This document shows positions 1-39,623 of a stretch of 39,623 bases of DNA, piece after piece (position 1 is the stretch's first letter; each line of letters begins with the position of its first letter). The position numbers were made by a program, and so were the translations under genes. The notes below the pieces were generated by a model. That model searched no databases. It was not told the origin of the DNA and saw nothing but the letters and a program-made list of their open reading frames with translations. The stretch is from Pirellulales bacterium (GTDB lineage: Bacteria > Planctomycetota > Planctomycetia > Pirellulales > JAICIG01), in NCBI GenBank assembly GCA_035533075.1, contig DATLUO010000144.1, forward strand, positions 1 through 39,623. The letters are read 5' to 3'.

Positions 1-571
1 GTACTTCCTTGTGCTCGCGGAGGTACTGCACCATTCGCTGGTCGTTGTGACTGGAAAAATCCCAGCCGTCGCGGTCCATGGTCACTCTCTTACGAGTGCA
101 GAACCGGCAGTACATCGTGCAGACGTGCGTGGTGACCATCAGCACCCGGTCGGGATAGCGATGGGTCAGGCCAGGCACGGGCGAGTCTTTGTCCTCTTCG
201 AGAGGATCTTCGAGTTCCAGCCCCGATTCGCTCGTCATTTCGGCCGTCGAGGGGACCGCCTGCAACCGGATGGGGTCGAGGGGGTCGTCGACGTCGATCA
301 GAGAGAAGTAGTAGGGCGGGATGGCCAGTTTGTACTGGGCCTCGAGGGCTTCGAGGGCTTTTACGTCGGCGGGAGCATGAGGTAGGAGCTCCACGAGCTG
401 AGAAGTGGTGCGGATCGCGTTTTGGCGTTGCCAGCGCCAGTCCTCCCAAAGTTCGAGAGGAACGTCTTTCCAAAAGGGGTGCCGACGGCAAGAACTTGGA
501 GGCTCTTCAGGCTCCTCGAGCGTGACGCCAGAGGCAGTGGCCGCGAAAGAAACGGCGTCGAATTGGTTCAT
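1..571 (-). CDS. kamA: Lysine 2,3-aminomutase (radical SAM, PLP), 5' portion only
   Basis: The minus strand reads about 190 codons from an ATG at 571 and leaves the window before its stop. The N-terminal part has the family pattern of a Trp-rich helix (FWKDVPLELWEDWRWQ), then DPLDPIRLQ, then SPVPGLTHRYPDRV, followed by the radical SAM cluster motif CX3CX2C at Cys151, Cys155 and Cys158 (CTMYCRFCTRKR). Known members interconvert L-alpha-lysine and L-beta-lysine using SAM, a 4Fe-4S cluster and PLP in the cytoplasm; related enzymes act on glutamate or on EF-P lysine (EpmB). The length ahead of the cluster suits a KamA-type protein better than the shorter EpmB, but the PLP-binding part is not in the window. 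An AGGAGGG lies about 12 bases before the ATG. Family is confident; exact substrate is inferred. Confidence 0.9.
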   Translation of the reverse strand, partial: MNQFDAVSFAATASGVTLEEPEEPPSSCRRHPFWKDVPLELWEDWRWQRQNAIRTTSQLVELLPHAPADVKALEALEAQYKLAIPPYYFSLIDVDDPLDPIRLQAVPSTAEMTSESGLELEDPLEEDKDSPVPGLTHRYPDRVLMVTTHVCTMYCRFCTRKRVTMDRDGWDFSSHNDQRMVQYLREHKEV

Positions 572-721
572 TGGGGTACGAAACCCTCCTCGGCTAGAAT
601 GTGCAGTCCGGCCGGCCACGGGCGTGGCCTAAAACAGTCGGATCTGCGTGCTTATACCACCGGTCGTGAAAACCGGCAAGTATTCTTAACACCAGAAAGC
701 GAAAATTGTGTCGGACGGGTA

Positions 722-751
722 GGGTTCAGGGTTCAGGGTTCAGGGTTCAGG
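722..751. repeat. Heptanucleotide repeat (GGGTTCA)x4
   Basis: Four perfect units of GGGTTCA with a partial fifth. The stop codon of the coiled-coil gene read on the minus strand lies inside the repeat, so its last residues (GPEP) are repeat-encoded. The inverse orientation occurs at 1297-1324 and again at 21180-21211. Confidence 0.9.
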
Positions 752-1699
752 ACCATGGTTCGTGGCTGGGGTGAGCGTCACCTGTTTCGCGACGAAGGCT
801 TTCACTTCATCGTAGCGCTTTTCCAGCCGCTCGTGCTCCTCGGCCAAGTCTTTCTTGAGCCACTCTAATTCGTTTCGACGGCGCGTCAAATAGGCTGCTT
901 CATTCCGGTAGCGCTGGGCCATCCGCTCCCGCACGGCTGCCAGTGCCGAGTCGGTGGCGGCCGTTTCCAACGACCCGCACAACTGGGCCTGCAGCTCTTC
1001 CGCGGATGAACGCAATTCTAATGCCTCTGCGTGCATTAGCGAGACTTCCTCGCGAAATTCTTCGAGATCCAGCCGGCGTCGGTCGAGCTCCTCGCTGATG
1101 CGTATCAGGGCCTCTCGGCGCTGCTGCCAGACCGCTTCTGAAAGCGTAAGCTTGGGGTCGGCGAGGGAGATGGAACTGGAAGCGGCATCCTTTTCGCCTT
1201 TCGCTCCGCGAAAAGGCGCACTTTCGGGAGCCGCAGCTTCAGCCTGCGGAACGCCACGCAGCGCGTTCCCTACAGACGTGTCACCAGCCTCCGTCCTGAA
1301 CCCTGAACCCTGAACCCTGAACCCTTCTTCGTGTGCGTCGAGGCGCGCCTCGCGCTCATTCAGCTCGTCGTTTCGCTGGACCAGCCAGAGGCGGGCCTCT
1401 CGCAGCTCCTGCTCGAAACCGGCCTGCCGCGCGTTGAGTTGGGCTTCGCGGAGTTCAAGTTCCTGCCGCCGCCGGTCGAGATGAGCGGCCAACTGATCGG
1501 CCTGCAATTGAAGCTGGACGGCGCCCTCGACACGCACCAGGTCGGTGATGGCCTGCTCGAACGGCATTTCGGCCAGCGGCGGCAAACGGGTCAGCGAGTC
1601 GCCAAGCGAATGCGCCGCATCCACGCGCGTCGCGGCGACGCCCAGGGAATTACCGCCTTCGGTCAGCTCGTTGAGCGCGATATCGCGGACTTGAGGCAT
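740..1699 (-). CDS. Coiled-coil protein of unknown function
   Basis: A 319-residue protein starting at MPQVRDIALN. I chose this start over an upstream in-frame one at 1741 because the 14 extra residues look unrelated to the acidic, helical protein. Residues about 45-130 and 195-305 are long charged helices rich in Glu, Arg, Leu and Gln (for example ELDRRRLDLEEFREEV), typical of a cytoplasmic coiled coil. The two helical blocks are separated by a Gly/Ser/Ala-rich linker entirely encoded by repeat DNA at about 1185-1325. No signal peptide, membrane segment or catalytic motif is visible. It is transcribed in the same direction as thioredoxin but separated from it. It could be a scaffold or a filament-like protein; no function can be assigned. 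Confidence 0.7.
   Translation of the reverse strand: MPQVRDIALNELTEGGNSLGVAATRVDAAHSLGDSLTRLPPLAEMPFEQAITDLVRVEGAVQLQLQADQLAAHLDRRRQELELREAQLNARQAGFEQELREARLWLVQRNDELNEREARLDAHEEGFRVQGSGFRTEAGDTSVGNALRGVPQAEAAAPESAPFRGAKGEKDAASSSISLADPKLTLSEAVWQQRREALIRISEELDRRRLDLEEFREEVSLMHAEALELRSSAEELQAQLCGSLETAATDSALAAVRERMAQRYRNEAAYLTRRRNELEWLKKDLAEEHERLEKRYDEVKAFVAKQVTLTPATNHGPEP
1185..1325. repeat. Cluster of palindromes plus (TGAACCC)x4 inserted in a gene
   Basis: Three repeats lie end to end inside the coiled-coil gene: a hairpin at about 1194-1217 (CGCCTTTCGC...GCGAAAAGGCG), a second at about 1253-1280 (GGAACGC arms around GCTGCGTG when read on the minus strand), and four heptamers TGAACCC at 1297-1324. 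Together they encode the low-complexity linker between two coiled-coil blocks without breaking the frame. Confidence 0.75.
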
Positions 1700-1810
1700 G
1701 GTTCTCCGGGCCTGGCCGGGAACGAACCACCCGGGCCGCACAATCGTTAAAGTTTGCCGGTCACTACTATCGGCAGCGGCAACGGAGAAGTTTAACTGAA
1801 GGTCTAAGAC

Positions 1811-2137
1811 CTACTTGACTGCGTCCAGAGCGCGTTGCAATTCTGACTTGGGTTTGACGCCGACGAAGGTATCGACCGGCCGCCCGCCCTTGAAGACCAT
1901 GAGCGTGGGAATGCTGCTGATGCCGAATTTCTGGGCCGTTTCCGGGCTTTCGTCGATGTTGATCTTCCCTATCTTGACCGAGCCGGCGTACTCGCCCGCC
2001 AGTTCCTCGATGACCGGGGCGATCATCCGGCAAGGGCCGCACCAGGGCGCCCAAAAGTCGACGAGCACCGGCTGGGCCGAATCAAGCACGTCCGACTGAA
2101 AACTGCTGTCTGTGAATTCCGCGACATTGCCAGCCAT
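1811..2137 (-). CDS. trxA: Thioredoxin
   Basis: A 108-residue protein of normal thioredoxin length with the active site WCGPC at Cys33/Cys36, the preceding VDFWAP strand, the cis-proline segment SIPTLM and the [10 protein letters not shown] turn. It reduces protein disulfides in the cytoplasm and is itself reduced by thioredoxin reductase. The ATG at 2137 has an AGGAGA about 8 bases upstream. No signal peptide is present. It stands alone, divergent from the methyltransferase gene to its right. Confidence 0.97.
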
Positions 2138-2315
2138 TAGAATCGTCTCCTAGTCACTGCTCAGGGCCTATTGCAAAGTTACGGAATTATAGAGGGGCTG
2201 GCGGGGGTGTCAAATCGACGTTTATGCCTGTGAACCCGATTGGGAAGAGCCGCTCAGCCACGAGCTGGGTCGCGTTTTTCCTGATTCCGTCCGATCGGTT
2301 TCCGCTTCGGGCTGG

Positions 2316-3437
2316 GTGGAGTGCCGTAGCCCGCTTGCTCCGCAAGCGGAAGGGGCCACCGGCCGGCCGGATCTTGCTGTCGGGAACGTCGAAAAGCTGG
2401 AAGGCCGTTCCGCTCACGGAGTGAGCGGGCTACAAACGCCCTGCGTCGCCTTCGCCGCGCAGTGCCTGCCCGACGCCCTGGAAGTCTCGGCGCCGTCGAT
2501 ATCGCAGTGGGCCGCCAAGACCGTCCAATGGCTGATCGAGCGGTTATACGGTTACAATGGGTCCTGGCGGCTGCACGTCTTTTGCGTGCCGACGACCCAG
2601 CGGCACGTCACGCCGGCCCGTTGTCGCTATATCGAACAAGCCGTCGCCGACCTCTTGCGGAAAAAGCAGAGGCGGCTGCTGAGAACGTGGAATCGAGATC
2701 CCAAGCCGCTCGCCCTGCCCGACGAAGGGCTGCTGCAGCTCGCCCTGCGAACCTCCACGGTCGGTTACTGGTCGGCGATCGCTCCCGACCGATGGCACGA
2801 TTTGCGGCGCTGCGTATCGCGGTTTCCGGGCGGGGTGGTGGAGGTGCCGGCCGACCGGCAGGCGCCGTCGCGGGCCTTCGCCAAGCTGGCCGAGGTCGAG
2901 TTGCGTCTGGCCAGACCGATTGTGGCCGGGGAAACGTGCGTCGATCTGGGAAGCAGCCCCGGAAGCTGGGCCTATTGGGCGCTTCGCCGGGGCGCGCACG
3001 TGGTCGCCATCGACCGCAGTCCGCTGCGCGACGACCTGATGCACAACGACCGTTTGACATTTCTGCAGGCAGACGCCTTTCATTATCAACCCGCGGAACC
3101 GGTCGATTGGCTGCTATGCGACGTGATCGCCTTTCCGTCCCGCGTCATTGAACTGGCAGAGCGGTGGCTGGCCCGCGGTTGGTGCCGTCATTTCTGCGTC
3201 ACGATCAAGTTTCGCGGCCGGGGAGAGTATTCCAAGATCGACTCGCTCAAGGCGGACCTGGAGGCAGGCGGACACGACTTTTACCTGCGGCGCCTGACGG
3301 CAAACAAGAACGAAGTGACGCTGTTTGGGGCACGAAGTTGCTATAATGCAAAGCGAGATCGAGAATCGGAGCTTTTTGAGAGAACGCAGCCATGCCAGAC
3401 GAAACGATTCCGAGTGCGCCGCCGGCCCAATCCATAG
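2316..3437 (+). CDS. FtsJ/RlmM-like SAM-dependent RNA methyltransferase
   Basis: A 373-residue protein from a GTG at 2316. Residues about 209-235 contain the Rossmann SAM motif VDLGSSPGSWAYWALRRG followed by VVAID; later come QADAFHY, LLCDVIAFP and a late lysine segment (TIKFRGRGEYSK), as in the FtsJ/RlmM class of 2'-O-methyltransferases acting on 23S rRNA. The family normally ends near NEVTLFG; about 34 basic residues follow here. The reading frame is open from 2193, and codons 2220-2315 (VYACEPDWEEPLSHELGR...) look coding, but no ATG/GTG/TTG lies in that part, so the true N-terminus is doubtful. A palindromic repeat (2326-2433) interrupts the N-terminal region in frame. The fold is confident; the target base and whether the N-terminus is intact are not. 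Confidence 0.8.
   Translation: MECRSPLAPQAEGATGRPDLAVGNVEKLEGRSAHGVSGLQTPCVAFAAQCLPDALEVSAPSISQWAAKTVQWLIERLYGYNGSWRLHVFCVPTTQRHVTPARCRYIEQAVADLLRKKQRRLLRTWNRDPKPLALPDEGLLQLALRTSTVGYWSAIAPDRWHDLRRCVSRFPGGVVEVPADRQAPSRAFAKLAEVELRLARPIVAGETCVDLGSSPGSWAYWALRRGAHVVAIDRSPLRDDLMHNDRLTFLQADAFHYQPAEPVDWLLCDVIAFPSRVIELAERWLARGWCRHFCVTIKFRGRGEYSKIDSLKADLEAGGHDFYLRRLTANKNEVTLFGARSCYNAKRDRESELFERTQPCQTKRFRVRRRPNP
2326..2433. repeat. Inverted repeat inside the methyltransferase gene
   Basis: Arms 2326-2350 (GTAGCCCGCTTGCTCCGC...) and 2409-2433 (...GGAGTGAGCGGGCTAC) are imperfect reverse complements around a 58-base centre. The whole is translated in frame as a low-complexity stretch (SPLAPQAEGATGRPDLAVG...) between two segments that look native. 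Confidence 0.8.
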
Positions 3438-3761
3438 CCCGAGGAATCACCGATCTGGCGATCAACCCGCGGCAAAACACGGGGAGGTTTCGCGCTGCCG
3501 CGCTCGAGAGATTGAAGGCAAATATCCGGAACCAGGGCTCGAAATGTTCGAGCGACTCCTTATCCTTGAGCCATGCCAGCAGATCGATCTCCGCCTTAAG
3601 CAGCTCGCAAAAACTCAGCAGCGCCGCCTGCATTACGTCCTCATCAGAACCGTTGGGAAGGCCGTGCCGGCGAGCAGCGCCGCGCGCAGCCATCGATAGC
3701 ATCATAGCGCCGCGCGGCAACGATCCGTTGATCACCGGCAAGCGACCGATTCCCTTGCTAG
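3438..3761. other. Gap between convergent genes; no supported gene
   Basis: Overlapping open frames cover this stretch on both strands. The best is on the minus strand (up to 3247-3828), with a helical segment such as LLSFCELLKAEIDLLAWLKDK and fair codon use, but it overlaps both flanking genes and matches no family I recognise. A plus-strand frame from 3392 competes with it. I do not call either. Confidence 0.4.
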
Positions 3762-4958
3762 CTAGCGACGCGCACGGGCGTGCTTCAGCGGCAGCCAGGC
3801 CCCGTTTTCGGCACTGCTCGCCACACACTGCTGAATGAAAAACATCCCTTCCACGCCATCGTTGATGTTCGGGTAAATCGTGTCGATCTTCTCAAAGTCA
3901 TTGCCCGTGGCACGCAGCGCCATGTTGTCGAAGGCGTTGCGGTAGACGTTGGCGAAGGCTTCGAAGAACGCTTCGGGATGCCCGCCGGGAAGCCGGCAGG
4001 ACGCGGCCGCCGTGCCGGTCATGTACGCCGCGCCGGGGTTGCGAGTGTAAACGGCCAACGGCTGGCCGTTGCGGCGCACCAAGAGCTTGTTCGGATCTTC
4101 CTGACGCCACTCGATCGCCCCCTTCGTGCCGTCGACCTCGATGAACAGGTCGTTCTCGCGGCCGTGGCTGATCTGCGAAGCGGTGACGGTACACAAGGCG
4201 CCGTTTTCCAGGCGGATCACGGCGTGCCCGTAGTCGTCCAGCTTGCGGCCTTCGGCGAAAATCTTCAGATGGCAGCTCACCGTGTCGGGCAACAGGCCGC
4301 TGATGTAGCGGGCCAGGTTGTAGGCGTGCGTGCCGATGTCGCCGAAGCAGCCGGCGGCGCCGCTCTTGGCCGGATCGGTGCGCCACGAAGCCTGCTTCTG
4401 CGAATCTTTTTCGATCCGCGTGCGGAGCCAGCCTTGAATGTAGTTCGAGCGCACGGCGTTGATCTCGCCCAAGTCGCCCGACAGCACCATCTCGCGGGCC
4501 TGCCGGACCATCGGGTAGCCGGTGTAGTTGTGCGAGACGGCGAACACCACGCCCGACCGGTCGACCGCCCCGGCGAGGTCTTCGGCCTGCTTCAGGTCGA
4601 AGGTCAGCGGTTTGTCGCAAATGCAGTTGAAACCGGCTTCGACCGCCGCCTTGGCGATCTCGTAGTGCGTGAAATTGGGCGTGGCCACCGAGACAAAGTC
4701 GATCCGTTGCTCGGCGGGGAGTTTTTTTTCCGACTCGATCAGCTCCCGGTACGAGCCGTAGGCACGGGCGGCGGGGATATCGTAATCGGGGGCCGAGCTT
4801 TTGGCCTTGGCCGGATCGCTGGAGAGCGCCCCGGCCACCAGGGCGGCACGGTTGTCGAGCACGGCGGCCGTGCAATGCACGCGGCCGATAAACGCGCCTT
4901 GTCCGCCGCCCACCAATGCCATGCGAAGTTTGCGGTTCAATTCGCCGTTCGTCGCCAT
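3762..4958 (-). CDS. Gfo/Idh/MocA family NAD(P)-dependent oxidoreductase
   Basis: A 398-residue protein from the ATG at 4958, which has GAGG about 9 bases upstream; a longer frame reaches 5108 but its extra 50 residues look spurious. The N-terminal Rossmann fold has GGGQGAFIG (residues 17-25), then [11 protein letters not shown] and CDKPLTFD (the position of the family's EKP motif). The C-terminal domain has [16 protein letters not shown] with the conserved His of the catalytic region. Members oxidise or epimerise sugars and cyclitols in the cytoplasm; the substrate cannot be read from the sequence. It follows the M48 peptidase gene by 150 bases on the same strand, though a functional link is not evident. 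Confidence 0.92.
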
Positions 4959-5108
4959 TATCGAGATCCTCAAATGCCGCCTGTACGTGCCGCCAAGCCA
5001 GCAGCATAAGAGAGCGGCCAGCGGCAGGCAAGCCATCGCCGCCACCTCTTTTTGCCGGCCGGCGCGTGAACAGGCTTTCGGAGCGATAGGCCGGTCGTTC
5101 CGCGGCAC

Positions 5109-7607
5109 CTAGGCGGCCGGCTGTCGCTCGTCCTCGGGCTCGGGCTCGGCCAGACGGGGCAAGCCAAGCAGCGATTCCACGTCTTCGGCCAAGGCAGTCA
5201 ATCGCCCGAACAGCCTCGCATAAAGCGTCGGGAAGCCGTCCAACATCGTACCACCGGCCGTCAAGACCGCGTTCCAGTCGTTGTCCGAGAAAGGTTGCGG
5301 AAGCAGAAACTCGGAAAGCGTGGGTTCGCCTTTGGCGTGATCGAAGGGGTAACGGACCTGCGACAGCTCGAACTGCAAGTGCCGAATCTGACGCGCCAGC
5401 AAGCTGATGTTTTTTTCCAGCGATCCGAGCAGCGTGGCGTTTTCGCGCTGGCCCTCCATGCGCGAAAAGAGTGCCCGGAGCACGCTCATGCGGTTGCGCA
5501 AGGCGAGCCAGGTGCCGACTTGCGCCCCGGCCACCGCCACCGCCGCCCGGACCCGCTGACCGTGTTCGATGCGTTCTTGAGCCTGAGGGATGCGGGCCGC
5601 CACTTTCTCCACCTGCACCAGTTCCAGCGCGCACCACAGCCGGCGGACCGCTAACTGCTCCAGCGGGGCAAGCTGCGGCGAAATCTGCTCCAACCGCGCA
5701 CGGGACGCCGCACGCGCCTGCCGGGTGGCGTTGAGATCGACAAGCCGCTGCTTGAAATCGTCGGACTTGACGCGGATTTGCGCGGTCAACAGCGCGTCGG
5801 CCGCCTCGGCCTCCAGCCAATCGGTGTCCGCCTGATCGTACTCGGGAAACGCCGCCTTGTGGGCGGGCAGCCGATCGAGCATCGCCTGTCGGGCCTGCTT
5901 GAGCTGAGCGGCCAACTCGCCGGCACCGGTGCCCTCGGTCGTCGAAGCGGCTGGCAGACGCAACGGCCGCAGCAGGCTGAAGGTGCCTTGAAAGTATCGC
6001 TTCAGCGACTTGATGTCGTCGATCGTCTGTGCTTGCTTGGCCAAAAGCTGCTCCACCGGGTGCATGTCGGTGAGCTTGAATCCCTTGCCGAACAACGAAC
6101 GATAGAGGTCGAACGTGCAGGTTCTGGAAAGCGCCGTGAAATCGCGGAACAGCGTGGCGGCGGGCAACTCGACGTGGAAAATGCCGGGCGCCTGCTCCTC
6201 CTGCGCCCGCTCGATGCGGTCGCGCGACGCCGGGTGCGTCGAAAACAGCCCGGTCGTTTCTTCGTCGACCGCCTTGTTGATCGATTCCAGGCCGGCGGGC
6301 GTGATTTGATCGACGTTGGCCACGATCAGCCGCGGCAGATCGTCGGCCAGCCGTCCTTCGCGGGCAAAATCGCCCAGGTCGGCGAAGGCGCCTTGCGTGG
6401 CGGCATTGAGGATTGCCATGCGGCGCGTCGACGACTCGAAGGAATCGCTGCCCGCCAGCCGCGCCTCGTAGCAATCGGCGTCGAACTCCATCTCCCGCAT
6501 CAGAATGCCGCTGATCAGGTGCCCTAGCATCATCAGCATCCACAGTATCTTGCGCGTCAGCCAGACGAAGAGGCGGGCCATAAAGAAGATGATGCCGATG
6601 CGAATGTCGAGGCCCTGCGACCAGGCGACGAGACGCGCGTCCCACTCATCGCGTTCATAGACGACGCGCGTGAGCCAAAAGCTGACGCTGCGCACGAGGT
6701 AGCTCAAGCGCATGCCGGCGCCCTGGCTGAAATGGCCGAACTCGTGGGCCAACACGCCCGCGAACTGCCGCGTGTCCAGGCCGGCCACCAGCGGCAGGCC
6801 GATCGTCAGTACGAGATCGTTGCCGAGCATGCTCAACAGGCCGCGGCGAAAACTGGCCGAGGCGTTGACGTCGCAGTCGACATCGATCCGCGACGGCCGA
6901 GGTGCTCCGACCACTGCGCACACGCGGTCGACGAAGGCAAACAACAACGGCTCTTGATTGCGGTCGAGCGAGCGCGGCTTGCCGCGTTTGACCCGCCGGG
7001 CGAACAGCGGCTTGAACATGAAGAACACCAGGATGCCGCCGGCCAGCAGCGGCGCCGCATAGAGGATCACCGCCAGGACTGCCCCGCGGCCGCGGCCGGC
7101 GTGCAGCAAGGCCGTGTCGTGGACGGCGTGCAGGCCCAGTAGCAGGCAGACCAGGCCGATCACGGCCACGTAGGCCACCGGCAACAGGAGCATGAACACC
7201 AGCACCAGCGCCACGCTCAGCTTATAACCCAAGCCGACGCTGACCGGTTCGATCGATCCTTGGAAGGAGTCGAGAATGAACGGGCCGGCACTAACGACCT
7301 CTGCCTCCACGATGGGCGGCGCCTGCCTGATTGCGGGTTGATTTGTTTGCCTGACCGGCGACGGCCGTGGGGCGCCGGCGGCAGAAACCGGGCGGGCCGG
7401 CGCGCTGCGGACCTGCGCCGGTTGCCGGGGTGCCGCCGGCGCCGCACATGCCGTCGCTTGGCGCGCGGCTGGGGGCGGGGGCGCGGCTACGGGGGAGGGA
7501 ACGACGATATCGCCCCGGCAGTTGGGGCATTTGCCGCGCTTGCCGGCATCGGCGTCCTTGGCTCCGAAACTCGATTGGCAGTGACCGCAAACCACAACGA
7601 TAGGCAT
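5109..7607 (-). CDS. Membrane M48-family metallopeptidase with N-terminal zinc ribbon
   Basis: An 832-residue protein. Residues 1-36 form a zinc ribbon (Cys7, Cys10, Cys27, Cys30), followed by a Pro/Ala-rich linker to about residue 110. Two strong membrane segments follow (about 130-165 and 190-215). The peptidase site is HEFGH at 288-292 with the later zinc ligand in MEFDAD (Glu374), the arrangement of M48/HtpX-like enzymes. More hydrophobic segments lie near 345-370. The C-terminal 300 residues are long helices rich in Arg, Gln and Leu. HtpX-like enzymes cut damaged membrane proteins on the cytoplasmic side; this one is much longer than HtpX (about 290 residues). GGAG lies 6 bases before the ATG. 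The zinc ribbon could bind a partner; that is inference. Confidence 0.9.
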   Translation of the reverse strand: MPIVVVCGHCQSSFGAKDADAGKRGKCPNCRGDIVVPSPVAAPPPPAARQATACAAPAAPRQPAQVRSAPARPVSAAGAPRPSPVRQTNQPAIRQAPPIVEAEVVSAGPFILDSFQGSIEPVSVGLGYKLSVALVLVFMLLLPVAYVAVIGLVCLLLGLHAVHDTALLHAGRGRGAVLAVILYAAPLLAGGILVFFMFKPLFARRVKRGKPRSLDRNQEPLLFAFVDRVCAVVGAPRPSRIDVDCDVNASASFRRGLLSMLGNDLVLTIGLPLVAGLDTRQFAGVLAHEFGHFSQGAGMRLSYLVRSVSFWLTRVVYERDEWDARLVAWSQGLDIRIGIIFFMARLFVWLTRKILWMLMMLGHLISGILMREMEFDADCYEARLAGSDSFESSTRRMAILNAATQGAFADLGDFAREGRLADDLPRLIVANVDQITPAGLESINKAVDEETTGLFSTHPASRDRIERAQEEQAPGIFHVELPAATLFRDFTALSRTCTFDLYRSLFGKGFKLTDMHPVEQLLAKQAQTIDDIKSLKRYFQGTFSLLRPLRLPAASTTEGTGAGELAAQLKQARQAMLDRLPAHKAAFPEYDQADTDWLEAEAADALLTAQIRVKSDDFKQRLVDLNATRQARAASRARLEQISPQLAPLEQLAVRRLWCALELVQVEKVAARIPQAQERIEHGQRVRAAVAVAGAQVGTWLALRNRMSVLRALFSRMEGQRENATLLGSLEKNISLLARQIRHLQFELSQVRYPFDHAKGEPTLSEFLLPQPFSDNDWNAVLTAGGTMLDGFPTLYARLFGRLTALAEDVESLLGLPRLAEPEPEDERQPAA

Positions 7608-7689
7608 GCCCGGCTCCGTTCAAACCAGAAAAACGGTTGAACGCCAAGTTTATCCTGCCGCGGCCGGCTGACGCAATTCGGGGAGCCGG

Positions 7690-9135
7690 TTACTCCACCG
7701 CTCCCTGCACGCCGCCGGCGAAAAGCTCGTCTTCTTCTTCGCGGCTGATGAGCATTTCGGGCTTGTAGCCGCCCAGCGCCTTGTCTCGCAAAGCAATCAG
7801 GCCGAACACTACCACGAGCACCGACGGCAACATGCTGACGTAACGGAATGCCATCGCCGCGCCCTGAGCCTCCGCGCTTGCGAGCTCCGCCTGTTTTTCA
7901 TCGGGCAAAACCTTGATCTTTTCGGGACCGATCTTCTCCGTCGTCGGAATCCCCGATAGACGCAACACCCAGTTCGATTCTTCAGCCACCACCGCTTCGG
8001 ATTTTAGCGTCGGCGGCACCGCGGCCACCGATTCGCGGTCGTAGATGTACCCCATGACGGGAAGGACGGCCGCGATGGAAAGATTGCCGACGCAACCCAT
8101 CAATCCCAGCAGCCAGGCGCCGCCGCGAGGGAACCGTTCGGCAGTGACTCCCAGCATCGTGGGCCAGAAATAGGCGATTCCCAGGCCAAAGATCGTCGCA
8201 AATCCAAAAACGGTGGCGGGCGTGGTCGCCGTGCTGAGCAGATAAAGCCCAATCCCGGACAAGGTGGCCGAGATCGTCAGCATGCCGACGGGCGACAAAG
8301 CATGCGCCAGCGGACCCGCGAAGTGCCGCATGCAGAACATGAGCATGCTCGTATAGATCAGCACCATCGTGCCCGAGAAGCCGCCGTGAGTGATCCGCGT
8401 GATCACGGACTCCTGCCACTGCTGCGGACCAAGCTCCGTGGCGGCCGTGAGCAACATGCAAAATGCCCACAGCAAAAACATCGGCCGGAACGTCTCGCGG
8501 AACATGTCGCCGGTCGACACGCCCGACGCGACGCGTTCCGTCTCCGGGAACTTTTGCGTCATGCAAAGGATAAAGTAGATCACGCCGGGCACGGCGATCA
8601 ATCCCATCAGCACCTGCCAGTCGTAGCCGAGTCCGTCGATTTTGATGAAACCCAAATCGAGTCCTTTGCCCAGGTATCGAGCAACCAACCCGCCCAGCAC
8701 GAGGCCGCCCGGCCACCAGGCGTGCAAAACGTTCAGATAGTGCGTCTTGCGGTCCGGGAACAAGGTCGCCGCGAGAGGATTGATGGCGATTTCCACGAGG
8801 CCGTTGCCACACCCGGCTATGAACGTCGATCCGAACAGCACCCCAAAGGCCCAATCTCCATGAGGCGCGAAAATCGTCCCCAGTACGCCGAGCATGTGGC
8901 AAGAAAAGGCAAGAAACAGGATGCGCTTCATGCCAAGCAGATCGCAGAGCGGCGCCCCCAACAACATCGAAGCCGCCATGCCCCAAAACGCGCCGCTGGC
9001 GATCCACCCTAAGTCTTCTTTCGATTGCCCAAATGCCACTCCCAAATCGGGCAGGATGTCGCCGCGGATGATGAATGTAAAGGCTGACGTAATCAGGGCA
9101 ATGCAGCTTGCGACAAACAGGGTCCGCGGGTTCAT
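7690..9135 (-). CDS. Major facilitator superfamily transporter
   Basis: A 481-residue integral membrane protein with about twelve hydrophobic segments. The first loop carries a form of the MFS motif A (GAPLCDLLGMKR), and the central region has NPLAATLFPDRKTHYLNVLHA, a pattern seen in the sugar-transporter branch related to FucP. A long hydrophilic insertion lies between two late segments (about residues 360-430, DRESVAAVPPTLKSE and following), larger than usual for MFS. The ATG at 9135 has GGAG 6 bases upstream. It is likely an inner-membrane symporter; the substrate is unknown. Confidence 0.9.
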   Translation of the reverse strand: MNPRTLFVASCIALITSAFTFIIRGDILPDLGVAFGQSKEDLGWIASGAFWGMAASMLLGAPLCDLLGMKRILFLAFSCHMLGVLGTIFAPHGDWAFGVLFGSTFIAGCGNGLVEIAINPLAATLFPDRKTHYLNVLHAWWPGGLVLGGLVARYLGKGLDLGFIKIDGLGYDWQVLMGLIAVPGVIYFILCMTQKFPETERVASGVSTGDMFRETFRPMFLLWAFCMLLTAATELGPQQWQESVITRITHGGFSGTMVLIYTSMLMFCMRHFAGPLAHALSPVGMLTISATLSGIGLYLLSTATTPATVFGFATIFGLGIAYFWPTMLGVTAERFPRGGAWLLGLMGCVGNLSIAAVLPVMGYIYDRESVAAVPPTLKSEAVVAEESNWVLRLSGIPTTEKIGPEKIKVLPDEKQAELASAEAQGAAMAFRYVSMLPSVLVVVFGLIALRDKALGGYKPEMLISREEEDELFAGGVQGAVE

Positions 9136-9317
9136 TCAATACTCCGACCGGGAAATGGGGATGGGTGGCTAAGCGGGACGGCTTTTTAACTCGAAAATTG
9201 GGAGCCTTCGAGTATAACCCCTGACCCCCGCAAGACAAATGAATTGGGCATGGGGTAGTGGGTCATTTTTGAAATGGGTATTTTCCCGTGGGCGCTATGC
9301 CGTTATCATCCAACAGC

Positions 9318-9641
9318 ATGAAGCTGCCCAAGTTCCAGTCCGGCGTGAAGGCCCTCCTAGCAGTGATGCTGCTCGTGGCCGTTGCTTGTGCCGCATGGCC
9401 GCGCCTGCAACCGTTCGGTTGCTTGGAATCGGGCTTGAGCAAGGGCAACTTGCCAGGAACCGAAAAGATCTACGTTTGGCGGAACGGACTCGCGATCGCG
9501 GTCACGAAGTTTTCCGGAGAATGGCCATCGTTTCAGAGACGCACGGACATTGATGTGGAGGAACTGCTGAAGGACGAAGAAGAGGCACTTCGAGAAGAGG
9601 CAGAACAAGCGCGAGCCGACGCCCCTCAGAAAACTAGATGA
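9318..9641 (+). CDS. Small membrane-anchored protein, unknown
   Basis: About 107 residues from the ATG at 9318 (MKLPKFQSG); in-frame GTG 9288 and ATG 9297 are alternatives and no clear ribosome site decides. One membrane segment (ALLAVMLLVAVACAAW) is followed by a short periplasmic part with KIYVWRNGLAIAVTKF and an acidic helical C-terminus (VEELLKDEEEALREEAEQ). I recognise no family. The composition of the anchor and the charged tail make it more likely real than a shadow. Confidence 0.5.
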   Translation: MKLPKFQSGVKALLAVMLLVAVACAAWPRLQPFGCLESGLSKGNLPGTEKIYVWRNGLAIAVTKFSGEWPSFQRRTDIDVEELLKDEEEALREEAEQARADAPQKTR

Positions 9642-9718
9642 CTCTTGTTGGGCACCGCGTAAGACACCATACTTGGGCTATGCCTACCCGCCCAAGCAAG
9701 AAAGCGACGTCCATCACG

Positions 9719-9756
9719 GTGGGCCGGCGCTCGCAAGCTCGCTTGCCCCACCTTAC
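9719..9756. repeat. Half copy of the GGGCCGGCGCTCGCAAGC palindrome
   Basis: This 38-base stretch matches the right arm of the inverted repeat at 15048-15139 with few differences. No left arm is present here. It lies between the small anchored protein and the SGNH-like gene. Confidence 0.8.
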
Positions 9757-9810
9757 GACTGCGGTACAAAACTGGGATAACTTCCAGGACGCCGCAAGCC
9801 CAAGTTTTCA

Positions 9811-9871
9811 CCGGCCCAGCTTCTGCGCCAGCCACCGCCAACACCTCAATTCCGACCGCGTGAAGTAGAAT
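9811..9871. repeat. Half copy of the nested-hairpin element
   Basis: Matches the right arm of the full element at 11037-11266 (CCAGCCACCGCCAA, then CCGCGTGAAGTAGA). The C-terminal residues and stop codon of the minus-strand SGNH-like gene lie inside it, so the element supplies that gene's end. Confidence 0.75.
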
Positions 9872-10943
9872 GATTCTTCATCGCCGTGCGGCGGGGCGGT
9901 TTCGACGCGAGCCAGGGTCGCAACGCGGAGGCTTCCAAGCGTGCCGAAAACCGCTGGGCGCCTTCGGGCAGCATGTGGTGCCCGTCGCAAAACTGGTCGT
10001 CGGAGCACCATTCGCGGCAGTTGAAGACCGCCACACCATGCTCGCGCTCCAACTCGTCGAGCCACCGCTCGAGCATCGTCAATGCCTGCGCGGGATAGCC
10101 TTGGCGGAACCGCTCGCACTCCGGCATCAGCAACAGCGCCGGCTCGATCTGCTCGCGACGGCAGAGGTCGAGCAGCTCGATGATCGCCCGCCGCGGCGCG
10201 GCGCTGATGGCGAACTCGCGGAGGTATTCGACGTAAAGACCGGTGCTCCATTCTTCCATCGCCCGACGATTGGCCTCGTCGGTCGGCCGCACCGGGAACT
10301 GCGACCAGCCCCAGGCGTCGGTCTGCCGCGTGAGGTTCAGGTCGGTGCGTTCCAGTTCCGTGAGCAGGCAGGGGGCGAGGCTGCCGAGGATATGCCGCCG
10401 GTGCGCGTGCCACGGAAGGCATCGCGAGCGAAACCAGTCGAGATAAAGTTGCCGCGGCCCGTCGGCATATCGGGCGACGACGCCCAGATCGGCCCAAGTG
10501 AGCCGTGCGACGTCGCTCAGGCCCGGCTCGAAAAAGGGAAAGTTCTGGTGCAAAAGCGGCGGGTGGATTTCGATCAACAGCCGTCGCGGCCGAATCCCCT
10601 CGGCCAGCAGGCGGTGCAGGCAGACGAGTTCTTGAATCGGCCCCTGCCCGGTCAGGGCCAAGTTGAACTGCCAGCCGGCGTCGTTCCTCGCTGAATCGCC
10701 GCCGGCAGCGGGCGAAAAGCCGAAAGCGGTGCGCGAAGTTCCCAGCGCCACCAGGGCGGGCTGACCGCCGCACTCGGCATAGAGCCGCTTGAGCAGGGCC
10801 AGCTTTCGGCCATATTCAGGATATCGCAGGCCCGGCAGCAACGAATCGGCGGCCATCGCCAGCGCGGCCTGCAACAGCACAAACAGCGATGCCCCCCATA
10901 AAACAGCCACGCGGCCACGAGTCGATAGCTTTCGCGCAACCAT
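9846..10943 (-). CDS. Membrane-anchored SGNH-hydrolase-like protein
   Basis: A 365-residue protein. One N-terminal membrane anchor (VAVLWGASLFVLLQAALAMA) precedes an exported domain. Near the start VALGTSRTAFGF resembles SGNH block I with Ser replacing the usual GDS form, and near the end DDQFCDGHHMLPEGAQRFS gives the Asp-x-x-His pattern of block V. Proteins of this build occur beside alginate or other polysaccharide acetylation genes, but none is present here. The last residues (HSTSRGRN) come from repeat DNA. A competing minus-strand frame from 9808 reads through the same DNA but has shadow composition. It is divergent from the operon that begins at 11488. Confidence 0.75.
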   Translation of the reverse strand: MVARKLSTRGRVAVLWGASLFVLLQAALAMAADSLLPGLRYPEYGRKLALLKRLYAECGGQPALVALGTSRTAFGFSPAAGGDSARNDAGWQFNLALTGQGPIQELVCLHRLLAEGIRPRRLLIEIHPPLLHQNFPFFEPGLSDVARLTWADLGVVARYADGPRQLYLDWFRSRCLPWHAHRRHILGSLAPCLLTELERTDLNLTRQTDAWGWSQFPVRPTDEANRRAMEEWSTGLYVEYLREFAISAAPRRAIIELLDLCRREQIEPALLLMPECERFRQGYPAQALTMLERWLDELEREHGVAVFNCREWCSDDQFCDGHHMLPEGAQRFSARLEASALRPWLASKPPRRTAMKNHSTSRGRN

Positions 10944-11487
10944 ACGCTGCCGTGTTCGGGAACGGATGCGCGCACGATTCGGCGCATCGGTGAGCCGCGA
11001 AGTGTAGCGGATCGAGCAGGGCGGTCAATGTCGCTATACTTCACGCGGCCAAGAATGAGACATTTTTCCGCGAGCAGAAGCGGTGGCTGGGGCAGAGCTT
11101 GGCCAGTTACAGGCTGGCGCCCTTCAGCGGCGTGGCGGCCAAGTGATGCCCCGGTTGGGCGCACCGGGGCATCGCCTGGCCGCCGAGATGAACGAAGTGC
11201 CAGCCTCCACCCGGCCAGGCTCTGCCCCAGCCACCGCCAATGTCTCATTCTCGGCCGCGTGAAGTAGAGCGTCATCAATTTGACGGCGCGCGAGGAGAAA
11301 GTCCGGGGGCTGTGGTATTTACGGAAGTCATTCGCAAACTTAAGCTTTTGGTTATCTTGGGGTGCTGCCCGCGTCCAATGGCGTAGGGTTTGCGTAACCG
11401 TCGTCGTGCCGCGGAGGAGCACGTCGCCGCCGCGGACCGGCAGAGAGAGGCTTCCGATTACTTGGTTCGGCTGCCGGAGAATGACCG
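10944..11487. promoter_or_regulatory. Divergent intergenic region with a large hairpin element
   Basis: This 544-base gap separates the SGNH-like gene from the start of the envelope operon and must hold the promoters of both if each is driven from here. Nearly half is the nested inverted repeat at 11037-11266. GGAG lies about 8 bases before the ATG of the first operon gene. I see no convincing -35/-10 pair. Confidence 0.4.
11037..11266. repeat. Nested-hairpin element, full copy
   Basis: Outer ends TACTTCACGCGGCC and GGCCGCGTGAAGTA are exact reverse complements. Moving inward, AATGAGACATT pairs with AATGTCTCATT, then GGTGGCTGGGGCAGAG pairs with CTCTGCCCCAGCCACC allowing small differences. The centre is a second hairpin, GATGCCCCGGT and ACCGGGGCATC. 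It encodes nothing I can support. A second full copy at 21021-21179 keeps the middle arms and the inner hairpin. Confidence 0.85.
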
Positions 11488-12810
11488 ATGCGAAATGTGT
11501 GGATGATGGTCGCGGTGCTCTCGCTGACCTGCCCCGCGAGTGCGGCGGAGGGCGACGCGCGCGGCGATTTGCGGCCGCAGATCGAGCGGCTGTTGACTTT
11601 GGCGAGCGAAGTCTCGGCCAAGCACATGCAGGAGACGGAACATTACTATCGCTCGTTGCGCGCCGCCAGTCGCAGCGATTGGCTGCTGCGGTATGCCTAC
11701 GCAGTCGCGCTGATTCAGCAAAAGCGACTGCACGAGGCGGCAAAGCTGATCCAGGAGCTGGGCGAGGAACACCCCGATGATTTTGCGGTTTGGCGGGGCA
11801 AGATCTGGCTGGCCCTGACGTTGGGCGAACGGTCGCGAGCATTGACCGAAATCGAGCAGCTTGCCAGCCACGCGGCGGCCCATCAAGCGGCTGAGGCGGA
11901 ACGACTGTCCGAGGTGGAGATCGCCGGGTTCTTTGGGTCGGTCTGCGGGTTCCTGTCGGGACCATGGTCGCAAAAGGTGCCTGCGGCCGACGCGGAGCAG
12001 ATCGAGAAACGTTTGCGGGCGGCCTTCGACGACAAGTCGCGGTCGGCGTTCGACCGGGCGAAGGCCGGGGTGATCGATCGTTTTGACGCCCTCCGCGCGG
12101 CATACGAGGAGAAAGAAGAGAAAGAGCTTCAGACGAACTCGCAGCAGCTCGAGGCCGAAAAGCAGTCGGTAGGCCGCGCCGCTCAGGAATTGGGCGACAA
12201 GCAGCAGTCGATCAAAGACAAAGAAACGAAGCGGGCCGAAGATGCCAAGGCGAAAGTGGCCGACATCGACGAGCAACTGAAGAAGGTCGGCCAGCAACGG
12301 GACGCGCTGCTGCAACAAATTGCGCCGCTCGAAGCCCAGCGGGTGGCGCTAGTGGCGCAGCTTATGCCCGAAGGGCTGTTTCTCCCCACGCGCAACCTCC
12401 ACCTCCACGCTTGGCAAAAGGTGGCCGCACGCCAATTCGCTGCATTGCACAATCGCCAAATCCGGATTTTGCTCGCGCCCCTCGTGACGAAGCTGACGTC
12501 GCTGGAAGGGCAAGTCACGTCGTTGAACCTGCAGGAACAAGAACTGTTCGCGGCCCGCGGGACGACGCAGATCAAGTATCAAGCCGACGTTGGCAAGCTG
12601 GTGGAAAAAGAGAAGTCCTTGCAAAAAGACGCCAAACGCTTGGCCTACGACGCCAAGCGGCTCAAGTCGAAGTCGGCCGCCAGCAGTCCGCGCCTGCGGG
12701 CCGAAATGGCGCATTTGACGCGATTCAGCACCTACGTGCCGTTTCCTTTCGAGCGTGAGAAAGCTCGGCTGCTCAAGGAAGCAAAGCCGCCGGCGACAGA
12801 TAACCCATGA
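11488..12810 (+). CDS. Secreted TPR and coiled-coil protein, first gene of the envelope operon
   Basis: A 440-residue protein with a signal peptide (MRNVWMMVAVLSLTCPASAA, cut about residue 20). Residues about 60-140 have TPR-like helix pairs (YAYAVALIQQKRLHEAAKLI). Residues about 205-270 and 340-400 are charged coiled coils (LEAEKQSVGRAAQELGDKQQ). No catalytic motif is seen. Coupled with the next gene by a 15-base gap, it probably acts in the periplasm as a structural or adaptor component of the machine encoded downstream. GGAG stands 8 bases before the ATG. No close family is recognised. Confidence 0.8.
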   Translation: MRNVWMMVAVLSLTCPASAAEGDARGDLRPQIERLLTLASEVSAKHMQETEHYYRSLRAASRSDWLLRYAYAVALIQQKRLHEAAKLIQELGEEHPDDFAVWRGKIWLALTLGERSRALTEIEQLASHAAAHQAAEAERLSEVEIAGFFGSVCGFLSGPWSQKVPAADAEQIEKRLRAAFDDKSRSAFDRAKAGVIDRFDALRAAYEEKEEKELQTNSQQLEAEKQSVGRAAQELGDKQQSIKDKETKRAEDAKAKVADIDEQLKKVGQQRDALLQQIAPLEAQRVALVAQLMPEGLFLPTRNLHLHAWQKVAARQFAALHNRQIRILLAPLVTKLTSLEGQVTSLNLQEQELFAARGTTQIKYQADVGKLVEKEKSLQKDAKRLAYDAKRLKSKSAASSPRLRAEMAHLTRFSTYVPFPFEREKARLLKEAKPPATDNP

Positions 12811-12825
12811 CACAAGGATCCCGTT

Positions 12826-14628
12826 ATGACTTTCCGGAAACCCTGGCAAGCCCCACGTTGTTCTCTGGCACTCTTGAGCCTGCCAATCGCCGTGATTTCG
12901 GGGGCGTTCTGGCTGCTCGTGGTTCCCGCGTCGGCGGCCATCAAGCCGAATCCGCACGCCGCGGCGGCGGTGCAAAAGACGCTGGCGGCGGAACCGAAAG
13001 GCGGTGCCGCCTCACGCGATCAGCAACTCGCCAAGGTCATCGAGTCGGCGCCCGATTATTCGCCGGCGCGATGGGCGGCGGGCTATGTCGAGCAGGACGG
13101 AAAGTGGATGAAATTCGATTCCCTGCCCGAAGGCGACGCGAAGAACGAAAAGGTCGTCGAGTATCGGCGGCTGCGCGACCAGGCTCCCGATACCGCCGAA
13201 GGTCAGTTGAAGCTGGCGAACTGGTGCCGTCAGCACAGCCTGAAAGAGCAGGAACGCGCCCATTTGCTGCGTGTTTTGGATTTTGAACCCAACCGAACGG
13301 ACCTGCGAGAGCGGCTGGGCATGGTCCACGTCGGCGGCGTGTGGATGCTGCCTCGCGAGGCCCGCCAGGCTGCCGCGCGGGGCAAGCAGGCGGTCGCCGA
13401 TCTGAAGCACTGGCTGCCGAAGGTCGAGAAGTTCCGCGCGGCGCTCGAGGGTCCGGCCGGCCGAGTGCGCGACCTGGCCATGGAACACGTCAGGGCCATC
13501 CGCGATCCATCGGCCATTGTGGCGTTGGAGACCGTCTTGGCCCCGTCGAGCGACGACGCCGGGGCGGCGGTGGCCGACGCGTTGGCCGCCATGAAACGGC
13601 CCGAAGCCTCGATTGCCTTGGCGCGCCTGGCCGCGTTCAGCGAGTCGTCGGACACCACCGACGCCGCCCGTGCGAAGCTGAAGACGCTGCCCAGGGACCA
13701 TTTTGTGCCGGCCATGTTGGCATCGCTGGTGGTGCCAGGCGCGACGCAAACGACCATCACCTCCGACCGCTACGGCCGGTTGTTATTCCAGCAGGCCTTC
13801 GCCTATGAAGGCGCCGACCGCAAACAGGTCGCGGTCTTCGACAACGTCTATCGCATCTATTCGGCCTACGGCCGTAGACGCCGAGCGGGAAGCGATGGTG
13901 TTTTAGCCGCCAGCGCCTTGGGTAGTGCGGAAACTGCCGGGCGATCGATCGCCGCCGACGCTCAGAACCGCCGGATCGAACGCACCAACGCTCGCATCAT
14001 CGACACCTTGCGCGACGTGACCGGCCAGACGCTCTCGGCCGATCCACACGCCTGGTGGCAATGGTGGAACGACGTCAACGAAATCGTGCCCGTGGGCGAT
14101 AAGCAGACGGATGTGACGTATGTCGTTGAGGAAAGGGCGCTGCCCAGTTTCGAAACTAGGGCTAGGCCGCACTGTTCCTGTTTGATCGCCGGCACGCCGA
14201 TTTGGACCGACCGGGGACTGGTGGCGGTCGACAAGATGCAGGTCGGCGACCGGGTACTGGCTCAGGATCCGGCTTCCGGAGAGCTGTGCTACAAGCCGGT
14301 GCTGCGCACGACCGTGCGGCCGCGCGCCCCGCTGATCCATATTACGCTGCCCGACGAGACGATCGTGGCCAGCGGCGGCCACCCTTTCTGGGTCGCCGGG
14401 CAAGGCTGGGTGAATGCCAGCCATTTGCAGCCCGAGATGCTGATCCATACGGTCACCGGCGCGGTGCCGATCGAGAAAGTCGAGCTGGAAGAGAATGGCA
14501 AACAGCCGGTCTTTAATCTCGTCGTGGAAGACTTTCACAATTATTTCGCCGGCAAATCGCACCTGCTGTTGCACGACATCACGCCGCGCGAGCCGACGCT
14601 GGGCCCGGTGCCGGGCTGGCAGGAGTAA
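12826..14628 (+). CDS. Secreted HEAT/TPR-like protein with C-terminal Hint domain
   Basis: A 600-residue protein. Residues 1-38 form a signal peptide or anchor. Residues about 110-175 hold helix pairs (LKLANWCRQHSLKEQERAHL, then VLDFEPNRTDLRERLG) and about 200-300 HEAT-like repeats. The last 150 residues form a Hint (Hedgehog/intein) domain: nucleophile Cys452 in CLIAGTPIWTDRGL, VGDRVLAQDP, the block B His519 in VASGGHPFWV, and the end block VVEDFHNYFAGKSHLLLHD at 583-584. Canonical inteins and pretoxin Hint domains end His-Asn; here it is His583-Asp584, and only 16 residues follow, so no toxin or extein of useful size is attached. Hint domains catalyse N-S acyl shift at the Cys, giving cleavage or transfer to a nucleophile. 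The likely result here is release or modification of the N-terminal part outside the cytoplasm. AGGA precedes the ATG by 7 bases. Confidence 0.88.
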   Translation: MTFRKPWQAPRCSLALLSLPIAVISGAFWLLVVPASAAIKPNPHAAAAVQKTLAAEPKGGAASRDQQLAKVIESAPDYSPARWAAGYVEQDGKWMKFDSLPEGDAKNEKVVEYRRLRDQAPDTAEGQLKLANWCRQHSLKEQERAHLLRVLDFEPNRTDLRERLGMVHVGGVWMLPREARQAAARGKQAVADLKHWLPKVEKFRAALEGPAGRVRDLAMEHVRAIRDPSAIVALETVLAPSSDDAGAAVADALAAMKRPEASIALARLAAFSESSDTTDAARAKLKTLPRDHFVPAMLASLVVPGATQTTITSDRYGRLLFQQAFAYEGADRKQVAVFDNVYRIYSAYGRRRRAGSDGVLAASALGSAETAGRSIAADAQNRRIERTNARIIDTLRDVTGQTLSADPHAWWQWWNDVNEIVPVGDKQTDVTYVVEERALPSFETRARPHCSCLIAGTPIWTDRGLVAVDKMQVGDRVLAQDPASGELCYKPVLRTTVRPRAPLIHITLPDETIVASGGHPFWVAGQGWVNASHLQPEMLIHTVTGAVPIEKVELEENGKQPVFNLVVEDFHNYFAGKSHLLLHDITPREPTLGPVPGWQE

Positions 14629-14722
14629 GCCGGGCTGTTTTTGCAAGCCGGGCGGCGTCTTGTATGATGAAGCGAAGCGGTGATCCACGGCGGTCGTCCC
14701 CTGACAACGGCGGGCTCGCACC

Positions 14723-16579
14723 TTGAACCATTTCGATTCTTATGCACAGTGGTTGGGAATCCCCGCCGACCGGCGGCCGCCCAACCACTACGAATTGCTT
14801 GGACTGAGCAGCGGCGAAACCGATGCGGCCCGCATTCACACGGCCGGGCTGGAGCGCAGCGCCAAGGTGCGCCGCTATTGCCTCGGCAAGCACGGGGCCG
14901 AAGCGACGCGGCTGTTGGGAGAAATCGCCACGGCCTTTGACTGCCTCTCCGACACGGCGGCGAAAGCCGCTTACGACCAAAAGCTGTTTGGCCACGAAGT
15001 CGGCGAGGCTGCACACGACTTGCCGCCCGTGCGGCACGATCTGTCAGGTAGGGCGGGACCAGCGAGCTTGCGAGCGCCGGCCCACCAATCCGAGGGCCAT
15101 GGCGGGCCGGCGCTCGCAAGCTCGCTGGTCCCACCCTACGCGCACCGTCTGCCGCCGCGCTCGTTTGCCTGGCTCAGGCGGCGTCGCGCGGCCGCATCGT
15201 CCGGCCCGGCCCGCTTCACCTTTGCCACAGTCTTCTTGTTGGCAGCGACCTATGGGGTGGTCTGGTCGGCGCGCCATAACCCCGCCAGGCATACACATCC
15301 GGCGTCGTCTGCCGCGCAAGTACGGCCGCCGGCCGCACCGATTGAAAAGCCGGCTGGCGCCCGGCCGGTGGAGCGCGCCGAGATTGCTTCGGCATCCAAG
15401 TTTTCCGACGACCGCGCGCCCGGATCCGTCGCCCCGCCAACGGTCGTTGCAACAGCGGTCGTCGACCGCTCGGAGACGAAGCCCGATGACGGCCAGCTGG
15501 CCGATGGCCCGGTGGAACCAACGTCAGGCGATGCCCAGCTCAAAGCAGCGGCAACGGACAGCGGCCGTGCGGTGGCGAAGGCAGCGGCCAGGACGGCGAA
15601 TTTGCCGGCTCAACCGAACGAGGCGCCGGCGAGCGACGCGCCGTCGCCACCGGCGGCTGCAGTCTCAGCAGCCACGAAGGACGCCTTGCCACCATCCGCC
15701 GCCGCGCCTCAGCCGGGCCTCCGGCAAAAAGCAGATGCCCCGCCTTTCAGCGTCGTCCAAGTCACGGGCACGGAGGACATGGAGTTCGAAGATCCTCAGG
15801 CCGATTTTGGCAAGGCCTGGCGCTCGGCAACACGCGGCGTGCCGGAGGTGCTCGAACTAACGTTTGCGCAACCGGTGAGTGCGCTCTACCTGCGGGTCTT
15901 CGAAACGCCCTTGTTTGCCAAGGTCCAAAAAGTCGTTCTCTACCCTGACGCCGGCCCGCCCATCGTCATCAAGCCGGTGCAGCTTTCGTTTGACGCGGAG
16001 AATCATGTACGAACTTGGAGCCTGGGCGAAGTCCGGCCGCCGAGCAGGAGAGCGGCTATCACGTTCCATCCGACGACCGAAGGCTTTGTCGAGGTTGACG
16101 CCGTGGCGTTGCTCGATCGCCAACAGCAGCCGTATTATCCCGTCGGGGCGCGGGCCACGAGCAGTGCCGTGGCGGACGACCCCGACGTGGTCGACGAGCG
16201 CGGGCCGTCGGTCGCCGATCGAATCGAGGCGGCGAATGCCCCGCCCGCCCAGGGAGACGACGTTCTCGACAAAGCCGATGAGGTGGCGGCACAAGTGCAG
16301 CTCGATAAAGCCAGAAGCACGCATATCATCAATGATTACGTGCTCATTCTCAAGCACTATCCGGAAACGCAATCGGCCGTAGCCGCGGTGCGCGACTTGG
16401 CGCAGATGCGTCAGGCGCTTTGGCGCACCGGCAAGTGGCGCGTGATCATGGACGCCTTCGATCGCTTGGGGCAACACTCCCCTGATTCGGACGCGGCAAA
16501 GCTGGTGCCGCAAGCGTTGAGGGAGGCTGATTTGCCATCGAGCAGACCAACGCGCGCTCGGGCACCTGGGCGGCGCTAA
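14723..16579 (+). CDS. J-domain-like, transmembrane protein with C-terminal beta domain
   Basis: A 618-residue protein starting with TTG at 14723; no nearby in-frame ATG fits the conserved start. Residues 1-85 match the planctomycete J-domain-like module (YAQWLGIPADRRPPNHYELLGL ... ATAFDCLSDTAAKAAYDQKL); the HPD tripeptide of true DnaJ is not visible, so DnaK stimulation is doubtful. A linker encoded by a palindromic repeat follows (residues about 108-140), then a membrane segment near 170-190 (FTFATVFLLAATYGVVW), a long Ala/Pro/Thr-rich region and a domain at about 345-470 with beta strands (VLELTFAQPVSALYLRVFE) resembling a discoidin-like sandwich. It thus spans the membrane from cytoplasm to periplasm. 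It lies 94 bases after the Hint gene and 24 before the next. Confidence 0.82.
   Translation: MNHFDSYAQWLGIPADRRPPNHYELLGLSSGETDAARIHTAGLERSAKVRRYCLGKHGAEATRLLGEIATAFDCLSDTAAKAAYDQKLFGHEVGEAAHDLPPVRHDLSGRAGPASLRAPAHQSEGHGGPALASSLVPPYAHRLPPRSFAWLRRRRAAASSGPARFTFATVFLLAATYGVVWSARHNPARHTHPASSAAQVRPPAAPIEKPAGARPVERAEIASASKFSDDRAPGSVAPPTVVATAVVDRSETKPDDGQLADGPVEPTSGDAQLKAAATDSGRAVAKAAARTANLPAQPNEAPASDAPSPPAAAVSAATKDALPPSAAAPQPGLRQKADAPPFSVVQVTGTEDMEFEDPQADFGKAWRSATRGVPEVLELTFAQPVSALYLRVFETPLFAKVQKVVLYPDAGPPIVIKPVQLSFDAENHVRTWSLGEVRPPSRRAAITFHPTTEGFVEVDAVALLDRQQQPYYPVGARATSSAVADDPDVVDERGPSVADRIEAANAPPAQGDDVLDKADEVAAQVQLDKARSTHIINDYVLILKHYPETQSAVAAVRDLAQMRQALWRTGKWRVIMDAFDRLGQHSPDSDAAKLVPQALREADLPSSRPTRARAPGRR
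15048..15139. repeat. Inverted repeat within the J-domain-like gene
   Basis: Arms 15048-15086 and 15101-15139 are near-perfect reverse complements (GAGCTTGCGAGCGCCGGCCC and GGGCCGGCGCTCGCAAGCTC) around a 14-base loop. The gene reads through it as GRAGPASLRAPAHQSEGHGG and ALASSLVPPY. A half copy is at 9719-9756. Confidence 0.9.
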
Positions 16580-16603
16580 AAACTACGGAGCGAATCACAT
16601 CTT

Positions 16604-18328
16604 ATGCGGCGGAAACCGACCCGATTGATTCACCTGGCCTCGTTGGCGGGCGCGCTGGCGCTGGCCGGCTTGCTCGGCGCTACGCCGGCCGGCGCGCACG
16701 GCTGGCACAACGCCGCGCTCACCACCTCGTCGCTCGAAGAATGGTTGGGCGACGTGCAACGGGCAATTCCCGACATCTTGAAGCGGGCCACCGAAACCGA
16801 GCTGCACGCCGGACGCGGACTGGAAGACCTGAAGAAACAACGGCCTGGCAGGGGACAGGCCAGGCCCGCTGCGCCCGCCCCGCAGCGGGGCCGGCAGATC
16901 ATCTCGCAGTTGACACCTCAGCAACAAGAGTTGTTGGGCCGCAAGGCCGAAGACGCCCTGGAGGCGCTGGCCTTCATGGATCCGGCCAATATCTTTCCGG
17001 AAGAGTTTCCGCGGTTCGATCTGAGCAAGGTCTCCCAGTATCGCGAGACGGCGGTGAAGCTGTTGAGGTTGATGGGCCCCGTCGGCACGCGGGCCGTCAT
17101 TTCAGAGCTGCGGGCCGAGCTGATGGGCATGGGCCGCTCGCAAAAGGCGACCGATTATCGCGTCAACCCGGCCCGTTACGGTGCCTTGCTGGCTCTCCTC
17201 TATGAAGGCGTGTCGGTGGGTGAAGCCGATGCCGAAGACGTGAACAGCCTGCACATCGCGACAAAAGGAGCGAAGCCGCCACCGCTGGACGCCCTGGCCC
17301 GGCTGGTCGAAGAAACCTTGACGGCCGCCGAGGCGAGCCGCGACACCCTGCCGAAGCTGGCTGACCGGCTGATCGCCCCCGGCGATGCGCGGCTCAAGGA
17401 GCTATTGCTGGCGGCGCTCGAAAAACGGCTGCCGGAGGCGACCATCGACGAGCTTGCCGAGCTGATGCAGCATGTGGAAGGCTCGGTGCGTCAAAAGGCC
17501 ACGCTCGCCCTGAGCAAGCGGGCCGACGAATTCAGCGTCGCGCAGCTCATCGATCTCGAATCGAAGTTGCTGAATAAGAATGTGCAAATCAAGCGGACTT
17601 TCTATGAGATCTTTCGCATGCTCATGCCGAAGGCCACGGGCGAGGAGCTGCTGGCGCTGGCCAAGCAGGATGACTTGGCCGTGAGAGCGTTGGCCCAAGG
17701 CTTTCTGGCCAAGAGCATTCATTCGCAGAGCGTCGCCGGCCTGCTGGACATGCAGCAGTTGTTTGCGGGCGATCCGCTGGCGCGGACGATTGCCGCCGAG
17801 CTCACGAAACGCAGCCCCAAATACGCCGACGTCAAAGACCAGCTTGAACAAATCATCGCGTTCCTCGGCTCGACCGACGCCGAAACGGCACGGGCGGCCG
17901 AGCGGCAGGCGGCCAACGCCTTTCAGCGCGCGCCGATTCGTGAATGCTTGCGCTGGTTGGCGACCGACGACGACCGTTTGCAAAAGCTGATCTGGAAGCA
18001 GATCGACGGCCGGATTGCCCGTGCCGATGCGCAACGCGAAAGCGGCTACCGGCAGGTGGCGTTCGAGGAGCTGGCCGACGATGACGTCGAGCGCGGCAGC
18101 CGCCTGGCGGCCATCGAGTTGATCGAGCGCCTCGCGGACCCCGCGTCGGCCGGCCTGTTGGTCGACGTGCTGCCGAAGCTGCCGCGCGAGCTTTGGCCGC
18201 GGAGCGGCGAGGCCCTGCGCAAGTTGACGCGGCAAGATTTTGGACCGCGCCCCGGCGACGGGGCCGCCGAGCTGAACGCGGCCTTGGAGAAGTGGCGGGC
18301 TTGGCTGAGCGCACGGAGCAAGCAATGA
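16604..18328 (+). CDS. Secreted HEAT-repeat-like protein
   Basis: A 574-residue protein with a signal peptide (about residues 1-32, ending ATPAGAHG). The rest is almost all helical with repeating pairs of about 35-40 residues (for example ELAELMQHVEGSVRQKATLA and LLDMQQLFAGDPLARTIAAE), as in HEAT/ARM solenoids. A Pro/Arg/Gly-rich patch at about 80-100 (QRPGRGQARPAAPAPQRGRQ) is coded by palindromic GC-rich DNA. No enzyme motif is seen. Such solenoids usually bind proteins; in this operon it could be a periplasmic scaffold around the ExbBD motor. GGAG lies 13 bases before the ATG. Confidence 0.82.
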   Translation: MRRKPTRLIHLASLAGALALAGLLGATPAGAHGWHNAALTTSSLEEWLGDVQRAIPDILKRATETELHAGRGLEDLKKQRPGRGQARPAAPAPQRGRQIISQLTPQQQELLGRKAEDALEALAFMDPANIFPEEFPRFDLSKVSQYRETAVKLLRLMGPVGTRAVISELRAELMGMGRSQKATDYRVNPARYGALLALLYEGVSVGEADAEDVNSLHIATKGAKPPPLDALARLVEETLTAAEASRDTLPKLADRLIAPGDARLKELLLAALEKRLPEATIDELAELMQHVEGSVRQKATLALSKRADEFSVAQLIDLESKLLNKNVQIKRTFYEIFRMLMPKATGEELLALAKQDDLAVRALAQGFLAKSIHSQSVAGLLDMQQLFAGDPLARTIAAELTKRSPKYADVKDQLEQIIAFLGSTDAETARAAERQAANAFQRAPIRECLRWLATDDDRLQKLIWKQIDGRIARADAQRESGYRQVAFEELADDDVERGSRLAAIELIERLADPASAGLLVDVLPKLPRELWPRSGEALRKLTRQDFGPRPGDGAAELNAALEKWRAWLSARSKQ

Positions 18329-18359
18329 AAAACAAGGTCGACGGTAGACAGGCGTCAGA

Positions 18360-18443
18360 CAATTGCCAATTTGCAATTTGCGATTTGCGATTTGCAATCT
18401 TCCCTCCCCGTCTGCCGTCTGCTGTCTACTATCTACCGTCTAC
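18360..18443. repeat. Two adjoining heptamer arrays before the TonB-shaped gene
   Basis: The DNA falls into exact 7-base steps: six units of the CAATTTG/CGATTTG type, one spacer heptamer, then five of the CGTCTGC/TGTCTAC/CGTCTAC type. A partial reverse complement of the second type (GGTAGAC) sits just upstream at about 18343, so the array could fold. It lies in the 132-base gap between two operon genes. Confidence 0.85.
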
Positions 18444-18460
18444 CCGAAGGCGACGTCATT

Positions 18461-19510
18461 ATGACCCCCACGCATTCCGCAACACCACCTCAGCAAGCCC
18501 CGGTCCCGACCGAGGCTAGCGAGCCCGAATCGCCGCGACCGCCTTCGGCCTGGCGACGGTTCTGGCACCGCTATTCGCCCAACGGCGAGTTTCCGCTATC
18601 GAGCTGCTCGTCGTTGGCGATTCACGTCTTGCTCGTGCTGTTGCTGCTTCTGATGGCCAAGGTGCTCCAGAAGCATGAGCGGGCGGCGCCGGGCGTCGAT
18701 GTGGTTGTGGTGGGCGACGGGCCTGAAGCGGCTGCTGGCTTGCAAGCGGGTGGACCGGGCGAGTCATCCGCCCTGGCCGAGACTTCGCCCACGGATTCGC
18801 CCCAGCCGGCCGACTTGGCCGAACTGCCGGCCGAGCAACTGCAAACGAACGTCGCGGCGTCTCCTTCGACGGCGTCGCTGGTGGCCGACGACGCGGTTTC
18901 ATCGGAAGTCTCGCAGGCGGCGCAGCGGGCAGCGCAATCGGCGGCAAGGGCACGGGAAGGTCTGGCAAGGGCAAAAGAGCGGCTGCGGAAGAACATGAGT
19001 CAGGGCGGCGGCGGCACGGCGGTCGGCGGGAGCGGCAACGCCGCCGCCGGCAATTCGCCGGGCGGAGGCGGTTCAGGCGCCACCGGCCGCGCTGCCCGGC
19101 CCGGCCGTTGGATCCTCCGCTTCCGCAGCGTTTCGGTCGAAGACCTGCTGGCCCAATACGCGGGGCTGGGCGCGGAGCTGGCATTTCCCACGCAAGGCGA
19201 CAAATTTCGCTTCTTTTACAACCTTACATCGCGGCCGCCGCTGTCGCGGATGCAGGGTCTGGAAAAGGAGACGCGGCTCTATTGGCAAGAAGCCAATCCA
19301 CAGTCGCTTACCGGGCTGACGCAATATCTGGGCTTGCCGCTGGTCTCTTACATGCTGGCGTTCCTGCCGCAAAACGTCGAAGACCGAATGGCCCGCATGG
19401 AAGAGGCCTATGCCGGCCTGAAGGAAGACCAGATCGCCAGCACGACCTTCGAAGTCGTCCGCCGCGGCGGCGGGTATGATGTGCAGGTCGTCGAGCAGAA
19501 ACCGAGGTAA
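18461..19510 (+). CDS. TonB-shaped anchored protein, unknown
   Basis: A 349-residue protein from the ATG at 18461; a longer frame from 18371 would translate the heptamer repeats and is rejected. A Pro-rich cytoplasmic N-terminus (residues 1-30) is followed by WRRFWHRYSPNGEFPLS, a membrane segment at about 48-66 (LAIHVLLVLLLLLMAKVL), a 140-residue Ala/Ser/Gly-rich linker, and a folded C-terminal domain from about 210 (RWILRFRSVSVEDLLAQYAG ... TTFEVVRRGGGYDVQVVEQ). This is the plan of TonB (anchor, long linker, periplasmic domain) and the gene sits directly before exbB, but the C-terminal domain is not a TonB domain I recognise. Its role as the energy-transmitting partner is inference. Confidence 0.78.
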   Translation: MTPTHSATPPQQAPVPTEASEPESPRPPSAWRRFWHRYSPNGEFPLSSCSSLAIHVLLVLLLLLMAKVLQKHERAAPGVDVVVVGDGPEAAAGLQAGGPGESSALAETSPTDSPQPADLAELPAEQLQTNVAASPSTASLVADDAVSSEVSQAAQRAAQSAARAREGLARAKERLRKNMSQGGGGTAVGGSGNAAAGNSPGGGGSGATGRAARPGRWILRFRSVSVEDLLAQYAGLGAELAFPTQGDKFRFFYNLTSRPPLSRMQGLEKETRLYWQEANPQSLTGLTQYLGLPLVSYMLAFLPQNVEDRMARMEEAYAGLKEDQIASTTFEVVRRGGGYDVQVVEQKPR

Positions 19511-19603
19511 ACCTAAAAAGACACTGCCGGATGGCAACCGTACGAACTATGCTGGAATCGAGCCCAGAAGCGTCTGCGACCGGCAAGTAACCTAGGACTA
19601 TCG

Positions 19604-20245
19604 ATGAGCATCTCGCACATCATTGAAGCGAACGGGCCGTTCTTCACGATCATCTTCACCGTCGTGAGCCTGGCCAGCATGACGGTCGTCTTCTGGCGCT
19701 GGTGGTTGAACTATCACGCCAAGACCGACCTGGCCGATTTTCTCGGCCGCCTCGAGCCGGTGCTGGAAAAGGAAGGCGTCGAGGGGGCGATTCGTCTCTG
19801 CGATGAAGAGCCGGGCATCCTGCCCAAGCTCTTCACCACCGCGCTGCAAACCGGGCCGGAGGGCAAGGTCGCCACGCGCAGCGCGTTGGCGAACCTGATC
19901 GAGCTGGAGATTCTGCCCGACTTGAACTTCCTGCTGCCGCTGATCCTGGTGCTGGCCAAGCTGTCGCCCATGCTGGGGCTGTTGGGAACGGTGTGGGGCA
20001 TGATCCTGGCGTTCGAGAAGATTGCCGGCGCCACGAAGGTCAACCCCAGCGACCTGTCGAACGACATCGGCATGGCCCTGTTCACCACGGCGGAGGGCCT
20101 GCTGATCGCCATTCCGCTGATCTTTGCCTACACCATGTTTCGCGAGCAGGTCAACCGTTTCGAGCTTGACTTGCAGCGCGGCGCTCAGGCGGCGATGAAT
20201 CTGGTGGCCAAGATGGGAAAAAAGTCCGTAGTCAGTGGTCCGTAG
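19604..20245 (+). CDS. ExbB/TolQ/MotA-family proton channel protein
   Basis: A 213-residue protein with three membrane segments: about 10-32, 103-130 and 150-172. The first matches PFFTIIFTVVSLASMTVVFW; the second and third hold the family core (LLPLILVLAKLSPMLGLLGTVWGMILAF and MALFTTAEGLLIAIPLIFAY), including the conserved Thr and small residues of the proton path. ExbB pentamers surround ExbD and use the proton gradient to move a periplasmic partner. AGGA lies 6 bases before the ATG. The last residues (SVVSGP) and the stop are within the heptamer array at 20224-20291. Confidence 0.93.
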   Translation: MSISHIIEANGPFFTIIFTVVSLASMTVVFWRWWLNYHAKTDLADFLGRLEPVLEKEGVEGAIRLCDEEPGILPKLFTTALQTGPEGKVATRSALANLIELEILPDLNFLLPLILVLAKLSPMLGLLGTVWGMILAFEKIAGATKVNPSDLSNDIGMALFTTAEGLLIAIPLIFAYTMFREQVNRFELDLQRGAQAAMNLVAKMGKKSVVSGP

Positions 20246-20291
20246 TCCGTTGCCACGGACCACGGACTACGGACCACCGACCACAAACAAC
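20224..20291. repeat. Inverted heptamer array between exbB and exbD
   Basis: Four 7-base units (GTCCGTA, GTCAGTG, GTCCGTA, GTCCGTT), a 5-base centre, then five complementary units (GGACCAC, GGACTAC, GGACCAC, CGACCAC, AAACAAC). The halves pair imperfectly to form a hairpin between the exbB stop and the exbD start codon. Confidence 0.88.
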
Positions 20292-20297
20292 GGACAA

Positions 20298-20981
20298 ATG
20301 GCAGACATACTGGATCTGAAAGTCGTCGCCCTGGGCCGCGTTTACCGCCGCGTTGGGCTGAGCAAGCTGGTGAGCTGGGCGATGGAAGGACGGATCGCCA
20401 CGGCCGATCTTGTTTGCGCGACGGGCAGCGACCGGTGGCGGTCGGTGCTCGATGTGCCGGAGTTGGCGGCCAGCTTGCCGCAAGGCGTGGCGCGTGCCGG
20501 CGCTGCGGCGGAGGAAGAGGACGCCGAGTTCGACGTCGACCAGGCGAGCCAATGGGTGGCCCAGCGGCCGCGGCGTCGCCCGGAAGAGGCCGAGATGGAC
20601 ATGACGCCGATGATCGACGTCACCTTTCAACTCTTGATTTTTTTCATGCTCACCAATCACCTGGCCAATCCGGCGCCGACGCTCCTGCCCGAAGCCGTTC
20701 ACGGTCGGGGCGTCGACGCGGAAGGGCGGCAGGCGATCGTCATCGACGAGCACGGCGACTATTATCTGGGCGACACGATCAAGCCCGAAGCGAAGGCCAC
20801 GTCGCTCGACGCGCTCGTCGACGAAGTGCGGCTCAACGCCCGAGCCGCCGGGCAGCCGCTCGACGTGATCGTCAGCGCGCACCGGAGCGTGAAGTACGTC
20901 CGCCTTCGCGAGCTCGTCGAGCGGTTGGGAACGGTTTCGAACTTGGGGAAGATATTGATAGGAGTAGAAGAGAAACAATGA
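20298..20981 (+). CDS. ExbD/TolR-family protein with N-terminal GYF-like domain (first copy)
   Basis: A 227-residue protein from the ATG at 20298. Residues about 5-62 form a small domain like GYF_2 (SKLVSWAMEGRIATADLVCA, then DRWRSVLDVPEL), not found in standard ExbD. An acidic linker leads to the ExbD membrane segment at residues 100-120, starting MDMTPMIDVTFQLLIFFM, with the essential Asp107. The periplasmic part (VIVIDEHGDYYLGDTIKPEA type strands, then a helix and VIVSAHRSVKYVRL) has the normal ExbD fold. Total length is about 80 residues more than ExbD because of the N-terminal addition. It works with ExbB as the proton-driven stator/rotor. Confidence 0.92.
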   Translation: MADILDLKVVALGRVYRRVGLSKLVSWAMEGRIATADLVCATGSDRWRSVLDVPELAASLPQGVARAGAAAEEEDAEFDVDQASQWVAQRPRRRPEEAEMDMTPMIDVTFQLLIFFMLTNHLANPAPTLLPEAVHGRGVDAEGRQAIVIDEHGDYYLGDTIKPEAKATSLDALVDEVRLNARAAGQPLDVIVSAHRSVKYVRLRELVERLGTVSNLGKILIGVEEKQ

Positions 20982-21020
20982 GCAGCCGTAAGGTCGGAAC
21001 AGTCCGGCACGCCGGCACAA

Positions 21021-21179
21021 GCGGTGGCCGGGGCAGAGCTTGGCCGGGCGGGGCTGGATTTGCCAACACGCCCTGCGGCCAAGCGATGCCCCGGTAACAG
21101 CACCACCGGGGCATCGCTGGCCGACGGCGTTTTGGGGACTGCACGACCCCGACCCGGCCAGCTTCTGCCCCAGCCACCC
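21021..21179. repeat. Nested-hairpin element, second full copy, inside the operon
   Basis: Left arm GGTGGCCGGGGCAGAGCTTG and right arm GCTTCTGCCCCAGCCACC frame the inner hairpin GATGCCCCGGT / ACCGGGGCATC, as at 11037-11266, but the outermost arms are missing. It fills most of the 233-base gap between the two exbD genes. Confidence 0.85.
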
Positions 21180-21211
21180 CCCTGAACCCTGAACCCTGAA
21201 CCCTGAACCCT
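21180..21211. repeat. Heptamer repeat (CCCTGAA)x4 before the second exbD
   Basis: Four perfect units directly follow the nested-hairpin element and end 4 bases before the ATG of the second exbD, where the ribosome-binding site would normally be. Confidence 0.92.
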
Positions 21212-21214
21212 CTC

Positions 21215-21907
21215 ATGTGGCGCGTTCGCACCGAAGACGATTCCGGCCCGGGCCGCCAGGTCCGCTTCGAGCGGCTGGCGCGGGGCATCGAAGACGGAGT
21301 CTGGAGCGAGACCGACCAGGCCCGCGGCCCCAACGACGCCGATTGGCGGCTGATCGGCGAGCACCCCGAGCTGGAAGAACATCTTCCGCCCGCGCCGCCC
21401 TTCAAAGCGGGCGAACGTGACGAAGCCGAGATGGACATGACGCCGATGATCGACGTCACGTTCCAGTTGCTGATTTTTTTCATGATCGCGGCCACCTACG
21501 TCGTGCAAAAAACGCTGGAGCTGTCGGCGGCCCAGGCCGAAGAGGCGCCGGCCGCGGTCACCCTGTCGCAATTGGCCCAGGACAACATCATCGTCAAGGT
21601 GGCCCGCGACCGGTCGGTATCGGTCGACGGCGTCCCGGCCGCGATCGACGGCCTGACCGACGCGCTCCGCCAGGCCGCCCGGCGGCGCAAACGGGCCACC
21701 GCCGAGCTGGTGCTCGACGTGGACGATGAGGTCGACCATGAAACCGTGGTCAAAGCGATCGACGCCGCGGCGGGCGCGGAAATTGAGAAGGTTCATTTCG
21801 TCTCGCGTGGCCGCTCCACGCCTGGTCCGCGATCGCCGGGCAAATCGACCGCGCCCGGCGAAGAGCCGCCGCTCGACTTGCCCGGCGGCCTGTCACCCAC
21901 AAAATGA
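21215..21907 (+). CDS. ExbD/TolR-family protein with N-terminal GYF-like domain (second copy)
   Basis: A 230-residue protein. Residues 1-55 (MWRVRTEDDSGPGRQVRFER ... WRLIGEHPELEEHLPP) form a GYF_2-like module. The membrane segment begins at residue 73 with the same MDMTPMIDVTFQLLIFFM as the first copy, with Asp80 as the proton-carrying residue. The periplasmic part ends in a Pro/Gly-rich tail. Two different ExbD proteins with one ExbB suggest a mixed ExbD dimer in the channel, as known ExbBD and TolQR complexes hold two ExbD chains. The start codon follows heptamer DNA with no normal Shine-Dalgarno. The gene ends 4 bases before the next. Confidence 0.92.
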   Translation: MWRVRTEDDSGPGRQVRFERLARGIEDGVWSETDQARGPNDADWRLIGEHPELEEHLPPAPPFKAGERDEAEMDMTPMIDVTFQLLIFFMIAATYVVQKTLELSAAQAEEAPAAVTLSQLAQDNIIVKVARDRSVSVDGVPAAIDGLTDALRQAARRRKRATAELVLDVDDEVDHETVVKAIDAAAGAEIEKVHFVSRGRSTPGPRSPGKSTAPGEEPPLDLPGGLSPTK

Positions 21908-21911
21908 TTGC

Positions 21912-24900
21912 ATGGCACCACGTCCGGCCGACTCCGAATTGATCGACGTCGCATGTCCCGCATGCGGGGAAGTGTACCATTTGCGGCCCGATTCGGTCGG
22001 CAAGTACCTGGAGTGCTTCAACAAGCTCTGCCGGCGACGGTTCAAGATCGAGCCGATCGTCGCCGGGGCGGAGGCCGTCGAAGCCAGTAGTCTGGAAGTG
22101 CTGAACGCGGCGCCGGTTGAGATGGAACAGCCGGTCGAGAGCGTGAAGGCAACCGCGGTGAATGCCGAGGCGGCTGACGAGGTGCCGCCGGTGCAGATCC
22201 CGCCAGCCAAGCTTGCCGCGTCGCCGGCGGCGATCAAAGCACCGAGCTTGCTTCCGGCGCCCGTCTCTACGGCCGTGGCGCCGAATTCCTCGTCGATTTC
22301 TTCCAGGCCCGCGGACGTGCCTCAGGCGGAGCAGCCCGATGCGGCTCCGTCGGCGGCGCCGCCGCACCCGCGGTCGCGGCGCCGCGGTCCGCCGAGGTGG
22401 GCGGTGAGGCTGGCGGTGATCGGTGCTGCGGCGCTGGGGGTGCTGGCAAGCTACGTCGGCGTCTTGCAGTTTCAAGAATGGTCGAAAAGTCCCGAAGAGG
22501 AATGGAAAAAAGCCCAGGCCCTTTATCAGGACCATAAATGGGACCATGCCCGAGCGGCGCTGGCCAAGTATGTCGAGCGGTTTCCTCAGGCGCCGCAGGC
22601 GGCGACCGTGCCGTTCTTTCTCGATATGTGCGATGCGGGCAATGAGGTCTTCTCTCCGACCGGTGACTTGACGCGCGGCATGGCGGCGCTCGATCGGCTG
22701 TTTCGCTCGCACCGCGACAGCCCGGCCTACCACGATTATGCCGGCGACCTTTTCCAGGCGCTGGGCCGGCTGATCGAGCGATCGGTCGAGCGGGCCAGGC
22801 AACTGAGCGAACTGGCAGAACTGCAGCGGGCGAAAAAGGCCGCCGGCGATCTCGATCGGGCGCGCCAGGCCCACGAGTTGTTGCGCACGGTCGCCGAAGC
22901 GATGAAGGATGCGTGGGTGCCCGAACGCGTGCAAAAGCTGGGCGAAAGCGTCGACGAAACAGCCCGAAGCGTGAAGCTGAATCTGACGCGCATTGAGATC
23001 GTCGCGAATTTTCGCCGCGTGCCCGGCTTCCCGCTCGAAGGCGACCTGGGGAGCGTTTATGCGCGCATCGAAGCGTTGCTGCACGACGAACCGGAGTTGG
23101 CCGACGACCCGCGGATTCTCAAGGAACAGTCTTTGGCGCATCGCTCTGAGTCGGCCCGCGTGCGTTATCGGCCGTTGCCCGCCGACGATGCGGAAGCGGC
23201 TGCCGTCGGCGAGACGGCCGCGGGACAGACCTTGGCCATCGTCTGGCAGCCGAGCGACGACGGCGGGCCGGCCGCCCCGGCCGACGACGCCTCGGCGGTC
23301 GTCGTGACTCTGGCACAAGGCGTATTATATGCGTTCGATGCCGCCGGCCGGCCGCGTTGGGCGCGACGCCTGGGACTCGACGTCGATTGTTTGCCGGTGC
23401 GGATGCCCGCCAGCGCCACGTCGGGCGAAGTGCTCATCGTGCGGTCGAGCGCCGAACAGTCCGTTTTGGCGCTCGACGCAACGACCGGCGCCGAACGTTG
23501 GCGTTTCGCGGCGCCGGCGGCCATGACCGCACCGCTGACGCTCGTCACCATTGCCGACCAAGGCGGCGGCAAGCCGCTCCTGCGCGGACTGCTGCCGACC
23601 GCCGACGGACGCATTCACGTGCTCGAACCGGTGCTCGGCAAGCGGCTCGGCTATTACGAGGTCGGCTGGCCGCTGACGGTCGGCGGCGCCTACGATCCCG
23701 TCACGCGGCGGATCTATTTCGCGGCCGACTTCGATCGCGTGCTGGCGATCGACCCGGCGGCCATCGACAACGGCAAACAAGCGGCCTGCTCGTCGGTCTT
23801 GTTCGCCAGACACGCCAGCGGTTCGCTGCGCAGCGGGCCGCTGGTCGTCGGACCGTATCTGGTGTTGATCGAAGCTTCCGATCTCGACCGGACGCGGCTC
23901 CGCGCCTATTTGCTTTCGGAATCCGGCTTCGCCGATGCCGACGCCTCGCCGTTGGCCGAGCAGACGGTGTCGGGGTGGTCGTGGTTTGCTCCGCAAGCCT
24001 CGCCCGACCGCTTGATGTTCGCCACCGACCAGGGCGAGCTGGGCTTGTTCGGCCTGAATCTCGACAACCAGTCGGAAGCCATCTATCGGCTGATCGAAGA
24101 CACGGCGCAGCCGCCCAGCACACTTTTGTCCGGCGCCAGCGGCACACGGACGTTGCTGGCGCATGCCGAAAACCAGTCGCTCTGGGTGCAGGCCGGGCGG
24201 GCGCTGCGCCGGCTGTCGCTCAACATGCTTCAGCAGAGGGTCGATACGGTCTGGACGGGCGAAGAAACGCCGACCCACGTCGCGGAGATACCCCTGCACG
24301 AACCACAATCGAGGCGCGTCGATCGGCGCCTGCTGCTTTACTTGGGCACCATGAGCGGCGACGCCAATCGCTGCGAGCTGGCGGCGCAGGAAGCCGAGAC
24401 GGGCACGGCGCTGTGGCGCCGCCAGGTCGGCTTGCATCCGGCGTGCGACCCGCTGCTGGAAAATGGCCGCGTGACAGTGGCCGACCGTGGCGGACGGATT
24501 GCCACCTTCGACCTCGACCGTCCGCCGTCGGGCAAAACGACGCTCGTCGAGCCGGCCGACCACGAGACGTTGCCGGCCGGCGCCGGCGGGCCGCTCATGA
24601 TCGAGGCCGACGACGGTCGTCCGCGGCTGTTTGCGAGAACGGCCGATTCGAGCGCCGTCGCCGTCCGGCCGCTTGATCCGCAAGCGGCCTGGCAGGTGCT
24701 TCAGCCGCCGGCCGAAGTGCTCGGCCGCCCCTGCCTGTTGGCCGGCGCGCTGGCCGCGGTTTGCTCCGACGGCTTGCTCCATCGCATCGCGGCCGGCGGC
24801 GCCGCGGCCGATGTCAACGATCAGCCCTTTGTGTGGTCGATCGCAGCGCAGCCGTCGGGCACCGCGATCAGCGTCACGCCCGCCGGACACGAAACCGTGC

Positions 24901-25505
24901 TCGTCTGCGACGGCCGGGTCTTGCGGCGGCTGCAATACCAGGCGCGCGGTTCCGTTGGGCAATGGCTCGAGATCGGCGAGAGCTATGCGGCGGAAGGGAT
25001 GCTGACCGGCCGGCCGCTCGTCTACGGCGAGCACATTTTTATCGCCGGCGTTTCGGGCACGGTAGAAGTACACGATGCCTACGACCCGGCGCACGTGGTC
25101 CACCGCTGGTCGCTGGCCGGAAGGCCGACGAGCGAGTTGTTCGTTCGAGCGGGACGCGTGCTCGTGGTCATCGACCAGAGCGTGATCGTCTCGCTGACGG
25201 CGGCGGCCGACGAATTGGCTGACGGGCCGAACTGGGCGAGCGAGCGTCGTCCGGGCGCGATCTGCGGTCAGCCGCCAGCCCACGGTGACACGTTGATCGT
25301 CACCGACGCCAGCGGCACGATTTGTGGATTGAACATGGACGACGGCAAAACCGTCTGGCAAACCCGACTCGCCGAAGGCCAGGCCCCGGCCGCGGCCGCC
25401 GTGGCGTCGGCCGAGGGGTTCTTGCTCGTACCGCTGGTCGACGGCACGCTGGCCGTGGTGCCGCTACCGTCACCCGGTACACAACTGACGGAGGCGGCGG
25501 AATGA
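21912..25505 (+). CDS. Zinc ribbon, transmembrane, TPR and PQQ-type beta-propeller protein
   Basis: An 1197-residue protein from the ATG at 21912. A cytoplasmic zinc ribbon (Cys15, Cys18, Cys35, Cys40) is followed by an Ala/Pro-rich linker, a membrane segment at about 164-186 (AVRLAVIGAAALGVLASYVG), TPR-like helices to about 410 and then a large repeat region with PQQ/Trp-docking strands such as LYAFDAAGRPRWARRLG, VLALDATTGAERWRFAAPA and ICGLNMDDGKTVWQTRLAEG, the form of quinoprotein-like propellers without visible PQQ ligands. The propeller would lie in the periplasm. Its stop overlaps the next start by 4 bases (ATGA), so translation is coupled. It may be the main periplasmic docking body of the complex; that is inference. 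Confidence 0.87.
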   Translation: MAPRPADSELIDVACPACGEVYHLRPDSVGKYLECFNKLCRRRFKIEPIVAGAEAVEASSLEVLNAAPVEMEQPVESVKATAVNAEAADEVPPVQIPPAKLAASPAAIKAPSLLPAPVSTAVAPNSSSISSRPADVPQAEQPDAAPSAAPPHPRSRRRGPPRWAVRLAVIGAAALGVLASYVGVLQFQEWSKSPEEEWKKAQALYQDHKWDHARAALAKYVERFPQAPQAATVPFFLDMCDAGNEVFSPTGDLTRGMAALDRLFRSHRDSPAYHDYAGDLFQALGRLIERSVERARQLSELAELQRAKKAAGDLDRARQAHELLRTVAEAMKDAWVPERVQKLGESVDETARSVKLNLTRIEIVANFRRVPGFPLEGDLGSVYARIEALLHDEPELADDPRILKEQSLAHRSESARVRYRPLPADDAEAAAVGETAAGQTLAIVWQPSDDGGPAAPADDASAVVVTLAQGVLYAFDAAGRPRWARRLGLDVDCLPVRMPASATSGEVLIVRSSAEQSVLALDATTGAERWRFAAPAAMTAPLTLVTIADQGGGKPLLRGLLPTADGRIHVLEPVLGKRLGYYEVGWPLTVGGAYDPVTRRIYFAADFDRVLAIDPAAIDNGKQAACSSVLFARHASGSLRSGPLVVGPYLVLIEASDLDRTRLRAYLLSESGFADADASPLAEQTVSGWSWFAPQASPDRLMFATDQGELGLFGLNLDNQSEAIYRLIEDTAQPPSTLLSGASGTRTLLAHAENQSLWVQAGRALRRLSLNMLQQRVDTVWTGEETPTHVAEIPLHEPQSRRVDRRLLLYLGTMSGDANRCELAAQEAETGTALWRRQVGLHPACDPLLENGRVTVADRGGRIATFDLDRPPSGKTTLVEPADHETLPAGAGGPLMIEADDGRPRLFARTADSSAVAVRPLDPQAAWQVLQPPAEVLGRPCLLAGALAAVCSDGLLHRIAAGGAAADVNDQPFVWSIAAQPSGTAISVTPAGHETVLVCDGRVLRRLQYQARGSVGQWLEIGESYAAEGMLTGRPLVYGEHIFIAGVSGTVEVHDAYDPAHVVHRWSLAGRPTSELFVRAGRVLVVIDQSVIVSLTAAADELADGPNWASERRPGAICGQPPAHGDTLIVTDASGTICGLNMDDGKTVWQTRLAEGQAPAAAAVASAEGFLLVPLVDGTLAVVPLPSPGTQLTEAAE

Positions 25506-27172
25506 TCTATGCCGCACCACCCTACGTTCGTTGTCAGAACGAAAACCATGCGCCGAGGTCCCGCCTACCACGCGCAGCGCTGATGACCGCAACTTTTCTG
25601 ATCGCGATGCTCATCGCCTTCCGTGCAGCACCACAAACCTCGGACGACGTCGCCCAAAGCGTCTATCCGACGCTGCACTGTGCCTATGCCGAGCTGCCCA
25701 CCACGTGGCTGCCGCACAACGCACGGCTGCCGGTCGAGCGGCAGGCCGCGGAATTGCTCTACAGCCGGCTGGTGCGTCCGGTGGCCGGCGATGCAGGATA
25801 TGAACCGCAATTGGCCGTCGAATTCCCACTCGCGTTGGCCAAAGGGCGGTCGTTCGAGCTGCCGCACGCGCCGCCGGCGAAATGGTCGGACTATTCCGAG
25901 CAACAGCCGCACCTGGTCACCGCGGCCGACGTGGCGTGGACGATTCGACTGCTCGGCCGCGAGGCCATGCCCGGTTTTTCGCCCGCCTGGTCGCAAGCGC
26001 TGGCGGGGGCCGGGCCCGCCGGGGCTGACGACCCGTTCACGCTCTCCATCCGGCTGGCCCGCGATCACTGGGATCCGCTGTCGTTCATGCACTTTGCGAT
26101 CTTGCCCAAGCATCGCTTTCCGCAGGGCGGCACCCAGCAGGAGTGGCAAGCGTTCGACGAACAGCCCCTGGGAAGCGGGCCGTATCGACGGGCAGAGCAC
26201 AACGACCAGATGGTCCGCTTTGTGGCCGGCTCCGACGTTCCCGCCAGGCCCGCCATTCGCGAGATCACCTTTCATGTCTTGTCGCCCGACGAGGCCGTGC
26301 TGCAGCTCTACGAAAAGCGGTTGCAGCTTGTGGCCGATTTGCCTGCCGCCTTGGTCAAGCAAGTCAAAGAGCGCGGCGGGCGTGTGGTCACGCTGCATCC
26401 GCCGAGCGTCTGGTTTTTGGCGCCCAACTTCCGGCATCCGGCGATGCAAAGTCAGGACCTGCGTTTGGCTCTGGCCCACGCCATCGATCGCAAGGCGATC
26501 CTCGACGCGGTCTTCCGCCCATCGGGCGGCGAGAGCGATCACGCCGAGTTGACCGGGCCGTTTCCGCACGACTGCTGGGCCTATGATGCCGACGTGCCCG
26601 CCTTCGACGGGCAGCAGGCAAGTCCGCTGGCCGACGAGGCGAAACGAAAGCTCGGCAACCTTCCGCCGCTGAAGTTGGTATACCGAGCGAGCGAGCCGGG
26701 CGCGGAACAGGCCTGCCGGCAGATGGCGGCCCAGGTGGGCAAAGTGGGCATCGAGTTGGAGTTGACGGGTTTGAGCGCCGCGGAGTTTTTTCCGCGCGTT
26801 CTCGACCTACACGATTTCGACCTGGTTTATTGGCGGCACGATTTCAGCGACCAGACGTTTTGGCTCGGCGGCCTGCTCGACCCCGACCCGCGCAGTCAGG
26901 CCCGCGGAGGGCCCAACTTTCTGGGCTATACGCCCGACGCCTCGGTGAACGAGTTTTTCCGCGACCTCGCTTTGCACAAGCGGTTCGTCGATTTGCAGCG
27001 GACGATGCACAAGTTCCACGCGCACGTGGCGCGGACGGCGATCGTGATTCCGTTGTGGCAGCTCGACACCTATCTGGCGATCGACGATGCGTTGGCCGGC
27101 GTCGAGCTTAGTCCCCTGACGCTCTTCGGCGACGTGGCGAACTGGCGGTTCAAAGGCGGGGAGGGTCAATGA
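25502..27172 (+). CDS. Family 5 extracellular solute-binding protein (SBP_bac_5)
   Basis: A 556-residue protein from the ATG at 25502. A cleavable or uncleaved N-terminal hydrophobic segment (MTATFLIAMLIAFRAAP) lies about residue 29-45. The mature part follows the peptide/nickel-binding fold: AADVAWTIRLL, the GSGPYR turn, LALAHAIDRKAILDAVF and the C-terminal VIPLWQLDTYLAI. Family members deliver oligopeptides, nickel or sugars to ABC permeases; no permease or ATPase gene is in the window. In this operon it overlaps both neighbours by 4 bases, so it seems committed to the ExbBD system rather than to a standard ABC importer. The ligand is unknown. Confidence 0.88.
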   Translation: MIYAAPPYVRCQNENHAPRSRLPRAALMTATFLIAMLIAFRAAPQTSDDVAQSVYPTLHCAYAELPTTWLPHNARLPVERQAAELLYSRLVRPVAGDAGYEPQLAVEFPLALAKGRSFELPHAPPAKWSDYSEQQPHLVTAADVAWTIRLLGREAMPGFSPAWSQALAGAGPAGADDPFTLSIRLARDHWDPLSFMHFAILPKHRFPQGGTQQEWQAFDEQPLGSGPYRRAEHNDQMVRFVAGSDVPARPAIREITFHVLSPDEAVLQLYEKRLQLVADLPAALVKQVKERGGRVVTLHPPSVWFLAPNFRHPAMQSQDLRLALAHAIDRKAILDAVFRPSGGESDHAELTGPFPHDCWAYDADVPAFDGQQASPLADEAKRKLGNLPPLKLVYRASEPGAEQACRQMAAQVGKVGIELELTGLSAAEFFPRVLDLHDFDLVYWRHDFSDQTFWLGGLLDPDPRSQARGGPNFLGYTPDASVNEFFRDLALHKRFVDLQRTMHKFHAHVARTAIVIPLWQLDTYLAIDDALAGVELSPLTLFGDVANWRFKGGEGQ

Positions 27173-29325
27173 TTAACGTGTGGTGCAACATGATGGTCGA
27201 TTATCAAAGCCGGCAATGCGCGTGCTTGCTGGCGTGTTTGATGAGTGTGTCCCTGGCCTCAGTCTCTCTTGCCGCGCAGGTCGACGCTCACGCTCGCGAC
27301 CCCTATCAGATCACGGTCGTGCTCGACTTCGCCGACCACGCGGCCCTGACACCGCTATTGGCCGACACGGTGGAGCGCCAGACAAGCGATCAACTGCGCC
27401 GCTTATTCGGCGACTTGGCCCAGGTGCGCGTCGTCAGACGCCACCCGCTCATCGACCGGCTGGCCCACAGCGATCTCTCCGAGCTTTCGCTCTCTCACGC
27501 AGATTTCCGGTCGGCGGAATTGTTCCACGACGCGGACGATACGATTTTTCTGTTCCGGCTCGACTATGGCGACGGCTTTTATCGCGTCTCCTGGAGGCAG
27601 ATCCTTCGCGACGTCGAGCAAATCGGTCCGCGCGGCACGAGCACGACGCCGGACCGCGCCTGGCTGGGCAAGGCCGTCTGCCTGGCGGTGCGTGACGACT
27701 TCGCCCCGACCGCCCTGCTGACGCCCACCACCGACCTGCACCAGGTCGAACTCGTATTCCGCGGTTCGCAGTCTCGCGGTTGGCGGCTGTTGGGCCGCTG
27801 GCTGACGCCGGGCAGCGTGTTGCAGCCCTTTTGGGTCGTGCTGGAAGGCGACGGCACGTTGGCCCGTGTTCCGGTGCCTTATACCGTGCTGCGCGTCGAA
27901 AACCAGACCAGCTCCTACTGGGCCAATATCGAAACGAACTTGCCCCGGCCTTGGCGGCGCGGCCCGCGCATCGTCGGCTTTCAGGCCGTCAGGCTGCCGA
28001 CCCGCACGGGGCGGTTGAACTTGCGGCTGGTCGATCAGGCGTCGGGAGCTCCGGTGCAAGCGGCCACGGTGTATGCCAACGACCGCGGTTTCGAGGCGAT
28101 CGACGACGCCGACCTGCTCGGCTCGCCCGACCCACGCGGGCAGGTGGCCGCGCCCCGCACGTTCAACCACGTGGCCTACATCCGCATTCGCCAGGGCGCC
28201 GGCTCGGCCATCGACTTTCCGCTGCCGATCACCGCCGACGAGTGCGACCTCGTTTGCCGCTTGCCGGTGGACCGTGCCGCCACGAAAAAAGGCGACTTCG
28301 AGCGAGAGCTGGGCTATCTGGTCGCCGACGTGCGGGCATTGCAAGCACTGCTGGCCGAAAAGATCCGCCAGATCAACCTGACCAACGCCGACAAGCGATA
28401 TGAAGCGGCGCTACGCATCGGCCAGGCGCTGCTGTCGTCGCTCGACAAGCAGCTTGCCGGGCTTAAACGCAACGTCGGCATTATCCATCAAGAGGCGAAG
28501 GAGTTGGGCCAAGACAAAAACCCACGATTGAGCTGGCTGGCCCAGCAGCTTGGCGAAATCGAGCGGCAGCATGCCGGCCTGCAAACGCTGACGGCCAATC
28601 TTGCCCGGACCATCGAAAAAAACGACGCCCAGGGCCGTGCCAACGTGTTGATCGAGCTGGGCAACCAATCGCTGCGCGAGGGAAACATCGACGACACTCT
28701 CGATAAATACACGCTCGCGCTCGGCGAACAGCCCGACCAACCGCAGCTTGCGCAGCGAACCGCACAGCTCAAGAAGCAGTGGGAAGTGCAAAGCCCCGAT
28801 CACGGCGCCGGCCGGCGGTTCTTTTACAAGCTGTGGCCGGCAGTCGACCTGCCGTCGCTGGAGGCCAGGCTGCCCGAAGCCGAGCAGGCCTTCGACCGGC
28901 TGGAGAAAGCCCAGGACCATTTGGCGGCGCTCAAAGTGTTGAAGGTCAACGAAAAGCACTTGGGCGCGCTCGACCAGTTGGTCGAGCAGCTTGCCGGAAA
29001 AAGCGGCGAGCAAGACCAGGCCGAGCACGAAAAGTACGTGGGGGTGCTGGAGCGATTGGCAAAGCTGCAGCAGCGCGTGGCGTCGTTTTGCGATGCCGAC
29101 ATGCCGCAGGCTCTGGCGGTCGCGTCGGAGCCGGCGGCGAACAACAAACCGCCGATCGCTGAACCGCCGGCGTCGCCGCAGAACGCGGTCCAACCGGAGA
29201 AGCCGACGCGGTCGGCTCCCAAGGCCGCGCCCGCCAAAACACCGCCGAAATCGAAACCAAAACCTGCCGGTCCGCTCGACGAGGAGGAGCCTCCGCTGAG
29301 CCAGGCGGGCGGGAGCCGCGCTTGA
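27169..29325 (+). CDS. Secreted coiled-coil/TPR protein, last gene of the envelope operon
   Basis: A 718-residue protein with a signal peptide ending near residue 36 (LASVSLAAQ). Residues 40-370 are beta-rich with a carboxypeptidase-regulatory-like segment (RLVDQASGAPVQAATVYAND). Residues 375-490 and 570-640 are coiled coils, with a TPR-like pair between (ELGNQSLREGNIDDTLDKYT). The tail is Pro/Lys-rich (KAAPAKTPPKSKPKPAGPL). No catalytic motif is recognised. It starts 4 bases inside the preceding gene. The convergent MFS gene ends only 17 bases away, so the operon ends here. Confidence 0.82.
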   Translation: MINVWCNMMVDYQSRQCACLLACLMSVSLASVSLAAQVDAHARDPYQITVVLDFADHAALTPLLADTVERQTSDQLRRLFGDLAQVRVVRRHPLIDRLAHSDLSELSLSHADFRSAELFHDADDTIFLFRLDYGDGFYRVSWRQILRDVEQIGPRGTSTTPDRAWLGKAVCLAVRDDFAPTALLTPTTDLHQVELVFRGSQSRGWRLLGRWLTPGSVLQPFWVVLEGDGTLARVPVPYTVLRVENQTSSYWANIETNLPRPWRRGPRIVGFQAVRLPTRTGRLNLRLVDQASGAPVQAATVYANDRGFEAIDDADLLGSPDPRGQVAAPRTFNHVAYIRIRQGAGSAIDFPLPITADECDLVCRLPVDRAATKKGDFERELGYLVADVRALQALLAEKIRQINLTNADKRYEAALRIGQALLSSLDKQLAGLKRNVGIIHQEAKELGQDKNPRLSWLAQQLGEIERQHAGLQTLTANLARTIEKNDAQGRANVLIELGNQSLREGNIDDTLDKYTLALGEQPDQPQLAQRTAQLKKQWEVQSPDHGAGRRFFYKLWPAVDLPSLEARLPEAEQAFDRLEKAQDHLAALKVLKVNEKHLGALDQLVEQLAGKSGEQDQAEHEKYVGVLERLAKLQQRVASFCDADMPQALAVASEPAANNKPPIAEPPASPQNAVQPEKPTRSAPKAAPAKTPPKSKPKPAGPLDEEEPPLSQAGGSRA

Positions 29326-29342
29326 AGGAGCCGGCCTACTGA

Positions 29343-30707
29343 TCACGACCGTGCTTCATCCGGCGGTTCGGGCAGGAGGCAAGCGAAGGCCGCGGCGGGT
29401 AGGAACAAGAAGCCGGCATAGAACAGCGCGAGGCGATAATCGCCGACCCCGTCGGAGAACAGGCCAAAAAAGACGGTGCCGATGCCTGCCACGATGCGGC
29501 CGAAGTTGTAGCAGAACCCCGCGCCCGTCGTGCGCAACAACGTGGGAAACAGCGGCGGCAGATACATCGTGAACAGGGCAAACGCCCCCTGGCACAGCCC
29601 GATCGCCGCGAACCCGGGCCAGAGAGCGTGGTGATCGCGCGGCACATAGTACGTGGCGAACATCGCCAGAAAGTAAGCCAAAAACAGGCCGGCGATGGCC
29701 AGCCGATATGTCAGCCAGCGTGCGATCAACCCGGCCAAAAAATTGCCCGCAATCGACGACAACATGACCAGCCAGACCGCCTGACTGACGAGTTGGCTCT
29801 TTTCAGATTCCGTCCAGCCGCTGATGTCGGCCATGTTTCGCAGGTGCTGCGGATACCAGAACGTAAACGCCCAATGCGCTGTGAGCGAAAGACCGCAAAC
29901 CACGAGCGTGAGCAGCGTGACGCGGCGCACGCGGCCGCGGAACAGGTCGAGGAAAGGCGGCGCGACGTGCGAAGTTTGCCGCCGTGCCCGTTGCCATTCT
30001 TCCGGCTCGGGCACGGCGCGGCGAATCCACAACACCAAGAGCGCCGGCAGCACGCCGACCAGGAACACCGACCGCTTTGGGTAGGCGGCCAAGAGAAAGT
30101 TGGCCAGGCTGGCCAGCATGATGCCGCAATTGACGCCGGTTTGCAGAACGGCCGCCATCCAGGGCCGCCAACTTCGCGGCCAGGTTTCGGAGAGCAGCGA
30201 CGCGCCGACGGCCCACTCTCCACCCACGCCCAGCGCCGCCAGAAACCGGAAGATCAGCAATTGCCACCAGGTGTGGGCGAAATACGACAGCCCGGTGAAG
30301 ATCGCGTAGGTGAGAATCGTGAGCATCAAGCCGCGACTGCGGCCGATACGGTCGGCAATGCGGCCAAAAAAGCCGCCTCCCAGCGCCCAGCCGATCATGA
30401 ACGCCCCTTGGATCAAAGAGCTGTAGTAGCCGACCTGGCGATCTTTCAGGTCCGATATATCGAGCAGTTCGGCAACGAACGGCGTCGCGACGAGCACATA
30501 GAGGTGCATGTCGAGACCGTCGAAGAGCCACCCCAGCCAGGCGGCGATGCCCGACTTGAGTTGCTGCCCAGACAAATCACGCAAACGTGAAATCTCCGGG
30601 CGGCGTGCGCCGCCGTCGGCCGATGCGGGACACGCTTGTCCAACGCCGGAGTCCGCTGCGGGAAGTTCTTCCGAGAGGGGAGAAGCAGGCGTCGCTTGAG
30701 GATCCAT
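29343..30707 (-). CDS. Major facilitator superfamily transporter (sialate/aromatic acid type)
   Basis: A 454-residue protein from the ATG at 30707 (MDPQATPAS); a longer frame to 31121 overlaps the neighbouring gene and is rejected. After about 45 hydrophilic residues come twelve membrane segments. LGWLFDGLDMHLYVLVATPF and GRIADRIGRSRGL (motif A) with FLAALGVGGEWAVGASLLSE place it in the metabolite:H+ symporter branch that includes sialate and aromatic-acid carriers. It is in the inner membrane; the substrate is not known. It ends next to the convergent operon. Confidence 0.9.
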   Translation of the reverse strand: MDPQATPASPLSEELPAADSGVGQACPASADGGARRPEISRLRDLSGQQLKSGIAAWLGWLFDGLDMHLYVLVATPFVAELLDISDLKDRQVGYYSSLIQGAFMIGWALGGGFFGRIADRIGRSRGLMLTILTYAIFTGLSYFAHTWWQLLIFRFLAALGVGGEWAVGASLLSETWPRSWRPWMAAVLQTGVNCGIMLASLANFLLAAYPKRSVFLVGVLPALLVLWIRRAVPEPEEWQRARRQTSHVAPPFLDLFRGRVRRVTLLTLVVCGLSLTAHWAFTFWYPQHLRNMADISGWTESEKSQLVSQAVWLVMLSSIAGNFLAGLIARWLTYRLAIAGLFLAYFLAMFATYYVPRDHHALWPGFAAIGLCQGAFALFTMYLPPLFPTLLRTTGAGFCYNFGRIVAGIGTVFFGLFSDGVGDYRLALFYAGFLFLPAAAFACLLPEPPDEARS

Positions 30708-30832
30708 GTTCACGAGCAGGGTGTCTTGAGTACCGGAGCAGCATTGGATGGGGGTCGGTTTGGTGCATTCCAAAAATACTGCCCCATTGCACGGTTCGCC
30801 AGAGGTTGGCGATCTCCCGACCGGGCCACCCC

Positions 30833-30896
30833 GCCGGGCCGCGAAACACGGCAGACGCGCTTCTCGACAGTTCAAATCCCGTCGCCCCGACTTCCA
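30833..30896 (+). other. Possible decayed tRNA-Leu-like remnant
   Basis: GCG...GGCAGACGCGC resembles a class II tRNA D-arm, and GTTCAAATC followed about 17 bases on by TTCCA resembles a T-loop and 3' end. The anticodon arm and variable arm are absent and the stems pair poorly, so this is not a working tRNA. It could be chance. Confidence 0.2.
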
Positions 30897-30991
30897 GCCT
30901 GATGGCCGCGGTTGACGACTTGCCGGGGGCGAGTCGGTGAAGGCCAGCTTCGAGGAGCCGCGCCTTGCACGAGCGTCGCCTCGTGCCTGGT

Positions 30992-31717
30992 CTATGTCAG
31001 ACGCAGCCGACGGCTGGCGTCGATATACGTCGCCTCGAGCTCGACCGGAACGCACACATCGCCTCTCAAATAAAGCGGGAGCGTCGGCAGAGGTTGCCCC
31101 AGAAAAAGCTCCGTCGGCCACATATCGACCACGTCGGCCGAATCGCGGCGGACCGGCCGATACCCGACGGCATAGAGCGATTCCTCACGGCCGAAGCGGA
31201 ATCGTGACGCGCAGCGCATCAAGTCAACAATCTCGTTGTGCAGGTTTCCATGGCGGTTGGAAACGACGTCGATAACAATCAGGCTGACGCCTTCATAGAG
31301 GTAATTGGCACACTTCGCTGCAAAGGCCCGCCGCTCTTCGGCGCGGTCTTTGTTGCCCGGGCTGGCGAGCTCGATCGCGCCGACAAGAACCGCGCCGCCT
31401 TCGTTGCGGAACACCCGAACGCGAAACGCCCCTGGAAATACGCAGGGCATCGAGAGCGCCGCTGGGGGAGCGCTCCAGACGCGCATCGGAAGCGTCGCCG
31501 TCGCCAGCCCCCCGCCGGCCCCTTCGCCGGGCGCTTCGAACGTCGCTACGTCGATTTCTACGCGGCCCGTGGCGTGTGTTTCAGGCTCGGCGAAATAGTC
31601 CGGCGGCAAGAGATCCGCGTTTAACGCGTCGGCAATTGCGCTGGCCCAACGCGAGTGAAACGCCTCCCAGTGCCGTTGCGGGTGAAGAGGGGCATGGAAA
31701 TGATCGAGTAACGGCAT
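30992..31717 (-). CDS. DUF4058 family protein
   Basis: A 241-residue protein from the ATG at 31717 (MPLLDHFHAPLHPQRHWEAF), which is the usual start of this family; an upstream in-frame extension to 32044 overlaps the kinase remnant. HSRWASAIADALNADLLPPDYFAEP, the VEIDVAT strand and IELASPGNKD are conserved features of DUF4058, which is frequent in planctomycetes and cyanobacteria. The ELASPxNK pattern recalls restriction-like nuclease folds, but no function is established. It stands alone. Confidence 0.88.
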   Translation of the reverse strand: MPLLDHFHAPLHPQRHWEAFHSRWASAIADALNADLLPPDYFAEPETHATGRVEIDVATFEAPGEGAGGGLATATLPMRVWSAPPAALSMPCVFPGAFRVRVFRNEGGAVLVGAIELASPGNKDRAEERRAFAAKCANYLYEGVSLIVIDVVSNRHGNLHNEIVDLMRCASRFRFGREESLYAVGYRPVRRDSADVVDMWPTELFLGQPLPTLPLYLRGDVCVPVELEATYIDASRRLRLT

Positions 31718-31878
31718 TTCTGAATCACTCTCGAATGAGTTGGATCTCTTCCCCGCGAAGCTTATGTCGCATTCTACACCGCCAGCCCCGGCCGACGCAA
31801 CGCTCACAACGACTCGGCCCATCACGCGCTTGGCCCCAGGGCGGTGGGCGGCCGGAGGCAACGGTCGATCACTACCCT

Positions 31879-32528
31879 GCGAAGAACGCCAGCGCTTGCC
31901 CGTCGATTTCCGACCCGCATTCGTCCGCTCATGGCCGGTTCCTGCCGGGAACCAAAATCGCCGGCCGCTACCCAATCGTGTCCCTCGCCGGCCGGGGCGG
32001 CATGGGTGAGGTCTATCGCGCCGATTGCCTTGAAGCTCGGTCATCCGGTGGCGCTCAAATTTCTGCCGCGCGGCGTCGCCGAGAGTTCCCAGACGCTTTC
32101 AGTTATTTGTGAGCGAGGTGCGCTTGAGCCGGCAGCTCGCGCATCCCAATGTTTGCCGGGTCTATGACATCGACGAGATGGAGGGCCAGCACTTTCTGTC
32201 GATGGAGTTTATCGACGGCGAGGACCTAAAGGGTTTGCTGCGCCGCATCGGGCGTTTGCCCAGGGACAAGGGCCTCGAGATCGCCCAGCAGCTTTGCGCG
32301 GGTCTGGCGGCGGCCCACGAGAAGGGGGTGTTGCACCGAGATCTGAAGCCCGCCAACGTCATGATCGATGGCCGGGGTCAGGCGCGCATCACCGACTTCG
32401 GCCTGGCACGCCTGGAGGACAGCGCCAAAGGCGCCGGCGAGATTGCCGGCACGCCGGCCTACATGGCGCCCGAACGATTGGCGCGCGGCGAGACGACGAT
32501 TCAGAGCGTTTTCGCATGCCGCGCGTGA
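31879..32528 (+). pseudogene. Serine/threonine protein kinase, frameshifted and truncated
   Basis: The pieces of a planctomycete-type Ser/Thr kinase occur in three frames: AGRYPIVSLAGRGGMGEVYRAD (glycine loop), then LKLGHPVALKFLP (catalytic Lys) in the next frame from about 32026, then FQLFVSEVRLSRQLAHPNVC from about 32088 in the third. The last frame holds HRDLKPANV, DFGLA and GTPAYMAPE. Each shift fits a single inserted base. The frame then ends at 32528 after MAPERLARGETTIQS with unrelated residues, so subdomains after the APE motif and all C-terminal domains are missing. Two shifts could be sequencing errors but the truncation could not. The N-terminal Met is not identifiable. Confidence 0.85.
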
Positions 32529-32583
32529 TTCAGGGATCAATACCGGGCATAACACCGAGGTAAGGCACAACCTTGAGATGGGA

Positions 32584-33372
32584 TCATGTTGGCGCGCCAC
32601 CCGCGACTTGTGGCGACTTTGGCTCGGCACGCGGCCGCGCTTTCTTGGTTAACACCTTAGCGACCCGCTTTCGTGCGGCATCAGCTTTTTCGTCTTCCAA
32701 GATTTCTCGCTTCAACACTTCGTCGATCAAGACCGCCTTGATTTCGTCGGCACTGATTTTCACATCCGGCGACACCCGGCGAAGTACGCGGCGCACCAGA
32801 CTCAAAACTTGGTCCGATGAAATGATGGCGCCAATAAAATAGCGGTTTAATGCCTCCTTCCGCTCGTCGAGCAACTCGAGGGCCGATTTCGCCCAGCCCT
32901 CCTTGCTGATCGTATAGATTTTTTCAATGCTCGACTCCGACTTCCGGTCAAGTTCGCTGATGCGGAACTCAAGGACGAGCTCGCATTCAATGGGTTTGTC
33001 GAAGACGAGCTTCAAGACCTGCCAATGATCGCCGTTGGTCAGGACGACCCAGTCGATGCCTTTGTCGGCGGCATAGCCCCTCGCCTGGCCACGGTGGTCC
33101 CTCAGTTCCTTGCCGATCGCCTTGACCTCAATCAGAAGCTGGATCTTTTCCTCCAACTTGACGGCCAGGTCGGCAAAGTTCGCTTTCACTTTGCACTCGG
33201 ACGTGATCTCCGAAAATCTGTCGTAACCAAAAAGCTCCGCCAGCATGTCATGCACGAGCGCCACCGTATCGCCCTCGCCGACATCTTTCGCTTTTGCGGC
33301 GGCGACGATTGGTTGGAATTTCTTGATGTTGGTGACGATCCGGTCACGCACCCGACTAGGAATGGCACTCAT
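32584..33372 (-). CDS. Stand-alone type I restriction HsdR N-terminal-like nuclease domain
   Basis: A 262-residue protein from the ATG at 33372 (MSAIPSRVRDRIVTNIKKFQ); the longer frame to 33558 adds unlikely residues. It matches the HSDR_N group: AELFGYDRFSEITSECKVKA, Asp68 in NFADLAV and the Glu82-Val-Lys84 pair in LLIEVKAIGKEL form the PD-(D/E)XK site, and ARGYAADKGIDWVVLTNGDHW is the usual following segment. There is no helicase part and no HsdM/HsdS gene nearby. The C-terminal tail is Lys/Arg-rich. Members are common as single genes in planctomycetes and cyanobacteria with unproven roles. It lies in the decayed zone, convergent with the kinase remnant. Confidence 0.85.
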   Translation of the reverse strand: MSAIPSRVRDRIVTNIKKFQPIVAAAKAKDVGEGDTVALVHDMLAELFGYDRFSEITSECKVKANFADLAVKLEEKIQLLIEVKAIGKELRDHRGQARGYAADKGIDWVVLTNGDHWQVLKLVFDKPIECELVLEFRISELDRKSESSIEKIYTISKEGWAKSALELLDERKEALNRYFIGAIISSDQVLSLVRRVLRRVSPDVKISADEIKAVLIDEVLKREILEDEKADAARKRVAKVLTKKARPRAEPKSPQVAGGAPT

Positions 33373-33851
33373 GGCTTCGGCTCCTTCGCAATTGTGGGCA
33401 GAACAACACACCCAAGGTAGCCCGGGCGTCCCGCCCATGCAAGTTTTGGGCTGCATGGCGAGTTCGCCCTTCTTGCACGGATCCATGACGTGGTTCGCGC
33501 CGATGACATGCGTCGGCGGGTGCGCGGTCTGCGGCTGCTGATCTGTGCGAACCGGCATCTCGTATACAATCGGTTCCTGACAGCTTTCTTGCCACGATGA
33601 TGATCAACCGCCGCGTCGCCCTGGCAATGCTCGAGGCGAGTAAGTAAGGGGCGATCGCCAAAGGGCGCCCCGCCACGAAACCGCGCCCGTTTTTTTTCGG
33701 ATGCGTTCGGGGGGGGGCGAGCCGCCACCGCGTTTGGCCAACGCCCTATCGGCAAACTAGCCCCACCCCATCGCCCCATCGAGCCGCTGGTTGACTGGCC
33801 ATCTGCGGCACGCTTACACTTGGTCTGGGGCACGTTCACCCAGAGAACAAG

Positions 33852-34370
33852 ATGAGCATCGAACAAAAGCTTGCCGCGTTGGAACGTCGTTGCCGTCGAC
33901 TGCACGGATATTTGGCCGTTGTCGCAGTCGCAGTACTTTTGCCCTGGATGGTGGGGGCAAAAGACAACGTCCAGGAAGTCGTCCGCACCCGCAACTTTCT
34001 GCTCTATGATTCGGACGGCAAGCAGCGTGGTACGTGGATGTGCCACGCCGACGGAAAGGCGCACTTCTTCCTTACTTCACCCGACGGCAAGCTTTCGCTC
34101 GTGCTGGTTGCTGATAACGAGTCCTCGTCGATCGAAGCCGACCTGAACAACGAGGCCAAATGGATCGCTGAAGCCGACGCGAAGGGGGGCACGTGCTCCG
34201 TTATTTCGGCTGGCGGCAAACTGTCTATTGCGTTGCGCTCCGATGACAAGGCAGCCACGGCGGAAGCTGCACTCGACAATGCCGCCCAATGGATCGCCGG
34301 GGCTAGTGCGAAGGGGGGCAGATGGGCGATTCGACGCGACCCGACCAAGGACATCGAAGTCCGCGACTGA
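33852..34370 (+). CDS. Membrane-anchored protein with beta-strand repeats, unknown
   Basis: A 172-residue protein. A short helical N-terminus (MSIEQKLAALERRCRRLHGY) precedes one membrane segment (LAVVAVAVLLPWMVGA, about 21-36). The exported part repeats a strand pattern in which a residue is compared along the chain: VRTRNFLLYDSDGKQRGTW, AHFFLTSPDGKLSLVLVADN, and two similar 45-residue units each ending W(I)A.A.AKGG. Proteins of this plan are common in planctomycetes without known function. Its stop is directly followed by the remnant repeat at 34373. Confidence 0.65.
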   Translation: MSIEQKLAALERRCRRLHGYLAVVAVAVLLPWMVGAKDNVQEVVRTRNFLLYDSDGKQRGTWMCHADGKAHFFLTSPDGKLSLVLVADNESSSIEADLNNEAKWIAEADAKGGTCSVISAGGKLSIALRSDDKAATAEAALDNAAQWIAGASAKGGRWAIRRDPTKDIEVRD

Positions 34371-34372
34371 CG

Positions 34373-34435
34373 GACGTTGAACAGTTGCGGCCGTTCTTGA
34401 AGTAAGGCGACGCCTTGACGGGTGCCGGCGCGATG
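34373..34435 (+). repeat. Direct repeat: copy of the end of the next gene
   Basis: This 63-base stretch reads DVEQLRPFLK then TAA and matches 35458-35522 (DVEQFRPFLK, TAA and following bases) except for a few changes and one 2-base gap. It is the 3' end of a lost paralogue of the 313-residue gene. Confidence 0.85.
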
Positions 34436-34548
34436 GTAAACTCTCGGCATCGTGTGGCCGCCGATAGCTACGCTGGCGGCGCTAAGAATCTGGCCCCGCG
34501 GCTGGGCTGGCCCGACGAAGCAAACGTTTTCTCTCGGAGTACCGTACC

Positions 34549-35490
34549 GTGCGATTTGCCCTCGGCTTGGTGTTCTGTTTCGTGGGGTTTGCCGCGATCG
34601 CAGACGAGCCGCCAGAACGGCTAAAAGCCATTTGGGAAAAGCGGGAAGAATGGCTGGCGAGTTTGCAGCGACAGGCCGACAGCCGCGAAGCCGGCCGGGC
34701 GGCAGGCGAGAAACGACGTGAGATACAGGCCGCGTCCCGGCGACTTGACGAAATCAACAAAGAGCTATCATCGCAGCCGGACGCCAAAAAGGTAGCCGAG
34801 CTTAAAAAGAAGCTTGCAAGTCCCCGCTGGCCGGATGCGATGAAAGCAAAGTTCAGGAGCGACCTGAAAAGGGAAGCATCAAAAAGACCAAACGGCCGAC
34901 GAACGGCAGAATTGAAAAAAGAAGCCAAGGAAATCGAGTCGAGGATGGCCGAGTTGGCGGTGGCTGAAAAGCAGCCGGTCGCGGCCCAGGACGTCGTATC
35001 AGCCAAACGAGCCGACCTGACCGCCTGGCCGGAACTTGACGTATCGGGTTTGTCGGTGGGCGATGTGGGTCGCTTGCCGGCCTTCCCGGTCGGTGAAATC
35101 AGGACGCCTGATCGAATCGAGATTCAGCGCGCGGCCGATGCGTTCGATGCAGGTGAAGAGCCGCCAGACTGGCGTGTGAAAAGAGTTTCCAAGTTCACGT
35201 CGCTAGCGGCCGTCAAGGGCAGGCACAACGTCAAGATTGTTCAAGTTCTGAGCGATAAAGAAGCGCTGGCCGCACTGCACGATATTGGCAAGGCCGGCCC
35301 CGCCAGTGCCGTGGTGTTTCGGCTGCAAGGCATTGATGCCTCGCAGCTCGCCGATGATTCAACGATTGCTGTCAACGGCGTCATGGAGGTTTCTAGAATT
35401 GAAAAGTACGAAACGATAAATGGTAGAACAAAAACTGTGTTTGTTCTTGAGCCGTTCGACGTCGAACAGTTCCGGCCGTTCTTGAAGTAA
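34549..35490 (+). CDS. Secreted coiled-coil protein, unknown
   Basis: A 313-residue protein starting with GTG at 34549, directly in front of a clear signal peptide (RFALGLVFCFVGFAAIADEP). Residues about 20-145 are a charged coiled coil (KKVAELKKKLASPRWPDAMK). The C-terminal 140 residues form a mixed alpha/beta domain (VKIVQVLSDKEALAALHDIG ... AVNGVMEVSRIEKYETINGR). No family recognised. The last 65 bases occur again upstream at 34373-34435, so it was once part of a tandem pair. AT content in its codons is higher than in the operon genes. Confidence 0.7.
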   Translation: MRFALGLVFCFVGFAAIADEPPERLKAIWEKREEWLASLQRQADSREAGRAAGEKRREIQAASRRLDEINKELSSQPDAKKVAELKKKLASPRWPDAMKAKFRSDLKREASKRPNGRRTAELKKEAKEIESRMAELAVAEKQPVAAQDVVSAKRADLTAWPELDVSGLSVGDVGRLPAFPVGEIRTPDRIEIQRAADAFDAGEEPPDWRVKRVSKFTSLAAVKGRHNVKIVQVLSDKEALAALHDIGKAGPASAVVFRLQGIDASQLADDSTIAVNGVMEVSRIEKYETINGRTKTVFVLEPFDVEQFRPFLK

Positions 35491-35522
35491 GGCGGCGACC
35501 CGGACGGGACGGCGGCGCGATG
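35458..35522 (+). repeat. Direct repeat, second copy (end of the coiled-coil gene)
   Basis: Contains the last codons and stop of the 313-residue gene and 32 bases after it. It pairs with 34373-34435. Confidence 0.85.
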
Positions 35523-35574
35523 CTAAGCCCAAGGCATCATCGCGTGGCAAATGATCGGCCGATGGTCGCCTTGA

Positions 35575-35898
35575 CGCGGCCCCCGCGGCGCCCAGCAGCG
35601 CGGTCCCTGCCCGCTGCACGGTTCCTCGGCTGGCACGAGCTACTGCTTCGCGGTCAACCTCGGGCGGCAAGCGCTCCAGCGTTTCAAGTGCGGCCGAGCG
35701 GGCAACGCGCTTGATCTCTGGGCCGCCGCGACCGGTCAAAACCTCTATGAGGCGGCCAGCGACTTATGCCACCGCCTGAACACTCACTTGCCGGCGTTAC
35801 CCGACCCACAACCGAACAGAGAGGAGGAAACCGTGCTTCCTTGCCCATGTCTTGTACAATGCAACCAACGTGACCCTGTTTCCCTTGTAACTCGCTAA
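35575..35898 (+). pseudogene. CHC2-type zinc-finger (primase-like) protein, remnant
   Basis: In one frame this reads RGAQQRGPCPLHGSSAGTSY, CFAVNLGRQALQRFKCGRAG and NALDLWAAATGQNLYEAASD, the order of a CHC2/DnaG zinc finger (Cys-Pro-x-His ... Cys-Phe-x-Cys-Gly). The first Cys of the second pair is Arg here (QRFKCG for the usual QCFKCG), so a zinc ligand is lost. An in-frame TGA at 35572 lies just before the match and no start codon is present. After NREEETV the sequence turns into unrelated residues and stops at 35898. In planctomycetes such genes are commonly carried by mobile elements; that association is from memory of family context and is inference here. Confidence 0.75.
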
Positions 35899-35938
35899 CT
35901 CGATCAAGCGCTCTTCCAGATCAGGCTGAACAAGACAT

Positions 35939-36490
35939 ATGGACGCGCTGGTATCCTTTGCGTTTTTGATGTGGGTGGTCGTCTGCGGGACGGTCGGATA
36001 TTGCATCGGTCAAGCAAAAGGGCAGACGGGCCGCGGGGTTTTTTGGGGCGCATTTCTTGGCCCGATTGGCTGGCTCGTGGCTGGAACGCTTGCTGACTTG
36101 CGGGTCTTCTGTCCGGCCTGTCGAAAGGCCGTTGACCCGGACGCAACAAAATGCCCTTACTGCCAATGCTCGCTGCCGTCGCAAACCAAACCCAAGGAAG
36201 AGGAGATCACTTGGGAGTCAACAAAGCAAATTAGTCAGGATTTAGTGGGGCCCTTCATCGAGCTGTTCGTAGAACTGGCCTTACTGACTAAAAGCATCGC
36301 TCTGTCGCTGTGGTCGGCGGCGAAGTTCGCCGCGACGGCTGTGAGGCAAGTCCCCGGTAAAACCAACGAGCTTCTTTGGTCGTTGACCGGTCGTGACAAC
36401 GCGATTGTTCACCATTTTTTGTTGTGCCTGATGGGCGTTTCGCTTGGCATATCCTTCACGCTGCTGGTGTTGCTTTTTTTGCAGCGGTAG
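35939..36490 (+). CDS. Membrane protein with central zinc ribbon, unknown
   Basis: A 183-residue protein. Two N-terminal membrane helices (FAFLMWVVVCGTVGYCIGQA and GAFLGPIGWLVAG) are followed by a zinc ribbon at about 58-76 (CPACRKAVDPDATKCPYCQC), a helical stretch and a C-terminal membrane helix (LMGVSLGISFTLLVLLFL). The first part resembles small phage-shock or superinfection-type membrane proteins that join two helices to a zinc ribbon. The role is unknown. It starts 40 bases after the CHC2 remnant. Confidence 0.7.
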   Translation: MDALVSFAFLMWVVVCGTVGYCIGQAKGQTGRGVFWGAFLGPIGWLVAGTLADLRVFCPACRKAVDPDATKCPYCQCSLPSQTKPKEEEITWESTKQISQDLVGPFIELFVELALLTKSIALSLWSAAKFAATAVRQVPGKTNELLWSLTGRDNAIVHHFLLCLMGVSLGISFTLLVLLFLQR

Positions 36491-36641
36491 CTCTGCGGGT
36501 TGTTTCTTTGCCCCCTGGAGCCGATCGACCAAGAGCCTTGCGGAATGCGGCGGGGCCGTTTTGCGTTTGCGGGGCCTTGAAATCCGCCAGCCGCGCTTTA
36601 TGATGCTGCGCATTCCTAACGACCAATTGGACGCTGGGCGC

Positions 36642-37989
36642 CTAGTCCGGCACTTCGGATTCGCTTGGACATGCAAGCAGTAGTTTGGCCAATTTGACTT
36701 TGGAAGGCAAACGCCTGCGGTGGGGCGGGCAATAGTCGTTGTGCCGCGGCTGTCGCAATGGTTTGCCCGTGTAGGTCCAGTTGAATGGATGGGCCATCGT
36801 GAAATTGTAATAATCCAGGAACAGCCGAAGCTTCTCTTCCAAGTCAGCGACTGACGGAAAGCTGCCTCTGCGGACCACCTTTCGCATGATGATCCCAAAC
36901 AGGGTCTCGATCTGGTTCAGCCACGAACTGTGCTTGGGCAAGAACACGAAGCGGATGCGATGCGATACGTCGGACAAGAATTGGCGGCATGTCGCCTGAC
37001 ATTTCAGGATGCCTTCCTTCCCTTTTTTTTCCCAACGGCCTATTCGGCTCGCATCGTTCTGCCACCCATTCCACCAGCCCTGCGGACCAATGAATGTTGA
37101 GCGTGTCGACGATGAAAACCCAGTTTGCATCCGGATCGGCCGCCACCGTCCGCTCGATGTGCGAGACAAAATCGCTTTCGGTACGGGTCGGTCCCAGCGT
37201 GGCTTGGCACATCTGTCCCGTCACCACATCGAAGCTGCCAATCAGGGTCGTTGTGCCGTGGCGAGCGTACTCGAATTCCTCGCGGGCAACCTGATCGGGC
37301 AGAGCTGGCTTGGCAGGGGCGATCCGCTCCAATGCCTGAATGCCCGTCATTTCGTCGCAAGAGACGGTGTGCGTTGCGTCCTGTTCGTGAAGAGTCGGAG
37401 CCGCTTGGTAGGTCTTACAAACCGTTTCCACCTGCTGCTGAAACAAGTCCGGATCCTTCTCCGTGGTGTTCAACCACATCTTCCGCCGATGCGGCCGTAA
37501 CGCCGCTTTCCGCAAAAAATGGCCGATGCGAGAGAGCGAGATTTCCTTGACGATGCCCCGCTGGATGACTTCATCCCGCAACTCACGTTGGGTCCAATGC
37601 GTGATCGGCCGACCGGACCTTTCGGGCGGCTCGCAGGCGACGGCCAGGATCTGGGCGATCTGTTCGGCCGTAAAGGTGCCTGGAGAACCAGATCGTGGCG
37701 CGTCGCGCAGCGTATCGCGAATGGCTTCTCGTAGTCGCCTTGGTTCGCGACATTCGAGGCAGGTCAACGATTCCCAAGCGTCCTGCCAGCGCCGTCGCCA
37801 AGCGCCGACCTGCTTTCGCTCCAGCCCGACCTCCGCGGAAATGTCTTCATTCAAGCACCCCTCAAAGGCACGGAGGACGATCGTTGCCCGCTGAGCAATG
37901 ACCTTTGCTTCACTCCGCGAACGGCTGAATTCCTCCAGGACTACTTTCTGACGTTCCGTGATCGTCACTTTGGCTGCCTTCCCTGGCAT
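36642..37989 (-). CDS. IS630-family DDE transposase, two frames joined by a slip site
   Basis: From the ATG at 37989 (MPGKAAKVTITERQ) the first frame encodes an N-terminal helix-turn-helix (AEVGLERKQVGAWRRRWQ), a second helical part, and the first catalytic residues (VSCDEMTGIQ and WVFIVDTLNIHWS). At a run of eight A on the minus strand (37023-37030) the homology passes to the +1 frame, which encodes the rest: FVFLPKHSSWLNQIETLFGI, with the final Glu of DDE, to EVPD and a TAG at 36642. Loss of one A, or a slip, joins the frames. IS630 elements are known to use frameshifting at A-rich sites; an error in the homopolymer is the alternative. The stop codon is made by the TA target duplication and the flanking base. 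Confidence 0.9.
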
Positions 37990-38080
37990 TGCTACGTCTC
38001 CCAGTTCCACTGAAATCCACGAGATGCACAGCATCGTCAATTCCCGCATTTCATGGGAGACCAATTTGAAACTGCCGGAC
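36645..38080 (-). mobile_element. Complete IS630-like insertion sequence, 1436 bp
   Basis: Terminal inverted repeats start GTCCGGCACTT at the left and, read inward from the right, GTCCGGCAGTT. Each end is bounded by TA (36643-36644 and 38081-38082), the duplication made by this family. Outside that lie GCGCC and GGCGC, so the empty site was the palindrome GCGCCTAGGCGC with insertion at its central TA. It holds a single transposase gene. Confidence 0.9.
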
Positions 38081-38329
38081 TAGGCGCACGTTAACGGAGG
38101 GGCGACACGGGTGAATACCTCCGCCAGTGGGCCGCTAGATGCGCACCAACGCATCGCCGCAGAGAGCCACCGCGGCAGACGGCTTTGGTGGGCCGGATGA
38201 CCGAAACATCTCTGCTAGCGGCAGTTTGATGGCAAGTCGGTGGGGAGTGTCGAGTCCCCTCTACGCCTCATGGCGCCGGCTTGCCTTCTTTTTGCGCCGC
38301 TGATGCCTGATCGGCTCCAGGCCTCCCCT

Positions 38330-38521
38330 TTAGTCCCTGGCACCGATGGACGTGACAATCTCGAATCGGCTCCCTTTCTTGGGAGAACGTTTGCGGCTTG
38401 ATAGAAACTGCCGAACCACGAACATCAATTCCGTTTCGGTCAAGGCGCGGTAGGCCACGACCGTGTAGTGAATATCGCGCTCCCGATCAATCACTACGTT
38501 TCCCACGTTTGGGGCTAACAT
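38330..38521 (-). CDS. Small conserved-looking protein, unknown
   Basis: A 63-residue protein (MLAPNVGNVVIDRERDIHYT ... RFEIVTSIGARD). GGAG lies about 9 bases before the ATG. VVIDRERDIHYTVVAYRALT reads like paired beta strands followed by a helix (ETELMFVVRQFLSSRK) and a basic end. No signal peptide. No family is recognised; good ribosome site and balanced composition support it being real. Confidence 0.5.
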   Translation of the reverse strand: MLAPNVGNVVIDRERDIHYTVVAYRALTETELMFVVRQFLSSRKRSPKKGSRFEIVTSIGARD

Positions 38522-39356
38522 CGTTTCTTCTCCGTTACGGGTGGTGAGCGGGCCGCAGCAAAGTGGCCCAATACTTCCAGGTTAAATGAGAGGGTGGCAA
38601 TCGGAAGAGCAGAATCTTTGGCCCAGAAAATCTCCGTCAAATCTCCCGACTTTGCGGCGCAAAGTGGGGTATTTTCGCGTATTCTTGGGTCGTGACGGGT
38701 AGTCTGGATTCGACATCAACCCGTTGTGGTATAATGGATTACGTTGACCAGACGCAGAACGGGGTCAGAACGATTTGGGAAATGGTTTTTGACCCGAATG
38801 GCAATGCCTGCGGGCTTTACGGATTGGCAGTCTTGGTCTCGGTGGCGGCGAAAGAGGGGACCACTTTAGCGGCTTAAGCGGGCCGCGCCCGCGATGGGTC
38901 GATCGCGGCCAGAGCGGACCAGGCGAAGCGGCTGGCCGGGCGGATCGCGGGCCAATGGCCCGCAAGGGAATGTCATGGTACGCTCTGTGATTCGGGCCGC
39001 GGATAGGAGACGGCCCGGGAAAAGGTGGCAGGCCCGGGAAAAGGTGGCAACCCGGGAAAAGGTGGCAACCCGGGAAAAGGTGGCAGGAACCGTTCTTTTT
39101 GTCGAAGCCGGCTTTTCGTCGCGTGATTTAGGTGAGAGGTCGCTCGCGGTGCGCGGCCCAGCCCGCTGCGCGATGAAAACGCGGGCGCGACGGCCGTTGC
39201 CGCACCGCCGGGACGGCTCGGCAGGGCAACACTTAGGCTCGTTCGCCGCAGTCTTCCAGCAAAGCCCCGCCGCGATTGGGGGCACGTGAAGGGGAGGGGG
39301 CCATTTTCGTATAGGCACCATCTCCGCTGGGGCGGCCACCGGGTACTGACGATTGA
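38522..39356. other. Noncoding or decayed stretch
   Basis: No supported gene. It contains AT-richer DNA up to about 38700, GC-rich short palindromes about 38875-38970, the 18-base tandem repeat at 39014-39086, and random open frames without family resemblance. It ends at the truncated coding fragment starting 39357. Confidence 0.5.
39014..39086. repeat. Tandem repeat, four copies of an 18-19 base unit
   Basis: Units starting at 39014, 39033, 39051 and 39069 share CCCGGGAAAAGGTGGCA followed by A or GG. The first spacing is 19 and the others 18 bases. Each unit has the palindrome CCCGGG. Confidence 0.9.
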
Positions 39357-39623
39357 ATCGAGGTCGAGCCGCGCGACGGCATCACCGAGGACCTGATCAT
39401 GGCCCTCTCGCGGCTGAAAGACCTGCGCGTGCCGGCACGCACGTCGTCGTTCGCCTTCAAGGGGAAGAACGAGGACATCCGGCGCATCGGGCAGTTGCTC
39501 AACGTGGAGACGGTGCTGGAAGGCAGCGTGCGCAAGTCGGGCAACCGCCTGCGCGTGACCGCCCAGCTCGTGAAGGTGCGCGACGGCTTCCATCTCTGGA
39601 GCGAGCGCTACGACCGCGAGATG
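39357..39623 (+). pseudogene. TolB-N/FlgO-like domain fragment, 5'-truncated, runs off the window
   Basis: In one frame the DNA reads GITEDLIMALSRLKDLRVPA, then RTSSFAFKGKNEDIRRIGQL, LNVETVLEGSVRKSGNRLRV and TAQLVKVRDGFHLWSERYDR. This is the domain that precedes TPR repeats in many planctomycete Ser/Thr kinases and adenylate cyclases. A stop at 39354 lies just ahead and no normal start is present; an internal ATG at 39399 is within the domain. The missing kinase half is of the kind found decayed at 31879-32528. Whether the downstream part is intact cannot be seen. Confidence 0.75.

Follow-up and report, generated by a model that had tools for sequence, protein, structure and literature searches.

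The palindromic repeats found in frame inside protein genes of this planctomycete are GTAG-tagged REPs, mostly arranged as inverted pairs (REPINs), and they form at least three lineage-specific families, called A, C and D. They are described here for the window, that is the whole stretch of 39,623 nucleotides analysed from a Pirellulales bacterium (contig DATLUO010000144.1), and for its genome (8.54 Mb in 296 contigs). Very probably, these families are moved by RAYT transposases, most of their insertions into genes are purged, and the survivors with an open frame are translated as tolerated passengers.

The element at 15048–15139 is a family A REPIN, made of a GTAG-REP unit on the plus strand (15048–15086) and an inverted unit on the minus strand (15101–15139), with 14 nt between them. 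As an inverted repeat it spans 92 bp, with 40-nt arms around a 12-nt spacer. The arms are 95% complementary and the fold energy is far below that of codon shuffles (z = −13.5), so that the palindrome a sequence-only reading of the window had reported in frame at this place is real. Its host gene (14723–16579, plus strand) encodes a J-domain-like protein of 618 residues. No stop codon interrupts this gene, its composition is coding-like on either side of the REPIN, and the J-domain frame, the sole plus-strand frame scoring as coding-like across the gene, stays open through the repeat. The corresponding residues (about 109–140) link the J-like domain to a predicted transmembrane segment, and the predicted REP-spanning peptide is APAHQSEGHGGPALASSLVPPYAHR. 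A Pfam search gave no match for this protein, and its assignment to a J-domain-like family rests on planctomycete homologues. Among these the linker is hypervariable, and the insert is present in none. No close orthologue that would fix the insertion point was found; in a genome of the same family (G004) the match is 53% and confined to the J part. As the 92 nt of the element are not a multiple of 3, simply adding them to an existing frame would not by itself account for this case.

In-frame carriage of a REP insert is best shown for the FtsJ-like methyltransferase gene (2193–3437, plus strand). It contains a family C dimer at 2326–2433, composed of a plus-strand unit identical to the consensus (2326–2353) and a minus-strand unit with five mismatches (2406–2433); the inverted pair has a fold energy z of −6.0 against codon shuffles. 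The earlier claim of a palindrome read in frame thus stands for this gene, but not the gene start proposed with it, since the frame is open from 2193 and homology begins upstream of that start, at about 2220. The alignment with orthologues extends over both flanks of the repeat, where the sequence is conserved, and the interval between the GWVE and PCVAF motifs, 11–14 residues in 11 orthologues, reaches about 39 residues here. Neither the palindrome nor the additional residues are therefore present in orthologues, the opposite of the outcome (same protein segment, no palindrome) that the sequence-only reading had named as a sign of incidental symmetry. The net gain is about 28 residues for an element of 36 codons, which suggests that some sequence was lost or replaced. 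In the AlphaFold model, residues 41–72 have a pLDDT below 50 and lie between confident strands; the element encodes residues 36–72 approximately, which are thus modelled as a low-confidence loop between strands. The predicted REP-spanning peptide is SPLAPQAEGATGRPDLAVGNVEK. Two of the methyltransferases compared, from a genome in the same order (G012, L074) and from Pirellula sp. PB1.007 (L223), have N-terminal parts identical to each other. Between 2193 and 2316, upstream of the REP, the frame contains no ATG, GTG or TTG despite the homology there; an atypical start, a frameshift or an assembly error may account for this.

The third gene encodes a coiled-coil protein of 333 residues (740–1741, minus strand). 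A palindrome had been claimed for 1185–1325, and repeats are indeed read in frame there, but the segment is a composite rather than one palindrome, and as a whole its fold energy does not differ from codon shuffles (z = −0.1). It includes a 26-nt family D REP unit, GTAGGGAACGCGCTGCGTGGCGTTCC (1248–1273, minus strand), a small palindrome, CGCCTTTCGCTCCGCGAAAAGGCG (1195–1218), which is a weak candidate with few similar copies in the sampled genome, and a heptamer array, (GGGTTCA)n (1295–1325, minus strand), translated as GFRVQGSGFR. Orthologues align at residues 36–139 and 206–317, and the interval is a coil of about 130 residues in them versus about 66 mostly repeat-derived residues here. Because the protein is shorter than its orthologues across the repeat interval, the alignments point to a likely replacement and not to a pure insertion. 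Arrays of (GGGTTCA)n occur at 722–751, 1295–1325 and 21181–21211 of the window. In the 2.13-Mb sample described below they were found at 126 places, versus 10 in the reversed control; they are mainly extragenic, and a few genes read them in frame (FRVQGSGFR).

The statement that all the palindromes fall in linkers agrees with the J-domain gene and with the methyltransferase loop, but in the coiled-coil gene the repeats occupy the coil interval of the orthologues. A possible fourth palindrome at about 16837–16890, in a HEAT-repeat gene, was rejected as a repeat element: its z score was −1.7 and no copy above background was present in the 2.13 Mb. A search of Rfam matched no RNA family.

Family statistics were obtained from a 2.13-Mb sample of the genome in 81 pieces, of which about 0.88 Mb were chosen blind and the remainder around known family A matches, RAYT loci or contigs already sampled. 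In this sample, which is partly targeted so that copy numbers are not to be scaled naively to the genome, the counts were 211 units for family A (core GGTGGGACCAGCGAGCTTGCGAGCGCCGGCCCACC), 68 for family C (GTAGCCCGCTTGCTCCGCAAGCGGAAGG) and 51 for family D (GTAGGGAACGCCCTCCGTGGCGTTCC), and the reversed control gave 0, 1 and 0, respectively. Over the first 1.5 Mb, 109 of 158 A cores were preceded by the tetranucleotide GTAG and 24 by GTAA, on the 5' side only; the window itself holds a single intergenic A unit with the GTAA variant (9718–9756, minus strand). The C and D consensus sequences both start with GTAG. A units were often found in inverted pairs (A>A<), with a modal total length of 96 nt, and inspection by eye showed no evident target-site duplication next to them. 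The TAG of the tag serves as a stop codon in 22 of 239 tags. Family A matched two of 146 genomes of the order. The GTAG tag, the high and mostly extragenic copy number and the constant spacing within inverted pairs are all features by which GTAG REPs and REPINs have been characterised in the literature (PMC3733652, PMC3116915, PMC8266576).

Twelve matches to the transposase domain PF01797 were detected in the genome. One RAYT (L017, contig C26, 22954–23181; motifs MPNHVHLL and YIASNPQKAGL) has family C REPs on both sides, and another (L019, contig C190, 2895–3071; MPDHLHFL and YILSNPVRRGLV) has family D REPs on both sides. Mobilisation by RAYTs is thus well supported, from gene neighbourhood, for the families present in the methyltransferase and coiled-coil genes. 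None of the 12 matches was flanked by family A in this 296-contig assembly, which may miss such a locus, and for family A we only infer the same mobilisation. Three further PF01797 genes or gene pairs (L008, L009 and L014/L016) are each flanked on both sides by a repeat family of their own, so that several REPtron-like loci are found within one genome. In other species, biochemistry has established that RAYTs bind and cleave REPs as single-stranded DNA at sites adjacent to the hairpin, the GTAG tag being required for cleavage or guiding it, depending on the system (PMC8266576).

Elements of all three families are depleted within genes. With gene calls from a home-made hexamer caller, which makes intragenic counts approximate, 16 of 187 A and C elements lay within a called CDS, versus 83% of the sample being coding. 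The proportion of units inside CDS was 9.5% for A, 7.4% for C and 27.5% (14/51) for D, the difference between D and A being significant (p = 0.002). Of 1,656 sampled genes, 29 contain at least one unit of family A, C or D or of the heptamer repeat. The carriers include NapA/formate-dehydrogenase-like, TPR-glycosyltransferase, UnbV/FG-GAP, several PMT_2-type and Cas6-like genes, as well as the gene of a second protein of J-domain type, in which a unit directly follows the J domain. A C dimer present in one gene (C135_78963) is absent from its paralogue (C43_6147). Where the NapA-like gene carries its single A unit, the alignment to NapA shows no clear gap, and some cases may therefore be replacements and not simple insertions. 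In two PMT_2-type paralogues (L121 and L140), several in-frame D units lie in a shared loop region that precedes a conserved motif of the WSIGSSLWYYPHSLSY type.

The recurrence of the pattern in the NapA/formate-dehydrogenase-like gene, the PMT_2 paralogues, the TPR-glycosyltransferase gene and others bears on another explanation, in which the host genes are decaying pseudogenes and the repeats ordinary extragenic REPs in dead DNA, their frame open by chance. The methyltransferase frame without a usual start codon upstream of its repeat and the shortened coiled-coil gene would fit such decay. However, the J-domain and methyltransferase genes are stop-free and coding-like on both sides of their repeats, and the methyltransferase retains its invariant residues downstream. 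We consider it quite improbable that the genes are dead.

Reading frames were compared among intragenic units. Family A occurs in at least five combinations of frame and orientation and family D in four, with both orientations used. Family A favours phase 0, used by 13 of its 19 internal units. The frame that the TAG of the tag itself would close was seen in use once, in a copy whose changed tag gives no stop. The length of A pairs was divisible by 3 in 5 of 6 intragenic cases versus 29 of 40 others; selection for such lengths is not demonstrable from these pairs, because 96 nt, the most common length, is itself divisible by 3.

These data also bear on the proposed likeness to Rickettsia palindromic elements (RPEs), which was right as far as repeats lying in frame inside protein genes, tolerated there and without counterpart in orthologues, are concerned, but did not hold for family membership. 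The RPEs of R. conorii end in CGTC, and CGTC REPs have no dedicated transposase (PMC3733652), whereas the tag here is GTAG and RAYTs are found with REPs of one family on either side. Descriptions of RPEs also mention a conserved encoded peptide (PMC10969869), whereas the units here are read in several frames and in either orientation. The elements are moreover mainly extragenic, and the host lineage is unrelated. That they are RPEs, or a similar system under selection for one particular peptide, is very hard to believe, in spite of their intragenic, in-frame position and of the one frame preferred by family A. The intragenic GTAG REPs of Di Nocera et al. (2013, PMC3733652) are a nearer precedent than RPEs.

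Under the preferred account of REPs and REPINs spread by RAYTs, the HUH transposases encoded elsewhere in the genome would move the REPs, presumably as single-stranded DNA. Copies would insert widely and most insertions into genes would be purged. The survivors would be open elements that keep the downstream coding sequence in frame, located in linkers, loops and termini, and their translation would add 9 to 37 residues. Most likely, these peptides are passengers that the proteins tolerate and not functional domains; the mix of frames and of host proteins argues against a common peptide function, as Di Nocera et al. argued. A more ambitious version, in which several independent RAYT/REPIN families are a continuing source of in-frame protein insertions and REP-derived peptides are a recurring and possibly used part of the proteome, seems to us rather unlikely. 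The tolerance of family D that it supposes is based on the 27% of D units that are intragenic and on the units carried by several PMT_2-type glycosyltransferase genes and by the second J-domain-type protein.

The families resemble the known GTAG REPs and REPINs that are associated with a RAYT, or TnpA_REP (PMC3733652; Bertels and Rainey 2011, PMC3116915; PMC8266576), in the GTAG 5' of an imperfect palindrome of 26–39 nt, the inverted pairs of fixed spacing, the high and mainly extragenic copy number with some units in frame inside genes, the RAYT placed between REPs of its own family (C and D), and tags whose TAG acts as a stop codon. Unlike the known ones, they are new and restricted to this lineage, as illustrated by family A, and family D has a high intragenic share. 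Most intragenic inserts reported in 2013 were dimers or groups encoding 20–30 residues (PMC3733652). The same study reported GTAG REPs from planctomycetes (R. baltica), as well as REPs lying in frame inside genes of several species, among them Opitutus terrae, a bacterium of the PVC superphylum (PMC3733652). The O. terrae REPs likewise lie within functional genes, but they belong to other families, other genes and a different phylum within PVC. What is new here is the lineage-specific expansion, GTAG REPs in planctomycetes and intragenic REPs being already known. Intragenic REPs are extended to another planctomycete, with alignments to empty sites in orthologues, a structural position, and a transposase matched for two of three families. 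This makes it testable whether the spread of REPINs steadily supplies new protein loops. For annotation it is a warning, as the predicted proteins of the genome repeatedly contain translated REPs, for example VGWDQRACERRPT and GGPALASSLVPPY.

Other repeats were observed in the window. At 38994–39085, CCCGGGAAAAGGTGGCA is repeated four times in tandem, with 18–19 nt per copy and no relation to REPs. A heptamer-like inverted array, GGTCCGTAGTCCGT (20223–20289), spans the 3' end of an ExbB-like gene, which runs into the array. Finally, a compound palindrome of about 160 bp without a GTAG tag, GGTGGCTGGGGCAGAGCTTGGCC...CACCGGGGCATCGCTGGCC, is present at 11080–11237 and 21021–21181, with a fragment at 9805–9839. 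It is frequent in the genome, one of its 14-mers having 76 copies in the sample.

Follow-up and report, generated by a model that had tools for sequence, protein, structure and literature searches.

Two ExbD genes in tandem behind one ExbB gene

What kind of motor would be built by two tandem ExbD proteins that both begin with a GYF-like cytoplasmic module, and does the stretch of nearly identical DNA shared by their genes reflect constraint on the protein or exchange between the copies? We addressed these questions in a stretch of 39,623 nucleotides from a Pirellulales bacterium, hereafter the window. As far as we are aware, Ton/Tol motors are usually thought to lack cytoplasmic control domains on ExbD or TolR, and we know of no cytoplasmic GYF-like module on an E. 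coli-type ExbD. The unusual feature of the locus is the fusion of adapter domains to ExbD. No paper combining 'ExbD' and 'GYF domain' was found, and adapter domains on ExbD were not found described in the titles and abstract openings searched. The features of the locus are as follows.

16604-18328, + strand: HEAT-repeat-like protein, upstream of the motor (Pfam HEAT_2, E 0.0067, below cut-off)
18461-19510, + strand: putative TonB/TolA-like force transducer (alignment, invariant S-x3-H; structure model)
19604-20245, + strand: ExbB/TolQ-like ring subunit (Pfam MotA_ExbB, 7.1e-23)
20298-20981, + strand: ExbD1, the first ExbD, 227 aa (Pfam ExbD, PF02472, 5.3e-15, over cut-off; first-ExbD side of the tree)
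20298-20486, + strand: N-terminal, cytoplasmic GYF-like module of ExbD1 (GYF_2 at E 0.0042 here; orthologues stronger)
20586-20648, + strand: proton-helix motif of ExbD1 (codon table; seven-T run at 20638-20644)
21215-21907, + strand: ExbD2, the second ExbD, 230 aa (Pfam ExbD, PF02472, 1.7e-25, over cut-off; second-ExbD side of the tree)
21215-21388, + strand: N-terminal, cytoplasmic GYF-like module of ExbD2 (its profile matches that of the ExbD1 module; structure model)
21422-21484, + strand: proton-helix motif of ExbD2 (codon table; seven-T run at 21474-21480)
21912-25505, + strand: protein with zinc ribbon, Pro-rich linker, membrane helix, TPR-like part and PQQ beta-propeller (Pfam PQQ_2, 1.8e-20)

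By Pfam, positions 19604-21907 hold one ExbB-like and two ExbD-like genes in tandem, which is an AglRQS-type gene arrangement. None of the window proteins reached the NCBIfam cut-offs for ExbD, TolR, ExbB or TolQ; for the TolR and TonB-system ExbD equivalogs, the best scores were 40.2 and 47.2 bits against 127.3. The two ExbD proteins are 24% identical overall, in line with the sequence-only reading, which had described the genes as diverged outside the shared stretch, and the periplasmic part of the ExbD2 model has an ExbD-type fold (8p9r, Z 11.5). Eight ExbD matches were found in the window's own genome (8.5 Mb, 296 contigs), namely the window pair, two other pairs and two singles. The HEAT-repeat-like gene is kept upstream of the motor in relatives, occupying the same place in loci L074, L142 and L077 by tblastn. 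Two genes of the window lie further upstream. The product of 12826-14628, 600 aa long, contains a pretoxin HINT domain (Pfam PT-HINT, 1.1e-20) and matches HEAT weakly; that of 14723-16579 begins like a J domain (DnaJ, E 0.14, below cut-off), and this beginning has short matches near the motor in L142 and L075.

The product of 18461-19510 consists of one membrane helix, a low-complexity linker and a C-terminal alpha/beta domain of about 140 aa. An S-x3-H element (S51, H55) was invariant in all eight transducers aligned, which came from seven genomes, and a Ser/His motor-binding motif has been described for TolA/TonB (PMC12204202). The C-terminal part was modelled at a pLDDT of about 90; Foldseek gave no match at E<=0.001, and the best Z over the C-terminal domain was 2.9, with higher-scoring structures matching the long helix. 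A TonB/TolA C-terminal domain was found neither by NCBIfam at E<=0.01 nor among the structural matches listed. Likewise, no vWA family was matched in Pfam at E<=1, and vWA was absent among the structural matches listed, which leaves room for the fold itself. In genome G028, two tandem transducer copies precede exbB (L075:10549-11448 and 12577-13545).

GYF-like modules on both ExbD proteins

The proposal that a GYF-like module is fused to both ExbDs was borne out by Pfam matches in orthologues, by a profile match between the two modules and by the fold of the ExbD2 model. ExbD1 of the window matched GYF_2 (PF14237) at 17.3 bits, below the Pfam gathering cut-off of 25.8, and two of five ExbD1 orthologues (G078 and G377) exceeded that cut-off (E 1.2e-9 and 6.5e-9; 38.2 and 35.9 bits). 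ExbD2 of the window gave no Pfam GYF_2 match at E<=1, the best ExbD2 of a relative reaching 15.5 bits; across the family, 10 of 13 members matched at E<=1. When the profiles of the ExbD1 and ExbD2 modules were compared, they matched at 97.2% (E 4.1e-11), and the two modules are, as judged by sequence, homologous. A Trp was kept in 20 of 21 GYF-like modules.

Residues 1-58 of the ExbD2 model had a pLDDT of about 94, and 5 of 50 structural matches obtained with VIA-align 2 covered this N-terminal part. The module model matched GIGYF1 (Z 6.3, 54 aligned, rmsd 2.1), GIGYF2 (Z 6.1, 56 aligned, rmsd 3.0) and the GYF domain of GltJ (7z3c; Z 6.0, 68 aligned, rmsd 3.1), as well as two chloroplast TOC-TIC chains (Z 7.4 and 6.5); the Z values of the GYF matches are modest because the domain is small. 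The top 50 Foldseek matches for ExbD2 included no GYF entry by title, such entries appearing only with VIA-align 2. When module profiles were compared with the sequences of solved structures, that of ExbD1 had one match at E<=1, the GltJ GYF domain (7z3c, E 0.095), that of ExbD2 had only unrelated weak matches, and a pooled profile of 21 modules placed a Zbm-binding protein (E 0.056) ahead of GltJ GYF (0.77). The sequence link to GltJ GYF is thus weak and rests mainly on the ExbD1 module profile match together with the fold, and the ExbD2 module appears to resemble GYF by predicted fold and profile only.

The ExbD pair is old and conserved among orthologous loci

In the order (396 genomes searched), ExbD1 was matched at E<=1e-15 in seven genomes besides the window's own. 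All seven orthologous loci possess ExbB together with the two ExbD genes, the ExbD1 of G184 being divided between two contigs, and the operon is syntenic. A tree was built from 120 ExbD cores over 143 columns and left many forks unresolved. Six of the seven GYF ExbD1s formed one clade in it with 99% SH-aLRT support; this clade grouped with first ExbDs from other tandem pairs, a join supported at 79 only, and all GYF ExbD2s fell on the opposite side of the tree. The ExbD1 of G044 is a long branch that strays. The tree omits the first ExbD of L207 (masked bases), L201 and L202 (where the upstream frame looked wrong) and loci L084-L141. On this sequence comparison, ExbD1 and ExbD2 are best regarded as old, separate lineages. 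Relatives with a single exbD, which the sequence-only reading had taken to count against its proposed heterodimer, were found for six distant GYF-ExbD loci and for none of the seven orthologous ones.

Constraint rather than conversion explains the shared helix stretch

ExbD1 and ExbD2 have one stretch of 21 identical residues in common, the proton-helix motif EAEMDMTPMIDVTFQLLIFFM, and we take the motif DMTPMIDVTFQLLIFFM to be the ExbD proton-helix signature. The near-identity of about 60 bases noticed earlier was confirmed, with 56 of 63 bases agreeing between 20586-20648 and 21422-21484 (offset 836); the positions first given for it, 20588-20648 and 21423-21483, were one base out of register. 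Leaving Met aside, the stretch has 17 codons, of which 11 are identical and six are synonymous variants, five of these consecutive. Such near-identity is far beyond chance because the stretch codes for a conserved protein motif: the motif is kept in all relatives with the Asp and its neighbours invariant, and D, T, M, I, D, F, L, I, F and F are invariant across 13 aligned family members, in agreement with the strong constraint that had been suspected at the proton-carrying helix. For DNA identity of the motif, the window pair ranks second among 41 tandem ExbD pairs (median 79%).

The alternative suggested earlier was gene conversion; we considered it, together with a local exchange of very recent date, as what keeps the two helix stretches alike. 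Several counts lean that way. The 11 identical codons among 17 informative ones in the window compare with 7.75 expected (P 0.085), within-genome P values were 0.002 in G010 and 0.035 in G028, and silent agreement in the motif between ExbD1 and ExbD2 of the same genome (58 of 89 comparable codons, 0.652, six genomes) slightly exceeded that between ExbD1 and the ExbD2 of other genomes (253 of 407, 0.622). Agreement between paralogues of different genomes is nevertheless about as high, and permuting the ExbD1-ExbD2 pairing across genomes gave P = 0.165 (720 permutations). Orthologues compared between genomes agreed at 113 of 198 (ExbD1-ExbD1) and 131 of 216 (ExbD2-ExbD2) codons, and codon usage alone would give about 0.45-0.47. 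The between-genome counts leave out G377-G184 as near-copies, and the pooled totals leave out G073 and G044, whose motifs have diverged (2/12 and 5/10 within genomes). Both within and between genomes, silent agreement exceeds what codon usage would give, which suggests shared codon habits at the motif. Comparison of silent sites inside and outside the stretch told against conversion as well: outside the motif, in five genomes, agreement was 70 of 132 within genomes, and paralogues of different genomes agreed at 244 of 520, so that any slight within-genome excess is not specific to the stretch. No excess of within-genome silent identity particular to the helix was present.

The individual sequences agree with these counts. 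The motif DNA of the window ExbD2 is as close to the ExbD1 of G028, from a different family of the order (0.90 identical), as to its own ExbD1 (0.89), the run of five consecutive codons that all differ silently lies within the stretch itself, and the tree keeps the ExbD1 and ExbD2 lineages apart. The run of seven T was indeed seen in both copies, as codons ATT TTT TTC; this less common combination occurred in 7 of 143 motifs having the same residues and in none of the 14 other motifs from orthologous loci, and its presence in both window genes speaks for exchange. ATT and TTT account for 0.23 and 0.39 of their amino acids' codons here. As evidence of conversion the run was rejected, since it would arise in the second copy with a chance of about 9% and was picked after the fact. 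We conclude that protein constraint and shared codon habits explain the stretch and that no gene conversion is needed; conversion as the cause is very improbable, and a tiny recent tract at the helix is conceivable.

GYF and zinc-ribbon modules on other planctomycete ExbDs

Among 294 genomes of the phylum, near full-length matches to the GYF-ExbD profile were found in at least seven besides the window's own (G502, G421, G466, G439, G484, G460 and G446). Six of these seven loci show a single GYF-ExbD within the fetched DNA, with L208 ending 0.4 kb after the gene, and the locus in G460 is an ExbD pair. Six of the distant proteins were scanned with Pfam, L173 being left out: GYF_2 was over the cut-off in one (L172), weak in L205 and L208, and not found in L204, L206 or the second ExbD of L207. 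In four genomes (G421, G439, G502 and G466), a vWA protein stands beside the single GYF-ExbD. These loci resemble motors of the PVC group, for which tolR-like pairs and vWA force transducers are in print (PMC12204202); in the parts of that paper on which we draw, the tolR-like proteins are described with no mention of adapter domains. The window differs from such motors in that its transducer has no Pfam vWA match.

A zinc ribbon often stands in place of GYF on the second ExbD of related tandem pairs, which is new here. A CxxC-CxxC zinc ribbon preceded the helix in 29 of 222 distinct ExbD cores, all 29 being second copies; the 127 ExbDs that come first, in the middle or singly lacked it. The set (98 first, 95 second, 26 single and 3 middle) was gathered by searches with the window's proteins and tree neighbours are not independent, so the distribution is a pattern and not a census. 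The earlier statement that ordinary ExbD lacks such a module holds for the E. coli type, but among planctomycetes ExbD repeatedly carries a cytoplasmic zinc ribbon or GYF module. Against 177,635 sequences of solved structures, the ExbD zinc-ribbon profile matched the GltJ zinc ribbon best (7zok, E 3.7e-6), and LysW (3.7e-5) came next, ahead of other zinc ribbons; zinc ribbons are common, and this likeness is suggestive only. After the second ExbD of the G460 pair lies a 1302-aa PQQ-propeller protein (L207:6280-10188) with a start that looks FHA-like by eye and for which Pfam gave mainly propeller matches and no FHA.

The downstream protein as a candidate partner

In the protein encoded at 21912-25505, the Pro-rich linker and membrane helix were recognized by eye and the PQQ propeller by Pfam. 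In relatives, Pkinase was matched in the corresponding gene or its immediate neighbour in G010 (2.5e-44), G028 (4.2e-22), G078 (2.3e-42) and G184 (1.1e-40), kinase and propeller being in two frames in G010; in G044 a Ser/Thr kinase was recognized by motif only. A kinase is absent at this place in the window and in G073, and the contig of G377 ends too early. GYF domains bind proline-rich peptides, and PPG is the core of their ligands. Linker stretches containing PP were seen in several relatives, with PPG in G010, G044 and G184; PPG was not found in the Pro-rich linker of the window. The neighbouring zinc-ribbon/Pro-rich/PQQ membrane protein, which takes the form of a receptor-like kinase in most relatives, would be the leading candidate partner of the GYF modules.

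A proposed mechanism and its alternatives

As a whole, the locus is best explained as a Ton/Tol-like proton-driven motor with an adapter-regulated, heteromeric ExbD, a reading that we consider probable. Counting against it are the weak GYF scores of the window proteins taken by themselves, the lack of the kinase in the window and in G073, and a Pro-rich linker in the window that contains no PPG. An ExbB ring, two distinct ExbD paralogues and an S-x3-H transducer would form the motor, each ExbD would carry an N-terminal cytoplasmic adapter of GYF type, ExbD1 and ExbD2 would pair within one ExbB ring, and a cytoplasmic partner, bound by the adapters, would recruit or gate the motor; the pairing of the dimer, the adapter ligand, the regulation and the output of the motor are what we infer. 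With Ton/Tol the window has in common the ExbB and ExbD families, the conserved Asp, the S-x3-H of the transducer and the ExbD-type periplasmic domain, whereas its two ExbDs, cytoplasmic N-terminal domains, unfamiliar transducer C-terminal domain and PQQ/kinase neighbour set it apart.

The closest parallel that we considered is the gliding machine of Myxococcus xanthus, in which AglRQS likewise comprises one ExbB-like and two ExbD-like subunits (PMC3169522). The cytoplasmic zinc ribbon and GYF modules of its GltJ resemble the planctomycete ExbD modules, but they sit on a TonB-like protein, whereas those of the window are fused to ExbD itself; moreover, zinc ribbons occur in other ExbD pairs of planctomycetes and in the receptor-like protein downstream, and not on the window ExbDs. 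The cytoplasmic modules of GltJ are reported to regulate gliding through MglA. When an MglA-like partner was sought in the window's own genome, one Arf-family match was found, inside a 909-aa frame.

An ExbD1-ExbD2 heterodimer within one ExbB ring is plausible, considering that both genes occur at every orthologous locus, that the two lineages are old and separate, and that zinc ribbons are confined to second copies. It is not required for a GYF-bearing motor, because six GYF-ExbD loci show a single ExbD in the fetched DNA. The same single loci suggest that one ExbD type can suffice, as would be the case if one ExbB served two motors that differ in transducer or state, one with an ExbD1 homodimer and the other with an ExbD2 homodimer, and for AglQ and AglS themselves it is stated as not yet known whether they form hetero- or homodimers (PMC9389320). 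Such a division of labour seems doubtful given that neither copy has been lost from the orthologous loci and that zinc ribbons on 29 of 29 second copies fit one of each ExbD per motor. It is unlikely, too, that the GYF-like and zinc-ribbon modules act only as passive tags that anchor or stabilize the protein and take no part in signalling. The modules do diverge quickly and differ between families, and the GYF score of the window itself is below cut-off, as might be expected of tags; however, the Trp is almost always kept, and in GltJ, the gliding protein, each kind of module has a counterpart of solved structure.

Beyond the regulated heteromeric motor, we tentatively suggest that planctomycetes may possess signal-gated proton motors, in which a zinc ribbon or GYF module on one or both ExbDs docks a neighbouring membrane receptor, either a kinase with a PQQ propeller or a kinase-less form, and thereby switches an asymmetric ExbD1-ExbD2 axle from the cytoplasm. 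An axle subunit with its own adapter, zinc ribbon or GYF, would provide a direct handle on recruitment or gating of the motor, and pairs with a zinc ribbon on only one ExbD would allow a clean test of whether ExbD paralogues form heterodimers.

Repeats between the genes

Just upstream of exbD2, at 21180-21211, lies a perfect array of the CCCTGAA heptamer (4.6 copies). The heptamer is a genome-wide repeat: the 25-base pattern CCCTGAACCCTGAACCCTGAACCCT had 325 matches in the window's own genome (182 forward and 143 reverse, overlapping places counted), and CCCTGAACCCTGAACCCTGAACCCT read backwards had 0 there. Between exbB and exbD1, at 20223-20295, is a heptamer-based inverted repeat with 23-nt arms that are 91% complementary and 11 nt apart, a 20-base piece of which is found once more elsewhere in the genome (C45).
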